From: Microbacterium sp. SORGH_AS_0428
GTDB lineage: Bacteria; Actinomycetota; Actinomycetes; Actinomycetales; Microbacteriaceae
Length of the DNA: 64,000 bases
Assembly (NCBI RefSeq): GCF_031453615.1
Contig: NZ_JAVIZT010000001.1
Span: forward strand, 2,604,001 to 2,668,000
Direction: 5' to 3'
Shown here: positions 1 to 64,000 of the stretch, in pieces
Layout of the letters: each line of letters begins with the position of its first letter
How positions within the stretch are numbered: the stretch's first letter is position 1
The notes under the pieces: generated by a model
Database searches by the model: none
Told to the model about the DNA's origin: nothing
The model's input: only the letters and a program-made list of their open reading frames with translations
Made by a program: the position numbers and the translations under genes

Positions 1-326
1 CGATCCCGACCGACGTCAAGGAAGCCGCCGTCATGGACGGGGCCTCCGCCTGGCGCCGCCTGACCGCGATCACCCTGCCGCTGCTGCGCCCGACGCTCCT
101 GCTCGGTGCCGTCCTCATCTCGGTCGGCTTCCTGCAGTTCTTCGAGGAGGCCTTCGTGATGACGCAGGGCGGACCGCTCGACTCGACCCTGTCGGTCGCC
201 TACTACACGTTCAAGCAGTTCGGCTTCGGCGAGTACGGCACCGCATCCGCTGCGAGCTACATCCTGTTCCTCGCGATCGCGCTCGTGAGCCTCGTGCAGT
301 TCCGGCTGCTGCGTTCGAAGGACTGA
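1..326 (+). CDS. Sugar ABC transporter permease, 5'-truncated
   Basis: This is the C-terminal part of a carbohydrate ABC importer membrane subunit (MalF/UgpA type). The reading frame is open from base 3 and the start lies outside the window. The first visible residues, IPTDVKEAAVMDGA, are the EAA loop that docks onto the ATPase. They are followed by hydrophobic segments around LLLGAVLISVGFLQFF and SYILFLAIALVSLV. It lies 11 bases upstream of the next permease and presumably forms the heterodimeric channel with it. The binding protein is not visible and is probably further upstream. The GH3 enzyme downstream suggests an oligosaccharide substrate, but which sugar cannot be read from this fragment. 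Confidence 0.9.
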   Translation, partial: IPTDVKEAAVMDGASAWRRLTAITLPLLRPTLLLGAVLISVGFLQFFEEAFVMTQGGPLDSTLSVAYYTFKQFGFGEYGTASAASYILFLAIALVSLVQFRLLRSKD

Positions 327-337
327 AGGAGGAGATC

Positions 338-1192
338 ATGACCTCGACGACGATGGCCTCCCGCCGCGCTCGCCGCGCGCTGACCGGGCGCGCCCTCACC
401 TACACCGTGCTGGTCGCGGGGCTGATCGTGTGGGTTCTCCCGTTCGTCTGGATGCTGCTGGGCTCCGTCAAGACGCAGAGCGAGATCCTGCAACGCCCGC
501 CGACCTGGCTGCCGCAGCAGATCACCTGGGACAACTTCGCCCAGTGGTTCGGCCCCCTCGACATCGGCCGGTTCTTCACGAACAGCGTCGTCGTGGCCCT
601 GCTGACCGTCCTCGGCAACCTCGTGTTCTGCTCGATGGTGGGCTACGCGCTGGCGAAGATGGACTTCCCCGGCAAGAAGGTGCTCTTCGCCGTCGTGCTC
701 ATCACGCTCATGGTGCCGGGCATCGTGACCTTCGTGCCGCTGTTCGTGATGGTGTCCTCGTTCGGGCTCACCAGCAGTTACGCCGCGCTGATCCTGCCGT
801 TCGTCACGACGCCGTTGGGCGTGTTCCTCATGCGGCAGTTCATGCTGGGCATCCCCGACGAACTGCTCGAGGCGGCGCGCATCGACGGCGCGGGGGAGCT
901 GCGCATCTTCGCCCGCGTGGTGATGCCGCTGTGCGGGCCGCCGCTGGCGACGCTCGGCATCCTCACCTTCCTCGCATCCTGGAACAACTTCCTCTGGCCG
1001 CTCGTGGCCGCCCAGAGCGAGGACATGTACACCCTTCCCGTCGCCATCTCGCTCTATGCGACGGGGCAGAACGCGACCGACTACGGACTCCTGCTCGCGG
1101 GCTCCGTGCTGGTGATCGCCCCGATCATCCTCCTGTTCGTGTTCCTGCAGCGCTACTTCATCCAGGGAGTCGCGACGACGGGACTCAAGTGA
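338..1192 (+). CDS. Sugar ABC transporter permease (MalG/UgpE type)
   Basis: A 284-residue inner-membrane subunit of a carbohydrate ABC importer. Six hydrophobic segments can be read, beginning with LTYTVLVAGLIVWVLPFVWM. The EAA docking loop is in ELLEAARIDGAGELRIF, about two thirds along, as in MalG. The ATG at 338 has an AAGGAGG-like ribosome site (AAGGAGGAGATC) just upstream. The gene follows the first permease closely and is followed by the GH3 gene in what looks like one operon. No ATPase gene is visible; actinobacterial sugar importers often share one encoded elsewhere (MsiK-type), which is family knowledge rather than something seen here. Confidence 0.93.
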   Translation: MTSTTMASRRARRALTGRALTYTVLVAGLIVWVLPFVWMLLGSVKTQSEILQRPPTWLPQQITWDNFAQWFGPLDIGRFFTNSVVVALLTVLGNLVFCSMVGYALAKMDFPGKKVLFAVVLITLMVPGIVTFVPLFVMVSSFGLTSSYAALILPFVTTPLGVFLMRQFMLGIPDELLEAARIDGAGELRIFARVVMPLCGPPLATLGILTFLASWNNFLWPLVAAQSEDMYTLPVAISLYATGQNATDYGLLLAGSVLVIAPIILLFVFLQRYFIQGVATTGLK

Positions 1193-1224
1193 GCACCGTC
1201 GACACGCACCCCAGAAAGGCCCCC

Positions 1225-3069
1225 ATGTCCGCGACCTTCTCGACCGCCCCCGACGGCACCCGCTACCGCGACCTGAACGGCAACGGCGTGATGGATCCGT
1301 ACGAGGATCCGCGCCTGTCGCCCGAGGAGCGCACGGACGACCTGCTGGGTCGGCTGAGTCTCGAGGAGAAGTGCGGGCTCATGTTCCAGACGGTCATCGA
1401 GGTCGGCGAGGACGGCGCGCTCCTCGAGCACCCCGGACGCATCTCGAAGTCGCCCACGACGACCGTGGTGCGCGGCAAGCACATGAACCACTTCAACGTG
1501 CACGCCATCCGCACCGCGCGGCAGGCGGCCACCTGGAACAACGCCCTCCAAGCCCTCGCGGAGACGACACCGCACGGCATCCCGGTGACCATCAGCACCG
1601 ATCCGCGCCACGCCTTCGTCGAGAACACGGGGGTCGCCTTCTCGGCCGGCCCGTTCTCGCAGTGGCCGGAGGGGCTCGGTCTGGCCGCCATCGACGACGT
1701 GGAAACCGTGCGCGCCTTCGCCGACATCGCGCGGCAGGAGTACGTGGCCGTCGGCATCCGCGCCGCGCTGCACCCGCAGATCGATCTCGCGACGGAACCG
1801 CGCTGGGGGCGTCAGGCGCAGACGCTGGGTCAGGATGCGCAGCGCGTGGCCGAGTTCACCGCCGCCTATCTGCAGGGGTTCCAGGGCGATCGGCTGGGGC
1901 CGGACAGCGTCGCCTGCACGACGAAGCACTTCCCGGGCGGCGGTCCGCAGAAGGACGGCGAGGACGCCCATTTCCCGTACGGTCGGGAGCAGGTCTACCC
2001 CGGCGGCATGTTCGAGTACCACCTCGAGCCGTTCCGCGAGGCCATCCGACGCGGGACGGCAGGGATGATGCCGTACTACGGGATGCCCGTGGGCCTCGAG
2101 CGCGGCGGTGAGCCGATCGAGGAGGTCGGGTTCGGTTACAACCGGCAGATCGTGACCGACCTGCTGCGCGGCGAGCTCGGCTACGACGGCGTCGTCGTCA
2201 CCGACTGGGAGCTCGTGAACGACAACCACGTCGGCGACCAGGTACTCCCGGCGCGCGCGTGGGGGGTCGAGACGCTCACCCCGATCGAGCGCATGGCCAA
2301 GATCCTGGATGCGGGCGCCGACCAGTTCGGCGGCGAGGAGTGCGTCGAACTGCTGCTGGAGCTCGTGCGCTCGGGTCGCGTGAGCGAGGAGCGCATCGAC
2401 GAGTCGGCGCGCCGGCTGCTGCGGGTCAAGTTCGCCCTCGGCCTGTTCGACGACCCCTACGTCGACGTGGACGCGGCAGAGCGGATCGTGGGCAACGCCG
2501 ACTTCCGCGCCGCCGGGGAGCGCGCCCAGGCGCGCTCGCTGACCGTCCTGCTCAACCGCGAGGGCCCCGAGGGGGCGACCCTTCCGCTGACGAAGGCGGC
2601 AGCGCTGTATGTCGAAGGGTTCGCCGACGAGGACGTCGCCGAGCTCGGAACGACGGTCGACGATCCCGCATCCGCCGACCTGGCGATCGTGCGGATCAAG
2701 GCTCCGTTCGATGCCCGCGACGACCTGTTCCTCGAGGCGTGGTTCCACCAGGGCTCGCTCGACTTCCCGCCCGGGCTCGTCTACCGCCTCCAGCAGATCG
2801 GACGGAAGTGCCCGTTGGTGCTGGTGGTCACGATCGACCGCCCCGCGATCCTGACCCCGCTCGTGGCGGATGCGGCGGCGATCGTCGTCGACTACGGCAG
2901 CTCTCCGCGCGCGGTGATCGACGCCTTGACCGGTCGCGTGCGGCCCGAGGGGCGGCTGCCCGTCGAGCTGCCGCGTTCGATGGCCGCCGTGCGCGCGTCG
3001 AGGGAGGATGTACCGTCGGATACGGGGGATCCGCTGTTCCCGGTGCGTCACGGGTTGCGACTCGCGTAG
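1225..3069 (+). CDS. Glycoside hydrolase family 3 (beta-glucosidase/xylosidase-like)
   Basis: A 614-residue retaining glycosidase predicted to remove terminal beta-linked sugars from oligosaccharides brought in by the adjacent importer. Signatures are EPRWGR near residue 191, KHFPGGG near 234, and VVVTDW around 323-328, where Asp327 is the expected nucleophile. The C-terminal half is the GH3 alpha/beta sandwich. Near the N terminus, DLNGNGVMDPYED (about residues 16-28) resembles an EF-hand calcium loop. There is no signal peptide, so the enzyme is probably cytoplasmic. ATG 1225 is preferred because AGAAAGG lies six bases upstream; an alternative GTG at 1189 overlaps the permease stop codon. 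Exact substrate is not determinable. Confidence 0.92.
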   Translation: MSATFSTAPDGTRYRDLNGNGVMDPYEDPRLSPEERTDDLLGRLSLEEKCGLMFQTVIEVGEDGALLEHPGRISKSPTTTVVRGKHMNHFNVHAIRTARQAATWNNALQALAETTPHGIPVTISTDPRHAFVENTGVAFSAGPFSQWPEGLGLAAIDDVETVRAFADIARQEYVAVGIRAALHPQIDLATEPRWGRQAQTLGQDAQRVAEFTAAYLQGFQGDRLGPDSVACTTKHFPGGGPQKDGEDAHFPYGREQVYPGGMFEYHLEPFREAIRRGTAGMMPYYGMPVGLERGGEPIEEVGFGYNRQIVTDLLRGELGYDGVVVTDWELVNDNHVGDQVLPARAWGVETLTPIERMAKILDAGADQFGGEECVELLLELVRSGRVSEERIDESARRLLRVKFALGLFDDPYVDVDAAERIVGNADFRAAGERAQARSLTVLLNREGPEGATLPLTKAAALYVEGFADEDVAELGTTVDDPASADLAIVRIKAPFDARDDLFLEAWFHQGSLDFPPGLVYRLQQIGRKCPLVLVVTIDRPAILTPLVADAAAIVVDYGSSPRAVIDALTGRVRPEGRLPVELPRSMAAVRASREDVPSDTGDPLFPVRHGLRLA

Positions 3070-3108
3070 CGCACCGCAGGGGCCGCCTGAGGGAAGGATG
3101 TTGCACGC

Positions 3109-4251
3109 GTGAGTGAACGCCCGCGGACGCGCCGCACGACCGTCTACGACGTCGCTCAGGAAGCGGGCGTGTCCATCGCCTCCGTCTCGTTCGCGTTCCG
3201 CCGCCCCGAGCAGCTCAGCGAGGCGACGCGCGAGCGCGTGCTGGAGGCCGCGAGGCGGCTCGGCTACGCGCCGAGCGCGTCGGCGCGAGGGCTCGCGCGC
3301 GGGCGCACCGGCATCCTGGGTCTGCACGCGTTCGACCTGATGCTCGAGCGCGCCCACGAGCCGGAGGCGCGGGTGCGGGCGTTACGCGACCTGCACAGCC
3401 CCGATCTCGAGGGGCCGCGCATCATCCCGTGGGCCGAGACCGACGACGAACTCCTGGCCGACCCGAGGGCGTTCCCGCTCTACGTCGACGAGGTCCAGCG
3501 CGGATTCGCCCTGGAGTGCTGGGTGATGGGCAGGCCCGTCATGCTCAGCAGCGGCTCGGACAGCGACGTCTCGGTCGCGGACACGGCGGGGCGCGTGGAC
3601 GGGCTCGCGATCTTCCCGTCCGAGGGGTCTGCGGCCGTCCTGTCGCGCTTCTCCTCGTCCATCCCGATCGTCCTCTTCTCCGCGGCGCCCGCGGCGGACG
3701 GGCACCACCGGGTGCGCATCGACAACATGCACGGGATGCGCGAGATGATGACGCATCTGATCGTGGAGCACGGCGTCCGCTCGTTCGCGTTCGTCGGACG
3801 ACTGGACTCCTGGGACGGTCAGGAGCGCTTCGCCCAGTACCGGGCCAGCCTTCTGGAGGCGGGGCTCGCCCCGGAGGACGAACCGGTCGATGCCACGGTG
3901 CGCGGACCCGACCGGATGGCCGAGCACCTCCACGCGCTCGCCGCAGCCGGCCGGATGCCGCGGGCACTCGTGTGCTCCACGGACCAGAACGCGCTGGCCG
4001 CCATGGATGTCGTGCACGAGCTGGGGTTCCGTGTGCCCGACGACGTGCTCGTGACCGGGTTCGACGGCATCCTCGCCGGGCGGCTGAGCACGCCGGCTCT
4101 CACCACGGTGCGTCAGCCGATGGAGGCGATGGGCAGAGCTGCGGCCCGCATCCTCGCGGGGACGGCAGGCCCGCTCCCCGAGGACGGTTCGCCCTTCGAC
4201 GCCGTGTTCGCCCCGGCACTCGTCTTGCGCGCCAGCTGCGGCTGCGACTGA
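3109..4251 (+). CDS. LacI-family transcriptional regulator
   Basis: A 380-residue sugar-responsive repressor, starting at GTG 3109. Residues about 9-60 (TVYDVAQEAGVSIASVSFAF onward) are the LacI helix-turn-helix and hinge region. The rest is a periplasmic-binding-protein-like effector domain ending in the usual FDGILAGRLSTPALTTVRQP region. It lies 39 bases after the GH3 gene in the same direction, so it is probably the local regulator of the permease-GH3 operon. No operator can be assigned because the operon promoter is outside the window. It is convergent with the PucR-type gene, which ends 22 bases away. Confidence 0.93.
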   Translation: MSERPRTRRTTVYDVAQEAGVSIASVSFAFRRPEQLSEATRERVLEAARRLGYAPSASARGLARGRTGILGLHAFDLMLERAHEPEARVRALRDLHSPDLEGPRIIPWAETDDELLADPRAFPLYVDEVQRGFALECWVMGRPVMLSSGSDSDVSVADTAGRVDGLAIFPSEGSAAVLSRFSSSIPIVLFSAAPAADGHHRVRIDNMHGMREMMTHLIVEHGVRSFAFVGRLDSWDGQERFAQYRASLLEAGLAPEDEPVDATVRGPDRMAEHLHALAAAGRMPRALVCSTDQNALAAMDVVHELGFRVPDDVLVTGFDGILAGRLSTPALTTVRQPMEAMGRAAARILAGTAGPLPEDGSPFDAVFAPALVLRASCGCD

Positions 4252-4273
4252 CGTCTCGCCCGGATGCGGCCGG

Positions 4274-5800
4274 TCAGTCCAGTGCGCGCAGCGCGAGCCA
4301 GAGCTGGGCGCGTACGGCGAAGGAGGACAGGTCCACACCGAGCACGCGCTCGGTGAGCGCGAGACGGGCCCGCACGGTGTGTCGATGCACACCGAGTGCC
4401 CTGGCGGCGGCTTCATGAGCGGTGTCCGCCGCGAGCCAGGCGTCGAGGGTGGTCACGAGGGCGGTCGCGTGCTCGGCGTCGTGGCGCAGCAGCGGCTCCA
4501 GCTCCGCGCGGGCGATCGCGCCGACGCGCTCGTCGTCGAGAACGGAGAGCAGGCCCCCGCGCACCTCCGCGAACGCCGCGATCGATCCCGCCGAAGCCCG
4601 CTCCCGGGCCACCCGCGCCTGCGAGAGCCCGACGGGAGCCGTATCGAGCGTCGCGGGAGCGGAGACGCCCATGCGCAGGCCGAGCTTCGCGGCGAGCTCG
4701 GCGAACACCCCGTCTCCCACGGGCGCCGCCAGCAGCAGTCCGTCCTCGATCCGGCCGAAGAACAACGAGCCGCCGCGGGCGGCGACAGCGCTCTCCAGCC
4801 ATTGGAGGACGTCCTCGCGCCGGGCGGCCTCGGCATCCGTCAGACCGATCGTGATCGCCCCCGCGGCGAGCGAGCCCCACAGCGGCTTCGACACGCGCCG
4901 CACGAGCGTGCTGTCGCCGGCCAGCAGAGCCTCCGCGAGGCCCGCTCGAAGCACGGCGGTGGCCTGGGCGAGGGCCTGTCGCTGCTCGAGCGCGAGCCCC
5001 GCCATCGCGACGGCCGTCGTGACGACTCCGCGCGCCTCGCGGTCGAACACCTCGGCCGACACGGCGATCGCGCCGCGCAGACGTCCGCCGCGGCCGAGGG
5101 TCTGCACGTGGAACCCGGTGGAGCCGATGTGCAGCGAGGATCCCGCCCGTGCCCCGCGGCGCAGCAGCGCTGACACCTCGTCGCGCAGGTCGTCACGCGT
5201 GGCCGCATCCAGAGACGCCGCCGGATGCTCGTGGGTCAGGGCTCCGGCGGCATCGAACATGCCGACCCAGCCGCTCAGCTGTCTCGCGAGCTCGTCCAGG
5301 GTCGCCGCGAGCCCATCCGCACGCAGCGCCGCCAGCGAGAGCGCGCGCCCGGCGGCGAGCGCCCAACTGCGCCTCGCGTACTCCTCGGCCGCGATGGCCT
5401 GAGCGTTCGCGCGGGCGACGGCGATGAACGGGGTGCGGTAGGGCACCTCGAACAGCGGCAGCCCGTGGGCGCGGCATGCCGCATCCAATCCGCGGGGGAT
5501 GCCCTCGCGCACCACCTCGGTCCCGAAGCCGAGGGCGGTGATGCCGCGTCCTCGGAGTCTTGCGACGTAGGCGTCGAAGTCGGGTGAATCGTCGTCGGAG
5601 CCGAGGAACTGCGTGCCGGTCGTGAGCAGCACGAGCCCCTCCGCCAGGAACGGCGTCGGATCGGCGAGGTCCGAGCTGTGGACGCCCTGTACGCGCGCCG
5701 CCCGCGTGGCGGCGTCGAGCTCTCCCGCCGCACGCAGGTCGAGGTCCCGCCGGGCGAGAAGGGAGCCGAGGGTCGGGCTGTCCCCGAGAGACGTACTCAT
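4274..5800 (-). CDS. PucR-family transcriptional regulator
   Basis: A 508-residue regulator (511 if ATG at 5809 is used). Residues about 1-130 match the PucR N-terminal domain (TLGSLLARRDLDLRAAGELD, then VLLTTGTQFLG). The C-terminal 55 residues carry the PucR-type helix-turn-helix, AARALGVHRHTVRARLALTE. The family commonly activates purine, GABA or polyamine catabolic genes. It is divergent from gabT with 85 bases between the starts, so the two promoters must lie close together or overlap. A role as activator of the gabT-gabD cluster is inferred from this arrangement. No strong ribosome site precedes the start. Confidence 0.9.
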   Translation of the reverse strand: MSTSLGDSPTLGSLLARRDLDLRAAGELDAATRAARVQGVHSSDLADPTPFLAEGLVLLTTGTQFLGSDDDSPDFDAYVARLRGRGITALGFGTEVVREGIPRGLDAACRAHGLPLFEVPYRTPFIAVARANAQAIAAEEYARRSWALAAGRALSLAALRADGLAATLDELARQLSGWVGMFDAAGALTHEHPAASLDAATRDDLRDEVSALLRRGARAGSSLHIGSTGFHVQTLGRGGRLRGAIAVSAEVFDREARGVVTTAVAMAGLALEQRQALAQATAVLRAGLAEALLAGDSTLVRRVSKPLWGSLAAGAITIGLTDAEAARREDVLQWLESAVAARGGSLFFGRIEDGLLLAAPVGDGVFAELAAKLGLRMGVSAPATLDTAPVGLSQARVARERASAGSIAAFAEVRGGLLSVLDDERVGAIARAELEPLLRHDAEHATALVTTLDAWLAADTAHEAAARALGVHRHTVRARLALTERVLGVDLSSFAVRAQLWLALRALD

Positions 5801-5885
5801 GTTGTACATCGTGGCGCATCCCATCGGCGTGCGTGTACGTTCAGGCGAGTGCAGCGCGCTCCGCGTTCGCCCTACGCTCGCGGCC

Positions 5886-7241
5886 ATGAGCATCGCCGAC
5901 GTCACCACTGCGCCCCTGGGCGGACCCTCGCTGCCGCAGGAGCGGCGCCTCGTCACCGCCATCCCCGGCCCGCGCTCGCAGGAGCTGCTGGCGCGCAAGG
6001 CCGCGGCGGTTCCCGCCGGCGTCGGTCACACGGTGCCCATCCACGCGGTGGCCGCGGGCGGCGGTGTGGTCGTCGATGCCGACGGGAACTCGCTCATCGA
6101 CCTCGGCTCCGGCATCGCGGTCACCTCCGTCGGCAACGCGCACCCCGGCGTCGTGGCCGCCGTGCAGGCACAGGCGGCCCAGTTCACGCACACCTGCTTC
6201 ATGATCTCGCCGTACGACTCGTACGTCGCGGTCGCGGAGGCCCTGAACCGGCTCACCCCGGGTGAGCACGAGAAGCGCACCGCGCTGTTCAACTCCGGTG
6301 CCGAGGCCGTGGAGAACGCCGTCAAGATCGCCCGCAAGTACACCGGCAAGCCCGCGATCGTCGCCTTCGATCACGGCTACCACGGCCGCACGAACCTCAC
6401 GATGGCCCTCACCGCGAAGGCGATGCCGTACAAGAGCGGCTTCGGTCCCTTCGCCGGCGAGATCTACCGCGCCCCTCTCTCGTACCCCTTCCGCGACGGC
6501 CTCGGCGGAGCGGATGCGGCCGCGCGCGCGATCTCGATGATCGAGAAGCAGATCGGCGCGGACAACCTCGCGGCGCTCGTCATCGAACCCATCCAGGGCG
6601 AGGGCGGCTTCATCGTTCCTGCCGACGGTTTCCTCCGAGCTCTCGTGGACTGGTGCCGCGCGAACGACGTCGTCTTCATCGCGGACGAGGTGCAGACGGG
6701 CTTCGCCCGCACCGGCGAGATGTTCGCGAGCGACGGGTTCGGCATCGTGCCCGACCTGGTCACGACCGCCAAGGGCCTCGCGGGCGGACTGCCGCTCGCC
6801 GCCGTCACCGGCCGGGCGGAGATCATGGACGCCTCGCACGCCGGCGGGCTCGGCGGCACCTACGGCGGCAACCCGATCGCCTGCGCCGCGGCGCTCGCGG
6901 CGATCGACGCGTACGAGCACGAGGGGCTGGTCGAGCGTGCCCGCGAGATCGGTGCGATCCTCACCGCCCGCCTCGAGGCGCTCCAGCAGGCCGACCCGCG
7001 CGTCGGCGACGTCCGCGGCCGGGGCGCGATGGTGGCGGCCGAGTTCGTCGACCCGGCGACGGGGGCTCCGGACGCATCCCTCGCCGCCGCAGTCGCGAAG
7101 GCTGCCATCGCTGAGGGAGTGATCCTGCTGACCTGCGGCACCTACGGCAACGTGATCCGATTCCTGCCGCCCCTCTCGATCGGCGACGACCTTCTCGGCG
7201 AGGGACTCGACGTCCTCGCCGCATCCCTCGCCGCCGTCTGA
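5886..7241 (+). CDS. gabT: 4-aminobutyrate aminotransferase
   Basis: A 451-residue class-III PLP aminotransferase that moves the amino group of GABA to 2-oxoglutarate, giving succinate semialdehyde and glutamate. The fold-type I signatures are clear: LFNSGAEAVENAVKIARKYT (PLP phosphate binding), FDHGYHGRTNLTMALT, IADEVQTGFARTG (cofactor aspartate) and TTAKGLAGGLPLAAVTG with the Schiff-base Lys296. ATG 5886 is chosen because it begins the recognisable protein; the open frame upstream runs antisense through the regulator's start. It is the first gene of a run with an amine oxidase, permease and aldehyde dehydrogenase, which fits putrescine-to-succinate catabolism. Confidence 0.95.
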   Translation: MSIADVTTAPLGGPSLPQERRLVTAIPGPRSQELLARKAAAVPAGVGHTVPIHAVAAGGGVVVDADGNSLIDLGSGIAVTSVGNAHPGVVAAVQAQAAQFTHTCFMISPYDSYVAVAEALNRLTPGEHEKRTALFNSGAEAVENAVKIARKYTGKPAIVAFDHGYHGRTNLTMALTAKAMPYKSGFGPFAGEIYRAPLSYPFRDGLGGADAAARAISMIEKQIGADNLAALVIEPIQGEGGFIVPADGFLRALVDWCRANDVVFIADEVQTGFARTGEMFASDGFGIVPDLVTTAKGLAGGLPLAAVTGRAEIMDASHAGGLGGTYGGNPIACAAALAAIDAYEHEGLVERAREIGAILTARLEALQQADPRVGDVRGRGAMVAAEFVDPATGAPDASLAAAVAKAAIAEGVILLTCGTYGNVIRFLPPLSIGDDLLGEGLDVLAASLAAV

Positions 7242-7273
7242 GACGTAACACCCGAGCACCACGAAGGAGTGAG

Positions 7274-8637
7274 ATGAGCACCACCGAGATCATCAGGGAC
7301 GTCGTCGTCATCGGAGCGGGAGCCGCCGGGCTGACCGCCGCGAACGACCTCCGCAAGGCCGGTCTGTCGGTCGCCGTGCTCGAGGCGCGCGATCGCGTCG
7401 GCGGGCGCCTGTGGACCGACACGATCGAGGGCGCGATGCTCGAGATCGGCGGCCAGTGGGTGTCGCCGGATCAGCAGGCGCTCATCGACACGGTCGCAGA
7501 GCTCGGGCTCTCCACCTTCTCGCGCTACCGCGAGGGAGACAGTGTCTACGTCGGCCCCGACGGCACGGTCTCCCGCTTCACGGGAGATGTCTTCCCGGTG
7601 GCCCCCGACACGGCGGCCGAGATCGAACGCATCACCGCCGAGCTCGATGCGATGGTCGCCGAGATCGACCCCGACCGTCCGTGGGAGCACCCGAAAGCCG
7701 CCGAGTGGGACACCATCTCATGGGACGGGTGGCTGCGTTCGCAGACGGACGACGACGAGGCCGTGCGCAACCTGGCCTTCGCCACCGGCTCGGCGATGCT
7801 CACCAAGCCGACGCACGCCTTCTCTCTGCTGCAGTCGCTGCTCATGGCGGCCAGCGCCGGCAGCTACTCGCACCTCGTCGACGCGGACTTCATCCTCGAC
7901 AAGCGCGTCGTGGGCGGACTCCAGCAGGTGCCGCTGCTGCTCGCGGAGCGCCTGGGCGAGGACGTGCTGCTGGACCAGCCGGTGCGCTCGCTCACCTGGG
8001 ACGAGGACGGGGGGTCGTGGCCGAGGCCGCATCCGTCACGGTCCGCGCGCGCCGCGCCATCCTCGCCCTCGCGCCCGTGCTGTACCCGCGCATCTCCTTC
8101 GTGCCGCCGCTGCCGCGCCTGCAGCAGCAGATGCACCAGCACATCTCGATGGGCTTCGTCATCAAGGTGCACGCCGTCTACGACCGTCCGTTCTGGCGGG
8201 AGCAGGGCCTGTCGGGCACGGCGTTCAGCCCGTACGAGCTCTCGCACGAGGCGTACGACAACACGAACCACGGCGACGAGCGCGGCACGCTGGTCGGATT
8301 CGTCTCCGACCGCAACGCCGACGACCTCTTCCGCCTCGACGCCGCCGAGCGCAAGGAGCGCATCCTGGAATCGCTCTCGCACTACTACGGCCCTGAGGCC
8401 AAGAACCCGATCGTCTACTACGAGAGCGACTGGGGAAGTGAGGAGTGGACCCGCGGCGCGTACGCGGCGAGCTTCGACCTGGGCGGGCTCCACCGCTACG
8501 GCGCCGACCTGCGCACGGCGGTCGGTCCCATCCACCTGGCCTGCAGCGACATGGCGGGCGCCGGGTACCAGCACGTCGACGGCGCGATCCGGATGGGGCA
8601 CCGCGCCGCATCCGAGATCCTCGAGGAGCTGCGCTGA
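7274..8637 (+). pseudogene. puo: Flavin monoamine oxidase (putrescine oxidase-like), apparent one-base frameshift
   Basis: The N-terminal part starts at ATG 7274 (AAGGAGTGAG upstream) with the FAD-binding motif VVVIGAGAAGLTAANDLRKA and GGRLW. It reads correctly to SLTWDEDGG, then runs into proline/arginine-rich nonsense. The family sequence resumes in the neighbouring frame (VVAEAASVTVRARRAILALA onward) and ends properly with GYQHVDGAIRMGHRAASEIL. The break falls in a run of six G at 8009-8014; one more G would restore a continuous protein of about 454 residues, the usual length. The intact enzyme would oxidise putrescine to 4-aminobutanal with release of ammonia and hydrogen peroxide. Sequencing error, true mutation and slippage cannot be told apart here. 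Confidence 0.85.
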
Positions 8638-9518
8638 TGGCCGCGCCGGTGGTGGTCGGCTACACCGCGACGGATGCAGGCGCCGACGCGCTCGCGTTGG
8701 GGGCACGGCTCGCGGTGGCGACCGGGTCGGTCCTGGAGATCGTGATGGTCCTGCCGGGGGAGCGGTCGGTCATCACGCCGCCGGACGCGGGGTACGACCG
8801 GCTCGTCAGGGAGCGGGCACGGGAGTGGCTGGCCCGGGCCTCGGAGACGCTCAAGGACACCGTCGCCCACGGTCGTCACGTCCGCTACGGCGAGTCGTTC
8901 GCCGAGGGCCTCATCGCCGCCGCTGCCGAGTTCGGCGCCGGCATGATCGTGGTGGGCGCCGCGAACGGCGGGCTCCGCGGACGCCACCGTCTCGGCACCG
9001 TCGCCAACGAGCTCATGCACTCCTCCGACGTCCCGGTCGTGCTCGCTCCGGAGGGCGCCCGCGAGGTCGCCGCATCCGTGGGCGTCGAGCGGGTCACCGC
9101 CGCGATCGGTACCCGACCGGGCGGCGACGTGCTCCTGGCCGAGGCGGCGGGTCTTGCCACCGCGTCGGGTGCGCCCCTGCGGCTGCTGTCGCTCGCGACG
9201 GTCGATCTGCCGGCGGGAGTCGACACCGGCGTCATCCGACTCACCGAGGCGACGCACGCCGAGACGGTGCTCGCCCAGGCGCGCGCGTCGCTCGGCGAAG
9301 GATCCGTGGCCGACGTCGTCAGTGCACAGGGCGCGGACATCGAGGATGCGGTGTCGCAGATCGAATGGCTCCCCGGTGAGATCGCCATGGTCGGATCGAG
9401 CCGGCTGGCGCAGCCGCGGCGGCTGTTCCTGGGCTCGACGGCGGCGAAGATGCTGCACGTGCTGCCCGTTCCCATGATCGTGGTGCCACGCACCCGCAAC
9501 GCAGAAGGGGCTCGATGA
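8637..9518 (+). CDS. Universal stress protein, two tandem UspA domains
   Basis: A 293-residue cytoplasmic protein made of two UspA-like domains, about 1-140 and 148-290. Both have the ATP-binding glycine pattern: GAANGGLRGRHRLGTVANEL in the first and GSSRLAQPRRLFLGSTAAKM in the second. The ATG at 8637 overlaps the final base of the amine oxidase stop codon, and its own stop overlaps the permease start, so it is translationally coupled on both sides. Its place between oxidase and permease suggests it senses energy state or stress linked to polyamine uptake and peroxide formation; that link is inference. Confidence 0.9.
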   Translation: MAAPVVVGYTATDAGADALALGARLAVATGSVLEIVMVLPGERSVITPPDAGYDRLVRERAREWLARASETLKDTVAHGRHVRYGESFAEGLIAAAAEFGAGMIVVGAANGGLRGRHRLGTVANELMHSSDVPVVLAPEGAREVAASVGVERVTAAIGTRPGGDVLLAEAAGLATASGAPLRLLSLATVDLPAGVDTGVIRLTEATHAETVLAQARASLGEGSVADVVSAQGADIEDAVSQIEWLPGEIAMVGSSRLAQPRRLFLGSTAAKMLHVLPVPMIVVPRTRNAEGAR

Positions 9519-11062
9519 TGAGCGCACCCGAATCACAGGCCGTCGCCGCCGAGACCGGCGGACTCTCCAAGAAGGGGCTCTCCGCGGGAACGGTGGGCCT
9601 GATCGGCGCCGTCGTCATCGGTATCTCCTGCATCGCGCCCGCCTACACCCTGACCGCGGCGCTGGGACCGACGGTCTCGGCGGTGGGCGTGCAGGTGCCG
9701 GCGATCATCCTGGTCGGCTTCATCCCGATGCTGCTGGTGGCGTTCGGCTACCGCGAGCTGAACCGGCGTATGCCCGACTCCGGCACGTCGTTCACGTGGG
9801 CCACGCGCGCGTTCGGTCCGTGGATCGGCTGGATGGCCGGGTGGGGACTGGTGGCCGCCACCATCCTCGTGCTCTCCAATCTCGCCGGAATCGCCGTCGA
9901 CTTCCTGTTCCTGCTGATCGCCCAGATCAGCCAGAATCCGTCGATCGCCGACATCGCGGCGCAACCGGGGGTGAACGTCCTCGTGTGCCTCGCGTTCATG
10001 GCGGCGGCGACCTTCGTCTCGTACCGCGACATGCAGACGACGCAGAAGCTGCAGTACGTGCTGGTCGGATTCCAGGTCGTCGTGCTGGTCGTCTTCGCGG
10101 TCGCCGCGATCATCGAGACGGTGAACGGCAACGGGTTCGATGCGACGCCGTTCGACTGGTCGTGGTTCGACCCGTTCGCCGTCTCGTCGTTCAGCTCCTT
10201 CGCCGCAGGTCTCTCCCTGTCGATCTTCATCTTCTGGGGGTGGGACGTCACCCTGACCATGAACGAGGAGACGAAGGACCCCGACAAGACGCCGGGGCGG
10301 GCGGCGACCATCACGGTGCTCGTGATCGTGGCGCTCTACCTGCTTCTCGCCGTCTCGCTCATCATGTTCGCCGGTGTCGGCACGGGGGAGTTCGGACTCG
10401 GCAACCCCGACATCCAGGACAACGTGTTCTTCCACCTGTCGGGTCCGGTGCTCGGTCCGCTCGCGGCCCTCGTGTCGCTCGCGGTGCTCACCAGTTCCGC
10501 CTCGTCGCTGCAGTCGACGTTCGTGTCACCGGCGCGCACGTTGCTGGCCATGGGGCACTACGGCGCGCTGCCGGAGCGCTTCGCGAAGGTGAGCCCGCGC
10601 TTCTTCACCCCGGGGTTCGCGACGATCATCGCCTCCGTCGTGGCGTCGGTGTTCTACGCCGTCATGCGCTTCGTCAGCGAGAACGTGCTGTGGGACACCA
10701 TCACCGCCCTCGGCATGATGATCTGCTTCTACTACGGTCTGACGGCCTTCGCCTGCGTCTGGTACTTCCGCAAGCAGTGGTTCGACTCGGTGCGCGCCTT
10801 CGTGTTCACGTTCCTCTTCCCGCTCGTGGGCGGGGCCATCCTCGCGGTGCTGTTCGTGACGACGCTGGTCGACTCGATGGACCCCGACTACGGCTCGGGC
10901 TCACAGGTCTTCGGCCTCGGACTCGTGTTCGTGCTGGGGGTGACCGTCATCCTCCTGGGCGTCGTGATCATGATCTGGCAGGCGGTCAAGCGTCCCGACT
11001 TCTTCCGCGGGCGCACCCTCAGCCTGGACGCGCCCGAGAGCCTGCGCCGCCGCCGGCGGTGA
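9515..11062 (+). CDS. APC-superfamily amino acid/polyamine permease
   Basis: A 515-residue membrane transporter with about twelve hydrophobic segments. The N-terminal signature GTVGLIGAVVIGISCIAPAY and the segment SFTWATRAFGPWIGWMAGWG are typical of the amino acid-polyamine-organocation superfamily. The start ATG overlaps the universal stress gene by four bases (ATGA). Gene context points to putrescine, GABA or a related amine as the imported substrate; the sequence alone does not decide. A polar, basic C-terminal tail ends the protein in the cytoplasm. Confidence 0.92.
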   Translation: MMSAPESQAVAAETGGLSKKGLSAGTVGLIGAVVIGISCIAPAYTLTAALGPTVSAVGVQVPAIILVGFIPMLLVAFGYRELNRRMPDSGTSFTWATRAFGPWIGWMAGWGLVAATILVLSNLAGIAVDFLFLLIAQISQNPSIADIAAQPGVNVLVCLAFMAAATFVSYRDMQTTQKLQYVLVGFQVVVLVVFAVAAIIETVNGNGFDATPFDWSWFDPFAVSSFSSFAAGLSLSIFIFWGWDVTLTMNEETKDPDKTPGRAATITVLVIVALYLLLAVSLIMFAGVGTGEFGLGNPDIQDNVFFHLSGPVLGPLAALVSLAVLTSSASSLQSTFVSPARTLLAMGHYGALPERFAKVSPRFFTPGFATIIASVVASVFYAVMRFVSENVLWDTITALGMMICFYYGLTAFACVWYFRKQWFDSVRAFVFTFLFPLVGGAILAVLFVTTLVDSMDPDYGSGSQVFGLGLVFVLGVTVILLGVVIMIWQAVKRPDFFRGRTLSLDAPESLRRRRR

Positions 11063-11097
11063 CGGCAGAAGACTGAGACCACAACCAAGGAGGACGA

Positions 11098-12465
11098 ATG
11101 AGCAGCGAATACGCGGTCGTGAACCCGGCCACCGGTGAGCAGCTGGCCACCTACCCCGCCCTCAGCGATGCCGAACTCGAGCAGAAGCTCGCCCAGTCCG
11201 AGCGCGCCTACCGCCGCTGGCGCGGGATGCCGGTCGCCGAGCGCGCCGCTCTCGTGCGGCGCGCCGCCGAGCTGCACCGGGAGCGTCGCGAGGAGCTCGC
11301 GGCCATCGCCGTGCGCGAGATGGGCAAGCCCCTCGCTGCGGCTCTGGGCGAGGTCGACTTCGCCGCCGACATCACCGAGTTCTATGCCGACCACGCGGAG
11401 CAGATCACGTCGGACCGTCCGATCGACATCCTCGGGGAGGGCTCGGCCGTGATCCGCCCGACGTCGCTCGGGGTGCTGCTGGGCATCATGCCGTGGAACT
11501 TCCCCTACTACCAGGTCGCCCGCTTCGCGGCTCCGAACCTGGTGCTGGGAAACACCATCCTGCTCAAGCATGCGCCGCAGTGCCCGGAGTCGTCCGCGGC
11601 GATCGAGGCGATCTACCGGGATGCGGGTCTGCCGGAAGGCGCGTACCTGAACCTCTACGCGAGCAACGAGCAGGCGGCCGCGATCATCGCCGACCCGCGG
11701 GTGCAGGGGGTGTCGGTCACAGGCTCGGAGCGGGCCGGCGCCGCCGTCGCGGAGATCGCCGGTCGCAACCTCAAGAAGGTCGCGCTGGAGCTCGGCGGAT
11801 CGGACCCGTTCATCGTGCTCTCCACCCCGGATCTGGATGCCACGGTCGCCGCAGCCGTCGAAGCGCGCATGGACAACAACGGACAGTCCTGCAACGCGCC
11901 CAAGCGCTTCATCGTGGTCGACGAGCTGTACGACGCCTTCCTCGAGAAGTTCACCGCCGCGATGGCGGAGACGCCCGTGGGCGATCCCTTCGCCGAGGAG
12001 ACCCTGCTCGGTCCTCTCTCCTCTCTCGCGGCCGCCGAGCGGCTCGAGGCGCAGGTCGACACCGCCGTCGCGCAGGGCGCTCGCCTGGTGACCGGCGGCA
12101 CCCGTGACGGCGCGTTCTACGCGCCCACCGTGCTCACGGACGTCACGCCGGAGATGGACGTCTACCGCGAGGAGCTCTTCGGTCCCGCCGGCGTCGTCTA
12201 CCGCGTCTCGGGCGAGGAGGACGCCGTGCGCGTCGCGAACGACACGAGCTTCGGGCTCGGCTCCTACGTCTACACGACGGACCCCGCGCAGGCGGAGCGT
12301 GTGGCGGATCGGATCGAGGCCGGCATGGTCTACGTCAACTGCGTGCTGGCCGATTCCCCCGAGCTGCCGTTCGGCGGCGTCAAGCGGTCCGGTACCGGCC
12401 GCGAGATGGGTCTGCTGGCGGCGGACGAGTTCGTCAACAAGAAGCTCATCCGCATCGCCGATTGA
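11098..12465 (+). CDS. gabD: NAD(P)-dependent aldehyde dehydrogenase, succinate-semialdehyde dehydrogenase-like
   Basis: A 455-residue aldehyde dehydrogenase. Visible active-site features are ELGGSDPFIVL with the general base Glu231, and NNGQSCNAPKRFIV with the nucleophilic Cys265. MPWNFPYYQVARF is the conserved cofactor/substrate stretch. AAGGAGGACG precedes the ATG. Within this cluster it would oxidise succinate semialdehyde from GabT to succinate, or 4-aminobutanal from the amine oxidase to GABA, or both. The relatively short N terminus fits actinobacterial SSADH-type enzymes. It is the last gene of the run and is followed by a strong hairpin. Confidence 0.9.
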   Translation: MSSEYAVVNPATGEQLATYPALSDAELEQKLAQSERAYRRWRGMPVAERAALVRRAAELHRERREELAAIAVREMGKPLAAALGEVDFAADITEFYADHAEQITSDRPIDILGEGSAVIRPTSLGVLLGIMPWNFPYYQVARFAAPNLVLGNTILLKHAPQCPESSAAIEAIYRDAGLPEGAYLNLYASNEQAAAIIADPRVQGVSVTGSERAGAAVAEIAGRNLKKVALELGGSDPFIVLSTPDLDATVAAAVEARMDNNGQSCNAPKRFIVVDELYDAFLEKFTAAMAETPVGDPFAEETLLGPLSSLAAAERLEAQVDTAVAQGARLVTGGTRDGAFYAPTVLTDVTPEMDVYREELFGPAGVVYRVSGEEDAVRVANDTSFGLGSYVYTTDPAQAERVADRIEAGMVYVNCVLADSPELPFGGVKRSGTGREMGLLAADEFVNKKLIRIAD

Positions 12466-12471
12466 GCCGCA

Positions 12472-12508
12472 ACGAGGGCGGGGGCGAGGATCTCGCCCCC
12501 GCCCTCGT
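12472..12508. terminator. Bidirectional terminator hairpin
   Basis: A perfect 17-bp inverted repeat, ACGAGGGCGGGGGCGAG at 12472-12488 and its complement at 12492-12508, with a 3-base loop (GAT). It lies between the convergent aldehyde dehydrogenase and TPR genes and has no T-run, as is common in high-GC actinobacteria. It can serve both strands. Confidence 0.85.
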
Positions 12509-15324
12509 CATGCCGGAAGCGTCGCGCGGACCTCGGCCGCCTCGGCGGGCCGGCCGAGGCTCTCCAGCACGTCACCGAGCTCGAGCGCAGCGGTCTGGCG
12601 CAGTGCCTCGTCGTCACCGGCGTGCTCGAGCGCCGCGCGGTAGAGAGCAACCGCATCCGAGGGGCGCGCCGCGCCCATCAGGATGCGCGCGGCGACGAAC
12701 TCGGAACGGCCGGCGGAGGTCGCGTCACCAGCCTGGACGAAGCCGTCGGCCGCCTGCAGGGCGGTGGCTACGGCCTCGTCCGTGCGCTCAGCGGCGGCGA
12801 GAGCGCGTGCGCGCGTGTCGAGCACGTCGGCCACGAACCACGCTGCGTCGTTCGCGCGGCCGAGCTCGACCGCCTCGTCCAGCAGGGCGAACACCTTCTC
12901 GAGGTCGCCGCGCTGCTGGTGTGCCTGCGCGAGCGTGTGGAGGCCGTCGGCCAGCAGGCCCACCTGCTCGTCGTCCCCGCGCACGATCTCCACGGCCTGC
13001 GTCAAAGAGTCGATCGCGTCGTCGATCTCTCCGAAGCGACCGAGCAGCCGTCCGTGCTCCTTGAGGGCGTACGCACGCGCAGCAGGCTCATCCGCCTCCT
13101 CGTGCAGCTGCGCGACGAACTCCCAGCCGCCCAGCGCGTTGCCGAACTGTCCCGCCTGCTCGAACGCACGAGTCAGCAGCCCGACGGTGATCGCACGCGA
13201 GCCGGCGGGCTCTTCCGCGGCCGTCTCCTCCTGCAGCACCTGATCGAGCACCTCGATGGCCTCCTCGCTGAGGCCGGCGCCCAACAGGGCGCGGCCGAGC
13301 CGGAAGCGCAGATCCGTCGCCGGGGCGCCCGTGGCCTCCCGGCGCTCGGTGGCCACCCGGTAGCGGGAGACAGCCTCGACCATGGCGCCCGCATCCTCGT
13401 GCAGCGCGCCCGCGAGGAAGAAGACATCGCTCACCAGCCGGTCGTCGGCTCCCGCCAAGAGGTGGATCCGCGTGGCCTCGTCGGCGTCGGCCGCGCCGGC
13501 GGCGTACTCGGCCAGCCCGCCGCGGGTGCGGGCGCGCAACAGCAGTGCCCGCGCGCGACGTGCCTCGCTGAGCTCGTCCTCCGCGAGGAGGGCCTCCAGC
13601 AGGGCGACGGCCTCGGGCAGGTCGCCGGCCGCGGCCGTCATGTCCGCCTGCATCCAGCGCTGCGAATGCGAGGGGCCTGCCTCGCCGGCCTCGGCGAACA
13701 GCCCCGCCGCCTCGGCGAACATCTCCGCGGTGCGGCGACGGTCGTCGGGCTCGGTGGCCGTCTGATCCTTGAGCCGGAGGAAGGCGAGCGTGGCGAGCAG
13801 GTCCGCGCGCACCTCGGCGGGAGCGTCGTGGCGCTCCGCGAGCGCGCGCCGCAGGATCTGGGGTGCGTCCTCGGCCTCGGCGCCGTAGAGCAGGAGCCCC
13901 AGCTCCTCCTCCAGCTGCGCCTGTGCGACGCGCCCCGCCGCGCGGAGGGCGGCGAGTCTTGCCGGCAGCGCGGCCTGCGCCTCGTCGAGTCGACCGAGCG
14001 CGACGAGCACGGCGAGCAGCCCGTGCGTGAGCGAAACCCGCTGCTCCACGTCGGCGTCGCCCAGCGCCTCGCGGATCGCCTCGAGGGAGGCGATCGATCC
14101 CAGCTGGTGCAGCGCCAGTGCCCGCTCGACGCGCTCCGCGGGGGTGCGGGGAGCGGGAGCGGCGGACCGCGCAGCGAAGTCGTGGGAGCTGACCGGCACC
14201 TCGTAGCGCTCGGCGCCGACCGCGCGCTGTCCGGCGAGCCATGCGGTCTGCGCGTCGGTCGCGTTCCGAGCGTCGAAGGCCTGGGCGATGTTCTCGGCGG
14301 CGGCCCACATGCGCGCGGCGAGCTCGGCCGCCGGCCAGGCGCCCTCGTGGGCGCCGATCAGGGGGACGAGCGCCTCGGCGTCGGAGCCGCGCACCGCCGC
14401 ATCGGGGTGACCCGCGGCAGCGACCGCATCCAACGCGACGGCGAAGGCCGCGAGGGCCTCGAGATGCGCACCGGCGTTCAGGCCGTCGTGGGTGAGCCAC
14501 GGCAGATGCCGCTCGACGAGTGCGAGCGCGCGTGCCTCGTTGCCCGTGACGGCGCAGAAGACGATGTTCTTCGCGATGATCGAGAGGTTGTCGGCGTTGT
14601 CCTTCGCCAGGCGATAGCTGCGCAGGTGCGCGGCCCGTGCCTCATCCGGACGTCTCGCGTGCAGGTAGGGCAGGAGGGAGCGTGCCAGGGCGTGCTCGGG
14701 CTCCTCGCCGCAGGTGAAGCCGCCCTCGACGAGCTCCTCCACGAGGCGGATCGCCTCCGCCTCGTCGCCGGTCTCCGCGAAGAACCCGGCGAACTGGCTG
14801 CGTGTGCAGGCGTCGCAGTGGCTGTACTCGTCGCGAGGGGTGGCCTCGAGCCGGCGTCGCAGTTCGGCGGCCTCGTCGATGCGTCCCGCCGACCACGCGT
14901 CCTCGAAGCGCGCCATCAGCACGCCGCTCATGCCGTGACCGGCGCGCTCGTAGTGGGCCTGCATGTCATCGAGCACGGCCGTGATCTGCTCGGATGAGAA
15001 CTCCGGCGAGCCCCGGAGGGCGCCCGCCATCCATTTGTAGTGCCACATGAGGTCACCCGCGGGCTCCAGCTCTGCGGGGAAGCGCTCGGGGTCGGCGTCG
15101 TGCTGGCCCAGGCACCACGCGAACGAGGTGAGCATCAGGTCTGTGTCGCCGCCCATGTTGGCGCTGGCGGTCTGGCGCATCCGCGCCTCGTACTCGAGGC
15201 GCTCGTCACCGCTCTCCTGCGCCAGCGCCACCGCCTGGGCGACCAATGCCCTCTCGGCGGGCCCCCAGGGTGTGCGATCGATCTCGTCGAACAGCGATCG
15301 GATGCGGGTCGCGTAACCGGTCAT
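12508..15324 (-). CDS. Large TPR-like helical-repeat protein coupled to the HSP90-like gene
   Basis: A 938-residue alpha-helical protein made almost entirely of degenerate TPR-like helix pairs rich in Ala, Leu, Glu and Arg (for example ALVERHLPWLTHDGLNAGAH, and the regular helices toward the C terminus). I see no signal peptide, membrane segment, nucleotide-binding loop or catalytic motif. A Cys/His cluster, YSHCDACTRSQF, near residue 172 could bind metal. The start ATG (15324) overlaps the stop of the HSP90-like gene by four bases, so the two are translationally coupled and probably act together. In eukaryotes TPR proteins are the standard HSP90 partners; a similar pairing here is inference. 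Function is not known to me. Confidence 0.85.
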   Translation of the reverse strand: MTGYATRIRSLFDEIDRTPWGPAERALVAQAVALAQESGDERLEYEARMRQTASANMGGDTDLMLTSFAWCLGQHDADPERFPAELEPAGDLMWHYKWMAGALRGSPEFSSEQITAVLDDMQAHYERAGHGMSGVLMARFEDAWSAGRIDEAAELRRRLEATPRDEYSHCDACTRSQFAGFFAETGDEAEAIRLVEELVEGGFTCGEEPEHALARSLLPYLHARRPDEARAAHLRSYRLAKDNADNLSIIAKNIVFCAVTGNEARALALVERHLPWLTHDGLNAGAHLEALAAFAVALDAVAAAGHPDAAVRGSDAEALVPLIGAHEGAWPAAELAARMWAAAENIAQAFDARNATDAQTAWLAGQRAVGAERYEVPVSSHDFAARSAAPAPRTPAERVERALALHQLGSIASLEAIREALGDADVEQRVSLTHGLLAVLVALGRLDEAQAALPARLAALRAAGRVAQAQLEEELGLLLYGAEAEDAPQILRRALAERHDAPAEVRADLLATLAFLRLKDQTATEPDDRRRTAEMFAEAAGLFAEAGEAGPSHSQRWMQADMTAAAGDLPEAVALLEALLAEDELSEARRARALLLRARTRGGLAEYAAGAADADEATRIHLLAGADDRLVSDVFFLAGALHEDAGAMVEAVSRYRVATERREATGAPATDLRFRLGRALLGAGLSEEAIEVLDQVLQEETAAEEPAGSRAITVGLLTRAFEQAGQFGNALGGWEFVAQLHEEADEPAARAYALKEHGRLLGRFGEIDDAIDSLTQAVEIVRGDDEQVGLLADGLHTLAQAHQQRGDLEKVFALLDEAVELGRANDAAWFVADVLDTRARALAAAERTDEAVATALQAADGFVQAGDATSAGRSEFVAARILMGAARPSDAVALYRAALEHAGDDEALRQTAALELGDVLESLGRPAEAAEVRATLPA

Positions 15325-17138
15325 GATGCTCCTTCCGGGTCGGGGGTGGCGGCGAGTGCTCGCTCGAGCAGCTCTGTGAGCGAGGTGCTCATCACGGCGC
15401 GATCGCGCGGGCTGAGCGGGTGGTGGCCGGCCAGCAGCGACTGCACGTGCAGCAGACGGATGCCGCTGTCGAAGACCGCTGTGTCGCCGGCCGCGGCGAG
15501 GGCGCGGACGGTCTGGTTTGCCCAGTTCAGGCACAGTCTGGCGGCGGGCGGTGCCGCATCCGCGTCTGCTCCGGAGACGACCTTGCCCGCGCGGTCGAGG
15601 ACTCCCGACCACAGTGCGCCGGCGGCGCCGCGGGCGCGTCCGCGATCGAGAGCCCGGAGCACCTGCGGATCCGCGACGAACAGGCCCGGCAGCTCCCGGC
15701 GCTCGAACGATCGCACCGAGACGTCGATGTCGCCGAGGGCAGCGCGAGCGCGTCGCTCGAGGTCGAGGGCGGCGTTGCGGTCGTCGAGCGGCGGCAGCTC
15801 GAGCCGGTCCATCTCGGCGCCGACCTCGACGCGCTCCACGGTGACCTCGGGGAAGATCTCGGGCAGGAGGCGGATGAGCTCGGCGTCGTAGAGATAGCCG
15901 CCGTCGACCAGGAGCGTTCCCGGCCGCACGATGCTTGCCAACTGACGGAACTCGTCGACGGTCTCGGCGTAGCGCACCTCGGACGAGCGGCGCACGAGCT
16001 CCTCGATCCGCACGCGCCCCGCGGTCGTCTCCACCGAGAGCCAGCGCACGATGAAGCGTGCGAGCTCGTCGTCGTGGCGAACCAGGGACTTCAGGGCGAC
16101 CTCGTGGACGGCGACGAACTGGGCGAGCCTTGCCGGCTCGCGCAACGCCAGCTCCAGGATCCAGCGCCGGATCGCATCGCCGATCTCGCCGCGGGTCTGT
16201 TCGAGCGCGTCGTCGTCGACGAGCGCTTCCCGGCTGGCGGTCGGATGCAGCCCGCCCGAGTCGATGACCGCGCGCGCGAAGAACGCCCAGTCGGGGAGCA
16301 GATCGTCGGCGCGCTCGGCCAAGAGCATCCGGCGCAGGTACACGCGTGTGCTCTGGCGCGCCGAGGGCGGCGGCGCGAACGGCAGCACGTAGGCGACGCC
16401 GCGGGTCTGGGTGGCAGCGACCGTCAGCTCGATCGCATCCAGCGGTTCGACGCCGATGAGCTCGCGGCCGTATGCCAGTCGCGCCTCGAGGTCGCCGTCG
16501 AGGAAGGGTGCGGGCTCGGTCACGGTGATCTCGCCGCCGCCGGGCAGGTCCACCACGACCGAGACCGGCAGGTAGCGGCCGAACGTCTCGGCGAGCTCTC
16601 GCACCGTGGAGCCCGTGAGCAGGGCCGCGCTGTCGCTGCGGGGGGTCAGGTGCACGCTCGTCCCGACCGGCATCTCGCCGTCGAAGGGCTGCACGGCGAA
16701 GGTCCCGTCCGAGCGCCCGACCCACTCGACCGCTGGTCCTCCGGCGGCGCTCCGCGAGCGGATCACGATGGTGTCGCACACCATGAAGCACGACAGCATC
16801 CCGATCCCGAACTGACCGAGGAAGTCGCTGCGGGGAAGGTCGAAGATGTCGCGCTTGGAGCTGCGCCCCACCGTCGCCAGGAGGTCGGCGACCTCGCTCT
16901 CGGTGAGGCCGATGCCGTCGTCGCGGATGATGAACTCGGGTGCTTCCAGCCCTGCGGGTGTGATGCGGATGCGGCCGCCGCCGCCATCGAGCGCGCGACG
17001 CGCGGCGATCGCGTCGACCGCGTTCTGCAGGAGCTCGCGGAGGAAGACGCGCGGGCTCGAGTAGATGTGCCGGCTGAGCAGGTCGATCACCCCGCGAAGA
17101 TCCACCTGGAACTGCTGGGGGGCCGGCACCTCGTTCAC
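15321..17138 (-). CDS. HSP90-family (HtpG-like) ATPase
   Basis: A 605-residue GHKL-fold ATPase of the HSP90 family, slightly shorter than typical HtpG. The Bergerat ATP site is intact: FLRELLQNAVDA (Glu35, Asn39, Asp42), IRDDGIGL near 71-78, and GQFGIGM near 108-114. The middle domain has RVYLRRMLLAERADDLLPDW and, as in HSP90, a DSGGLHPTASREAL stretch. The C-terminal part is divergent. It is the first gene of a two-gene minus-strand operon with the TPR-like protein and is divergent from the PPOX-fold gene. The divergence and coupling suggest a dedicated system rather than the housekeeping chaperone. Clients are unknown. Confidence 0.9.
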   Translation of the reverse strand: MNEVPAPQQFQVDLRGVIDLLSRHIYSSPRVFLRELLQNAVDAIAARRALDGGGGRIRITPAGLEAPEFIIRDDGIGLTESEVADLLATVGRSSKRDIFDLPRSDFLGQFGIGMLSCFMVCDTIVIRSRSAAGGPAVEWVGRSDGTFAVQPFDGEMPVGTSVHLTPRSDSAALLTGSTVRELAETFGRYLPVSVVVDLPGGGEITVTEPAPFLDGDLEARLAYGRELIGVEPLDAIELTVAATQTRGVAYVLPFAPPPSARQSTRVYLRRMLLAERADDLLPDWAFFARAVIDSGGLHPTASREALVDDDALEQTRGEIGDAIRRWILELALREPARLAQFVAVHEVALKSLVRHDDELARFIVRWLSVETTAGRVRIEELVRRSSEVRYAETVDEFRQLASIVRPGTLLVDGGYLYDAELIRLLPEIFPEVTVERVEVGAEMDRLELPPLDDRNAALDLERRARAALGDIDVSVRSFERRELPGLFVADPQVLRALDRGRARGAAGALWSGVLDRAGKVVSGADADAAPPAARLCLNWANQTVRALAAAGDTAVFDSGIRLLHVQSLLAGHHPLSPRDRAVMSTSLTELLERALAATPDPEGAS

Positions 17139-17285
17139 CGTCGCTCCTCGAACCTCGTCGCAGCGCCGCCCATCGGGTGGTGGGCGGCGACCGATTCAGC
17201 GTACTCCGCGAGCGCGAGCGCACCGGAGCGCCTGGGGAGAGAACGATCCCGTGCGTGCGCGGTCCGGTTGGGCCAGGATGGGCTC

Positions 17286-17726
17286 ATGAGCGACACGACG
17301 CAGGCGGACGGGGTTCGGGTGCTGGACGAGGAGGCGATGTGGCGCCTGCTCGCCTCGCAGGAAGTCGGTCGGCTGGTCACCAGGATCGGGGACCGCATCG
17401 ACGTGTTCCCTGTCGGCTACGCGCTCGACGGGCGCAGCATCCTCTTCCGCACCGCGCCGGGCACGAAGCTGCTCGAGCTCACCGCCCGTGACGAGGTGCT
17501 GTTCGAGGTCGACGACCACAGTGCGCGCGATGCGTGGAGCGTCGTCGTGCGCGGGACCGCGGCGGCCGTCGACCACTCCGACGAGATCGCGGCGCTCGAA
17601 GCCCTCGCCTCGGCGCCGTGGGCGCCCACCGTCAAGGACGTCCTGGTGCGCATCACGCCGTCGGTCACCACCGGACGCGCCTTCGAACGGCGAGCGGCCG
17701 ATCCCGCCGAGGGGGCGATGGCGTGA
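17286..17726 (+). CDS. PPOX-fold flavin/nucleotide-binding family protein
   Basis: A 146-residue protein of the pyridoxamine 5'-phosphate oxidase-like split-barrel fold. Key stretches are LLASQEVGRLVTRIGDRIDV, FPVGYALDGRSILFRTAPGT and VLFEVDDHSARDAWSVVVRG, typical of small actinobacterial F420- or FMN-binding members. Members act as flavin- or deazaflavin-dependent reductases or cofactor-binding proteins; the exact cofactor is not clear from sequence. It starts 147 bases from the divergent HSP90-like gene. Its stop codon overlaps the GTG start of the HExxH protein, so the three genes from here to 19083 look like one operon. Confidence 0.85.
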   Translation: MSDTTQADGVRVLDEEAMWRLLASQEVGRLVTRIGDRIDVFPVGYALDGRSILFRTAPGTKLLELTARDEVLFEVDDHSARDAWSVVVRGTAAAVDHSDEIAALEALASAPWAPTVKDVLVRITPSVTTGRAFERRAADPAEGAMA

Positions 17727-18634
17727 CGGTGGACCCGGCCCCGTCGGCGGCCGGATCGCCGCCCGTCCTCCCGCCGGCCGTTCCTCCCGCCGCACCGCGC
17801 CGTCGCGGCGCGGGCTGGATCATCGGACTCTCGCTGAGCCTCGTCCTCCTTCTCCTGCTCGCCGCCGGCACGGGCGGCGCCTGGCTCATCTGGCAGCAGC
17901 GGGAGCGGGTGCTCGCGTCGCGGGTGATGAGCCCCGAGCAGCAGTCGACGATCGCCGACGCGTTCGCCGCTGCCTCCGACAAGGTGACCGCCACCCAGCA
18001 GGCGACGACCGACTATGAGAGCGATCGTCGCGCCTGGGACGACGAGCACGCGCAGGTCGAGGAGTGGAAGACGAGGACCGACTCGCCGCTGCTGGCCGTG
18101 CCGAACCCCGGCGGCAGTGCCATACCCGGGCCGGACCCGGACGGGAGCGCCTTCCTCTCCTCGATCGGCGCGGACCGTGTTCAGGTCGCGTTCGATGCCG
18201 GGGACGACAACTGCGGCTACCACCTCTCCGAACGCACCGGGTACGAGATCGTCGTCGGCGGCTGCTATTCCACCCGGTATCCCAGCTGGCTGTTCCTCGC
18301 GTGGGATCCGGGCATGGAGTCGTCCGTGTGGCCTGTGTTCGTGCACGAGGCCATGCACTGGTACCAGTACCAGAACTACTATCCGGCCTTCCTCGCAGCC
18401 GACCGGGCCGGCGTCACCGACGACCAGTACGGCCCCGAGCTGGAGGCCGACGCGAGCTGTCGGGCCGTGTACGTCTACGGCATCCCGGCATCCGATTACG
18501 TCGACACCTCCTCGCCCTGCGACATCGAGGGCTGGTACGACGGCTGGCTGCTGGATCATCTCGCGTCGCTCGGCGTCCAGGTGACGGAGCCCGTGGCCTC
18601 GGACTACGAGGTGCTCGAGGTGGTGCGACCGTGA
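17723..18634 (+). CDS. Membrane-anchored protein with HExxH metallopeptidase motif
   Basis: A 303-residue protein starting at GTG 17723, coupled to the gene before (GTGA overlap). Residues 1-30 are proline-rich and end in RRR. One transmembrane segment follows (about 32-57), leaving the remaining ~245 residues outside the membrane. VFVHEAMHWYQYQNYY contains HEAMH (His208, Glu209, His212), the zinc-peptidase motif. ELEADASC about 30 residues later (near 239) could supply a third ligand. Four or more cysteines in the outer domain could form disulfides. I do not recognise a named family; peptidase activity is inferred from the motif alone. Confidence 0.75.
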   Translation: MTVDPAPSAAGSPPVLPPAVPPAAPRRRGAGWIIGLSLSLVLLLLLAAGTGGAWLIWQQRERVLASRVMSPEQQSTIADAFAAASDKVTATQQATTDYESDRRAWDDEHAQVEEWKTRTDSPLLAVPNPGGSAIPGPDPDGSAFLSSIGADRVQVAFDAGDDNCGYHLSERTGYEIVVGGCYSTRYPSWLFLAWDPGMESSVWPVFVHEAMHWYQYQNYYPAFLAADRAGVTDDQYGPELEADASCRAVYVYGIPASDYVDTSSPCDIEGWYDGWLLDHLASLGVQVTEPVASDYEVLEVVRP

Positions 18635-19083
18635 GGGCGCGCTCGGGCCTCGCCGCCGTCCCTCTACTGGCCGTGCTCGTGCTGACCGCGTGCTCGTCGG
18701 TGGATGCGGATGCGGCGGATCGCCGGATGAACGAGGTGTTCGACGATCTCGTCGCTCAGGCGTCGGCGGTGGATCCCCAGGTGCTGCGCACGCTCGAGAC
18801 CGCCGCGCCGCGTACACAGGCATGTTCCCGGCCCGCCGACACCGAGCAGGTCGTGCTGACGGCGACGGGAGTCCTGGCGGTCGCCGCCGACGTCTCCGAG
18901 GCGGACGGTGTGCGAGACGACCTCGGCGAAAGCCTGGATCCCGAGGTGTGGCGACCTCTCGCCGACGCCGATCCCGGCGCGGAGAGTCAGGGCTGGATAT
19001 CGGAGGACGGGGTCACCGTGACCCTGGCCTCCGACGGCCCTGCGGTGGTGATCGCGGTCTTCTCGCCGTGCCTCCCAGGGTGA
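18631..19083 (+). CDS. Small secreted lipoprotein of unknown function
   Basis: A 150-residue protein starting at GTG 18631 and overlapping the previous stop by four bases. The N terminus RARSGLAAVPLLAVLVLTAC is a lipoprotein signal peptide with lipobox LTAC; the cysteine would be lipidated and anchor the protein to the outer face of the membrane. The mature part is acidic, has two further cysteines (QACSRP, FSPCLPG) and no recognised domain. Coupling to the HExxH protein suggests a joint cell-envelope role. Confidence 0.75.
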   Translation: MRARSGLAAVPLLAVLVLTACSSVDADAADRRMNEVFDDLVAQASAVDPQVLRTLETAAPRTQACSRPADTEQVVLTATGVLAVAADVSEADGVRDDLGESLDPEVWRPLADADPGAESQGWISEDGVTVTLASDGPAVVIAVFSPCLPG

Positions 19084-19227
19084 GCGCGTTCGCGCCCTCG
19101 TGTGCCATGCCGTACACTTGTGCGTGCAGTTGAAGTCTGCATTCTTTCGCCGTGCCCGTCATCGGGACGACACATCCCTTCGGATCAGGTCACGGCAGGA
19201 GTGCGGGCGCGAGACCTCCGGGTCTCT

Positions 19228-19300
<73 letters not shown>

Positions 19301-19345
19301 CGCGCCAGCGCATGCTGGCACGACGTAAGCGATTCAGGTGGGTGC

Positions 19346-19612
19346 ATGGTCCAGGACGAGCCGAAGGGCGAGGTCGTCGCCGCTGGCGGTGCCGCGCGCG
19401 AGAAGAAGCCCAACTTCTTCCTGCGCATCGTCATCTTCATCCGCCAGGTCTTCGCTGAGCTTCGCAAGGTCGTCACCCCGACGCGCAAGGAGCTGGTGAA
19501 GTTCACCGGCGTCGTCCTGGGCTTCGTCATCGTGATGATGGCGGTCGTCTACGGACTCGATGTCGTGTTCGTCTGGCTGACGACAGTCGTCTTCGGAATC
19601 CCCGGAGCCTGA
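19346..19612 (+). CDS. secE: Preprotein translocase subunit SecE
   Basis: An 88-residue subunit of the SecYEG translocon. The polar N-terminal half is followed by the SecE signature FIRQVFAELRKVVTPTRKEL, then a single transmembrane helix (VVLGFVIVMMAVVYGLDVVF). ATG 19346 is preferred over an upstream in-frame codon inside the tRNA. It lies between tRNA-Trp and nusG, the conserved bacterial order. Confidence 0.97.
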   Translation: MVQDEPKGEVVAAGGAAREKKPNFFLRIVIFIRQVFAELRKVVTPTRKELVKFTGVVLGFVIVMMAVVYGLDVVFVWLTTVVFGIPGA

Positions 19613-19665
19613 CATCGCGAGGCGCGGGTGTCGCCACCCGCAGACCAGAACGAGAGAGTACGTAA

Positions 19666-20754
19666 GTGTCTGAGAAATACACCGACGACGCCGATTGGGC
19701 GACCGCCGCCGAGCAGTCCAGTGAGGACGACGAGGCGCAGGAGGGCAACACCCTCGCCGCCGAGGAGCGCTCCGTCGAGGCCGCCGAGCACGTCGCGCTG
19801 CACATCGAGGGCGACGACGAAGACGAGGACTCGGACACCGGCTACGACGCGGATGCCGACGTCGAAGACCCCGAGGCCGACGCGATCGTGAACGACGCCC
19901 TGGAGATCGACGAAGCAGCCGAAGCCGAAGCGGCAGCCGAGGTGCTGACCGAATCGCTCGCCGAAGAAGAAGCAGAGCGCGCAGCCGAGGAGGCCGACGA
20001 AGTGACGCCCTACGACGGACCCGACATCAACGGCGAGCCGGACGCTCCCGTGCTCGACCCCGAGTTCGTGGCCGAGATCGATGACGCGGCCGCCGCCGTG
20101 GACGAGGTCGAGGAAGAGGTCGACGCGGACGCCGACCCCTACGAGGCGTTCCGTCAGGAGCTGCGCTCGCTCGAGGGCAAGTGGTACGTCATCCACTCGT
20201 ACGCCGGCTTCGAGCGCAAGGTGAAGGCCAACATCGAGCAGCGCAAGTCGACGCTCGAGGTCGAGGACGACATCTACCAGGTCGAGGTGCCGATGGAAGA
20301 CGTCGTCGAGATCAAGAACGGCCAGCGCAAGATGGTCACCCGCGTGCGCATCCCGGGCTACGTGCTCGTGCGCATGGAGCTCAACGAGGACACCTGGTCG
20401 GTCGTTCGCCACACGCCCGGCGTCACCGGGTTCGTCGGCAACGCCCACAACCCGACGCCGCTGCGGTTCGAAGAGGCGTTCAACATGCTGAAGAGCCTCG
20501 TCGAGATCAAGGACGTCGCCCCGGCGAAGTCCGGTGGCGGCAGCTCCGCTCCGGCGGCTGCCCGTGTCATCGCGGCAGAGGTCGACTACGAGATCGGCGA
20601 GACGATCACCATCAAGGAGGGCTCGTTCGCGGGTCTTCCCGGATCGATCAGCGAGATCAAGCCCGAGAGCGGCAAGCTCACGGTTCTCGTCTCGCTCTTC
20701 GAGCGCGAGACGCCGGTCGAGCTGTCGTTCGACCAGGTCTCCAAGATGGTCTGA
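19666..20754 (+). CDS. nusG: Transcription termination/antitermination factor NusG
   Basis: A 362-residue NusG from GTG 19666. The first ~160 residues are an unusually long, very acidic Glu/Asp/Ala-rich extension. The NGN domain follows ([20 protein letters not shown], then [20 protein letters not shown] and GVTGFVGN). The C-terminal KOW domain includes [20 protein letters not shown]. It binds RNA polymerase and couples it to ribosomes or Rho. Acidic extensions are usual in actinobacterial NusG, though this one is at the long end. A hairpin terminator follows within 16 bases. Confidence 0.96.
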
Positions 20755-20769
20755 CCCACAGGTCTCCTC

Positions 20770-20804
20770 GAACGCCCCGCCCGGCTCAGCCAGGCGGGGC
20801 GTTC
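20770..20804 (+). terminator. Terminator after nusG
   Basis: A 12-bp perfect stem, GAACGCCCCGCC at 20770-20781 pairing with 20793-20804, followed by GTCGTTCG. It separates secE-nusG from the cohesin gene. Confidence 0.8.
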
Positions 20805-20821
20805 GTCGTTCGACCATGGCG

Positions 20822-20859
20822 CATGCCGGCATGGCGCCCCTTGGGATGAACCGATCGGT
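20822..20859. promoter_or_regulatory. Two short palindromes upstream of the cohesin gene
   Basis: Within the 240-base gap 20755-20994, two perfect palindromes occur: CATGCCGGCATG at 20822-20833 and ACCGATCGGT at 20850-20859. Such dyads often mark regulator sites, but I cannot name a regulator and no clear promoter boxes are visible. The rest of the gap holds the nusG terminator and the AGGAAGG ribosome site of the next gene at about 20976. Confidence 0.35.
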
Positions 20860-20994
20860 ACATCTTTTACCTGGCGGAAACACCCGCGCGCCCGAGCGGG
20901 AAATCCGCGCCTGTGACGCTGCAGGAGCACCAGACGTCCTCCGCGACAGCGCACCCGAGCGCGTCGCGGGCCCTCAGGAAGGATCCGCTCCCGC

Positions 20995-21714
20995 ATGCCC
21001 AGATTCATCCCGCGCCGCCTTGCGGCGGCCACAGCCGCTGCGGCGGCGCTGCTCGGTGCGACGCTGGTCGTCGCGCCCGCCGCCCACGCCGCCCCCGCCG
21101 TGACGGACGTCACGATCACCGCCACCGGCGCCGCCGAGGTCGGAGACACGATCACCGTCACGATCGCCGCAGCGAACGTCGAGGATCTCTATGCCTACGA
21201 CCTCGCGCTCGGCTACGACTCCGAGCTGGTCGCGTTCGACGAGGGCGGTGCCACCTTCCCGGGCGGCGGATTCAGCGACGCGACGGCGGACGCCGACCGC
21301 GGTCTCGCCTACCTGACGCACACCCGGCTCGGTACCTCGCCCGGGCTCGTCGGGGCGCAGCCCCTCGTCACCTTGACCTTCACGGCTCTCGCCGCAGGCG
21401 ACGCGGTGATCGAGCTCGTGTCGGCCGACCTCGTCGGTGCGGCGCGCGACACCGCCTCGCTCGACGTCTCGGCGATCGAACCCGCCACCTCCGCCATCAC
21501 CGCGGTCGTTGCCCCGCCGTCGCCGTCGCCGTCGCCGAGCGCGCCGTCGCCGAGCACCTCGACGCCTGCGGCCGTGCCGGCCGCGGCTTCGAGCGGACCG
21601 CTCGCCGCCACCGGCGTCGATGCCGCGCCGTGGCTCGTCGTCGGTGCGGCCGCTCTCGCCGTCGTCGCCTTCGGCGTCGTGCTGCTCGTGCGCCGCCGGG
21701 CGGTGACCCGATGA
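20995..21714 (+). CDS. Cohesin-domain protein with LAATG sorting signal
   Basis: A 239-residue surface protein. Residues 1-33 are a signal peptide (cleavage after AHA likely). Residues about 36-163 match a cohesin fold: VGDTITVTIAAANVEDLYAY, then a region of beta strands ending LVTLTFTALAAGDAVIEL. A Pro/Ser linker (174-200) leads to LAATG (203-207), a hydrophobic helix and RRRAVTR, a sortase anchor of the class-E LAxTG type. Cohesins bind dockerin modules. The next gene encodes an enzyme with a dockerin, so this protein probably displays that enzyme on the cell surface. The cohesin call rests on pattern, not alignment. Confidence 0.82.
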   Translation: MPRFIPRRLAAATAAAAALLGATLVVAPAAHAAPAVTDVTITATGAAEVGDTITVTIAAANVEDLYAYDLALGYDSELVAFDEGGATFPGGGFSDATADADRGLAYLTHTRLGTSPGLVGAQPLVTLTFTALAAGDAVIELVSADLVGAARDTASLDVSAIEPATSAITAVVAPPSPSPSPSAPSPSTSTPAAVPAAASSGPLAATGVDAAPWLVVGAAALAVVAFGVVLLVRRRAVTR

Positions 21715-21767
21715 GTCCTCGCGCCGCCGTCGTTCCCGCAACCTTCGCGTCCTCCAGGAGAGCGTCC

Positions 21768-23621
21768 ATGTCCACCCGCACCACACGCACGATCGCCGCC
21801 GCGGCGGTACTGGGCACCGTCACCGCCGTCATGGCCGTGGCGCCCGCCTTCGCCGAGCCGGAGCCCACCGCATCCGCCGCGATGCTCGCTCCGTACTACA
21901 CCGAGCTCGATCTCACCGGTGACCGTCAGGTCGACGCCGACGACCTCGCCGTCGCTGCGCGCCATCTCGGGATCACGGCCGCTGACGCCGGGTGGTCGGA
22001 GATCGCCGTGATCGATACCGACGCGGACGGTGCGATCACGATCGCGGATCTCGCCGCCCTGTCGCAGCGCATGATCTACGACGACGGCCCGTTCGAGCTG
22101 GTCGAGGCCTCCACCGTCGACATGCAGGCGGCGATGAACGCCGGCGTGATCACCTCGGTGGAGCTCACCCAGGCCTACCTGAACCGCATCGAGGCCTACG
22201 ACGACAAGGTGGTCACGTACCCGGTCGACCCCGCTGCCCCCTCCGGGGCGACGGCGACGACCGCCCGCCCCCTCAACTCGATCATCACCACGAGCAGCAC
22301 CGCCCTCGCTGCGGCCGCCGCCGCCGACGCGGAGCGCGCCGCGCACGGCATGACCAGCATGCTGCTGGGCGTGCCCGTCGCGGTCAAGGACAACTACAAC
22401 ACGAAGGACATGGTCACGACCGGCGGCTGCGGTTGCTGGAACGACAACCAGACCGCCGGCGACGCCCACATGGTCGAAGGGCTCCGTGCCGATGGGGCGG
22501 TCATCATCGCCAAGGCGAGCCTCGACGAGTTCGCCTACGGGTTCAGCTCGCAGTTCTCCGCCTTCCAGCCGGCCGGCTCCTCGTTGTACGTCGCGAGCCC
22601 GTACGACACGACCAAGACGGCGGGTGGCTCGTCGGGCGGGACGGGAGCCGCCATCGCGGCGAACCTCGCCGGCATCGGTTTCGGCACCGACACGGGCGGC
22701 TCGATCCGCGTGCCTTCCTCCTACAACCAGCTCGTCGGCATCCGGCCCACGGTGGGCCTCGCGAGCCGCGACGGCATCATTCCCCTCGCCCTCTCGCAGG
22801 ACACCGGCGGTCCGATCGCGCGCAGCGTGACGGATGCGGCGCTGGCCCTCGATGCCGTCGTCGGCGTGGATGAGAACGACGCCATCACCCAGCGCCAGGT
22901 CGGCAAGGTTCCGGAGTCGTACGCGTCCTTCCTCGACTCGGGCGCTCTCAAGGGCGCGCGGATCGGCGTGATCGGCTCGCTCAGCGGCACGGGGGAGACC
23001 GCGGCGCGCTTCGCGGCGGCTCGCGACCTGCTGACCGCGCAGGGAGCGACCGTCGTCACGATCACCCCGCCCGCCGAGTTCAGCGCCGTCACGGGCGAGA
23101 ACTCGGGCTCGACCAACGAGTTCAAGCACGACCTCGACGAGTACATCGCGTCGTACCTGAACCCGAACGTCACCGCCCGCAGTCTGCAGGCGATCATCGA
23201 CAGCGGGAACTTCGTGCCCGGCTACCGCAGCATCTACGTGTCCCGCAACGCCGTCACCCCCGAGACGTACGAGGCATGGGCCGGCGCCGAGGGATCGCAC
23301 ACGCGTCAGATCGCCGCGGGCAAGGCGCTCGTCACGCAGATGATGGACGATGCCGACCTCGACGCGATCATCTACCCGAGCACGAGCGCCTACGGCACGT
23401 TCAGCAGCAGCTACATGCGGCTGAGCCCCAACACCGGGCTCCCCGCGGTGACCGTGCCGATGAGCGCATCGGGCACGGCTGAAGGCGGGCAGACGGTCGG
23501 GACGAACATCGAGTTCCTCGGACGTGACTTCTCCGAGGGCACGCTGATCGGTCTGGCGTACAGCTACGAGCAGGTCACGCACGCTCGCACATCGCCGCGC
23601 ATCTTCGGCGCGCTGCAGTAG
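21768..23621 (+). CDS. Secreted amidase with N-terminal dockerin-like module
   Basis: A 617-residue secreted enzyme. Residues 1-29 are a signal peptide ending APAFA. Two calcium-binding repeats follow: DLTGDRQVDADD (Asp48, Thr50, Asp52, Asp56, Asp59) and DTDADGAITIAD (Asp83, Asp85, Asp87, Asp94). These are the 1-3-5-(9)-12 pattern of type I dockerin. The rest is amidase-signature family: PVAVKDNY (Lys207), TAGGSSGGTGA (cis-Ser near 288) and FGTDTGGSIRVPSS (Ser312) form the Ser-cisSer-Lys triad. ATG 21768 has AGGAGAG upstream; ATG 21711 overlapping the cohesin stop is an alternative. A dockerin at the N terminus is unusual; substrate unknown. Confidence 0.87.
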   Translation: MSTRTTRTIAAAAVLGTVTAVMAVAPAFAEPEPTASAAMLAPYYTELDLTGDRQVDADDLAVAARHLGITAADAGWSEIAVIDTDADGAITIADLAALSQRMIYDDGPFELVEASTVDMQAAMNAGVITSVELTQAYLNRIEAYDDKVVTYPVDPAAPSGATATTARPLNSIITTSSTALAAAAAADAERAAHGMTSMLLGVPVAVKDNYNTKDMVTTGGCGCWNDNQTAGDAHMVEGLRADGAVIIAKASLDEFAYGFSSQFSAFQPAGSSLYVASPYDTTKTAGGSSGGTGAAIAANLAGIGFGTDTGGSIRVPSSYNQLVGIRPTVGLASRDGIIPLALSQDTGGPIARSVTDAALALDAVVGVDENDAITQRQVGKVPESYASFLDSGALKGARIGVIGSLSGTGETAARFAAARDLLTAQGATVVTITPPAEFSAVTGENSGSTNEFKHDLDEYIASYLNPNVTARSLQAIIDSGNFVPGYRSIYVSRNAVTPETYEAWAGAEGSHTRQIAAGKALVTQMMDDADLDAIIYPSTSAYGTFSSSYMRLSPNTGLPAVTVPMSASGTAEGGQTVGTNIEFLGRDFSEGTLIGLAYSYEQVTHARTSPRIFGALQ

Positions 23622-23633
23622 TCCGTCCTGCGC

Positions 23634-23666
23634 GACCGCCCCGCCGGAACCTCCGGCGGGGCGGTC
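23634..23666 (+). terminator. Terminator after the dockerin-amidase gene
   Basis: A perfect 15-bp stem, GACCGCCCCGCCGGA at 23634-23648 and its complement at 23652-23666, with loop ACC, followed by GTCTTCCC. Confidence 0.85.
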
Positions 23667-23710
23667 GTCTTCCCGCGCCCGTCCGTGATCCGGCGCGCCC
23701 GGCGATGCGG

Positions 23711-23716
23711 TAGAGT
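23711..23716 (+). promoter_or_regulatory. Possible -10 box of the rplK-rplA promoter
   Basis: TAGAGT fits the actinobacterial -10 pattern TAnnnT and lies in the 154-base stretch between the amidase terminator and rplK. No convincing -35 box is seen. If correct it gives a leader of about 100 bases. The leader ends in a purine-rich GAAAGGAAAAAAGA ribosome site directly before rplK. Confidence 0.35.
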
Positions 23717-23820
23717 GTTGTGGTTTGCGTGCCGCTCCGGCGCGCTGCGACAACCGCTTCCCTCGACGGGATGCGGGAGAGCCGATGCATCCGGCATCCG
23801 CTCGATGAAAGGAAAAAAGA

Positions 23821-24252
23821 ATGGCACCGAAGAAGAAGGTGACCGGCCTGATCAAGCTTCAGATCAACGCCGGTGCAGCCAACCCGGCGCCGCCGATCGG
23901 CCCCGCGCTCGGTCAGCATGGCGTCAACATCATGGAGTTCTGCAAGGCGTACAACGCCGCGACCGAGTCGCAGCGCGGCAACGTCATCCCCGTGGAGATC
24001 ACCGTCTACGAGGACCGCAGCTTCACCTTCATCCTGAAGACCCCGCCCGCCGCGGAGCTCATCAAGAAGGCCGCCGGCGTCGCCAAGGGGTCGAAGACCC
24101 CCCACACCGTCAAGGTCGCGAAGCTCACCAAGGACCAGGTGCGCCAGATCGCCGAGACGAAGATGCCCGACCTGAACGCGAACGACATCGAGGCTGCCTC
24201 GCTGATCATCGCCGGCACCGCCCGCTCCATGGGCATCACGGTCGAGGACTGA
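23821..24252 (+). CDS. rplK: 50S ribosomal protein L11
   Basis: A 143-residue ribosomal protein of the GTPase-associated centre, binding 23S rRNA near the L10-L12 stalk. It begins [20 protein letters not shown] with the [18 protein letters not shown] signature. The C-terminal rRNA-binding domain includes [20 protein letters not shown] and SMGI. It is followed 14 bases later by rplA, the conserved pair. Confidence 0.98.
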
Positions 24253-24266
24253 GGGAGATAACGAAC

Positions 24267-24959
24267 ATGGCTACCAAGTCCAAGGCATTCCGCGCGGCCG
24301 CCGAGAAGATCGAGGCTGACAAGTTCTACACCCCGACCGAGGCCGTGACCCTCGCGAAGGAGACCGGGTCGAAGAAGTTCGACTCCACCGTCGAGGTCGC
24401 CCTCAAGCTGTCGGTCGACCCCCGCAAGGCGGACCAGATGGTGCGCGGCACCGTCATCCTCCCGCACGGCACGGGCAAGACCGCCCGCGTCATCGTCTTC
24501 GCGACGGGCCCGGCCGCTGAGGCCGCTCTCGCTGCGGGCGCGGACGAGGTCGGCGGCGCAGAGCTGATCGAGAAGGTCGCGGGCGGCTACACGTCGTTCG
24601 ACGCCGCCGTCTCGACCCCCGAGCTGATGGGTCAGGTCGGTCGTCTCGGTAAGGTCCTCGGTCCCCGCGGCCTCATGCCGAACCCGAAGACCGGCACGGT
24701 CACCCCGAACCCGGCCAAGGCCGTCGAGGAGATCAAGGGCGGCAAGATCGAGTTCCGCGTCGACAAGCACGCCAACGTGCACTTCGTCGTGGGCAAGGCG
24801 TCGTTCTCGGCCGACCAGCTCGACGAGAACCTGAAGGCCGCTCTCGAGGAGATCGTCCGTCTGAAGCCGTCCAGCTCCAAGGGCCGTTACATCCAGAAGG
24901 GTGCGGTGTCGACCACGTTCGGCCCCGGCATCCCGCTGGATGTCAACGCTCTGGTCTGA
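24267..24959 (+). CDS. rplA: 50S ribosomal protein L1
   Basis: A 230-residue protein of the L1 stalk that helps release deacylated tRNA. Signatures include [40 protein letters not shown] and [15 protein letters not shown]. It forms an operon with rplK. In many bacteria L1 represses its own mRNA; no L1-site mimic was confirmed here. A strong UUCG-loop terminator follows. Confidence 0.98.
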
Positions 24960-24970
24960 GACACGTCTCA

Positions 24971-25006
24971 CAGGAAGGGCCCCGTCTTCGGACGGGGCCC
25001 TTCCTG
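24971..25006. terminator. Bidirectional terminator with UUCG tetraloop
   Basis: A perfect 16-bp stem, CAGGAAGGGCCCCGTC at 24971-24986, complement at 24991-25006, loop TTCG. It lies between convergent rplA and the acylphosphatase gene, whose stop is at 25012. Confidence 0.9.
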
Positions 25007-25011
25007 CATGC

Positions 25012-25287
25012 TCAGGCGTCTTCTCGGATGTCGAAGCTGAGTGGTCCGGTGGGCGTGGTCTCCGAGACCTCCACGCGCTCGACATGCGCTGCGGTCGGTC
25101 CTTTGCGAAGCCAGTCGATCATCCGGTCCACGCGCCCTTCCTCGCCGTGGAGCTCGGCCTCGACCGTGCCGTCCCGACGGTTTCGCACCCAGCCGGCGAC
25201 GCCGAGGCGAGCGGCGGCGTCGTGGGCGGCGTAACGGAAGCCGACGCCCTGCACGGCGCCGCTGACGATCACTCGGACATGACGCAT
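25012..25287 (-). CDS. acyP: Acylphosphatase
   Basis: A 91-residue cytoplasmic enzyme that hydrolyses carboxyl-phosphate bonds such as acetyl phosphate or carbamoyl phosphate. The family pattern is clear: VSGAVQGVGFRYAAHDAAAR with catalytic Arg18, and GWVRNRRDGTVEAEL with catalytic Asn36. The start at 25287 is chosen because it gives the standard length and begins MRHVRVIVSG. A much longer open frame continues upstream but lacks family similarity. It is a single gene between two convergent neighbours. Confidence 0.95.
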   Translation of the reverse strand: MRHVRVIVSGAVQGVGFRYAAHDAAARLGVAGWVRNRRDGTVEAELHGEEGRVDRMIDWLRKGPTAAHVERVEVSETTPTGPLSFDIREDA

Positions 25288-25376
25288 GTGCACATTGTGC
25301 CGTGCACGCACCGACGGCGCTCTGGGCTGTCGCGAACGACGAGCGGGTGGGAGGATGCGTCGGGCGTGCGTCCGCA

Positions 25377-26096
25377 TCAGCCTCCCAGGACGAGGCTGAG
25401 CGCGATGAGGGCCATGACGACGGCGATGATCGCGTCGAGGATGCGCCATGCCGCCCGGGAGTCGAACAACCGCCCGAGAAGCCGGGCGCCGTACGCGAGC
25501 GAGAAGAACCAGGCCAGGCTCGCCGTCATCGCGCCGGCCGCGAACCACCACCTCGTGTCGCCGTGCGTGCTCGCCACGGATCCGAGCAGGAAGACCGTGT
25601 CGAGGTACACGTGCGGATTGAGCCAGGTCAGCGCCAGGCACGTCAGCAGCGCCGCGGTGCGCGAGGTGCGCGCCGGGACGGATGCGGTCGCCGCGGGCGG
25701 GGCGGCGCGCGACGTCTGCACGGTGGCACCGCCTTCCCTCGCCTCATCTGCCCCATCCGGCATCGTGGTCACCACCTCTCGTGCAGACGTCGCGTCGGCG
25801 GAGGGCAGGCCGCCGCCTTGCCATGCCCTGCGCGCCGCGAGCAGGGCGTACGCGAGCAGGAACGCCGCCCCCGCCCATCGCGCGACCTGCACCGCCCACG
25901 GGGCGGCCTCGAGTACGAGCCCGAGGCCCGACACGCCGACGGCGATGAGCGCCGCATCCGAGGCGGCGCAGACGAGCGCGACCGTGAGAACGTGCTCCCG
26001 GCGGATGCCCTGGCGCAGGACGAACAGGTTCTGCGCGCCGATGGCGACGATGAGCGAGAGGCCGAGGCTGAGGCCCGCGGCGAGCGAGGGGAACAC
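25377..26096 (-). CDS. lysE: LysE-family L-lysine/arginine exporter
   Basis: A 239-residue inner-membrane exporter of basic amino acids. The N terminus GLSLGLSLIVAIGAQNLFVL is the LysE signature (GAQN). Six hydrophobic segments are visible; the second half has LTWLNPHVYLDTVFLLG, also diagnostic. A long Ala/Thr-rich polar loop (about residues 95-145) separates the halves. It is divergent from the LysR-type gene lysG with 68 bases between starts, the arrangement known from Corynebacterium where LysG activates lysE in response to lysine or arginine. Confidence 0.93.
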   Translation of the reverse strand: MFPSLAAGLSLGLSLIVAIGAQNLFVLRQGIRREHVLTVALVCAASDAALIAVGVSGLGLVLEAAPWAVQVARWAGAAFLLAYALLAARRAWQGGGLPSADATSAREVVTTMPDGADEAREGGATVQTSRAAPPAATASVPARTSRTAALLTCLALTWLNPHVYLDTVFLLGSVASTHGDTRWWFAAGAMTASLAWFFSLAYGARLLGRLFDSRAAWRILDAIIAVVMALIALSLVLGG

Positions 26097-26120
26097 GCTC
26101 CGACGCTATGGTCGGTCGGG

Positions 26121-26167
26121 CATGAGCACCAGTTCGGATTCCTTCATCGTCATAAGCTGTGCTCATG
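26121..26167. promoter_or_regulatory. Inverted repeat in the lysE-lysG divergent region
   Basis: CATGAGCAC at 26121-26129 is perfectly repeated in inverse as GTGCTCATG at 26159-26167, separated by 29 bases. The right arm contains the lysG start codon. The dyad spans most of the shared promoter region and could be the LysG binding site, coupling lysE activation to autoregulation. TCATAAG at about 26149 may be part of a promoter. Confidence 0.45.
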
Positions 26168-27058
26168 ATCGATCTCCCGGCTGACCTCGCGGCGACGCTC
26201 GCGGCGGTGGTCGACACCGGCACGATGGATGCGGCGGCTCGCCGATTGCACATCACCCCCTCGGCGGTCAGCCAGCGCATCCGTGCGCTCGAGGAGCGGC
26301 TGGGCCGTGTGCTGCTCGTGCGGTCGAAGCCCGCCCGCGCGACCGCCGACGGTGAACGTGTCGTGCGTCTGGCTCGGCAGTACGCGCTGCTCTCGCACGA
26401 TGTGATGCGGGAGCTCGGAGAGCCGGGCGAAGGGGAGGGGCGGTCGGCGGTCAGTCTGTCGCTCGCCGTCAATGCGGATTCGTTGTCGACCTGGTTCGTC
26501 GCCGCCCTGTCACAGGTCGCCGCGGTGCACGACGTGGTGTTCGATCTCCATCGGGACGACCAGGACTTCACCGCCGAGCTGCTGGCGTCGGGGCGCGTGG
26601 TCGCCGCCGTCACGTCACGGTCCGACCCCGTGGCCGGATGCCGGGTACGACCTCTCGGGGCGATGCGCTACCGGGCCGTGGCGACACCGGCGCGCGCGCG
26701 GGAGATCGAGCGTCTGGGGGCGGAGCGCGCACCGGTCGTCGATTACGACCGCCGCGACGAACTGCAGACCAGGTGGTTGCGCGAGCGGGGTGTCGATCCC
26801 GCGGCGCCGCCCCGCAGCTTCGTGCCCGGCTCGCACGCCTTCGCCGATGCGGTGCGCGGGGGTCTCGGATGGGGGATGCTGCCAGATCTCCAGACCGGGA
26901 CGGACCTCGCCGACGGCGCGCTCGTGCTGCTTCCCGGGTCGCCCGTCGACGTCCCGCTGTACTGGCAGCAGTGGAACCTGACGTCGTCGCTGCTGGATGC
27001 GGTCGCGGACGCGGTGGCGGAGACCGCGACGAGGGCGCTGAGGATCACGCCTCGGTGA
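26165..27058 (+). CDS. lysG: LysR-type regulator of basic amino acid export (LysG/ArgP type)
   Basis: A 297-residue LysR-family regulator. The N-terminal helix-turn-helix has DLAATLAAVVDTGTMDAAAR, LHITPSAVSQRIRALEERLG and RVLLVRSKPARATADGERVV, the last being distinctive of LysG/ArgP rather than general LysR proteins. An effector-binding domain follows. It should sense lysine/arginine and activate lysE. ATG 26165 is preferred; GTG 26159 adds only two residues. Its stop codon lies inside the convergent oxidoreductase gene (14-base overlap, 27045-27058). Confidence 0.92.
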   Translation: MIDLPADLAATLAAVVDTGTMDAAARRLHITPSAVSQRIRALEERLGRVLLVRSKPARATADGERVVRLARQYALLSHDVMRELGEPGEGEGRSAVSLSLAVNADSLSTWFVAALSQVAAVHDVVFDLHRDDQDFTAELLASGRVVAAVTSRSDPVAGCRVRPLGAMRYRAVATPARAREIERLGAERAPVVDYDRRDELQTRWLRERGVDPAAPPRSFVPGSHAFADAVRGGLGWGMLPDLQTGTDLADGALVLLPGSPVDVPLYWQQWNLTSSLLDAVADAVAETATRALRITPR

Positions 27059-28073
27059 TGCGCAGCACCGACTTTCCCCGTGTGCGGCCGCGCTCCAGCG
27101 CGCGGTGCGCTTCCGCCGCATCCGCGAGCTCGTACACCGTGTCGATGTAGACCTGGATCGATCCGGTGTCGAGCAGCCGCGCGAGCGTCGCGAGAACGTC
27201 CCCGTCGGGGATGACCTTGTAGCCGGTGGCGCGCACCCCGGCCTGCGCCGCAGCCTCAGCGAAACCGGGCCAGCCGCCGCTGGGCACCATGATGTACAGG
27301 CCGCCGGGGCGGATGACGCCGAGCGAGCGCGTTCCGACCTCGTCCTCGGTGTTGGCGACGAGGTCGATCACGACGTCCATGTCCGCCACGACGTCCTCGA
27401 ACCGCGTTGTGGCGTAGTCGATGACCACGGACGCGCCGAGTTCCCGAAGCCACGCGGCGTTGCGTGCGGAGGAGGTGACCGTCACGTGCGCGCCGAAGTA
27501 CGCGGCGAGCTGCACCGCGAAGTGGCCCACGCCGCCGCTCCCGGCGTGGATCAGCACGCGCTGGCCCTCGTGGGCGTGCGCGGTCTCCACGACGACGCCC
27601 CAGGCGGTGAGGGCGGCGAGGGGGATCCCGGCGGCTTCGACATGCGAGAGCGATGCGGGCTTGCGGGCGAGCGACTGCGACGGCACGACGACGTACTCGG
27701 CGTAGGTCCCCCCGGTGCGTGGGAAGGGGACCATCCCGAAGACCTCCGTGCCCGCGGGCAACGGGTGCGCTTCGAACGGTGAGGCGACCACCACGCCGCT
27801 GAAGTCGAAACCCAGCGCCGCGGGGTAGGTCGCGATGGCTCCGCTCACTCCCTGGCCTGCCCGCGTCTTCGCGTCGATGGGATTCACTCCGGCGGCGACC
27901 ACGCGTACGAGCAGCTCCCCGAGCACCGGCTGGGGAACCGGCAGCTCGGTCTCATGGAGGAGCTCCGGTGCTCCGGTCGAGTCGATGACGGCGGCGCGCA
28001 TCCGGGTCGGGACGTCCTCGGCCCGCATCGGCGCGGGGGAGGGGGCGTCATGTCTCAGCGGTCGGGGGATCAT
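27045..28073 (-). CDS. NADP-dependent quinone oxidoreductase-like protein (zinc-free MDR)
   Basis: A 342-residue medium-chain dehydrogenase/reductase. The GroES-like N-terminal part has VVAAGVNPIDAKTRAGQG and YPAALGFDFSGVVVA; the Rossmann part has VLIHAGSGGVGHFAVQLAAY, the NADP-binding signature. No catalytic-zinc cysteine cluster is visible, so it belongs with quinone oxidoreductases. ATG 28073 has AAAGGAG six bases upstream; the open frame extends further without similarity. It is followed by lysG on the other strand and preceded by the TetR gene 111 bases away, which may regulate it. Confidence 0.9.
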   Translation of the reverse strand: MIPRPLRHDAPSPAPMRAEDVPTRMRAAVIDSTGAPELLHETELPVPQPVLGELLVRVVAAGVNPIDAKTRAGQGVSGAIATYPAALGFDFSGVVVASPFEAHPLPAGTEVFGMVPFPRTGGTYAEYVVVPSQSLARKPASLSHVEAAGIPLAALTAWGVVVETAHAHEGQRVLIHAGSGGVGHFAVQLAAYFGAHVTVTSSARNAAWLRELGASVVIDYATTRFEDVVADMDVVIDLVANTEDEVGTRSLGVIRPGGLYIMVPSGGWPGFAEAAAQAGVRATGYKVIPDGDVLATLARLLDTGSIQVYIDTVYELADAAEAHRALERGRTRGKSVLRITEA

Positions 28074-28183
28074 CGGCCGCTCCTTTCGCTGCGAAGGCAT
28101 CGGCCATGCGATGCGGTGACTGCCCTCAGTCAATCGCGGCTATGTCTCGTGGGCGTTACCCCGGTGTCACCGTGCGGAGAACC

Positions 28184-28831
28184 TCACACCTCCGCTGCCG
28201 GCCTGGGCGGCACATCCGGAAGCTCGACGCGGATGATCTCGGCCAGGCGCTCGCGCAGGCGGCCGGGCATGTCGACGGCCGTCGGCGAGAGCAGCCACTG
28301 GATCTGCAGGCCGTCCATGATGGCGATGATCTCCTCCGCCAGGCGGAGTCCGTCAACGGAAGGGTCTCGGAGCAGGCCGCGGGAGCGAAGGTCCTCGAAG
28401 GCCATCGTGAGGTGGTGGCGTGAGTTCTCGTACCGACGCACGAAGTGCGCGTGGGCGGGGTGGGCCGGGTCGGTCGCTTCCGCGGAGAGCACGGCATACA
28501 AGCTCACGATCCCCGGGGTCGTGGCATTGGCGCCGGTGAGCGCGACGAGCCGGGCGAAGTGGTCGAGTCCATCGCGGCCCGGGCCTGGCGCACCCTCGAA
28601 GAAGCGCAGCGAATGACGCCGATCCCGCTCATCGAGGACGGCCTCGAGGAGCGACTCCTTCGTCGGGAAGTGGTGGAAGAGTCCGGCTCGGGAGACGCCG
28701 CAATCGGCGGCGATCTGGCTCATGCTCGCCTGCCGGTAACCGACGGTGCCGAATGCGGCGAAGGCCGCGGAGACGACCTGATCGCGGCGGCGTCGACCGC
28801 TGGCGTAGCCGCGCGGAGAGGGTTCGGGCAT
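28184..28831 (-). CDS. TetR-family transcriptional regulator
   Basis: A 215-residue repressor-type protein. The helix-turn-helix is ASMSQIAADCGVSRAGLFHH followed by FPTKESLLEAVL; the rest is an all-helical ligand domain. The ATG at 28831 lacks a ribosome site and TATAAG lies about ten bases upstream on the coding strand, so a leaderless transcript is possible. A TTG at 28864 would extend it by eleven residues. It is divergent from the sugar-isomerase operon starting at 28959, with a palindrome between them; it may control that operon, itself, or the oxidoreductase downstream. Confidence 0.9.
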   Translation of the reverse strand: MPEPSPRGYASGRRRRDQVVSAAFAAFGTVGYRQASMSQIAADCGVSRAGLFHHFPTKESLLEAVLDERDRRHSLRFFEGAPGPGRDGLDHFARLVALTGANATTPGIVSLYAVLSAEATDPAHPAHAHFVRRYENSRHHLTMAFEDLRSRGLLRDPSVDGLRLAEEIIAIMDGLQIQWLLSPTAVDMPGRLRERLAEIIRVELPDVPPRPAAEV

Positions 28832-28863
28832 GGGGATGACCTTATAGGGACTGGACGAAACCA

Positions 28864-28887
28864 AAAACCGGCACTACTGTCGGTTTT
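28864..28887. promoter_or_regulatory. Candidate TetR operator
   Basis: AAAACCG at 28864-28870 and CGGTTTT at 28881-28887 form a dyad with extended partial symmetry (GCA...TGT inside). It lies just upstream of the TetR promoter and 72 bases before the divergent isomerase gene. Size and position fit a TetR-family operator; binding is inferred. Confidence 0.5.
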
Positions 28888-28958
28888 CGTCAATTCCATC
28901 GCGTGGCATCGCCGCCCGTGCGCCTGCGCATCGTCGCGTCAGAGAAACGAGGACCCCC

Positions 28959-29750
28959 ATGACCGAAGCCGCACTATCCGTTCAGCTGTACTCCCTGCGC
29001 GAGGCGCTGTCCGTCGATCGGGAGGAGACGCTGGCGCACCTCGCCCGGCTCGGGGTGCGCCGGGTGGAGGCCTACGACATCGTGGGAGGGGGTGCGGCCC
29101 TGGCGGAGTCCCTCGCGCGTCACGGCCTACGCAGCCCGAGCGTTCACGCTTCGCTGGTGGGTGCGGGAGAGGACGGTGCTGCGACGCTGGGCGAGGTGTT
29201 CGATGCGGCTGTCCGCCTCGGCGCACACACGGTCTTCGAGCCGATGGTGTGGGGCGAGCACTGGCGCGACGAGGATGCGGTGCGTCGTACGGCCGATCGG
29301 CTGAACCACGCGGCGGCGGTCGCCGCATCCCGAGGGCTGCGCGTCGGGTACCACAACCACTCGCAGGAGTTCCATCACACGATCGGCAGCCGGAGCGCCT
29401 ACGAGTTCTTCGTCTCGCTGCTGCGGGAGGATGTCGTCCTCGAACTCGACGCCTACTGGGCGGCTGTCGGGCGGCAGGACGTGCCCGCGCTGGTCACCCG
29501 CCTCGGGCGGCGGGTGCGAGCCTTGCACGTCAAGGACGGCAGCACGGCGTTCGATCCCTTCCTCCCGGACGCACCTCAGGGCGCCCTGGATCAGGTGCCG
29601 GCGGGACAGGGTGAGGTACCGCTCGCGGCGACGCTGGCGGCGGCGAGCGCGCTCGAGCTCGCGGTGCTCGAGTTCGACGAGTACGACGGCGATCTCTTCG
29701 AGGCGCTCGCGGCGGGCATCGCCTTCCTGGCAGAGGCGGGCATCCGATGA
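28959..29750 (+). CDS. Sugar phosphate isomerase/epimerase (TIM barrel)
   Basis: A 263-residue AP-endonuclease-2-type TIM-barrel protein. Readable motifs are SVQLYSLREALSVDREETLA at the N terminus, RVGYHNHSQEF (metal-binding His/Glu region) and VLELDAYWAAVGRQDVP, LHVKDGS and LEFDEYDGD, which together supply the usual metal ligands. Members isomerise or dehydrate sugars, inosose or keto-sugars. The start ATG 28959 follows ACGAGGA. It is first in a run with two Gfo/Idh/MocA dehydrogenases and a second isomerase, consistent with oxidation and isomerisation of an unusual saccharide. Confidence 0.9.
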   Translation: MTEAALSVQLYSLREALSVDREETLAHLARLGVRRVEAYDIVGGGAALAESLARHGLRSPSVHASLVGAGEDGAATLGEVFDAAVRLGAHTVFEPMVWGEHWRDEDAVRRTADRLNHAAAVAASRGLRVGYHNHSQEFHHTIGSRSAYEFFVSLLREDVVLELDAYWAAVGRQDVPALVTRLGRRVRALHVKDGSTAFDPFLPDAPQGALDQVPAGQGEVPLAATLAAASALELAVLEFDEYDGDLFEALAAGIAFLAEAGIR

Positions 29751-30862
29751 CCGGCACGGGGCCCGTGGCTGTCGGCGTCATCGGCGCCGGCATGATCAGC
29801 GACACCTATCTCGAGAACCTCGGCTCGTTCCCCGACCTCCGCGTGACAGCGATCGGCGACCTCGACACGGCTCGCGCGGCGGCGCAGGCGGCCCGCCACG
29901 GGGTGCCGCACGCCGGTGCGCCCGAGGACGTGCTCGCCCACCCCGACATCGAGATCGTCGTCAACCTCACCATCCCGGCCGCGCACGCCGCGGTCAGCGC
30001 GGCGGCCATCGCCGCCGGCAAGCACGTCTGGTCGGAGAAGCCCCTCGGTATCGACCGGGAGAGTGCGCTCGCCCTGCTGGCCGCCGCTGATGCCGAAGGC
30101 CTACGCGTGGGCGTCGCCCCGGACACGATCCTCGGCCCGGGGCTGCAGACCGCGCGGCGCGCCGTGCTGCGCGGCGACATCGGCGTCCCCCTGTCGGCGC
30201 ACACGGCCATGCAGTACATCGGCCCCGACACCTTCCATCCCAACCCGGAGTTCCTCTTCGCCCGCGGCGCCGGACCCCTCTTCGACATGGGCCCGTATTA
30301 CGTCTCGGCTCTCGTGAGCGTCTTCGGCGCGGTCGATCGGGTGATGGCGCTCGGAACCCGTTCCCGCACCACTCGCGAGATCCGAGTGGGGAACCGGGTG
30401 GGGGAGAGCTTCCCCGTCGAGGTGCCGACACACGTCCAGGCGCTGACCCGCTTCGAGAGCGGCGCGGCCGCCGACAGCGTCTTCAGCTTCGACGCCGCGC
30501 TCGCCCGCAGCGGAGTCATCGAGATCAACGGCACGGAAGGTGCGCTCATCGTGCCCGATCCCAATACCTTCGGAGGCGAGGTACGCGTGGGGCGCGTGCA
30601 CGGTGGCGCAGACCCGGTCTGGGAGACGGTCGCGCCCGTCGGCGTCGAGGCGGGTCGAGGGCTGGGCGTGCTCGACATGGCGCGGGCGATCCGCTCGGAT
30701 GTCGCACATATCGCCACGGGCCGGCTGGGCTATCACGTGCTCGACACCCTGGTGGCGATCGACGAATCCGTGCAGACGCGGGCGGCTGTGGCCGTTGCGA
30801 GCACCGTCGACGCCCTGCCCCTCGTGCCCGAGGACCGTGACCCGCGGCAAACGACGCTGTGA
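29747..30862 (+). CDS. Gfo/Idh/MocA-family oxidoreductase (first)
   Basis: A 371-residue NAD(P)-dependent sugar dehydrogenase. The Rossmann N terminus is VAVGVIGAGMISDTYLENLG; WSEKPLGID carries the family's EKP motif. The C-terminal alpha/beta domain includes GPLFDMGPYYVSALVSVFGA, with the conserved DMGPYY pattern. The start overlaps the isomerase stop by four bases (ATGA) and the stop overlaps the next gene's GTG, so the genes are translationally coupled. The substrate is likely a cyclic sugar or sugar acid. Confidence 0.92.
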   Translation: MTGTGPVAVGVIGAGMISDTYLENLGSFPDLRVTAIGDLDTARAAAQAARHGVPHAGAPEDVLAHPDIEIVVNLTIPAAHAAVSAAAIAAGKHVWSEKPLGIDRESALALLAAADAEGLRVGVAPDTILGPGLQTARRAVLRGDIGVPLSAHTAMQYIGPDTFHPNPEFLFARGAGPLFDMGPYYVSALVSVFGAVDRVMALGTRSRTTREIRVGNRVGESFPVEVPTHVQALTRFESGAAADSVFSFDAALARSGVIEINGTEGALIVPDPNTFGGEVRVGRVHGGADPVWETVAPVGVEAGRGLGVLDMARAIRSDVAHIATGRLGYHVLDTLVAIDESVQTRAAVAVASTVDALPLVPEDRDPRQTTL

Positions 30863-31986
30863 CCGGGTTCGCTCCGGTGCGCGCCGGGTTCCTGGGCGGC
30901 GGCTTCATGGCGGCGGTGCACTCCCGTGCGGCGCGCGCCGCCGGTGCGCGGCTGGTCGCCCTCGCCAGTTCGTCGCCCGGGCGCGCAGCGCAGGCCGCGG
31001 ATCGCCTCGGGATCGGACGTCCGGCCAGGGATGCAGCAGAGCTCATCGCTGCGCACGACATCGACGTGGTGCATGTGTGCACCCCCAACCGCGACCACGC
31101 GGAGCAGACGCTGGCCGCGCTCGCCGCGGGCAAGCACGTGATCTGCGAAAAACCCCTCGCCACCTCGGTGGACGACGCGCGCGCGGTCGTCGTCGCGGCC
31201 GAGGAGGCCGGCGTCGCGGGGGCCGTGCCGTTCGTGTACCGGTACCACCCCGTGGTGCGCCAGGCGCGTGAGCTCGTCGCCACGGGGACCGTCGGGCGCA
31301 TCCTCACGATCGACGGCGCGTATCTGCAGGACTGGTTGCTGGATGCGGGCGACACCGACTGGCGGGCGGATGCGGTCGCCGGCGGGGCGTCGCGTGCGTT
31401 CGCCGACATCGGCTCCCACCTCTGCGATCTGCTCGAGTTCGTTACCGGCCGACGGATCGTCGCTCTCTCGGCGCGCACCTCGACGGTGTTCGACACGCGC
31501 GCGGGTGCGCCGGTCGAGAACGAGGACATCGCCGCGGTGGTGGTCGAACTCGAGGGCGGGGCGCTGGGGACGCTGCTGGTCAGCCAGCTCGCCCCCGGTC
31601 GCAAGAACGGGCTCGTTCTCGAGCTGCACGGCTCGTCCCGCAGCCTCCGCTTCGCCCAGGAGCGGTCGGAGGAGCTGTGGATCGGCTCCCGCGAGGGATC
31701 GCAGCTCGTGCTGCGAGATCCGGATGCGCCGGGCGACCGCGGGCTCTCGCTCGTGCCGGCGGGTCACCCGATGGGGTACCAGGACGCCTTCAACGCCTTC
31801 GTCGCCGACGCGTACGCGGTGCTCGAGGGCGCGAGCCCGGACGGTCTGCCCACCTTCGCCGACGGTCTTCGGGCCGCCGAGATCACCGAGGCCGTGCTCA
31901 CGTCCGCCCGCGAGCGTCGCTGGATCGACGTCGCCCCCGTCCCCGCATCGACCGGCATCCCCCTCGCATCGAAGGAGTCCCCATGA
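30859..31986 (+). CDS. Gfo/Idh/MocA-family oxidoreductase (second)
   Basis: A 375-residue second sugar dehydrogenase, starting at GTG 30859 and overlapping the previous stop. Nucleotide-binding motif [29 protein letters not shown] for the EKP loop; [20 protein letters not shown] with the conserved DIGSH, where His is the usual catalytic partner. It differs clearly from its neighbour, so the pair may perform sequential oxidation and reduction, or act on different carbons. It is followed by the second isomerase, again overlapping by four bases. Confidence 0.92.
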
Positions 31987-32993
31987 CCGGCATGCATCCC
32001 GTCACCTTGTTCACGGGTCAGTGGGCGGATCTGTCGTTCGAGGAGGTCGCGCGCCTCGCCGCATCCTGGGGCTACGACGGGCTCGAGATCGCGGCGTCGG
32101 GTGATCATCTGGATCTGCGTCGTGCGGATGAGGATGATGCGTATGTCGCGTCGCGGCGGGAGATCCTCGACAGGCACGGTCTTCAGGTCTTCGCGATCTC
32201 GAACCACCTGGCCGGTCAGGCGGTGTGCGATGCGCCGATCGATTTCCGGCATGAGGCGATCTTGCGCGAGTACGTGTGGGGTGATGGTGATGCGGAGGGG
32301 GTGCGTCGGCGGGCGGCGGAGGATATGGCGCGGGCGGCGCGGGTGGCGCGCAAGCTCGGTGTGGACACGGTGGTGGGTTTCACGGGGTCGTCGATCTGGC
32401 CGTATGTGGCGATGTTCCCTCCGGTTCCCGCGTCCGTGATCGAGGCGGGTTTCGAGGATTTCGCGGCGCGGTGGAATCCGATCCTGGACGTGTTCGACGC
32501 GGAGGGGGTGCGTTTCGCGCACGAGGTGCATCCGGGGGAGATCGCGTACGACTACTGGAGTTCCGTGCGGGCGCTGGAGGCGATCGATCACCGCGGGGCG
32601 TTCGGGTTCAACTGGGATCCGTCGCACATGATGTGGCAGAACATCGATCCGGTCGGGTTCATCTGGGACTTCCAGGACCGGATCTATCACGTGGACTGCA
32701 AGGACACCAGGATGCGGCCGCGTAACGGGCGTGCGGGGGTGTTGGGTTCGCACCTGCCGTGGGGGGATCCTCGCCGGGGGTGGGACTTCGTGTCCACCGG
32801 TCACGGTGACGTTCCCTGGGAGGACTCCTTCCGCGCGCTCGAGGCCATCGGCTACACCGGGCCGATCTCGATCGAATGGGAAGACGCCGGCATGGACCGC
32901 CTCCACGGCGCCGCCCAAGCGGTCCAGTTCGTCCGGAGCCTGCTCTGGCCCACACCCACCGCCTCCTTCGACGACGCCTTCCGCAACCAGTAG
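31983..32993 (+). CDS. Sugar phosphate isomerase/epimerase (TIM barrel, second)
   Basis: A 336-residue TIM-barrel protein, coupled to the previous gene (ATGA overlap). Landmarks: [60 protein letters not shown] and [11 protein letters not shown], giving the metal-site Glu/Asp/His residues. The close spacing of acidic and His residues is as in the xylose isomerase-like family. Codon use in the middle (roughly 32090-32800) favours GGT, GAT, CGT, CGG and GCG, while both ends use the C-ending codons of the neighbours. It closes the four-gene run that begins at 28959. Confidence 0.9.
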
Positions 32994-33017
32994 TCCCGAA
33001 GAAGTCCGGCTGGGGTC

Positions 33018-33046
33018 TTGACTTCGGCCGGGCTACTTCATAACCT
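33018..33046 (+). promoter_or_regulatory. Promoter of the Opp/Dpp-type importer operon
   Basis: TTGACT at 33018-33023 and TAACCT at 33041-33046 are separated by 17 bases, a good sigma-70-type promoter for this genus. It lies 164 bases before the binding-protein gene. The preceding bases 33001-33038 can also form a weak hairpin that may end the upstream operon. Confidence 0.65.
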
Positions 33047-33048
33047 CG

Positions 33049-33100
33049 TGCTCATACGTAGAAGCATCCATTCGAGAGAGCTGAATCGGCTGCTCATACG
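33049..33100 (+). repeat. Direct repeat just downstream of the importer promoter
   Basis: TGCTCATACG occurs at 33049-33058 and 33091-33100, 42 bases (about four helical turns) apart. The second copy extends into a small dyad, TCAT...ATGA. The position, directly after the promoter, suits a repressor site for the operon's LacI protein; this assignment is inferred. Confidence 0.5.
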
Positions 33101-33209
33101 AATGAACACAAGGTGGCCTCCGGAGCACAACAGCGTGCTTCCCGCATCAGAGCATCGCGGCTCGCCGCCACGGTGACACCCCGAGAACATCCAGTCGAAG
33201 GAGACAGGA

Positions 33210-34856
33210 ATGCGCACCACCCGACGAGTCCTCGCCGCCGTCCTCGCGGCATCCGCCCTCGTCGCCGTCGCCGGCTGCACGGCCGGCACGACGTCAGCCG
33301 GCGGAACCAGAGCCGACACGATCATCTTCGGCAAGTCCGACGGCGGCACCACCTACGTCCGCAACTACAACGTCCTCGGGCCCGCCACTGAGAAGGCTCC
33401 GAACGCCGAGCTCATCTACGAGCCGCTCGCGCGCATCGACTATGCCAACGGCGCCGTCGTCGAACCGTGGCTCGCCGAGTCGCTCGACTTCGACGAGTCC
33501 GGCACCACGCTCACGATCGACATCCGCGACGACGTCACCTTCTCCGACGGCGAGGCGCTGACGGCCGATGACGTGGCCTACTCCCTTTCGCTTCCGCTCG
33601 AGCGTCCGGAGCTCAACCTCGCCGGCGTCACATACGCCGGTGTCGAGAAGGTCGACGACGACACCGTGCAGGTCTCCTTCGACGAACCGTCGTTCGCCGC
33701 TCTGAACCAGTTCGCATCCAGCTCGCTGCCGATGGTGCCCGAGCACATCTGGAAAGACCAGGATCTGACCACCTGGACCAACCCCGACCCGGTGGGCACG
33801 GGTCCCTTCACCCTCGACGCCTTCGCCGCGCAGCAGGTCACCCTCAAGGCGCGCGAGGACTACTGGGGTGGCGCGCTGCCCATGGCCTACATGAAGATCC
33901 TCGCGACCAGCGGCGAGACGGTGAAGGCGCAACTGCTGCGCGGCGACGTCGACTGGGCCCCCGTGGGCTGGCCCAATGCAGAGCAGGAGTTCGTCGCGCA
34001 GAACCCCGAGACGAACCTCTACCAGCTCTACGCCACCGGCGGTGCCTACTCGATGATGTACAACACCGCCCAGGCGCCGTTCGACGACGTCAACGTGCGG
34101 CGCGCGTTCGCGATGTCGATCCCCCGGTCGGACATCACCGCCACTTTGAATCGCCCGGGCACCGAGGCCGGTCCCACGGGCCTCGTCGACCAGATCTACT
34201 CGGACTGGATCGCTCCGGAGTACCAGGGGATGGTGCAGGAGGTCGACGCCGACGCTGCGGTCGCCGCCCTCGCGGCGAGCGGCTACGAGGTGGTCGACGG
34301 GGCGCTGGTCAAGGACGGCAAGACCTTCACGCCGCGACTCTCGTTCAACCAGGACTTCGGCTGGAACGCGTACGCCGACATCATGATCAACAGCTGGAAG
34401 AAGGTTCTCGGTGTCACCGTCGCCCCCGCGGGCGCACCGGGTGCGACCCTGTACGACCAGCAGAAGACCGGCGACTTCGATCTGACCATCGCGACGACCG
34501 GTGGAGCGGGCGTGTACGGCGTGTACAGCTTCCTCGACAGCCGTTACGTAGAGCCGCTCGGTACGGCCGCGGCCACCAACATCGGCCGCTGGAACGACTC
34601 CGAGACCGATGAGGTCCTGGCCCAGATGACCCGGGCCGCCGACGAGGCCACCATGAAGGACCTCGGGATGCAGATGCAGCGCATCGTGGTCGACGAGGTG
34701 CCCTTCTCACCGCTGTACAACTCGTACTGGTTCGTCGACGTGAACGCGTCGCACTGGAAGGGTTGGCCGACGCCGGAGGACTTCGACGCCGTGCCCTTCC
34801 CGAGCCTCGGGCCCGACACCATCCGCACCCTCCTCTCGCTCACGCCCGCATCATGA
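33210..34856 (+). CDS. ABC transporter substrate-binding lipoprotein, family 5
   Basis: A 548-residue extracellular binding protein of the oligopeptide/dipeptide/nickel cluster (SBP_bac_5). The signal peptide ends LVAVAGC, so Cys23 would be lipidated. Typical family stretches are AELIYEPLARIDYANGAVVE, DDVTFSDGEALTADDVAYSL and the repeated TGPFTLDAF/TNIGRW regions. Family-5 proteins also bind oligosaccharides such as cello- or xylo-oligomers; the sugar-catabolic surroundings favour that over peptides. AAGGAGACAGGA precedes the ATG. It heads a five-gene importer operon. Confidence 0.93.
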   Translation: MRTTRRVLAAVLAASALVAVAGCTAGTTSAGGTRADTIIFGKSDGGTTYVRNYNVLGPATEKAPNAELIYEPLARIDYANGAVVEPWLAESLDFDESGTTLTIDIRDDVTFSDGEALTADDVAYSLSLPLERPELNLAGVTYAGVEKVDDDTVQVSFDEPSFAALNQFASSSLPMVPEHIWKDQDLTTWTNPDPVGTGPFTLDAFAAQQVTLKAREDYWGGALPMAYMKILATSGETVKAQLLRGDVDWAPVGWPNAEQEFVAQNPETNLYQLYATGGAYSMMYNTAQAPFDDVNVRRAFAMSIPRSDITATLNRPGTEAGPTGLVDQIYSDWIAPEYQGMVQEVDADAAVAALAASGYEVVDGALVKDGKTFTPRLSFNQDFGWNAYADIMINSWKKVLGVTVAPAGAPGATLYDQQKTGDFDLTIATTGGAGVYGVYSFLDSRYVEPLGTAAATNIGRWNDSETDEVLAQMTRAADEATMKDLGMQMQRIVVDEVPFSPLYNSYWFVDVNASHWKGWPTPEDFDAVPFPSLGPDTIRTLLSLTPAS

Positions 34857-35929
34857 GCCTGGCACCGGGCGCCGTCACCTCCGCCACGGTCAGCGTGGCG
34901 CAGGTGACGGCCAAGAAGAGGCCCCGGCGCGGCCGGAGCATGTTCCTGCTGCGCAGGCTCGGCTTCTATCTGGCCGCGGCGTGGGCGGCGATCACGCTCA
35001 ACTTCGTGATCCCCCGCCTGATGCCCGGCGACCCGTCTGCGGCCATCATCGACCAGCTGGAGCGGGTGAGCGGGCAGGCGCTGCCCCCGGCGACGCTGCA
35101 GTCCATCCAGGGCCTGTTCGGCAACCCGCAGGAGAACCTCTTCGAGCAGTACGGCGCATATCTCGTGCAGCTGTCGCGGTTCGACCTCGGCGTCTCGATC
35201 GTGAACTTCCCCGTGCCGGTCGCGGATCTCGTGGCCGCGGGCCTGCCGTGGACCCTGCTGCTGGTGGGGACGACGACGATCGCTGCATTCCTGTTGGGCA
35301 CGGCCCTCGGGGTGGCGGCCGGGTGGCGGGCGGGATCGCGGTTCGACTCGATCGTCACCCCGCTCACCACCTTCCTCTCCTCGGTGCCCTACTTCTGGAT
35401 CGCGCTGCTCGCGGTCTGGTACTTCGGGTTCATCCTCGGGTGGTTCCCGCTCGCCGGCGGGTACGACCCCAACCTCCCGGTGGGCTTCAACCTGCCCTTC
35501 ATCCTGAGCGCGCTCCAGTACGGGGCGCTGCCCGCGGCGACGATCGTGTTCTCCGCCTTCGGTGGCTGGATGCTCGGCATGCGCAACATGACGGTGACCA
35601 CCGTCGGCGAGGACTACGTGCTGCTGGCCCAGGCGAAGGGGCTGTCGTCGGCGCGCGTGCGCTGGCGGTACGCCGCCCGCAACGCCATGCTGCCCCAGTT
35701 CACGGGCTTCGCGATGGCGCTCGGCGGAGTCGTCGGCGGCGCGCTGCTGACGGAGATCGTCTTCAGCTACCCCGGCATCGGCTACCTGCTCTTCTCGGCG
35801 CTCCAGAAACGCGACTACCCCGTCATGCAGGGCGTCTTCCTCCTCGTGACGCTCACCGTGCTGCTGGCGAACCTCATCGCGGACTCCGTCTACGCCTGGC
35901 TCGACCCGCGCGTGCGAGAGGAGAAGTGA
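34853..35929 (+). CDS. ABC transporter permease, DppB/OppB type
   Basis: A 358-residue permease. It begins with about 25 polar residues before FLLRRLGFYLAAAWAAITLN, the OppB-type first helix; LMPGDPSAAII follows as in that family. The EAA-type loop is VGEDYVLLAQAKGLSSARVR. The start ATG 34853 overlaps the binding-protein stop by four bases. It pairs with the next gene to form the membrane channel. Confidence 0.94.
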   Translation: MSLAPGAVTSATVSVAQVTAKKRPRRGRSMFLLRRLGFYLAAAWAAITLNFVIPRLMPGDPSAAIIDQLERVSGQALPPATLQSIQGLFGNPQENLFEQYGAYLVQLSRFDLGVSIVNFPVPVADLVAAGLPWTLLLVGTTTIAAFLLGTALGVAAGWRAGSRFDSIVTPLTTFLSSVPYFWIALLAVWYFGFILGWFPLAGGYDPNLPVGFNLPFILSALQYGALPAATIVFSAFGGWMLGMRNMTVTTVGEDYVLLAQAKGLSSARVRWRYAARNAMLPQFTGFAMALGGVVGGALLTEIVFSYPGIGYLLFSALQKRDYPVMQGVFLLVTLTVLLANLIADSVYAWLDPRVREEK

Positions 35930-35930
35930 C

Positions 35931-36836
35931 ATGAAGTACCGCCTCTTCGCCAACGGCAAAGTGACCTTCGGTATCGTCGTGCTGGCCTTCTTCGTCCTGC
36001 TGGCGCTGTTCGGACAGCTGCTGCTGGACATCTTCGGACTGGATGCGCGCGCGAACGACATCTCCGCCATCTCGCAGCCGCCGAGCCCGCAGCACCTTCT
36101 GGGAACGACGCAGTTCGGCCAGGACGTGCTCGCCCAGGTCGTTGAGGGCGCTCGCGGTTCGATGTTCGTCGGCTTCCTGTCGGCGGCGATCGGCACTCTG
36201 CTCGCCATCCTCGTGGGCGTGCCCTCCGGTTACTTCCGCGGCGTCACCGGTCAGGCACTCAACTTCGTCACCAACCTCTTCCTCGTGATGCCGGTCCTGC
36301 CGTTGATCTTCGTGGTCGCGGGATATCTGCAGGGCACCGGCCTCGTCATGATCGCTGTCATCATCGGCGTCTTCGGCTGGGCCGGCGGTGCGAGGACACT
36401 CCGTGCGCAGGCGATGAGCGTGAGCAGCCGCGACTTCGTCCAGGCGATGCGGATGATGGGCGAGTCCCACACGCGCCTGATCTTCACCGAGGTGCTCCCG
36501 CACCTGTACGGGTGGATCGCCTCGATGTTCCTCGGCGGTCTGATCGGCGGCGTGATGGCCGAGGCGGGCCTGGCCTTCCTCGGGGTCTCGGACTCCTCCG
36601 CTGTGAGCTGGGGGACGATGATCCAAGCCGCCCAGCAGCAGAGCGCCGTGCTGCGAGGACTCTGGTGGTGGCTCGTGCCTCCGGGCCTTTGCATCGCGCT
36701 GGTCGGCACGGCCGCCGCACTCATCAACTTCGGCGTGGACGAGCTCGCCAACCCCAAGCTGCGTTCGGCATCCCGCCTCGTCGCCAAGCGCACCGCGCGC
36801 GTGCGTCGCGCCGCGGTCGCCGTGGAAGGAGCCTGA
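35931..36836 (+). CDS. ABC transporter permease, DppC/OppC type
   Basis: A 301-residue permease. N-terminal helix VTFGIVVLAFFVLLALFGQL, then HLLGTTQFGQDVLAQVVEGA, the conserved OppC stretch, and the EAA loop SSRDFVQAMRMMGESHTRLI. It starts one base after the DppB-type stop, with GAGAGGAGAAG as ribosome site, and ends one base before the first ATPase gene. Confidence 0.94.
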   Translation: MKYRLFANGKVTFGIVVLAFFVLLALFGQLLLDIFGLDARANDISAISQPPSPQHLLGTTQFGQDVLAQVVEGARGSMFVGFLSAAIGTLLAILVGVPSGYFRGVTGQALNFVTNLFLVMPVLPLIFVVAGYLQGTGLVMIAVIIGVFGWAGGARTLRAQAMSVSSRDFVQAMRMMGESHTRLIFTEVLPHLYGWIASMFLGGLIGGVMAEAGLAFLGVSDSSAVSWGTMIQAAQQQSAVLRGLWWWLVPPGLCIALVGTAAALINFGVDELANPKLRSASRLVAKRTARVRRAAVAVEGA

Positions 36837-36837
36837 G

Positions 36838-37881
36838 ATGACCATCGCCGCCGAGAGCCGTGCGGAGGCCGCATCCGTGTCCGAACACGACGACGACGTC
36901 CTGCTGGAGGTCGAGCAGCTCAGCGTGGAGTACGCGTCCCTCGGCGCCCCCACCCGTGCCTGCGCCGACGTGACGTTCTCCCTGCGCCGCGGGGAGATCC
37001 TCGGGGTCGTCGGGGAGTCCGGATCGGGCAAGTCGACGTTGATCACGGCGCTCACGCGCCTCCAGCGTCCGCCGGCCGTGACGACCGCCGGCCGCATCAT
37101 GTACCACCCGCGTGAGGGCGGCGAGGCCATCGACCTCGTGACCCTCGCGCCCAAGAGACTGCGGGAGCTGCGCTGGACGCGCCTGTCGATCGTGCTGCAG
37201 AGCGCGATGGATGCGTTGAATCCCGTCATGAGGCTGGGTGCGCAGTTCGTGGATGTGCTGCGCACCCACGACCGTTCGCTCTCGAAGGCGGCGGCCTGGG
37301 ATCAGGCGCGCCACCTGCTGTCGCTCGTCGGCATCTCCGCCGACCGCGTGCGCAGCTATCCGCACGAGCTCTCCGGCGGGATGCGGCAGCGTGCCACCAT
37401 CGCCCTGGCGCTCGCGTGCCGTCCCGAGCTCATCGTCATGGACGAGCCCACGACGGCCGTGGATGTCGTGATGCAGCGGCAGATCCTGGCGCAGGTGCTG
37501 CGCCTGCGCCGGGAGTTCGGCTTCGCGGTCGTGTTCGTCACCCACGACCTGTCACTGCTGCTCGAGCTCGCCGATCGCATCGCCGTGATGTACGCGGGCC
37601 GGGTGGTGGAGCTGGCCGCCGCGTCCGAGATCTACCGTTCGCCGTTGCACCCCTACACGAAGGGGTTGCGCGACTCGTTCCCGCCGCTGCATGCGACGGC
37701 CACGCGGCTCGAGGGGATCCCCGGAACGCCGCCGGACCTGCGGGCGCTGCCCGCCGGGTGCTCGTTCGCCCCGCGGTGTCCGCGCGCGTTCGAGAAGTGC
37801 GCGCGCGAACTGCCGCTGCCGCGCACCCGTGGCGGGCGCGAGGTCGCCTGTCACCTGCACGATGAGGAGGTCCCCGCATGA
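36838..37881 (+). CDS. ABC transporter ATP-binding protein, DppD/OppD type
   Basis: A 347-residue ATPase. Walker A is GESGSGKS (59-66), the signature is HELSGGMRQRATIALALA, and Walker B is LIVMDEPTTAVDV. The C-terminal oligopeptide-transporter domain contains the cysteine pattern CSFAPRCPRAFEKC, which in this family can bind an iron-sulfur cluster. It couples ATP hydrolysis to import through the two permeases and overlaps the next gene by four bases. Confidence 0.95.
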   Translation: MTIAAESRAEAASVSEHDDDVLLEVEQLSVEYASLGAPTRACADVTFSLRRGEILGVVGESGSGKSTLITALTRLQRPPAVTTAGRIMYHPREGGEAIDLVTLAPKRLRELRWTRLSIVLQSAMDALNPVMRLGAQFVDVLRTHDRSLSKAAAWDQARHLLSLVGISADRVRSYPHELSGGMRQRATIALALACRPELIVMDEPTTAVDVVMQRQILAQVLRLRREFGFAVVFVTHDLSLLLELADRIAVMYAGRVVELAAASEIYRSPLHPYTKGLRDSFPPLHATATRLEGIPGTPPDLRALPAGCSFAPRCPRAFEKCARELPLPRTRGGREVACHLHDEEVPA

Positions 37882-38939
37882 GCGAGGCGGTTCTGGAGGC
37901 CATCGATGTCTCCAAGCACTTCACGGTGACCGGCGCCGTGGGTCGCTCCGCGACCGTGCGCGCCGTGGAGGGGGCGAGTATCCGCCTCGTCCCGGGGCGC
38001 GTCACCGCGGTGGTGGGGGAGAGCGGCAGCGGCAAGACCACGCTTGCTCGGATGCTGGCCCGCTTCTACGAGCCGACCTCGGGCGAGATCCTGCTCGACG
38101 GGCGGCCGGTGGCGACCGGACGAAACGTGGACAAGGCCTACCGCAAGGCCGTGCAGCTGATCTTCCAGGACCCGTTCGGCTCGCTCAACCCGCTTCACCG
38201 AGTGCGGCACAACCTCGACCGGGCGCTTCGGCTGCACCAGAGCGCGACCACGCGTGCCGAGCGCGAGCAGCAGATGATCGCCCTGCTCGAACGGGTCAGT
38301 CTCAGCCCCGCCCGCGATTTCCTGGACAAGTTCCCGCACGAGCTCTCCGGCGGTCAGCGCCAGCGTGTGGTGATCGCGCGGGCGCTCGCCGTGAAACCGC
38401 GCGTGCTGCTGGGCGACGAACCGATCTCGATGCTCGACGTGTCGATCCGGCTCGAGATGCTCAACCTGCTGAACCGCCTGTGCCGCGAGGACGGCCTCGC
38501 GATGCTCTACATCACGCACGACATCGCGAGCGCCCGCTACCTGTGCGACGACATCGTCGTCATGTACGCCGGGCAGATGGTCGAGGCGGGGCCCAAGGAC
38601 GAGGTCATCTCCCGCCCCCAGCATCCGTACACGAAGATGCTCGTCGAGTCCTCTCCCGATCCGCACCGTGCCACGACCCTCGACCGTGACGAGCTGTTCG
38701 GGACGGCCGACGACCTCGGCGAGCCGCCCAGCCTGATCGAGCCGCCGGAGGGGTGCCGGTTCCATCCGCGGTGCCCGTTCGCGATGGAGCGCTGTCGCAC
38801 CGAGGCGCCCCCGCGCACAGTGCAGCCGGACGGACACTGGGCCGACTGCTGGCTGCATCAGGTCGGCCGCGCCGACCTGATCGACGACACTTCGATGACC
38901 GCCCCCACCCCCGAGACGCCGACGGAGGCATCCGCATGA
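37878..38939 (+). CDS. ABC transporter ATP-binding protein, DppF/OppF type
   Basis: A 353-residue ATPase partner of the previous one. Walker A VGESGSGKTTLARML, signature HELSGGQRQRVVIARALAVK and Walker B VLLGDEPISMLDVS are intact. The C-terminal cysteine pattern is CRFHPRCPFAMERC. The stop overlaps the LacI regulator start (ATGA), tying the regulator to the operon. Confidence 0.95.
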   Translation: MSEAVLEAIDVSKHFTVTGAVGRSATVRAVEGASIRLVPGRVTAVVGESGSGKTTLARMLARFYEPTSGEILLDGRPVATGRNVDKAYRKAVQLIFQDPFGSLNPLHRVRHNLDRALRLHQSATTRAEREQQMIALLERVSLSPARDFLDKFPHELSGGQRQRVVIARALAVKPRVLLGDEPISMLDVSIRLEMLNLLNRLCREDGLAMLYITHDIASARYLCDDIVVMYAGQMVEAGPKDEVISRPQHPYTKMLVESSPDPHRATTLDRDELFGTADDLGEPPSLIEPPEGCRFHPRCPFAMERCRTEAPPRTVQPDGHWADCWLHQVGRADLIDDTSMTAPTPETPTEASA

Positions 38940-40000
38940 CCGATCAGTCCTCGCTCCCCCCTCGTGGGCGCGTCGCGCGCCAGGCCGATGTCGCGCGACT
39001 CGCGGGGGTCTCGCAGTCCGCCGTGTCCCGGGTCATCAGCGGCGACGCGTCGTCGTCCCGGATCCCCGAGGAGACGCGGCGTCGGGTGCAGGATGCGATC
39101 GCGCAGTTGGGATACGTCCCCAACCCGGTGGCGCGGAACCTCCGCGGCAAGCGCACCCAGCTGCTGGGCGTCCACACGTTCGAGCCGTTGTTCCCGCACG
39201 CGCGCGAGTCCTTCTACTTCGAGTTCCTGCTCGGCATCGAGGAGCGGGCGGAGGAGAGCGGACACGACCTCGTCCTCTTCAGCTCCACGGGCGACGGCTC
39301 GGGCACCCGTCGCATCTATCGCGCCGAGACCAACCGCCTCACGATCGCCGACGGCAGCATCCTGCTCGGCATGACCCCCGACCGTGCGGAACTCGCCAGG
39401 CTCTGGCAGGACGGATATCCCTTCGTCCACATCGGCCGCCGCGATGTTCCGGGCGCGCCGTTCCCCTGCATCGTCCCCGATTACTGGAGCGCCGCCGCCG
39501 AGATCGTCGAGCGGTTGCACGCGCTCGGCCACCGCAGCATCGCGTACGTGAGGGACTCCATCGGCGGCGAGCCCTACGACGATCGCCGCGCCGGTTACCG
39601 GGAGGCCGTGGAGCACCTGAAGCTCCGCGACGACTCGCCCGGATACACCGACGAGGTCGCGGGGCTTCCCGACACCGTGGTCGACGCCCTCGCGACCGGC
39701 CGAGCGACCGCCGCGGTCGTGGAATCCGAGCGGATCGCCGATACGCTGCGAGCCCGGCTCGCGCAGCGCGGGGTCTCCATCCCGGTCGACGTGTCGGTCG
39801 CGGTGCTGGAGGACACCGCGGCGACGGGCGCGGGGTGGAGCGATCTGCGCATCCCGCGGAAGGAGATCGGCCGCATCGCCGTCGACCGGCTCATCGCCAT
39901 GGTCGAGGATCCCACCGCGCCCCGGGAGAGCGTCTTGGTGCGGTGCGAGCTCGTCGCGGGCGCCACGGTCGCCGAGGCGCGAACGGAGCGTGGCGTATGA
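38936..40000 (+). CDS. LacI-family regulator of the importer operon
   Basis: A 354-residue repressor. The helix-turn-helix is RQADVARLAGVSQSAVSRVI, followed by the hinge region GYVPNPVARNLRGKRTQLLG. The effector domain has IVPDYWSAAAEIVERLHALG. It is coupled to the last ATPase gene and to the FAD oxidoreductase that follows (both ATGA overlaps), so it is a member of the operon it probably controls. The repeats at 33049-33100 are its most likely target. Confidence 0.93.
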   Translation: MTDQSSLPPRGRVARQADVARLAGVSQSAVSRVISGDASSSRIPEETRRRVQDAIAQLGYVPNPVARNLRGKRTQLLGVHTFEPLFPHARESFYFEFLLGIEERAEESGHDLVLFSSTGDGSGTRRIYRAETNRLTIADGSILLGMTPDRAELARLWQDGYPFVHIGRRDVPGAPFPCIVPDYWSAAAEIVERLHALGHRSIAYVRDSIGGEPYDDRRAGYREAVEHLKLRDDSPGYTDEVAGLPDTVVDALATGRATAAVVESERIADTLRARLAQRGVSIPVDVSVAVLEDTAATGAGWSDLRIPRKEIGRIAVDRLIAMVEDPTAPRESVLVRCELVAGATVAEARTERGV

Positions 40001-41631
40001 GCGGCCCGGACGCGGACCTGCTCGTCGTCGGCGGCGGATGCGGCGGTGTCGCGGCGGCGCTGACGGCGCTGCGGCTGGGGCTGCGGGTGCTGCTCACCGA
40101 GGAGACGGACTGGCTCGGCGGCCAGCTCACCGCCCAGGCCGTGCCGCCGGACGAGAACGCCTGGATCGAGGGATCGCACGCCTCGCCCGGCTACACCGAC
40201 TTCCGGCAGCGCGTGCGCGCGTACTACCGCCGCAACTACCCGCTGACCCCGAAGGCCGCCGCGGACCCGCTGCTGGATCCGGGGCTGGGGATCGTCAGTC
40301 GCCTCTGTCACGAGCCTCGTGTCGCCGCCGCGGTGATCGAGGAGATGATCGCGCCGTGGTTGGCCTCGGGTCGGCTGCGCGTGCTGTTCGAGCATCGACC
40401 GGTCGCCGTGGAGGTGGTGGCCGACCGCATCCGCTCGGTCACGGTGCGCGCCGCCGACCGCACGGAGAAGGAGCTGCGGGCGCCGATCGTCGTCGACGCC
40501 ACGGAGCTGGGGGACCTGCTCGAGCTCGGCGGCGTCGAGCACGTCGTGGGAGCGGAGGGCCGTGACGACACGGGCGAGCTGCATGCGCCGGAGACCGCCG
40601 ACCCGATGGACCAGCAGGCCATCTCGTGGTGCTTCGCGCTCGAGCACCGACCCGGGGAGGACCACACGGGTGACAAGCCCGCACGGTACGACCACTGGCG
40701 CACGCACGTGGATCCGTTCTGGCCGGGGCCGCAGTTGTCGTGGGTCGATGTCGAGCCCATCGGCTTGCGCGTGCGCACCCGGCCGATCTTCCAGCTGCGG
40801 CCGACGCCCGACGTGCCGTTCGACCTCTGGCGCTTTCGGCGGGTGGTCGCGGCGGAGAACTTCCGTGACGGCACCATCGACTCCGACGTCTCACTCGTGA
40901 ACTGGCCCCAGATCGACTACTGGGAGGCGCCGCTGCTGGGCGTCGACGAGCAACAGCGCGAACGCGCGCTCGCCGCCAGCCGGGAGCTCTCCGCCTCGTT
41001 CCTGTACTGGATGCAGACCGAGGCGCCCCGCGAGGACGGCGGGCACGGCTATCCGGGGCTGCGTCTTCGCGGCGACGTGACGGGCACCTCCGACGGCTAC
41101 GCGAAGGCGCCGTACATCCGAGAGGCGCGACGGGCGCTCACTGAGTTCCGAGTGCTGGAGCAGCATGTCGGCGTCGAAGCGCGAGGGGCGGGGGCCGGCA
41201 GCGAGCTCTTCGCCGACAGCGTCGGCCTCGGTCACTACCGGATCGACCTGCATCCCAGCACGGCCGGTCGCACCTATGTCGACATCGAGTCGTACCCGTT
41301 CCAGATCCCGCTGGGGGCCCTCTTGCCGGTGCGCGTCGACAATCTGCTGCCGGCGGGCAAGAACATCGGGACCACCCATATCACGAACGGGTGCTACCGG
41401 CTGCATCCCGTCGAGTGGGCCATCGGCGAGGCCGTCGGGGCGCTCGCGGCATTCAGCCTGCAGCGGGCCACGCCGCCGCGCGCCGTCCGCGCCGATCCGC
41501 GGCTGCGGGAGGACTATCAGAGCCTTCTCTCCGGCACGCTCGGGATCAGTCTGCGCTGGCCCGAGGAGGTGCGCACGCATCACTGGAAGCCGGAGTCCGC
41601 TTCGCGGGATGCGGCGGTGCCCACCGGCTGA
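39997..41631 (+). CDS. FAD-dependent oxidoreductase (FAD_oxidored type)
   Basis: A 544-residue flavoprotein. The dinucleotide-binding motif is LLVVGGGCGGVAAALTALRL, followed by LLTEETDWLGGQLTAQAV, the pattern of the FAD_oxidored family often encoded in saccharide-use loci. A second conserved stretch is VDNLLPAGKNIGTTHITNGC with the C-terminal FAD contact. There is no signal peptide. It starts inside the LacI stop (ATGA). It may oxidise a sugar or glycoside; whether it cooperates with the Gfo/Idh/MocA enzymes is inference. Confidence 0.88.
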   Translation: MSGPDADLLVVGGGCGGVAAALTALRLGLRVLLTEETDWLGGQLTAQAVPPDENAWIEGSHASPGYTDFRQRVRAYYRRNYPLTPKAAADPLLDPGLGIVSRLCHEPRVAAAVIEEMIAPWLASGRLRVLFEHRPVAVEVVADRIRSVTVRAADRTEKELRAPIVVDATELGDLLELGGVEHVVGAEGRDDTGELHAPETADPMDQQAISWCFALEHRPGEDHTGDKPARYDHWRTHVDPFWPGPQLSWVDVEPIGLRVRTRPIFQLRPTPDVPFDLWRFRRVVAAENFRDGTIDSDVSLVNWPQIDYWEAPLLGVDEQQRERALAASRELSASFLYWMQTEAPREDGGHGYPGLRLRGDVTGTSDGYAKAPYIREARRALTEFRVLEQHVGVEARGAGAGSELFADSVGLGHYRIDLHPSTAGRTYVDIESYPFQIPLGALLPVRVDNLLPAGKNIGTTHITNGCYRLHPVEWAIGEAVGALAAFSLQRATPPRAVRADPRLREDYQSLLSGTLGISLRWPEEVRTHHWKPESASRDAAVPTG

Positions 41632-41703
41632 AGGGTCTTCCCGGCTCCGGCCGGAAGCGTCGTAGGCAACGAGGCCCGCGACGAACAGGAAAGGGAACAC
41701 ACC

Positions 41704-43191
41704 ATGCACCGATCCTCCTCACGCGCCCCTCGGCGCTGGGCGTTCGGATTCGCCGCGGCGCTCGCCGCCGCGGTGCTGTCCGTACCGCTCGCCGCGCACG
41801 CGGTCGCGGAGCCCGAAGCCGCAGCGGCGGATGCGGCGGCGACGCTGCCCGCACTGCAGGTCGAAGGAAACCGCATCGTCGACGCGAACGGCCAGGATGT
41901 CGCTCTCCGCGGCGTCTCCGTTCTCGCGCCGGAGCAGAACGACCTGTGTGAGTACTGCAACGCGCGCCCCACATCCGAGCTCATCGATGTGGCGGTGGAC
42001 TGGAACTCACGGGTCGTCCGGCTCCCGGTCACCGAGATCGGCGCGACGACGGATCTCGCCGCCTACGACGCCCAGTACATCGCCCCCTACGTGGCTCAGG
42101 CGGTGGAGCGCGGTGTCTACCTCATCATCGACCTGCACCTCGTGCGCAACTACGGGGATGCAGCCGGCGCCGTGCCGCGTTCCACGGTCGAGCGGTTCTG
42201 GGACTACATCGCGCCCCTCTACGGCTCGAATCCCAACGTGGTGTTCGAGGTGTTCAACGAGCCGATCTCTCCGGCGAGCTGGACGACCTGGAAGGACTAC
42301 ATCCAGCCGGTCGTGGACGGCATCCGCGACGTCGCACCGAACACCCTCTTGCTCATGGGCTCTCCGCAGTGGAGCACGATGCTCAACGGTGCGCTGACCG
42401 ACCCCATCGTCGGTGGCAACATCGCCTACGTCTACCACCTCTACCCCAACCAGGGGTCACCGACGACAGCCCTGCTGGACCAGAAGTTCGGCACCGCTGC
42501 CCAGACGCTGCCCGTCGTGGTCAGCGAGTTCGGCTGGAACCCGCCGGGTGAGTTCTCGGACTCCATCACCGCGGGCACCACGACGAACTGGGGCGTGCCG
42601 TTTCGCTCATACATGGACGCGCGTCCCTGGATCGGATGGCAGGCCTGGATCCTCGACAACTTCTGGAAGCCGCAGATGTTCGACTACGACTGGAACATCC
42701 TCGCGGGCGAGCATCAGGGGCAGTTCGTGAAGGACTGGCTGGCAGGCGCCCCCAACACGTCCCCGTGCGCGGATCATGATGCGATCGGTGCGAGCGTGCA
42801 GGTCTCCTCGCAGTACAGTGCGTCCACGCCGGGCACGAAGCTGGTCGACGGCGACTGCTCGGACGCGGGCCGCTGGCTCTCCGCGGTGGGGGACACGGCA
42901 CCCACGGCCACACTCACCTTCGCCCAGCCGCTCGATGTGGCTTCGGTGGGGCTGTACAGCGGATACGGCAGCAGCGTCGGCACGGTGCTGGTGGACTTCT
43001 CGGTCGAGGTCCACACGAGCGCCGGATGGCAGACGGCGGCCACGGTCACCGGCAACACGCAGGGTGCGCGGGAGATCGCCGTCGGCGTCGCCGGCGTCGA
43101 CCAGCTGAGGCTCGTGGTGACCAACCCCTCCGCATCGACGACGGAAGCGAAGATCGCCCGCGTGCACGAGATCGCCGTGCACGCCGGCTGA
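41704..43191 (+). CDS. Secreted glycoside hydrolase family 5 with C-terminal carbohydrate-binding domain
   Basis: A 495-residue exported glycanase. Residues 1 to about 38 are a signal peptide (FGFAAALAAAVLSVPLAAHA). The catalytic (beta/alpha)8 domain (about 50-345) has VFEVFNEPIS with acid/base Glu186 and VVVSEFGW with nucleophile Glu275, typical of GH5 endoglucanases and relatives. The last 140 residues (ASVQVSSQYSAST to VARVHEIAVHAG) resemble an F5/8 type C or CBM32-like beta sandwich. It would cut polysaccharide outside the cell and supply oligomers to the adjacent importer. It is followed by a very strong terminator. Confidence 0.9.
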   Translation: MHRSSSRAPRRWAFGFAAALAAAVLSVPLAAHAVAEPEAAAADAAATLPALQVEGNRIVDANGQDVALRGVSVLAPEQNDLCEYCNARPTSELIDVAVDWNSRVVRLPVTEIGATTDLAAYDAQYIAPYVAQAVERGVYLIIDLHLVRNYGDAAGAVPRSTVERFWDYIAPLYGSNPNVVFEVFNEPISPASWTTWKDYIQPVVDGIRDVAPNTLLLMGSPQWSTMLNGALTDPIVGGNIAYVYHLYPNQGSPTTALLDQKFGTAAQTLPVVVSEFGWNPPGEFSDSITAGTTTNWGVPFRSYMDARPWIGWQAWILDNFWKPQMFDYDWNILAGEHQGQFVKDWLAGAPNTSPCADHDAIGASVQVSSQYSASTPGTKLVDGDCSDAGRWLSAVGDTAPTATLTFAQPLDVASVGLYSGYGSSVGTVLVDFSVEVHTSAGWQTAATVTGNTQGAREIAVGVAGVDQLRLVVTNPSASTTEAKIARVHEIAVHAG

Positions 43192-43203
43192 CCTCACCCA
43201 CGA

Positions 43204-43246
43204 AGCAGGAGCCCCCGCACCGGATGCCGGTGCGGGGGCTCCTGCT
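43204..43246. terminator. Bidirectional terminator, 20-bp stem
   Basis: AGCAGGAGCCCCCGCACCGG at 43204-43223 pairs perfectly with 43227-43246; the loop is ATG. It lies between the convergent GH5 and MarR genes. Confidence 0.9.
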
Positions 43247-43251
43247 GATCG

Positions 43252-43728
43252 TCAGGAGACCGTGTCGGGGTTGATGCCGGCCATCAGCGCTTGGAGCAGG
43301 CGGCGCAGGTTGTCGATGTCCGAGACGTCCCAGCTCTCGAGCGCGCGTACCAGCACGCCCTCCTGCGGTGCGCGCGCGGCGGCGAGCCGCTCGAGCCCGT
43401 ACTCGGTGGGGGAGAGCAGGCTCGAGCGTCCGTCGGCAGGGTCCGGGGAGCGCGTGATGAGACCGAGGGCCTCGAGTTCGCGCACGGTCCGACTCAGCTG
43501 GCCCTTGTCCAGCAGCAGGTGATCCGCCAGCGTCGCCTGCGTCACGGTCTCGTGGCGCGCGATGGTCGTGAACACCTTGTACGCCCCGGGAAGGAGTCCC
43601 GGGCTGACACGATGCGCGTTCTCGCTGATGACGCGTCGGAACTGTCCGATGAGGTCGCTGAACTGGGCCTCGAGTGCACGCACGGCCTCGGTGCGCTCCT
43701 CGTCGCTCGACTTCTCGGACATCGTCAT
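43252..43728 (-). CDS. MarR-family transcriptional regulator
   Basis: A 158-residue winged-helix regulator (ATG 43728; ATG 43722 is two codons further in). The DNA-binding region is VTQATLADHLLLDKGQLSRT followed by VRELEALGLITRSPDPADGR, the family wing. It lies downstream of the DHA2 exporter in the same transcript (start five bases after that stop), with its ribosome site inside the exporter's end. It most likely represses the exporter-marR operon through the dyads at 45468-45527 and is released by a toxic ligand. Confidence 0.92.
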   Translation of the reverse strand: MTMSEKSSDEERTEAVRALEAQFSDLIGQFRRVISENAHRVSPGLLPGAYKVFTTIARHETVTQATLADHLLLDKGQLSRTVRELEALGLITRSPDPADGRSSLLSPTEYGLERLAAARAPQEGVLVRALESWDVSDIDNLRRLLQALMAGINPDTVS

Positions 43729-43732
43729 CACT

Positions 43733-45424
43733 CTACTTGCGCTCGTCGCCCGCATCCGGCGTACCCGACTGCGTCGTGACGGCGCCGGTCGCGGTCAACG
43801 TGGCCATGGCCTCGGGCACCGAGACCGTCGCCAGATCGGCCTCGGAGGCATGCGCCCGCTCGGTCGTGGTCATCCGCGTCAGCGGGGTGTTCGGGAGGAA
43901 GACGATCGCCAGCACGCTGAGAACGGCGACGGGCACCGCGATGAGGAATGCGTGTGAGATGCCGTTCGCGTACACATCCTCGAAGATGACGCGCAGCGGC
44001 TCCGGCATCGCCGCGACCTGCGGCAGAGTGCCCGAGCTCAGTTGCGTGGCCCACTCCGCGCCCGCCTTGCCCAGCCCGGCCAGCGCCGTGCGGACCTCGT
44101 CCGCCCGATCGGCGAGCAGGTCCGTCACCCGGGCCGCGAGGGCTGCGCCCATCACGGAGACACCGATCGTGCCGCCGAGGCTGCGGAAGAACGTGACGCC
44201 CGAGCTCGCGGCGCCGATCTCGCTCGGGTGCGACGTGTTCTGCACGACGAGCACGAGGTTCTGCATGGTCATGCCGACGCCGGCGCCCAACAGGAACATG
44301 TACACGGACACGAGGGCGAACGGGGTGTCGTAGTGGATCGTCGACAGCAGCGCGGAGCCTGCCGTCAGCAGCACACCGCCCGCGATGAGGTAGGGCTTCC
44401 AGTGGCCGAACCGGGTGATCAGCGCTCCGACGCCCATGGAGGCGACGAGCAGTCCCGCGATCATCGGGATGGTCATCACGCCGGCCTCGGTCGGCGTGGC
44501 CCCGCGAGCCGACTGCATGTACTGGCTCAGGTACACGGAGGCGCCGAACATGGCGATGCCGGTGGCGATCGAGGCGATCACGGCCAGGGTGAAGGTGCGG
44601 TTGCGGAAGAGCGTCAGCGGGATGAGGGGTTCGCGCACCCGCAACTCGACGACGATGAACAGCACGGTCGCGAGGATCGCGCCGCCGACCATGAACAGCG
44701 TGTTCAGGCTCCACCAGTCGAACGACTTTCCGGCAAGGGTCACCCAGATGAGCAGAAGCGAGACGGCGGTGGCCAGCAGAACGATGCCCGTGTAGTCGAT
44801 CGAGACCTTGCGCGGCGTGCGCCGGGGCAGGTGGAGGGTGCGCTGCACGATGAGCAGGGCGGCGACGGCGAAGGGAAGCGCGACGAAGAAGTTCCAACGC
44901 CAGCCCCAGGCGTCCGTGATGACGCCGCCGAGCAGCGGGCCGCCGACGGTCGCGACCGCCATCACGGCGCCGAACAGGCCCATGTAGCGCCCGCGCTCAC
45001 GCGGGCTGATGATGTCCGACATGATGACCTGGCTGAGCGCGGCCAGACCGCCCGCGCCGATGCCCTGCACCGCGCGGAATGCGATGAGCATCTCGGGGCT
45101 CTGCGAGAACCCGGCGGCCGCCGTGGCGAGCACGAAGATCGCGATGGCCAGCTGGTAGAGCACCTTGCGGTTGGTGAGATCCGCGAGCTTGCCCCAGATG
45201 GGGGTGGTGATCGCGGTGGTCAGCAGGGTCGCGGTGACGACCCAGGTGAACGAACTCTGGTCCCCCGAGAGGTCGTGGATGATCACGGGGAGCGAGGTCG
45301 AGACGACGGTCGAGGCGAGCATCGAGACGAACATGCCCAGCAGCAGGCCGGACAGGGCTTCGAGGACGTGACGGCGCGAGGTCTTGCTCGACGCGTCCGT
45401 CGGTCGGGAGATGGTGGTGGTCAC
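43733..45424 (-). CDS. DHA2-family (EmrB/QacA) multidrug MFS transporter
   Basis: A 563-residue drug:proton antiporter starting at GTG 45424. About fourteen transmembrane segments can be counted. Family motifs include LGMFVSMLASTVVSTSLPVI, WGKLADLTNRKVLYQLAI (motif A) and FRAVQGIGAGGLAALSQVIM (motif B), then GLFGAVMAVATVGGPLLGG (motif C of drug exporters). Its promoter overlaps three operator dyads and the MarR gene follows in the same operon. Substrate range is unknown; a hydrophobic C-terminal cytosolic tail ends the protein. Confidence 0.93.
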   Translation of the reverse strand: MTTTISRPTDASSKTSRRHVLEALSGLLLGMFVSMLASTVVSTSLPVIIHDLSGDQSSFTWVVTATLLTTAITTPIWGKLADLTNRKVLYQLAIAIFVLATAAAGFSQSPEMLIAFRAVQGIGAGGLAALSQVIMSDIISPRERGRYMGLFGAVMAVATVGGPLLGGVITDAWGWRWNFFVALPFAVAALLIVQRTLHLPRRTPRKVSIDYTGIVLLATAVSLLLIWVTLAGKSFDWWSLNTLFMVGGAILATVLFIVVELRVREPLIPLTLFRNRTFTLAVIASIATGIAMFGASVYLSQYMQSARGATPTEAGVMTIPMIAGLLVASMGVGALITRFGHWKPYLIAGGVLLTAGSALLSTIHYDTPFALVSVYMFLLGAGVGMTMQNLVLVVQNTSHPSEIGAASSGVTFFRSLGGTIGVSVMGAALAARVTDLLADRADEVRTALAGLGKAGAEWATQLSSGTLPQVAAMPEPLRVIFEDVYANGISHAFLIAVPVAVLSVLAIVFLPNTPLTRMTTTERAHASEADLATVSVPEAMATLTATGAVTTQSGTPDAGDERK

Positions 45425-45467
45425 AGCGGCATCCTTCAGTGGGGCGCGGCGTCATCGGCGCAGTAAG

Positions 45468-45527
45468 TTGATGTATGTCAACGATTGAGTTGGGTCAACT
45501 ATATGGTCAATCGTTGAGACGCGTCAA
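45468..45527 (-). promoter_or_regulatory. Exporter promoter overlapped by three TTGA-N6-TCAA dyads
   Basis: Dyads lie at 45468-45481, 45485-45498 and 45514-45527, each TTGA-6 bases-TCAA. On the minus strand TTGACG (45522-45527) and TATAGT (45498-45503), 18 bases apart, form a promoter for the exporter. Dyad 3 covers the -35 box and dyad 2 abuts the -10 box. This is a classic repressor layout for the operon's MarR protein. Confidence 0.75.
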
Positions 45528-45588
45528 CTATTCCCGATCGTGCGGATGCGGGGCGGGTGAGGTGTGCCGGAGGCGCGCGACGGCGGGG

Positions 45589-46242
45589 TCAGTCGCTGAA
45601 GACGAGCGCGCGGTACTCGCGACGCGGCGGAGCCTCGGGAATCGGCGCGGGCACGCGACCGCGGGTGGTGCGCAGGTGCAACTCGTCGATCAGGGCGGTC
45701 GCAAGGCGAACGAGCTTGTTGATCTCGACCTCGTCGCGCTCGACCCATGCGCATCGCGGCTCGTCGTCGACGGGGACGAAGCCATCGTGCTGCTCCCAGG
45801 CGACGAGCGTGCGTTCTGCGCCGAGCACGTGCTGCTGCCACCACACCTGTCGGAGGTAACCGCGCGGGATCGACCGCCACGACTTGTTGGTCGTCTTGAT
45901 CTCCGCCAGCGTCACCCGGCCCTCGGCATCGACCGCGATGCCGTCGGGGGTGGCGAGGTGCCGCTTCTCGACGACCGCGTGGAACAAGGCCGACGAGGGC
46001 TGGATGCCGTGTGTCGCCGCGACCCAGGCAGCGATCTCGGGCTCTCGGCGCCGACCGTGATCGGTGTAGGCGTTCCCGGAGAACCTCGAGCCGCCCAGTT
46101 TCTGGTCGGCAGCCTTCGCGATCGCCCGCTCGCTCGTGAGCGAGGCCACATCCGTCGCCGTGATTCCACGCGAGCGCGCCCGGATCCACGCGACCCGATC
46201 GCGGGAGTCCGCCACGATGCGGGCGGCGAGTTCGGGGGTCAC
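45589..46242 (-). CDS. YqaJ-type exonuclease-like protein
   Basis: A 217-residue protein of the YqaJ/lambda-exonuclease (PD-(D/E)XK) fold. The N-terminal RSRGITATDVASLTSERAIA and then RRREPEIAAWVAATHGIQ (general Glu) precede PDGIAVDAEGRVTLAEIKTT, the catalytic D...ExK core. The rest (SWRSIPRGYLRQVWWQQHVL) is typical of the family. Phage members degrade DNA for recombination; this one stands alone without a phage partner. GTG 46242 is the likely start; no better codon is in frame nearby. It is divergent from the large surface protein gene at 46414. Confidence 0.82.
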   Translation of the reverse strand: MTPELAARIVADSRDRVAWIRARSRGITATDVASLTSERAIAKAADQKLGGSRFSGNAYTDHGRRREPEIAAWVAATHGIQPSSALFHAVVEKRHLATPDGIAVDAEGRVTLAEIKTTNKSWRSIPRGYLRQVWWQQHVLGAERTLVAWEQHDGFVPVDDEPRCAWVERDEVEINKLVRLATALIDELHLRTTRGRVPAPIPEAPPRREYRALVFSD

Positions 46243-46332
46243 CTCTCGAGGGTACGCCCGGTCGCCGACCCCCTCGAGAGCGACATGCGCGCGGCGGCGC
46301 ACGGCGGCTGACTTTTGGAATGGCTGGGAAAC

Positions 46333-46352
46333 GGTTAAGAAATATCTGAACC
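46333..46352. promoter_or_regulatory. Imperfect dyad upstream of the M1-nucleotidase gene
   Basis: GGTTAAG (46333-46339) and CTGAACC (46346-46352) form an inverted repeat with one mismatch and a 6-base AT-rich spacer, in the 171-base divergent region 46243-46413. TAGGGT at 46354-46359 could be a -10 box. A regulator site is possible; none can be named. Confidence 0.35.
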
Positions 46353-46413
46353 CTAGGGTCGGCTCGTTGCAGCTTTCTTGCGCTCCTCGCGCCCGTGTCG
46401 ACCCAGGGGGACC

Positions 46414-49400
46414 ATGTCCGACTCCACTCTCCGACCGCATCGTCGTGGCCGGATCCTCACCGCAGCCCTCATCGTCGGAGCCGTTGTCGCGGCCTCGGCG
46501 GTCGCGACCGTTCCCGCCGTCGCTGCGGACCCGACGGTCGGTGCTCGCACGGCGGGCGACCCGCTCTTCCCTCACGTCGGCAACGGCGGTTACGACGTCA
46601 CCCACTACGACCTGGACCTGACGTATCGCGCGAACGACGACGTGAGCGCGGTCGCCACGATCGCCGCCACCGCCCCGGCGCCGCTGTCGGGCTTCTCGCT
46701 CGACTTCGAGGGCATGAGCGTGGACAGCGTGACGGTCAACGGCGTGCCCGCTCAGTTCTCTCGCGAGCAGGATGTGGACGCCACGCTCTTCAAGCTCGAC
46801 ATCACCCCCGCGACGGCGGTCAGTGGTCCGTTCACGGTCGCGGTGGCCTACTCGGGTGCGCCCGTCCGGCACATCGACGCGGACGGTTCGTCGGAGGGGT
46901 GGGTCAAGACATCGGACGGCGTGACGGCGCTGGGGCAGCCGATCGGCGCCATGACCTGGTTCCCGCAGAACAACGCGCCGGCGGACAAGGCCACCTACGA
47001 CATCAGCGTGACCGCACCCACCCTCGTGGGCGGCAACCCGCTGAGCGTCGCGAGCAACGGCGAGCTGATCGGCAAGACCGTCGACGCACAGGCGGGGACC
47101 ACCACCTGGGACTGGCAGCAGCGCAACCCCATGGCGACCGAGCTCTCCGTCCTCTCGATCGGGCGCTTCAACGTCCTGGAGAGCGACATCACCCTCGCGA
47201 GCGGCCGGACGTTGCACGAGTGGAGCTTCGTCGATCCGACCATCAGCGTGAACGTCCAGAACACGATCAACACGCGTCGCGGTGAGATCACGCAGATCAT
47301 CGACTGGCTCGAGACGAAGCTCGGCCCCTATCCGGGCAACAGTGTCGGCCTCATCGTCGACCGTGTCGGCGTCGGGTACGCCCTGGAGACCCAGGACCGG
47401 CCGTTCTTCGACGGCAGTGTCTCCGCCAACACGCTCATCCACGAGCTCGTCCACCAGTGGCTGGGCAACGAGGTCGCCCCGGCCGACTGGTCTCACATCT
47501 GGCTCAACGAGGGCGCGGCGGAGTTCTTCACCACCTACTACCGCTACGGCGTCGGTCTCAGCCAGACCACCCCGGAGAACGACTCGTTCGGCAGCTGGAG
47601 CTCCGCGTCGGCCTCCCGGTGGCTGACGCCCACCGTCGGTTTCACCGACCCGGCCGAACTGTACGACTGGCAGGTCTACAACCGCGGAAAGTACACCCTC
47701 GGCGCGCTCATGACCGCCATCGGCCGCGACGCCTTCGATGCGACCTACGCCGCCTGGACGAAGGCGCACGCCGGCGGTTCCGCCGACACCGACGACTTCG
47801 TCGCGCTCGCCGAGCAGGTCTCGGGCCGCGACCTGGGTGCGTTCTTCCAGGACTGGCTGTTCGACACGGACAAGCCCGCGTGGCCCGCGATGTGGACCGC
47901 CGCCGTCACCACCGATGTGCCCACGGGTGAGACCGTCCTCCCGGGCGACACAGCGACTCTGACGCTCACGGTCGAGAACACCGGCCGAGTGGACCTGGCC
48001 GGCGCGACCGTCGTTGTCGACGCGACGCAGCTGTTGACCCAGGCGTCGTTGCCGATCCTCCCGAAGGATGTCGCACGTCAGGACTCGACGCTGACATGGT
48101 CGATCCCCACGACGGCGCCCGGCGCAACCGCATCCGTCGAGATCGCGGTCGACGTGGCCGCGGATGCCCCCGGCGGCGCGATCACGGTCCCGATCACCGC
48201 TCCGCAGCTCGGCTCGACCCTGACCGCGGCCGAAGCCGTCTTCCAGATCGCCGGACCCGTCGCGCTGAACCTGCTCAACATCAACGACTTCCACGGACGC
48301 ATCGACCAGAACACGGTGAAGTTCGCCGGGACGATCGAGCAGTTGCGCGCGGAGTACGGCGAGGACAACACCCTGTTCCTCTCCGACGGCGACAACATCG
48401 GTGCCTCCGTGTTCGCCTCGTCGTACTTCAAGGACGAGCCGACCCTGGAGGTCTTGAACGCACTCGGCCTGAAGGCGTCCGCAGTCGGCAACCATGAGTT
48501 CGACAAGGGGATCGCCGATCTCACCGGCCGTGTCGCCGAGAGCGCCGACTTCACCTACCTCGGCGCGAACGTCTACGACGCGAAGACGGGAGAGGTGCTT
48601 CTCCCGGAGTACGCGACGTTCACCGTCGACGGGCTGACGGTCGCCGTCATCGGCGCCGTCACGGAGGAGACGCCGAGCCTGGTGTCGCCCGACGGCATCA
48701 CGGGAGTCTCCTTCGGCGACCCGGTCGCGGCCGTCAACCGTGTGGCCGCCCAGCTGACTGACGGCGACCCGGCCAATGGCGAGGCGGACGTCATCATCGC
48801 GGAATACCACGAGGGTGCATCGGCGGGCACGCCCGACAAGTCGACCCTCGAGCAGGAGGTCGACCACGGCGGGGCGTTCGCCTCGATCGTCGAGGACACC
48901 TCCGCGGCGGTCGACGCCATCTTCACCGGCCACACCCACAAGCTCTACGCGTGGGAGGCGCCGATCCCGGGCACGGATCGCACCCGTCCCGTCGTTCAGA
49001 CCGGAAACTACGGTGAGAACATCGGCCAGGTCGTGCTGCAGCTCGACCCGGTGACCGCAACGGTGGAGTCGTACACGGTCAACAACGTCGCCCGCACGAC
49101 CGCGGCGGATGCTGACCTGGTCGCCGCCTATCCCCGCGTCGCCGAGGTGAAGCGGATCGTGGACGCCACGCTGGCGGATGCGGCTGCCGTCGGCAACCAG
49201 CCGGTGGGATCGGTGACCGCCGACATCACGACCGCCTTCAGCGGCGGCGCGTACGTCGACGGCGTGTATCGCGGGGGACTGCGAGACGACCGCGCAGCCC
49301 AGTCGACGCTGGGCAACCTCGTCGCGGACTCGATCCGCGACGCGCTGGCCGACCCGGCCCGCGGCGGAGCCGAGATCGGTGTGGTCAACCCGGGCGGGTT

Positions 49401-50559
49401 GCGAGCCGACCTGAGCTACGCGCCCGATGGCGTCATCACGTACGCCGAGGCGAACGCCGTTCTGCCCTTCGTCAACAACCTCTGGACGACCACTCTCACG
49501 GGAGCCCAGTTCACGAAGGTGCTCGAGGAGCAGTGGCAGCTCGATGACAAGGGTCAGGTCCCGTCACGGCCGTACTTGCAGCTCGGACTCTCCGAGAACG
49601 TGTTCTACACCTACGACGCCGCGGCGGCGCAGGGCTCGCACATCACGGGCGTCTGGATCGACGGACAGCCGATCGACCCGAACCGCGAGTACCGCGTGGG
49701 CTCGTTCAACTTCCTCTTGACCGGCGGCGACAACTTCCGCACCTTCAGGGAGGGGGCTCAGACGCGCGACTCGGGTCTCGTCGACCGCGACGCCTGGATC
49801 GACTACCTGGCGGCGCATCCCGCACTGACGCCGGACTTCTCCTCCCGCAGCGCACAGGTGTCCGGTGTCCCGGCATCCGTCGTCGCGGGCGAGGCCGTCA
49901 CCTTCCAGGTGTCGCGGTTCGACCTCACATCGCTCGGCAGCCCCGCCAACGCGGTGCTGGAGCCGGCGATCGGTCAGGCTGCCTACACGCCCGTGGCCGT
50001 CACGAACGGTGTGGCGAACGTGTCGTTGACGACGCCCAGCGATGTCGCCGGCCCGGCGGTCATCTCCCTCGCGGCTCCGGCCTCGGGCACCGTCATCCGC
50101 GTTCCGATCGACGTGCGCCCGGCCGTGCCGGGAACGGGCGGAGGAGCGGTCGAGACGCCCGCGCCCGAGTCGGCGCTCACGCCCGCCACGCAGAACGCGG
50201 TCCAGATCCAGGGCGGGACGACGCTCCAGCCCGGACAGACGATCACGATCCACGTCGGTGAGGAGTACGCCGGTGACTGGGTGAGCGTCTGGTTGCGCTC
50301 CGACCCGCTGCTGCTGGGCTGGTACCGCGTGGACGAGCTCGGCAACATCACGCTCACCCTGCCCGCGGGCGTCTCGGGGGCGCATCGACTGGTCGTGCAG
50401 GACGCCCAGGGCAACGTGATCGGGTGGCAGCAGGTGCAGATCGGCGCGCTGCCCAGCACAGGCCAGGACGGCGGATCGATTCTGGGGCTGTCGCTCGTGG
50501 CCCTGCTGCTGGTGGGTGCGGGAGTCTCGGCGCGCACCATCCGCCGCAGGCGAGCCTGA
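46414..50559 (+). CDS. Cell-wall-anchored M1 aminopeptidase-like / 5'-nucleotidase fusion
   Basis: A 1381-residue exported protein. After a signal peptide (about 1-36), an M1-type metallopeptidase region carries HELVHQW (His343, Glu344, His347) and WLNEGAAEFF with zinc ligand Glu366; the usual GAMEN motif is replaced by ALETQ. A beta-rich spacer (about 500-600) leads to a 5'-nucleotidase: LNLLNINDFHGRID (Asp625, His627), LFLSDGDNIGAS, AVGNHEFDKG, FTGHTHKLY, then the C-terminal nucleotidase domain (RAAQSTLGNLVADSIRD). LPSTG (1346-1350), a hydrophobic stretch and RRRRA form a sortase anchor. It should trim peptides and release nucleosides and phosphate at the surface. The fusion is unusual. Confidence 0.9.
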   Translation: MSDSTLRPHRRGRILTAALIVGAVVAASAVATVPAVAADPTVGARTAGDPLFPHVGNGGYDVTHYDLDLTYRANDDVSAVATIAATAPAPLSGFSLDFEGMSVDSVTVNGVPAQFSREQDVDATLFKLDITPATAVSGPFTVAVAYSGAPVRHIDADGSSEGWVKTSDGVTALGQPIGAMTWFPQNNAPADKATYDISVTAPTLVGGNPLSVASNGELIGKTVDAQAGTTTWDWQQRNPMATELSVLSIGRFNVLESDITLASGRTLHEWSFVDPTISVNVQNTINTRRGEITQIIDWLETKLGPYPGNSVGLIVDRVGVGYALETQDRPFFDGSVSANTLIHELVHQWLGNEVAPADWSHIWLNEGAAEFFTTYYRYGVGLSQTTPENDSFGSWSSASASRWLTPTVGFTDPAELYDWQVYNRGKYTLGALMTAIGRDAFDATYAAWTKAHAGGSADTDDFVALAEQVSGRDLGAFFQDWLFDTDKPAWPAMWTAAVTTDVPTGETVLPGDTATLTLTVENTGRVDLAGATVVVDATQLLTQASLPILPKDVARQDSTLTWSIPTTAPGATASVEIAVDVAADAPGGAITVPITAPQLGSTLTAAEAVFQIAGPVALNLLNINDFHGRIDQNTVKFAGTIEQLRAEYGEDNTLFLSDGDNIGASVFASSYFKDEPTLEVLNALGLKASAVGNHEFDKGIADLTGRVAESADFTYLGANVYDAKTGEVLLPEYATFTVDGLTVAVIGAVTEETPSLVSPDGITGVSFGDPVAAVNRVAAQLTDGDPANGEADVIIAEYHEGASAGTPDKSTLEQEVDHGGAFASIVEDTSAAVDAIFTGHTHKLYAWEAPIPGTDRTRPVVQTGNYGENIGQVVLQLDPVTATVESYTVNNVARTTAADADLVAAYPRVAEVKRIVDATLADAAAVGNQPVGSVTADITTAFSGGAYVDGVYRGGLRDDRAAQSTLGNLVADSIRDALADPARGGAEIGVVNPGGLRADLSYAPDGVITYAEANAVLPFVNNLWTTTLTGAQFTKVLEEQWQLDDKGQVPSRPYLQLGLSENVFYTYDAAAAQGSHITGVWIDGQPIDPNREYRVGSFNFLLTGGDNFRTFREGAQTRDSGLVDRDAWIDYLAAHPALTPDFSSRSAQVSGVPASVVAGEAVTFQVSRFDLTSLGSPANAVLEPAIGQAAYTPVAVTNGVANVSLTTPSDVAGPAVISLAAPASGTVIRVPIDVRPAVPGTGGGAVETPAPESALTPATQNAVQIQGGTTLQPGQTITIHVGEEYAGDWVSVWLRSDPLLLGWYRVDELGNITLTLPAGVSGAHRLVVQDAQGNVIGWQQVQIGALPSTGQDGGSILGLSLVALLLVGAGVSARTIRRRRA

Positions 50560-50576
50560 TCGAGCGTCGGCACTGA

Positions 50577-50610
50577 CGTACGACCCCCGCCTCCGGGCGG
50601 GGGTCGTACG
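50577..50610 (+). terminator. Terminator after the M1-nucleotidase gene
   Basis: A perfect 15-bp stem: CGTACGACCCCCGCC at 50577-50591 pairs with 50596-50610, loop TCCG. It ends the surface protein transcript just upstream of the rplJ promoter. Confidence 0.88.
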
Positions 50611-50624
50611 CTGCGCGGACGGAT

Positions 50625-50653
50625 TTGGGGCCGCGGGCGACGTGGCGTAGCAT
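50625..50653 (+). promoter_or_regulatory. Promoter of rplJ-rplL
   Basis: TTGGGG at 50625-50630 and TAGCAT at 50648-50653, 17 bases apart, form a plausible promoter right after the upstream terminator. It gives a leader of about 200 bases, matching the long untranslated leader usual for rplJ. Confidence 0.6.
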
Positions 50654-50659
50654 GGGGAC

Positions 50660-50863
50660 AAGCCAAAGACCGCTGGTCATCGCCGCGCGTGCAAACGCGA
50701 CGCGATCGAAGCTCTGCAACGCAGGGGCCCGCGCAGGTGACACTGAACTTCCTCCTTCGGGAATCGAGCTCCGTGCGCTTGCGCCGGAGCTTTTGTCATG
50801 TGCGGGTGGTCGAGGCCGACGCTCCGCCACCGCGGGGTGTCACGTTCACATCAAGGAGTGACC
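50660..50863 (+). ncRNA. Putative L10 ribosomal-protein leader with attenuator hairpin
   Basis: The 304-base gap 50560-50863 holds a terminator, a promoter and then this leader. AGCTCCG (50767-50773) pairs with CGGAGCT (50785-50791) around an inner GCGC/GCGC stem, followed by TTTTG, which looks like an attenuator. Upstream, AAAGACCGCTGGTC and further pairable segments resemble known L10 leaders, where the L10-L12 complex binds its own mRNA to repress translation. Identification as that family is by position and form only. Confidence 0.55.
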
Positions 50864-51352
50864 ATGGCGCAGAAGGATGCATCGGTCGCCGAGCTCACGA
50901 AGAACTTCGAGGACTCGACTGCCGTTCTGCTGACCGAGTACCGCGGTCTGACGGTTGCCCAGCTCAAGCAGCTGCGCAACAGCATCCGTCAGGACGCGAG
51001 CTACGCCGTGGTGAAGAACACGCTGACCAAGATCGCCGCGAACAACGCGGGGATCACGGCGCTGGACGAGGACCTCAAGGGTCCCTCGGCCGTGGCGTTC
51101 GTGCACGGTGACTTCGTCGCCACCGCCAAGGCTCTGCGTGACTTCGCCAAGGCCAACCCGCTTCTCGTGATCAAGGGCGGCATCTTCGAGGGCAACGCCC
51201 TGAGTGCCGACGAGGTCAACAAGTACGCCTCCCTGGAGAGCCGTGAGGTTCTGCTGGCGAAGGCCGCGGGCATGATGAAGGCGACGATGGGCAAGGCTGC
51301 GGCCACCATCGACGCGCTTCGCGAAAAGCTGGAGACCGCCGAGGCCGCGTAA
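50864..51352 (+). CDS. rplJ: 50S ribosomal protein L10
   Basis: A 162-residue ribosomal stalk-base protein that binds 23S rRNA and carries L7/L12 dimers on its C-terminal helix. Family signatures: [30 protein letters not shown] and [20 protein letters not shown]. The start has AAGGAG seven bases upstream. Followed after 51 bases by rplL. Confidence 0.98.
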
Positions 51353-51403
51353 GCGTCCGGCGAGCTCTTTCCCACACACCCCCACCTATCTAGGAGATAC
51401 ATC

Positions 51404-51787
51404 ATGGCGAAGCTCACCACTGAGGAGCTGCTCGAGCAGTTTGCCGGCCTGACCCTCGTCGAGCTCAGCGAGTTCGTGAAGGCGTTCGAGGAGAAGTTCG
51501 ACGTCACCGCTGCCGCCCCCGTCGCCGTTGCCGGCGCTGCGGGTGCTGCCGGTGGCGCGGAAGAGGTCGAGGAGAAGGACTCCTTCGACGTCATCCTCGA
51601 GGCTGCTGGCGACAAGAAGATCCAGGTCATCAAGACGGTCCGCGAGCTCACCTCGCTGGGCCTCGGCGAGGCCAAGGCTCTCGTGGACGGCGCCCCCAAG
51701 CCCGTTCTCGAAGGTGCCAACAAGGAGACCGCCGACAAGGCGAAGGCCGCTCTCGAAGAGGCCGGCGCGACGGTCACCCTCAAGTAA
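51404..51787 (+). CDS. rplL: 50S ribosomal protein L7/L12
   Basis: A 127-residue acidic stalk protein that recruits elongation factors. The N-terminal dimerisation part ([20 protein letters not shown]) is followed by an Ala/Gly-rich hinge and the factor-binding C-terminal domain ([40 protein letters not shown]). The start has TAGGAGAT upstream. In most actinobacteria rpoB comes soon after; here a surface nuclease gene follows instead. Confidence 0.98.
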
Positions 51788-51802
51788 GGTCCTCACCTTC
51801 TT

Positions 51803-51846
51803 CACGAAGGCCCCGGATGCGGTTCGCCGCGTCCGGGGCCTTCGTG
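51803..51846 (+). terminator. Terminator after rplL, UUCG loop
   Basis: A 20-bp stem, 51803-51822 pairing with 51827-51846 with one G-T pair, closed by loop TTCG. The next bases lack a long T-run. Confidence 0.88.
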
Positions 51847-51969
51847 CGTCCGCGCGCGTAGCACGCGCGGATGAGAGCAATCTCATCGAACCGTCATCTT
51901 CTCGTAAGCCGCGGAAGGGCTCTCTCTTCGTAGTCTCCTGGTGTCCCCCAGCAGAACCTCAGGAGATCC

Positions 51970-54900
51970 ATGTCCCCCTCCCAGCCGAGGCGCCCCCTCG
52001 CGGCGCTCGCCTTCGGGATCGGAACCGCGGTCGTCGCAGGCATGTTCGTGCCCGCCGTCGCCGTCGCCGCCGAACCCGCCGACGTCATCATCAACGAGGT
52101 GTACCTCAAGGGCGGAAGCGCCAACGCTCCGTTCAACAAGAAGTTCGTCGAGCTGTACAACGCCGGCGAGAGCGCGCAGAGCCTTGACGGCTGGTCGCTC
52201 CAGTACCGTTCCGCCGATGGAACAGGCGGGCCGTCGGTCACCGAGCCGCTGAGCGGCGTCATCGAGCCGGACGATTACTACCTGATCGCGTGGAACGGCA
52301 ACGGCGCCGTGGGTGCCGCGCTCCCCGTCACCCCGGACCTGTCGTTCGACAAGGGCTTCAACGCCTCCGGCACGACGGGCACGATCTACCTCGCAGACAC
52401 CACGCAGGCGCTGACGCTTCCCACCGGATCCGTCGTCGAGCAGGAGCACGTCGTCGATCTCCTCGGCTACGGAGCATCCAAGACGTTCGAGACGAGCGTG
52501 GTCCCGGTGACCGGCGCGAACAACGTCCCGAACTCCCTCGCCCGTGCGAACTTCGCCGATACGGACGACAACGCGGCCGACTTCAGCCACCCCGCGCAGA
52601 TCACGCCGCAGGCATCCGCGACCTCGGGCACCGATCCCGATCCGGGTACCGACCCCGATCCCGGCACGGACCCGGATCCCGGCACCGACCCCGGCACTCC
52701 TGCGATCAGGACGATCGCCGAGATCCAGGGCACCGGCGACGCGACGCCGCTGCTCGGCCAGACGGTCACCACACGCGGCATCGTCACCGGCGCCTACGCG
52801 GAGGGCGGCTTCAACGGCTTCACCATCCAGACGCCCGGCACGGGCGGCGCGGTGGACGCTTCGCACGCCGCGTCCGACGCCGTCTTCGTCTACGCAGGAA
52901 GCGGGCAGGCGGGAGCAGCCCTCGCCGCGAAGGCCCCGATGGGCGCCTACGTCGAGGTGACCGGCGTGGCCGGTGAGTACTCGAGCGTCGCGAACGACTC
53001 CCAGACCCTCACCCAGCTCAACGTCTCGGCCGGCTCGGTCACCACGATCGACGAGCAGGTCGCGGCGGTGACGCCGGTGCCCCTCGCCTGGCCGATCGCG
53101 CCCGCGGACCGCGAGAAGTTCGAGAGCATGCTCGTCGCCCCCCAGGGCCGCTTCACGGTGAGCAACACGTACACGACGAACCAGTACGCCGAGATCGGGC
53201 TCGCCTCCGGCGAGAAGCCGCTGATCACGCCGACCGACGTCGCGCGCGTGGGCACCCAGGAGTACACGGATGCCGTCGCCGACAACGCCGCGCGCGGTGT
53301 CGTGCTCGACGACGGTGCGTCGATCAACTTCCTCGGCGGTTCGACCAACAAGGCGATCCCGCTGCCGTATCTCACCGACGTCGACGTCACGGTGGGCGCA
53401 GAGGTCTCGTTCGCCCAGCCGGTGATCCTGGACTATCGCAACGGCGCCTGGAAGGTGCAGCCGACCACCCAGCTCAAGGCCGGCGACCCTCTGCCCGTCA
53501 CCATCGGGTCGGCGCGCGCCGCATCCGCACCCGATGTCGTCGGCGGCGACATCTCGATCGCCAGCTTCAACGTCCTGAACTACTTCACGACGACCGCCGC
53601 GGAGGTCGGTTGCACCTCGGTCTACACCGACCGTGACGGCACCCCCATCACGGCGAACCAGTGCCCCGACAACGGTCCGCGCGGCGCCGCGACCGACGTG
53701 AGTCTGAAGCGTCAGCAGGACAAGATCGTCGACGCGATCAACGCGCTCGGCACCGAGGTCGTCTCGCTCGAGGAGATCGAGAACTCGGCGGCGTTCGGCA
53801 AGAACCGCGACACCGCGCTGTCGACCCTCGTCGACGCACTGAACGCAGATCTCGGCGCGGACGAGTGGGCCTACGTGCCCTCGCCCAGCCAGGTGCCCGC
53901 CGGTGAGGACGTCATCCGCACCGCGTTCATCTACAAGGCGGATGCGGTATCGCCGGTCGGCGACTCCGTCATCGATCTCGATGCCGCCTTCGTCAACGCG
54001 CGACGCCCGCTCGCTCAGGCGTTCGCGCCCAAGGGCGAGACGGATGCCGCCTTCCTGGCGATCGTGAACCACTTCAAGTCGAAGGGGGACAACCGCGACA
54101 ACCCGGCCACGGGCGACAACGCCAACGGACCGCAGGGCGCCTACAACGGCGACCGCGTGCGCCAGGCGCAGGCGCTCGTGGACTTCGCCGACGAGCGGAA
54201 GGCTGCCGCCGGGACCGACCGCGTGTTCCTGCTCGGAGACTTCAACTCGTACACGCAGGAAGATCCCATGCAGGTCTTCTACGCGGCCGGGTACACCGAC
54301 CTCGGATCGCGCACGGGCAAGCACACGTACTCCTTCGACGGCGCAAGCGGGTCGCTCGACCACGTGCTCGCCTCGCCCGCCGCGGCCAAGACGGTCACCG
54401 GCGTCGATGTCTGGAACATCAACGCGGGGGAGTCGATCGCGCTCGAGTACAGCCGCTACAACTACAACGCGACGAACTTCTACGAGGTCTCGCCCTACCG
54501 CTCCAGCGACCACGACCCGGTCGTGGTGGGCGTCGCGTGGCAGCCGACAGTGCCGATCAACCTGCTGAACATCAACGACTTCCACGGTCGTATCGATGCC
54601 AATACGGTCAAGTTCGCCGGCACGGTGGAGCAGCTGCGCGCCGAGTACGGCGACGAGAACACGCTGTTCCTCTCGAGCGGCGACAACATCGGCGCCTCGC
54701 TGTTCGCCTCGTCCTTCGAGGACGACCAGCCCACGATCGACGTGCTGAACGCCCTCGGGCTGAAGGCGGCGGCGGTCGGCAACCACGAGTTCGACAAGGG
54801 CTTCGCGGATCTGAAGGATCGGGTGCAGCCCGCCGCCGACTTCACCTACCTGGGCGCGAACGTGTACATGAAGGGAACGACGACGCCGGCTCTTCCCGAG

Positions 54901-56853
54901 TACGCGACCTTCGAGGTCGACGGGCTCACGGTCGCTGTCATCGGAGCGGTGACCGAGGAGACGCCGACGCTGGTGACGCCCGCAGGCATCGCTGACATCG
55001 AGTTCGGAGACCCGGTGGATGCGGTCAACCGCGTCGCCGCCAAGCTCGAGGCCGAAGGCGACGTCGATGTGATCGTGGCCGAGTACCACGAGGGTGCGGC
55101 TGCGGGTGATGCCGAGAAGGCGAACCTCGCCGACGAGATCGCGGACGGCAAGGCGTTCGCCGACATCGTGCAGAACACCTCCGTATCCGTCGACGCGATC
55201 TTCACGGGTCACACGCACAAGAAGTACGCGTGGGATGCCCCGATCCCCGGCGAGTCCGGCGCAACGCGACCTGTCGTCCAGACAGGTAGCTACGGCGAGA
55301 ACATCGGCCACGTCGTGCTCAACGTCGACCCGCAGACGGGAGACGTCCTCTCGTACGAGAAGGAGAACGTCGCTCGCACGACGACGGACGACGCTGCGCT
55401 CGTCGCAGCGTACCCGCGCGTCGCCGAGGTCAAGGAGATCGTGGACGGCGCGCTCGCTCGGGCGAAGGTCGTCGGCGACCAGCCGATCGGATCCGTCTCG
55501 GCGGACATCACGACGGCCTTCGAGGGCGGGTCCTTCGTCGGTGGCGTCTATGCCGGCGGCACGCGGGACAACCGCGCGGCGCAGTCCACGCTCGGCAACC
55601 TCGTCGCCGACTCGCTCGTCGCGACGCTGTCCGATCCGCTTCGTGGTGGCGCCGAGATCGGTGTCGTGAACCCCGGTGGCCTTCGTGCCGAGCTGCTGCG
55701 CGGCGACGACGGCGTGATCACCTTCGCCGAGGCGAACGCGGTGCTGCCCTTCGTGAACAACCTCTGGACGACGACCCTCACGGGTGAGCAGTTCACGCAG
55801 GTGCTCGAGGAGCAGTGGCAGACGAACGCGGACGGGTCCATCCCGTCTCGTCCGTACCTGGCTCTCGGCCTGTCGAAGAACGTGACCTACACGTACGACG
55901 CGGACGCGGCTCAGGGATCCCACATCACGGGGGTCTGGATCGACGGCGAGCCGATCGATCCGAAGGGCTCGTACCGCATCGGCTCGTTCAACTTCCTCCT
56001 GCAGGGCGGCGACAACTTCCGCACCTTCGCGGAGGGGACCGACACGCGCGATTCGGGCCTCATCGACCGGGATGCCTGGATCTCGTACCTGACGGCGAAC
56101 AGCCCGGTCTCGCCGAGCTTCGCCACGCGCAGTGCCGAGGTGACGGGCCTCCCGGCATCCGTCGCGCCCGGTGCGCAGGTCTCGTTCCAGGTGGGCGGGC
56201 TGAACCTCACCTCGCTCGGGAGCCCGGAGACGACCTCTCTGCTGGTGAGCATCGAGGGCAGCACGGCCGTCATCGATCCGGTCACCGTGACGGGCGGAGC
56301 GGCAACGGTCGCCTTCACGGTGCCCGCTGACGCTCCGGCGGACAGCACGATCGTCCTCCAGGCGCCGCAGACGGGCACGGAACTCCGCCTGCCGCTGAAG
56401 GTGAGCTCCGCCACCCCGCCGACCACGACGCCGCAGCCCGTGGACCCGAGCCAGCTCGTGCCCGCCCTGCAGGATCTCATCAAGGTCATCACGGGCGAGC
56501 TGCGCGCCGGAGCCACGATCACGATCCACGTCGGCACGCAGTACGCGGGCGACTGGGTGACGGTGTGGCTGCACTCGACGCCGCGTCAGCTCGGCGGCTG
56601 GCATCAGGTGGATGCAGCGGGCAATGTCACGGTCACCCTGCCCGCCGATCTCACGGGCGATCACCGGCTCGTGGTGCTCGATGCGAACGGTCAGGTCATC
56701 GGCTGGCAGGCGGTCTCCATCGCCCCCAGATCGGGGTCGCTGGCCGCCACCGGCGCGCAGACGCAGTGGATCGCGGGCGCACTGCTCGCCGCATCCCTGC
56801 TGCTCGCGCTCGGTATCGTCGGGCGGGCCGTGCCGGTGCGTCGACGCAGCTGA
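51970..56853 (+). CDS. Cell-wall-anchored ExeM/NucH-like nuclease / 5'-nucleotidase fusion
   Basis: A 1627-residue exported protein (signal peptide about 1-34, AGGAG before the ATG). Domains in order: a lamin-tail-like region (VIINEVYLKGGSANAPFNKK, about 37-150); a DPDPGT-repeat linker near 220-241; an OB-like region (TIAEIQGTGDATPLLGQTVT); an endonuclease/exonuclease/phosphatase domain about 528-850 (IASFNVLNYF, VVSLEEIENS, LLGDFNSY, SSDHDPVVVG); and a 5'-nucleotidase from about 862 (NINDFHGRID, SSGDNIGAS, GNHEFDKG, FTGHTHKKY). LAATG (1591-1595), a hydrophobic helix and RRRS end it. It would cut extracellular DNA and strip phosphate from the nucleotides. The nucleotidase half is paralogous to the gene at 46414. 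Confidence 0.92.
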   Translation: MSPSQPRRPLAALAFGIGTAVVAGMFVPAVAVAAEPADVIINEVYLKGGSANAPFNKKFVELYNAGESAQSLDGWSLQYRSADGTGGPSVTEPLSGVIEPDDYYLIAWNGNGAVGAALPVTPDLSFDKGFNASGTTGTIYLADTTQALTLPTGSVVEQEHVVDLLGYGASKTFETSVVPVTGANNVPNSLARANFADTDDNAADFSHPAQITPQASATSGTDPDPGTDPDPGTDPDPGTDPGTPAIRTIAEIQGTGDATPLLGQTVTTRGIVTGAYAEGGFNGFTIQTPGTGGAVDASHAASDAVFVYAGSGQAGAALAAKAPMGAYVEVTGVAGEYSSVANDSQTLTQLNVSAGSVTTIDEQVAAVTPVPLAWPIAPADREKFESMLVAPQGRFTVSNTYTTNQYAEIGLASGEKPLITPTDVARVGTQEYTDAVADNAARGVVLDDGASINFLGGSTNKAIPLPYLTDVDVTVGAEVSFAQPVILDYRNGAWKVQPTTQLKAGDPLPVTIGSARAASAPDVVGGDISIASFNVLNYFTTTAAEVGCTSVYTDRDGTPITANQCPDNGPRGAATDVSLKRQQDKIVDAINALGTEVVSLEEIENSAAFGKNRDTALSTLVDALNADLGADEWAYVPSPSQVPAGEDVIRTAFIYKADAVSPVGDSVIDLDAAFVNARRPLAQAFAPKGETDAAFLAIVNHFKSKGDNRDNPATGDNANGPQGAYNGDRVRQAQALVDFADERKAAAGTDRVFLLGDFNSYTQEDPMQVFYAAGYTDLGSRTGKHTYSFDGASGSLDHVLASPAAAKTVTGVDVWNINAGESIALEYSRYNYNATNFYEVSPYRSSDHDPVVVGVAWQPTVPINLLNINDFHGRIDANTVKFAGTVEQLRAEYGDENTLFLSSGDNIGASLFASSFEDDQPTIDVLNALGLKAAAVGNHEFDKGFADLKDRVQPAADFTYLGANVYMKGTTTPALPEYATFEVDGLTVAVIGAVTEETPTLVTPAGIADIEFGDPVDAVNRVAAKLEAEGDVDVIVAEYHEGAAAGDAEKANLADEIADGKAFADIVQNTSVSVDAIFTGHTHKKYAWDAPIPGESGATRPVVQTGSYGENIGHVVLNVDPQTGDVLSYEKENVARTTTDDAALVAAYPRVAEVKEIVDGALARAKVVGDQPIGSVSADITTAFEGGSFVGGVYAGGTRDNRAAQSTLGNLVADSLVATLSDPLRGGAEIGVVNPGGLRAELLRGDDGVITFAEANAVLPFVNNLWTTTLTGEQFTQVLEEQWQTNADGSIPSRPYLALGLSKNVTYTYDADAAQGSHITGVWIDGEPIDPKGSYRIGSFNFLLQGGDNFRTFAEGTDTRDSGLIDRDAWISYLTANSPVSPSFATRSAEVTGLPASVAPGAQVSFQVGGLNLTSLGSPETTSLLVSIEGSTAVIDPVTVTGGAATVAFTVPADAPADSTIVLQAPQTGTELRLPLKVSSATPPTTTPQPVDPSQLVPALQDLIKVITGELRAGATITIHVGTQYAGDWVTVWLHSTPRQLGGWHQVDAAGNVTVTLPADLTGDHRLVVLDANGQVIGWQAVSIAPRSGSLAATGAQTQWIAGALLAASLLLALGIVGRAVPVRRRS

Positions 56854-56869
56854 TCGACGACGGATGACG

Positions 56870-56903
56870 CGAGGGCGTCGGCGCTTCGGCGCCGGCGCCC
56901 TCG
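56870..56903. terminator. Bidirectional terminator with UUCG loop
   Basis: CGAGGGCGTCGGCGC at 56870-56884 pairs with 56889-56903 (one G-T pair), loop TTCG. It sits between the convergent nuclease fusion and LacI genes; the LacI stop codon begins at 56905. Confidence 0.85.
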
Positions 56904-56904
56904 T

Positions 56905-57936
56905 TCACACCGTGGCGTCGGCCGTGGCGCGATCCGAGCGCAGCGGGCCGGTGGAGCTGCGCACGATCAGTCGCGGCTTGAGGCGCTGGATGACGGGGGC
57001 GAGCGTCGGGTCCTGGATCTGCCTCATGAGCAGTTCGACGGCCGCGGCGCCCTGCTCCCGCGGCACTTGGCGGAACGTGGTCAGCGCGAACATCTCGGCG
57101 AACTCGTGGTCGTCGATGCCGATGACGCTCAGCGCCGCCGGAACGTGCAGGCCGAGACGTCTGGCCGCGATGATGGCGCCGATGGCGACCTCGTCGCAGG
57201 CGGCGACGATCGCGGTGGGACGCGTGCGCGCGTCGCTGAGCAGCTCGACGGCGGCGTCGTAGCCGGCGGGCAGTGTCAGCTCCGACTCGGTGTGGGTCGC
57301 TTCTTCCGCCAGACCCGCATCCGCCATGGACTGCATGTAGCCGTCGAGTCGCGACGACTCCACGTGCGGCCAGCGGGTGCGCGAGCCCGCACCCAGGAAG
57401 GCGATGCGGCGGTGCCCGAGCTCGATCAGATGCTCGGTGGCGCGCCGGGCGGTCAGCGCATCGTCGAGGGTCACGACGCTGGTGCGCTCGTGGTTGCCGA
57501 CGACGCTCACGACGGGCTTGCCGAGGGCGAGCATGCTGTCCAGCTCGTCCTCCTCGGGCTCCAGCCCGACCGCGATCAGGCCGTCGAACCGCTTGCGCGT
57601 GAGGAAGCTCTCGAAGATGCGCTCGCGGGTGTCGCTGCCCGGTTTGGCGTCGTAGAGCGTCAGATCCAGCCCTCTCTCGAGAAGCGCGGCCTGGATGCCC
57701 TCCAGCACCTCGGCGAAGAACCACCGGTTGACGTAGGGCATGACCACGCCGATGTTCTGGGTGCGCCCGGTCGACAGGCTCTGTGCGTTGGTCGACGGGA
57801 CGTAGCCCAGCATCTCTGCCGCGCGAGTGACCCGGTCTCGCGTCTGCTGAGAGACGTAGCCGGAACCGCTGAGCGCGCGTGACGCCGTGGACTTGGAGAC
57901 ACCGGCCTGACGCGCGACGTCGGCAATTCCGCTCAT
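56905..57936 (-). CDS. LacI-family regulator of the Agl-type sugar importer (CebR/CelR-like operators)
   Basis: A 343-residue repressor. The helix-turn-helix is IADVARQAGVSKSTASRALS, followed by MLGYVPSTNAQSLSTGRTQN. The effector domain contains VVMPYVNRWFFAEVLEGIQA and VIGIDDHEFAEMFALTTFRQ, typical of LacI/GalR. ATG 57936 has AGGAAGAGGG upstream; a longer frame reaches further but overlaps the operators. It is divergent from the importer genes, and two of the four palindromes between them match the CebR/CelR operator core, so it probably represses the importer until its sugar is present. Confidence 0.92.
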   Translation of the reverse strand: MSGIADVARQAGVSKSTASRALSGSGYVSQQTRDRVTRAAEMLGYVPSTNAQSLSTGRTQNIGVVMPYVNRWFFAEVLEGIQAALLERGLDLTLYDAKPGSDTRERIFESFLTRKRFDGLIAVGLEPEEDELDSMLALGKPVVSVVGNHERTSVVTLDDALTARRATEHLIELGHRRIAFLGAGSRTRWPHVESSRLDGYMQSMADAGLAEEATHTESELTLPAGYDAAVELLSDARTRPTAIVAACDEVAIGAIIAARRLGLHVPAALSVIGIDDHEFAEMFALTTFRQVPREQGAAAVELLMRQIQDPTLAPVIQRLKPRLIVRSSTGPLRSDRATADATV

Positions 57937-58006
57937 GAGAGCCGCCCTCTTCCTCGACGGGTGATGTGGGGACGTTCCACATGGTAGGCGAAATCCCCGC
58001 CGATAG

Positions 58007-58159
58007 GGAACCGGTTCCACATGGGACAGACGCAGCGGGAGCGCTCCCATCGCCCCGCTCGGCCTCTTCGGGAGCGCTCCCATAGCAGGTTATCGAGTTG
58101 TGATCGTTCGCTGTTGTGTCGGATGCGGGATTGGATTACGGTGGCGTGGAATCGGTTCC
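58007..58159. promoter_or_regulatory. Four LacI-type palindromic operators
   Basis: The 281-base gap 57937-58217 holds four dyads: GGAACCGGTTCC at 58007-58018, GGGAGCGCTCCC at 58037-58048 and again at 58070-58081, and GGAATCGGTTCC at 58148-58159 (one mismatch). All have the central CG expected of LacI-family sites. GGGAGCGCTCCC is the core of the 14-bp CebR/CelR operator known from Streptomyces and Thermobifida. Confidence 0.8.
58114..58142 (+). promoter_or_regulatory. Promoter of the Agl-type importer operon
   Basis: TTGTGT at 58114-58119 and TACGGT at 58137-58142 are 17 bases apart. The fourth operator begins six bases after the -10 box and would cover the transcription start, consistent with repression. 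Confidence 0.6.
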
Positions 58160-58217
58160 TGAGTGAAGCCGATACGCGGGGCAAGATGCTCCTGCGTGCT
58201 CAAAGAGGAGGAATCAC

Positions 58218-59549
58218 ATGACCAGGTCACAGCGACGTCGGGTGCTTGTCCCGATGGCTCTGTTGGGAGTCGCCGGCCTTGCGCTCGCAGGCTGTGCCGA
58301 GACCAGTTCGTCCCAGGGTGGCGGCTCGGTCGAGGGCGCGACGGTCCAGATCGCCGGCGGTATCACCGGTGGGGAGGCGGACGCGCTCAACAAGTCCTTC
58401 GAGCAGTTCACCGCCGACACCGGCATCAAGGTCGTCTACACGGGTGACAAGAGCTTCGAGGGCAACATCGTCACGAAGGTGACGGGTGGCTCGGCCCCCG
58501 ACATCGCGATCGTCCCGCAGCCGGGTCTGCTCAAGTCGCTCATCGACACGGGCGAGGTCAAGGAGGGCTCCGACGCGGTCTCCAAGAACGTCGACGAGTA
58601 CTGGTCCGCGGACTGGAAGAACTACGGCTCGGCCGACGGCACCTTCTACGCCGCGCCGATGCTCGCGAATGTCAAGGGCTACGTCTGGTACTCGCCCGCG
58701 AGCTTCAAGGAGTGGGGTGTCGAGGTCCCCAAGACGTGGGACGACCTGCTGACGCTCACCCAGACGATCCGCGACAAGACGGGCGCCGCACCGTGGTGCG
58801 CGGGCTTCGCCTCCGACGCCGCATCCGGCTGGCCGGGTACGGACTGGATCGAGGACCTCGTGCTGCGCCAGTCGGGTGCCGACGTCTACGACCAGTGGGT
58901 CGCGAACGAAGTGAAGTTCACCGACCCGCAGATCAAGGAGGCCTTCGAGGCCGTCGGCAAGATCCTCCTGAATCCCGACTACGTCAACGCGGGCTACGGA
59001 GATGTCAAGAGCATCAACTCCACCGCCTTCGGCGATGTCGCGGCCGCTGTCGCCGACGGTCGCTGCGCGATGACGCACCAGGCGTCGTTCCTGTCGGCGA
59101 ACTTCCTCGAGGCCAAGACCGCCTCGGGCGCCACCCCGACGGTCGCCCCCGACGGTGACGTCTACGCGTTCCTGCTGCCCGGCATCACCGCCGAGGGTGA
59201 GCAGAACGTCGAGGCCGGTGGCGAGTTCGTCGCCGCGTTCAGCGACGACGAGGCCGTGCAGAAGGTCGTGGAGTACATGTCGACTCCCGAGTTCGCGAAC
59301 GCTCGCGTCAAGCTGGGCGGCGTGATCTCCGCCAACAAGGGCGCCGACCCGTCGCTGGCTTCCAGCGAGTTCCTGACGGACGCGATGAAGACGCTGCAGG
59401 ACCAGTCCACCGTCGTCCGCTTCGACGCCTCCGACCTGATGCCGGCCACGGTGGGCAACGGATCGTTCTGGAAGGGCATGGTCAACTGGATCGACGGCCG
59501 TCCGCTCGACCAGGTGCTCAGCGACATCCAGGCGGGATACGACAACTAA
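58218..59549 (+). CDS. Sugar ABC transporter substrate-binding lipoprotein (AglE-like)
   Basis: A 443-residue extracellular binding protein. The signal peptide ends LALAGC (lipobox), so it is membrane-tethered. The body matches family-1 sugar-binding proteins of the alpha-glucoside AglE type: APDIAIVPQPGLLKSLIDTG, KGYVWYSPASFKEWGVEVPK and APWCAGFASDAASGWPGTDW. AGGAGGAATC precedes the ATG. First gene of an importer operon under the four operators; an intercistronic hairpin follows it. Confidence 0.93.
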   Translation: MTRSQRRRVLVPMALLGVAGLALAGCAETSSSQGGGSVEGATVQIAGGITGGEADALNKSFEQFTADTGIKVVYTGDKSFEGNIVTKVTGGSAPDIAIVPQPGLLKSLIDTGEVKEGSDAVSKNVDEYWSADWKNYGSADGTFYAAPMLANVKGYVWYSPASFKEWGVEVPKTWDDLLTLTQTIRDKTGAAPWCAGFASDAASGWPGTDWIEDLVLRQSGADVYDQWVANEVKFTDPQIKEAFEAVGKILLNPDYVNAGYGDVKSINSTAFGDVAAAVADGRCAMTHQASFLSANFLEAKTASGATPTVAPDGDVYAFLLPGITAEGEQNVEAGGEFVAAFSDDEAVQKVVEYMSTPEFANARVKLGGVISANKGADPSLASSEFLTDAMKTLQDQSTVVRFDASDLMPATVGNGSFWKGMVNWIDGRPLDQVLSDIQAGYDN

Positions 59550-59593
59550 TCCCGTCGGCTCGCTCGCGACCGCGGGGTCGCTCGGCACTTCTG

Positions 59594-59625
59594 CCGGGCG
59601 GCCCCGCCCGCGGGCGGCCGCCCGG
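59594..59625 (+). promoter_or_regulatory. Intercistronic hairpin between binding protein and permeases
   Basis: CCGGGCGGCC at 59594-59603 pairs with 59616-59625; the 12-base loop contains its own palindrome GCCCGCGGGC. Such hairpins often stabilise or attenuate the mRNA so that binding protein is made in excess over the permeases. Confidence 0.6.
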
Positions 59626-59640
59626 ACGACAAGGACCCAG

Positions 59641-60975
59641 ATGTCCCAGACGAAAACGACGGAGCCGCTCGTCTTCCATGACGAGCTCCAGCCTCCGAAA
59701 TCGCCCCGCGCGCGCAGGATCGCGACGATCATCGCCATCGCCGCCGCGGCTCTCGCCGTCGTGGCGGCCCTTCTCCTATGGCTGAGCCCGCAGGTCGACG
59801 ACGCACCGCCGACCTCGCTCGGCTTCTCCCTCAACAGCTTCTTCGTCTGGCTCGGTGGCCTGAACCCCATCGTGCAGATCCCGATCGTCCTGATCGTGTT
59901 CGGCGCCGTGGTCGGACTCGTCCTGCTGCTCATCGAGTTCGCGCCTCGGCGCGGTCGCGGCTACATGTGGCTGCGCGTCGTCGCGTGCTTCGCGATTCCG
60001 CTGCTCGCCTTCATGCTGCTGCGTCCGTACCAGAACGCGCTCGTCTACGTGCTCGCCATCGCGCTGGGCGTGGGTGCTCTGCTCTTCTTCGCCGACTATC
60101 GTTCCCGCGAAGGAGCGGGATACGTGTTCCAGCTCGTCGTGTTCCTCGCGCCGGCGATGCTGCTGCTTCTGCTCGGCCTCATCTACCCGGCGATCTCGAC
60201 CTTCTTCCAGTCGTTCTTCGACAAGACGGGCGACAACTTCGTCGGTCTCGAGAACTACATCTGGACCTTCACGAACCCCGAGGGCTTCTGGTCGGTCATC
60301 AACACGATCATCTGGGCGTTGTTCGCGCCGACGCTGTCGACCATCATCGGCCTCGCCTACGCCGCCTTCATCGACCGCGCCCGCGGCGAGAAGATCCTGA
60401 AGGTGCTCGTGTTCATGCCGGTCGCGATCTCGTTCGTCGGCGCCGGCATCATCTGGAAGTTCGTGTACGACTACCGGCAGGGCGAGCAGATCGGTCTGCT
60501 GAACGCGATCGTCACCATGTTCGGCGGCGACCCGGTCGGCTGGCTCGATGCGCAGCCGCTCATCAACACCTTCGCCCTGCTGGCCGTGTTCGTGTGGACG
60601 CAGACCGGCTTCGCGATGGTCATCCTCTCGGCGGCGATCAAGGCGATCCCGACCGAGCAGCTGGAGGCCGCGCAGCTCGACGGCGCGTCGGCCTGGCAGC
60701 GGTTCACGAACGTGACCGTTCCCGGCATCCGCTCCTCGCTGATCGTCGTGCTCACGACCATCACGATCGCCTCGCTGAAGGTGTACGACATCGTCGCCGT
60801 CATGACAGGCGGCCGGTCGAACACCTCGGTGCTGGGCTTCGAGATGGTCAATCAGCAGCAGCGGTTCCAGAGCTACGGGCACTCCTCGGCGCTGGCCGTC
60901 GTGCTCTTCCTGTTCGTGCTGCCGCTGATCATCTACAACGCGCGTCAGATGCGCAAGCAGAAGGAGATCCGATGA
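59641..60975 (+). CDS. Sugar ABC transporter permease (AglF-like), with extra N-terminal helices
   Basis: A 444-residue permease, longer than the usual ~300. About 150 extra N-terminal residues carry several hydrophobic segments (IIAIAAAALAVVAALLLWL, IVQIPIVLIVFGAVVGLVLL, VACFAIPLLAFMLL) before the normal permease core (LLLLLGLIYPAISTFFQSFF). The EAA loop is PTEQLEAAQLDGASAWQRFT. This long form is typical of AglF-like actinobacterial permeases. It overlaps the next gene by four bases. Confidence 0.93.
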   Translation: MSQTKTTEPLVFHDELQPPKSPRARRIATIIAIAAAALAVVAALLLWLSPQVDDAPPTSLGFSLNSFFVWLGGLNPIVQIPIVLIVFGAVVGLVLLLIEFAPRRGRGYMWLRVVACFAIPLLAFMLLRPYQNALVYVLAIALGVGALLFFADYRSREGAGYVFQLVVFLAPAMLLLLLGLIYPAISTFFQSFFDKTGDNFVGLENYIWTFTNPEGFWSVINTIIWALFAPTLSTIIGLAYAAFIDRARGEKILKVLVFMPVAISFVGAGIIWKFVYDYRQGEQIGLLNAIVTMFGGDPVGWLDAQPLINTFALLAVFVWTQTGFAMVILSAAIKAIPTEQLEAAQLDGASAWQRFTNVTVPGIRSSLIVVLTTITIASLKVYDIVAVMTGGRSNTSVLGFEMVNQQQRFQSYGHSSALAVVLFLFVLPLIIYNARQMRKQKEIR

Positions 60976-61946
60976 GCGCCGCCGCCCCGACCACGCCGGC
61001 GTTCGACGCCAAGACTGCGCGCAAGGTCGCGCGCGACACGCGCCGCAACGAGAAGACGGCGCAGAAGCGGATGACGTCGAAGACGGCCACGTTGATCGCG
61101 ATCATCATCGCGATCTTCTGGACCATCCCGACCTTCAGCCTCTTCGTCACCTCGTTCCGCCCCGGTGCCGACTCCCAGACGAGCGGATGGTGGACGGTCT
61201 TCGTCGACCCCGCCTTCACGCTCGACAACTACTTCGACGCGCTCACCTCCGGTGGCACCGCGTTGACACTGGGGGAGTCGTTCCTCAACTCGCTCGCCAT
61301 CGCCATCCCCGCCACCGCCATCCCGATCGCGCTGGCATCGCTGGCGGCGTACGCGTTCGCCTGGATCGACTTCAAGGGCAAGAACGGCCTGTTCATCTTC
61401 GTGTTCGCGCTGCAGATCGTGCCGATCCAGATGGCTCTCGTGCCGCTGCTCAGCCTGTTCTCGCGCGGCCTCGAGATCAACGGTGTCCCGGTCTTCCCCG
61501 GCTTCGAGCTGCGCGGGGTGGAGCACAGCTTCGCGACGGTGTGGATCGCGCACGCGATCTTCGCCATGCCGCTGGCGATCTTCCTCCTGCACAACTTCAT
61601 CTCGGAGATCCCGAGTGAGGTCATCGAGGCGGCACGCGTCGACGGCGCCGGTCATGGGCAGATCTTCTTCCGGATGATCCTGCCCCTGGCGATGCCGGCG
61701 ATCGCGTCGTTCGCGATCTTCCAGTTCCTGTGGGTGTGGAACGACCTGCTGGTGGCCACGATCTTCGCGCCGAGCTCATCGCTGCCGTTGACGCAGACGT
61801 TGAACTCGCTGTCCGGATCGTGGGGCGACCGCTGGTATCTCCAGTCGGCGGGCACGTTCATCTCGATCATCGTTCCGTTGATCGTGTTCTTCGCCCTCCA
61901 GCGGTTCTTCGTGCGCGGCCTGCTGGCCGGCGCGACGAAGGGCTGA
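60972..61946 (+). CDS. Sugar ABC transporter permease (AglG-like)
   Basis: A 324-residue permease with a basic 35-residue cytoplasmic N terminus before TLIAIIIAIFWTIPTFSLF. The EAA loop is PSEVIEAARVDGAGHGQIFF. ATG 60972 overlaps the previous stop and has AAGGAGAT just upstream. It is the partner of the AglF-like permease. No ATPase gene is nearby, so a shared MsiK-type ATPase encoded elsewhere is expected. Confidence 0.93.
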   Translation: MSAAAPTTPAFDAKTARKVARDTRRNEKTAQKRMTSKTATLIAIIIAIFWTIPTFSLFVTSFRPGADSQTSGWWTVFVDPAFTLDNYFDALTSGGTALTLGESFLNSLAIAIPATAIPIALASLAAYAFAWIDFKGKNGLFIFVFALQIVPIQMALVPLLSLFSRGLEINGVPVFPGFELRGVEHSFATVWIAHAIFAMPLAIFLLHNFISEIPSEVIEAARVDGAGHGQIFFRMILPLAMPAIASFAIFQFLWVWNDLLVATIFAPSSSLPLTQTLNSLSGSWGDRWYLQSAGTFISIIVPLIVFFALQRFFVRGLLAGATKG

Positions 61947-61963
61947 CGCCCCGCGCGACGCAG

Positions 61964-62001
61964 ATCAGGGGGCCGCATCCGACAGGGTGCGGCCCCCTGA
62001 T
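61964..62001 (+). terminator. Terminator of the importer operon
   Basis: ATCAGGGGGCCGCA at 61964-61977 pairs with 61988-62001 (14 bp), loop of ten bases. It separates the importer from the P-type ATPase gene. Confidence 0.82.
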
Positions 62002-62033
62002 GCGTTCACGCGGCAGGCGGATAGGGTGAGCGC

Positions 62034-64000
62034 ATGCACCAGGGGGCGGGCCCATCCGAGCAGGCACTGTCGATCGCCGATCCGTACACGGGCCTCGACG
62101 CGGACGAGGCTGCCCGACGTCTCGCCGCGGGGCTGGGCAACGCGGTCGAGGCCGACACATCGCGCAGCGTGTGGAACATCGTGCGCGCCAACGTGTTCAC
62201 CCTGTTCAACGGCATCGTCGGAGCATGCTTCCTCGTGCTGCTGCTGGTCGGCCGGTGGCAGGACGCCCTGTTCGGCCTGGCTGCCTTCGCCAACGCGATC
62301 ATCGGCACGGTGCAGGAATTCCGTGCCAAGCTCGCCCTCGACCGTCTCGCCCTGCTGAACGCGCCCCGCGCCCGCGTGCGACGCGAGGGGCGCGAGGTGG
62401 AGATCGCGCCCGCGGAGGTCGTGCTCGGCGACGTGCTCGTGCTGCGGGCGGGCGATCAGATCGCTGCAGACGCGGTGCTGCTGCGAGCCGTGGCGCTGCA
62501 GGTCGACGAGTCGATGCTCACCGGCGAATCGGATGCGGTCGACAAACGCCCCGGGGACGAGGTGCTCTCGGGGTCGATCGTCGTCGGCGGCGAGGGCGAC
62601 GCGCGGGTCGACAAGGTCGGCGCGGACTCCTACGCGAATCGCTTCCAGTCCGAGGCCAAGCGCTTCTCGATGGTGCGCAGCGAGCTGCGCACCAGCATCG
62701 ACCGCGTGCTCAGGTGGGTGAGCTGGGGGATCGGACCGATCGGACTGCTCGTGCTCAACGCGCAGGTCATGGTCGCCGGCGGCTGGGGGGTGATCTTCTC
62801 CGAGGGACGCTGGGAGCAGGCGGTGGTCAACACCATCGCCTCGCTCACGGCGATGATCCCGCTGGGTCTGGTGCTCATGACCTCGATCGCGTTCGCGGTC
62901 GGGGCGGCGAAGCTCGCCGCCAAGCAGGTGCTCGTCAACGAGCTGCCGGCCGTCGAGGGACTCGCGAGGGTCGACGTCATCTGCCTCGACAAGACGGGCA
63001 CCCTGACCGAGGGTGAGATCACCTTCGACGCCGCGCATCCCCTGCCGGACGCGGCGGAAGGCTGGGAGGGCGCGCTCGCGTGGTACGGCGCGGCTCCCGA
63101 TGCCAACGCGACGGCGCGGTGTCTGCGGGAGCCCTATCCGAACCCTCCCGATACCCCTCCGACCGCGCGGATCGGATTCTCCTCCGCCCGCAAGTGGAGC
63201 GCGGTCTCGCTGGCGGGGGCGACGTGGGTGCTGGGCGCTCCCGAGATGGTGTTCCCGGAGGAGGCGACCGATGCCGCATCCGTCCTCGGCGCACTCGTGA
63301 CCGGACTCGCCTCGCGGGGCCTGCGCACGCTCGTGCTGGCGCAGGCGCCTGTCGCGCTCGACGACCGAGACGTGGCGGAGGAGCGTCTTCCTGTTGCGCT
63401 CCGCCCCGCCGCGGTCGTCACGTTCCGCGAGCGCGTGCGCGCGGATGCCGCGCAGACCCTCTCGTACTTCCACGCACAGGGGGTCGGGGTGCGCATCATC
63501 TCGGGCGACAACCCGCGCACGGTCGCCGCCATCGCCCGGGATGTGGGCCTGGATGTCGCCGAGGGTTACGACGCGCGGATGCTCCCGGACGACCAGGAGG
63601 CGCTGGCCGAGGTCCTCGAGACGCACACCGTGTTCGGGCGGGTCACCCCCGAGCAGAAGAAGGCGATGGTGCTCGCCCTGCAGAGCCGCGGACACACCGT
63701 CGCGATGACGGGAGACGGCGTCAACGACGCGCTGGCCATCAAGACCGCCGACATGGGGATCGCCATGAACTCGGGTGCCGCCGCGACGAAGGCCGTCGCG
63801 CGGCTCGTGCTGCTGGATGGCAGGTTCTCGCACCTGCCGGATGTCGTCGCCGAGGGGCGTCAGGTCATCGCGAACATCGAGCGCGTCTCGATGCTGTTCC
63901 TCACCAAGACCGCCTACGCGACGGCGTTGGCCATCCTGTTCGGCACGCTCGTCCTGTCGTTCCCGTTCCTGCCGCGCCAGCTGTCCATCACCGACGGGCT
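62034..64000 (+). CDS. Cation-transporting P-type ATPase (CtpE-like), 3'-truncated
   Basis: At least 655 residues of a P-type ATPase that runs off the window end. Actuator motif LTGES (around residue 163), phosphorylation site CLDKTGTLTEGE with Asp319, and hinge MTGDGVNDALAIK near 560 are intact, with membrane helices before and after. There is no heavy-metal-binding domain or CPC motif at the N terminus, so transport of calcium, magnesium or another hard cation is likely. The overall form is that of mycobacterial CtpE (calcium uptake); this is a family guess. ATG 62034 follows an ATAGGGTGAG ribosome-site-like stretch. Confidence 0.9.
   Translation, partial: MHQGAGPSEQALSIADPYTGLDADEAARRLAAGLGNAVEADTSRSVWNIVRANVFTLFNGIVGACFLVLLLVGRWQDALFGLAAFANAIIGTVQEFRAKLALDRLALLNAPRARVRREGREVEIAPAEVVLGDVLVLRAGDQIAADAVLLRAVALQVDESMLTGESDAVDKRPGDEVLSGSIVVGGEGDARVDKVGADSYANRFQSEAKRFSMVRSELRTSIDRVLRWVSWGIGPIGLLVLNAQVMVAGGWGVIFSEGRWEQAVVNTIASLTAMIPLGLVLMTSIAFAVGAAKLAAKQVLVNELPAVEGLARVDVICLDKTGTLTEGEITFDAAHPLPDAAEGWEGALAWYGAAPDANATARCLREPYPNPPDTPPTARIGFSSARKWSAVSLAGATWVLGAPEMVFPEEATDAASVLGALVTGLASRGLRTLVLAQAPVALDDRDVAEERLPVALRPAAVVTFRERVRADAAQTLSYFHAQGVGVRIISGDNPRTVAAIARDVGLDVAEGYDARMLPDDQEALAEVLETHTVFGRVTPEQKKAMVLALQSRGHTVAMTGDGVNDALAIKTADMGIAMNSGAAATKAVARLVLLDGRFSHLPDVVAEGRQVIANIERVSMLFLTKTAYATALAILFGTLVLSFPFLPRQLSITDG

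What the first reader, a model, noticed from the sequence alone, without database searches (positions are those of the whole stretch)
20995..23621. Adjacent cohesin surface protein and dockerin-bearing amidase: a minimal two-part display system
The first gene encodes a signal peptide, one cohesin-like domain and an LAATG sortase anchor. The second encodes a signal peptide, a dockerin with both calcium repeats (Asp48/Thr50/Asp52/Asp56/Asp59 and Asp83/Asp85/Asp87/Asp94) and an amidase-signature enzyme with an intact Lys-Ser-Ser triad. Cohesin-dockerin pairs are best known from clostridial cellulosomes with many enzymes and glycanases. A single pair displaying an amidase, with the dockerin at the N terminus, in a high-GC actinobacterium, is unusual.
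Basis: partly seen in the sequence, partly recalled or inferred. Interest (0 to 1): 0.82.

Follow-up and report, generated by a model that had tools for sequence, protein, structure and literature searches.

The report
Cohesin anchor paired with dockerin amidase
Two overlapping genes in a Microbacterium-like bacterium appear to make a wall-anchored socket and a matching plug that carries a secreted amidase; the same two-gene unit recurs in many related bacteria, which makes it a good candidate for a simple, dedicated way of holding one enzyme on the cell surface.

Summary
ORF 20995-21714 encodes a signal peptide, one cohesin (PF00963, 37.1 bits; AF2 pLDDT 96.9) and an LAATG tail. ORF 21711-23621 encodes a signal peptide, a two-repeat dockerin and an amidase-signature enzyme nearest to peptide amidase. 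The genes overlap by 4 nt (ATGA). The pair is a recurrent cassette in GTDB's Actinomycetales. In 197 same-genus genomes all 36 cohesin loci found adjoin a dockerin-amidase; 2 of 38 dockerin-amidases lack a cohesin, both 5'-truncated. In 297 genomes of the order the 17 strong loci of each gene coincide, 3 with inverted gene order. A crude scan found no conserved flanking genes. One clade of 14 proteins has the cohesin fused to the dockerin-amidase and no wall anchor. The genome holds a second, divergent pair and a class E sortase. Most likely mechanism: cohesin-dockerin binding tethers the amidase to the wall, one to one. Binding is inferred, not shown; a single-chain AF2 model gave no confident interface. 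New variant of the non-cellulosomal cohesin-dockerin kind; no description found in the papers searched.

The parts
20995..21714 (+). Cohesin surface protein gene (239 aa)
   Evidence: ORF; PF00963 37.1 bits; several homologues named 'cohesin domain-containing protein' by their source
20995..21093 (+). Signal peptide of the cohesin protein (about residues 1-33, by reading of the sequence)
   Evidence: Sequence: basic start, hydrophobic core, AHA-A; no signal-peptide program was run
21109..21450 (+). Cohesin domain (residues 39-152)
21505..21600 (+). Pro/Ser/Ala-rich linker
   Evidence: Sequence (first position)
21601..21615 (+). LAATG sorting motif (residues 203-207)
   Evidence: Sequence; L[AP]xTG near the C-terminus in 69 of 82 unique relatives with a cohesin; sub-threshold NCBIfam sorting models
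21625..21711 (+). Hydrophobic segment and basic tail
   Evidence: Sequence
21711..21714 (+). ATGA overlap: cohesin stop TGA and in-frame ATG of the amidase ORF
   Evidence: Sequence; same kind of 4-nt overlap in 77 of 79 loci in this gene order
21711..23621 (+). Dockerin-amidase gene (636 aa from ATG 21711; 617 aa from ATG 21768)
   Evidence: Pfam
21909..22070 (+). Dockerin type I domain, residues 48-101 of the 617-aa numbering
   Evidence: PF00404 22.0 bits, 26.6 bits
21909..21944 (+). Calcium loop 1 (D48 T50 D52 D56 D59)
   Evidence: Column counts over 87 sequences
22014..22049 (+). Calcium loop 2 (D83 D85 D87 T91 D94)
   Evidence: Column counts over 87 sequences
22260..23477 (+). Amidase-signature domain, residues 165-570
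   Evidence: PF01425 E 2.5e-78; peptide amidase 1m21 E 4e-59
22386..22388 (+). Lys207, catalytic position
   Evidence: Invariant in 87 of 87; role recalled for the amidase-signature family
22629..22634 (+). Ser288-Ser289 of GGSSGG, holding the cis-serine
   Evidence: Invariant in 87 of 87; role recalled
22701..22703 (+). Ser312, nucleophile position
   Evidence: Invariant in 87 of 87; role recalled
22428..22436 (+). Cys221-x-Cys223
   Evidence: Both Cys invariant in 87 of 87; no Cys at this place in 1m21 (alignment)

Best explanation
The two genes make a dedicated, one-to-one enzyme tether. [quoted passage not shown] The dockerin-amidase is translated from the overlapping start codon, secreted separately, folds its two-repeat dockerin with calcium, and binds the neighbouring cohesin, so that the amidase sits on the wall. 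Shown here: domains, fold of the cohesin, conserved calcium and catalytic residues, gene overlap, near-absolute linkage, natural fusion, presence of a class E sortase. Inferred: physical binding, calcium dependence, export, wall attachment, enzyme activity and substrate (by homology an amide, possibly a C-terminally amidated peptide).
Against: No direct evidence of binding. The AF2 model of the natural fusion had pTM 0.59 with a low-confidence linker, so no supported interface. Correlation of cohesin and dockerin distances (79 pairs, partial r 0.33 given the amidase domain, 0 of 2000 permutations; 0.23 in 76 subfamily A pairs) is weaker than cohesin versus amidase domain (partial 0.46), so co-variation is not dockerin-specific. 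The fused clade has no wall anchor, subfamily B (3 of 3 unique with a cohesin) ends in a membrane-like segment without LAxTG, and 6 others have LxATG in place of LAxTG, so the anchor varies. Sorting-signal models score below cut-off. PF00404 on the whole window protein is 0.9 bits under its cut-off.
Confidence: 0.8

Rival explanations
1. Obligate two-subunit enzyme: the cohesin is chiefly a folding or regulatory partner of the amidase, and wall attachment is secondary and lineage-specific.
For: The fused clade of 14 proteins keeps cohesin and amidase, with dockerin or its remains, in one chain but lacks the wall anchor. The start-stop overlap in 77 of 79 loci fits equimolar subunits. Cohesin distances follow the amidase domain at least as well as the dockerin.
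Against: 69 of 82 unique cohesin ORFs carry L[AP]xTG near the C-terminus, which a chaperone would not need. In known systems cohesins bind dockerins, not catalytic domains (recalled).
Confidence: 0.3
2. The cohesin recruits other dockerin proteins too, a small cellulosome-like hub.
For: Cohesins are generally recruiting modules (recalled).
Against: Own genome: two PF00404 hits at E <= 1e-3, each in a dockerin-amidase with its own neighbouring cohesin; each of the two cohesin proteins has one cohesin match.
Confidence: 0.07
3. The genes are neighbours for expression reasons only; the cohesin fold binds something else (a polysaccharide or another surface protein).
For: Similar folds also occur in adhesins and pilins (rows 42 and 46-50).
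Against: Co-occurrence in the same 16 of 297 order genomes and inverted gene order with kept adjacency; fusion in cis; the partner is specifically a dockerin-bearing amidase, while 10 dockerin-less relatives read have no cohesin hit within the 6-7 kb fetched.
Confidence: 0.08

Closest known systems
Clostridium perfringens non-cellulosomal cohesins (X82; NagJ 2jh2/2ozn/2w1n, sialidase 2vo8) and their dockerin partners
   Same: Closest PDB sequences to the cohesin profile (2jh2 E 2e-7, 2ozn 2.7e-7) and among the top folds; single cohesin per protein; not a cellulosome
   Different: There the cohesin sits on a glycoside hydrolase and joins enzymes to each other (PMC12997984, passages); here the cohesin protein has no enzyme domain and a wall-sorting tail, and the partner is an amidase
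Sortase-anchored cellulosome scaffoldins of Ruminococcus
   Same: A cohesin protein fixed to the wall by sortase is a known solution (PMC11557425, passages)
   Different: Here no multi-cohesin scaffoldin, no second dockerin client and no dockerin-bearing glycoside hydrolase was found in the genome; LAxTG with a class E sortase
Peptide amidase 1m21/1m22 (Pam of Stenotrophomonas maltophilia; organism recalled)
   Same: Best PDB match of the enzyme, E 4e-59 over residues 108-611, triad positions shared
   Different: The match starts at chain residue 5, with no dockerin before it; the window enzyme adds a dockerin and Cys-x-Cys
[quoted passage not shown] 2009 (title seen in a reference list; text not held)
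   Same: Shows that such modules outside cellulosomes are known
   Different: I could not check whether this pair is in that survey

Membership tests
Cohesin domain (PF00963) | Sequence profile over curated cut-off | tested here: met
   37.1 bits against 24.1; the second cohesin of this genome only 20.0 bits
Cohesin domain (PF00963) | Cohesin fold | tested here: met
Cohesin domain (PF00963) | Binds a dockerin | not testable with these tools
   Only linkage and fusion evidence; AF2 single-chain model inconclusive, pTM 0.59
Dockerin type I (PF00404) | Profile over curated cut-off | tested here: inconclusive
   22.0 of 22.9 bits on the protein, 26.6 bits in the genome search; same-genus relatives up to 35.7 bits
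Dockerin type I (PF00404) | Two calcium-loop and helix repeats | tested here: met
   Ligand positions 1, 3, 5, 12 of both loops kept in 85 of 87 with conservative exchanges; loop-helix pattern in the AF2 model of a fused relative
Amidase signature family (PF01425) | Profile and Lys-Ser-Ser residues | tested here: met
   E 2.5e-78; invariant in 87 of 87
Peptide amidase | Hydrolysis of C-terminal peptide amides | not testable with these tools
   Homology only
Class E sortase substrate | LAxTG, hydrophobic stretch, basic tail, and a class E sortase in the genome | tested here: met
   LAATG at residue 203; class E sortase 215.5 bits; but curated sorting models are sub-threshold and anchoring itself was not tested
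Cellulosome | Multi-cohesin scaffoldin with several dockerin-bearing glycoside hydrolases | tested here: not met
   Own genome: one PF00963 hit plus one sub-threshold cohesin, each single; two PF00404 hits, both on amidases

The most novel reading that the evidence does not exclude
A translationally coupled, obligate enzyme-socket heterodimer: the cohesin is not only a wall anchor but a required subunit of the amidase, and the cohesin-dockerin contact has been kept, moved from trans to cis by gene fusion, and freed from the wall in one clade. That would be a use of the cohesin-dockerin joint as a subunit interface rather than as a scaffold plug.
Probability: 0.27. Interest if true: 0.78.

Novelty: new variant of a known kind. 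Interest (0 to 1): 0.64.

Why it matters
It shows cohesin-dockerin pairing as a minimal, self-contained two-gene cassette in high-GC bacteria, with one socket and one plug and a non-glycosidase cargo. It offers a natural high-GC surface-display pair, divergent versions for studying specificity (two in this genome, a third type in L206/L207), and a natural trans-to-cis fusion that tests what the joint is for. [quoted passage not shown]

Tried and rejected
Co-evolution as proof of contact: rejected, because cohesin distances track the amidase domain at least as well as the dockerin. Structure of the complex: only a natural fusion could be folded as one chain; a first alignment (A3) was mis-aligned, so I tested and built a shorter one (A5); result pTM 0.59, no supported interface. 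Mistaken lead: alone G125 and G194 looked like co-loss of cohesin and dockerin repeat 1; the DNA shows 5'-truncated remnants that have also lost the signal peptide, so each can be one deletion and is not independent evidence. Weak dockerin-profile hits: 145 of 297 order genomes match at E <= 1e-3 (whose list of places was cut); most of those listed match only the amidase end of the profile; I read 10 loci chosen for reaching further into the dockerin part, and none shows calcium loops or a cohesin beside it. Two weak cohesin hits (G437, G234; E 2e-4, 5e-4) were not followed up and were left out of the 17 of 17 count; one search gave one further weak hit (G676, E 8e-6), not followed up. Genus counts used E limits of 1e-8 and 1e-14, so weaker relatives would be missed. 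Loss of calcium ligands in the fused clade, 3 of 14 (P0169-P0171, read by eye) against 1 of 85 unfused (Fisher 0.008), is suggestive only: the three may be one lineage. Conserved genome context: none found with a crude ORF picker within the fetched flanks. Promoter or terminator signals: none found in 20600-23900. Substrate literature: one search found nothing.

Literature: searches listed no paper that I recognised as describing this pair; I read passages of PMC4562250, PMC12484212, PMC11557425, PMC4081043, PMC12997984, PMC5817068 and PMC5148588 and saw only listings of the rest. Only open-licence PMC papers are held, and Peer et al. 2009 is not held.

Full report
What is there. The window lies at 2604001-2668000 of a 3.30 Mb single-contig genome whose closest named protein relatives are from Microbacterium. 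Between a nusG-like ORF (19666-20754) and an L11-like ribosomal ORF at 23821 (ORFs; the two names are my reading, no call gave them) lie two plus-strand genes. The first, 20995-21714, encodes 239 residues: signal peptide, cohesin (PF00963, 37.1 bits, cut-off 24.1), proline/serine-rich linker, LAATG at residue 203, hydrophobic segment and basic tail. The second encodes a signal peptide, a dockerin (residues 48-101 of the 617-aa numbering; 22.0 bits on the protein, just under the 22.9 cut-off; 26.6 bits in the genome search) and an amidase-signature enzyme (E 2.5e-78) whose best PDB match is peptide amidase 1m21 (E 4e-59). Signal peptides were read by eye.

Gene overlap. The cohesin stop codon TGA at 21712-21714 overlaps an ATG at 21711 that is in frame with the amidase. 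Of 87 unique loci, 5 have no cohesin (contig cut), 2 have cohesin and amidase in one ORF, 1 (L101) has the inverted order and 79 have the order cohesin then amidase; 77 of these 79 have a 4-nt overlap with an in-frame ATG, GTG or TTG, the exceptions being L099, whose cohesin ORF ends early, and L117. The amidase may therefore start at 21711 (636 aa) rather than 21768. Translational coupling is an inference from this.

Conservation. In 87 unique dockerin-amidases the counts are T50 T85/S1, D52 D85/N1, D59 D85/E1, D48 D82/E4, each with one gap, and D83 D85, D85 D82/N3 (two gaps each), D87 D82/N4, D94 D85/E1 (one gap each); loop-1 position 9 is mostly Thr. The copies that lose loop positions outright are one decayed copy (L061) and one truncated by its contig (L086). 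Lys207, Ser288, Ser289, Ser312, Cys221 and Cys223 are invariant, 87 of 87. The 87 come from 97 loci, of which one was dropped because its amidase ORF runs off the contig (L093) and 9 as duplicates in the last 300 residues.

Linkage. In 197 same-genus genomes the cohesin profile (E <= 1e-8) found 36 loci in 34 genomes and the dockerin-amidase profile (E <= 1e-14) 38 loci in 36 genomes; 36 pairs lie on the same strand 106-882 bases apart. The two unpaired loci (G125, G194) are amidase remnants without signal peptide and without an intact dockerin repeat 1. With plain Pfam models the same survey gave 23 of 197 genomes with a cohesin, all 23 with the amidase beside it, and 26 dockerin loci, 23 of them in this pair and 3 in other large proteins. 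In 297 genomes of the order (92 genera) the 17 strong cohesin loci (E <= 2.5e-31) and the 17 strong dockerin-amidase loci (E <= 1.9e-45) are the same 17 places in 16 genomes; in 3 the gene order is inverted. Among 65 named loci (a capped scan) 60 have the cohesin next door; in the other 5 the contig ends within 553 nt. The three samples overlap, and related genomes are not independent events. The named genera include Cellulosimicrobium, Cellulomonas, Curtobacterium, Herbiconiux, Leifsonia, Georgenia, Isoptericola, Demequina, Mycetocola and Agreia. In a crude scan of the fetched flanks no other ORF cluster is shared by more than 7 of 87 loci, apart from one 18-locus cluster whose example lies antisense over an amidase ORF and which I take for shadow ORFs.

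Range. In 296 genomes of the phylum only the own genome has strong hits, so I saw no strong hit outside the order there; but at 16 of 297 within the order the cassette is rare, and a few records named outside it carry a relative: Coraliomargarita (P0081), Neobacillus (P0117) and Sphaerisporangium (L140). Mislabelling, contamination or transfer was not distinguished.

Second pair and sortase. The same genome has a divergent pair at about 1312.7-1315.9 kb: a cohesin protein (20.0 bits, under the Pfam cut-off; E 6e-34 with the family profile) with a membrane-like tail but no LAxTG, and a dockerin-amidase (PF00404 28.4 bits). These two pairs hold the only dockerins found in the genome at E <= 1e-3. 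A class E sortase (215.5 bits, cut-off 160) lies at 1919330; a second sortase at 727300 scores 53.9 bits on that model, below the cut-off. Class E sortases use LAXTG (PMC5148588, abstract and passages). Of 82 unique loci with a cohesin, 69 have L[AP]xTG near the C-terminus of the cohesin ORF; of the other 13, 6 have LxATG, 3 are subfamily B, 2 run on into the amidase and 2 end early.

Fusion. Fourteen proteins carry cohesin, a linker, dockerin and amidase in one chain (L127 = L068, P0091, P0165-P0176); the 13 P proteins have no LAxTG, and all end in the amidase (L127). They form one clade of a 100-tip amidase tree (support 0.85), sister to an unfused pair, L069: most simply a single fusion that has persisted. 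The TRLG(T/S)SPG motif of the cohesin is kept in 12 of 14, TRVG in 2. Folding the cohesin-dockerin part of L127 gave two confident domains and a loose linker, pTM 0.59, so the model does not show an interface.

How it most likely works. Both proteins are exported; the cohesin is fixed to the wall (subfamily A) or held in the membrane (subfamily B); the dockerin binds it and the amidase is displayed. Steps shown and inferred are separated in the explanation section. The fused clade argues that the cohesin matters even without an anchor, which keeps the two-subunit rival alive.

Known and new. Cohesins and dockerins outside cellulosomes are known, C. perfringens being the closest worked case (PMC12997984, passages), and sortase-anchored cohesin proteins are known from Ruminococcus (PMC11557425, passages). 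The searches listed no paper that I recognised as being on this amidase pair; the library holds open-licence papers only. I therefore call it a new variant of a known kind.

Noticed in passing
window 46411-50556 and 51970-56850, + strand: Two large secreted-looking enzymes lie on either side of two ORFs that I read as rplJ and rplL: one combines peptidase M1, metallophosphoesterase and 5'-nucleotidase C domains, the other a lamin-tail domain, endonuclease/exonuclease/phosphatase, metallophosphoesterase and 5'-nucleotidase C.
   Followed up: partly
window 41704-43188, + strand: Secreted-looking protein with a GH5 cellulase-family domain and an F5/8 type C domain below cut-off; it has no dockerin match.
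   Followed up: no
window 22428-22436; relatives: Cys-x-Cys in GGCGCW invariant in 87 of 87 dockerin-amidases, absent from peptide amidase 1m21 in the alignment; a disulfide or metal site is possible.
   Followed up: no
L081 2389-6459: A protein of 1356 aa that looks like a secreted subtilisin (my reading), with a C-terminal dockerin match, in a same-genus genome without a cohesin hit: a dockerin with no visible partner.
   Followed up: no
L101 and L099: Isoptericola sp. AK164 has the inverted gene order and a short cohesin ORF without an anchor in frame; Demequina sediminis has an early-ended cohesin ORF. Sequencing error or decay not distinguished.
   Followed up: partly
L206 4210-7104 and L207 4028-6877: A third, divergent version of the pair with inverted gene order; its amidase scores about equally against both amidases of the window's genome.
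   Followed up: partly
window 19228-19301: tRNA-Trp upstream of ORFs that I read as secE and nusG.
   Followed up: no
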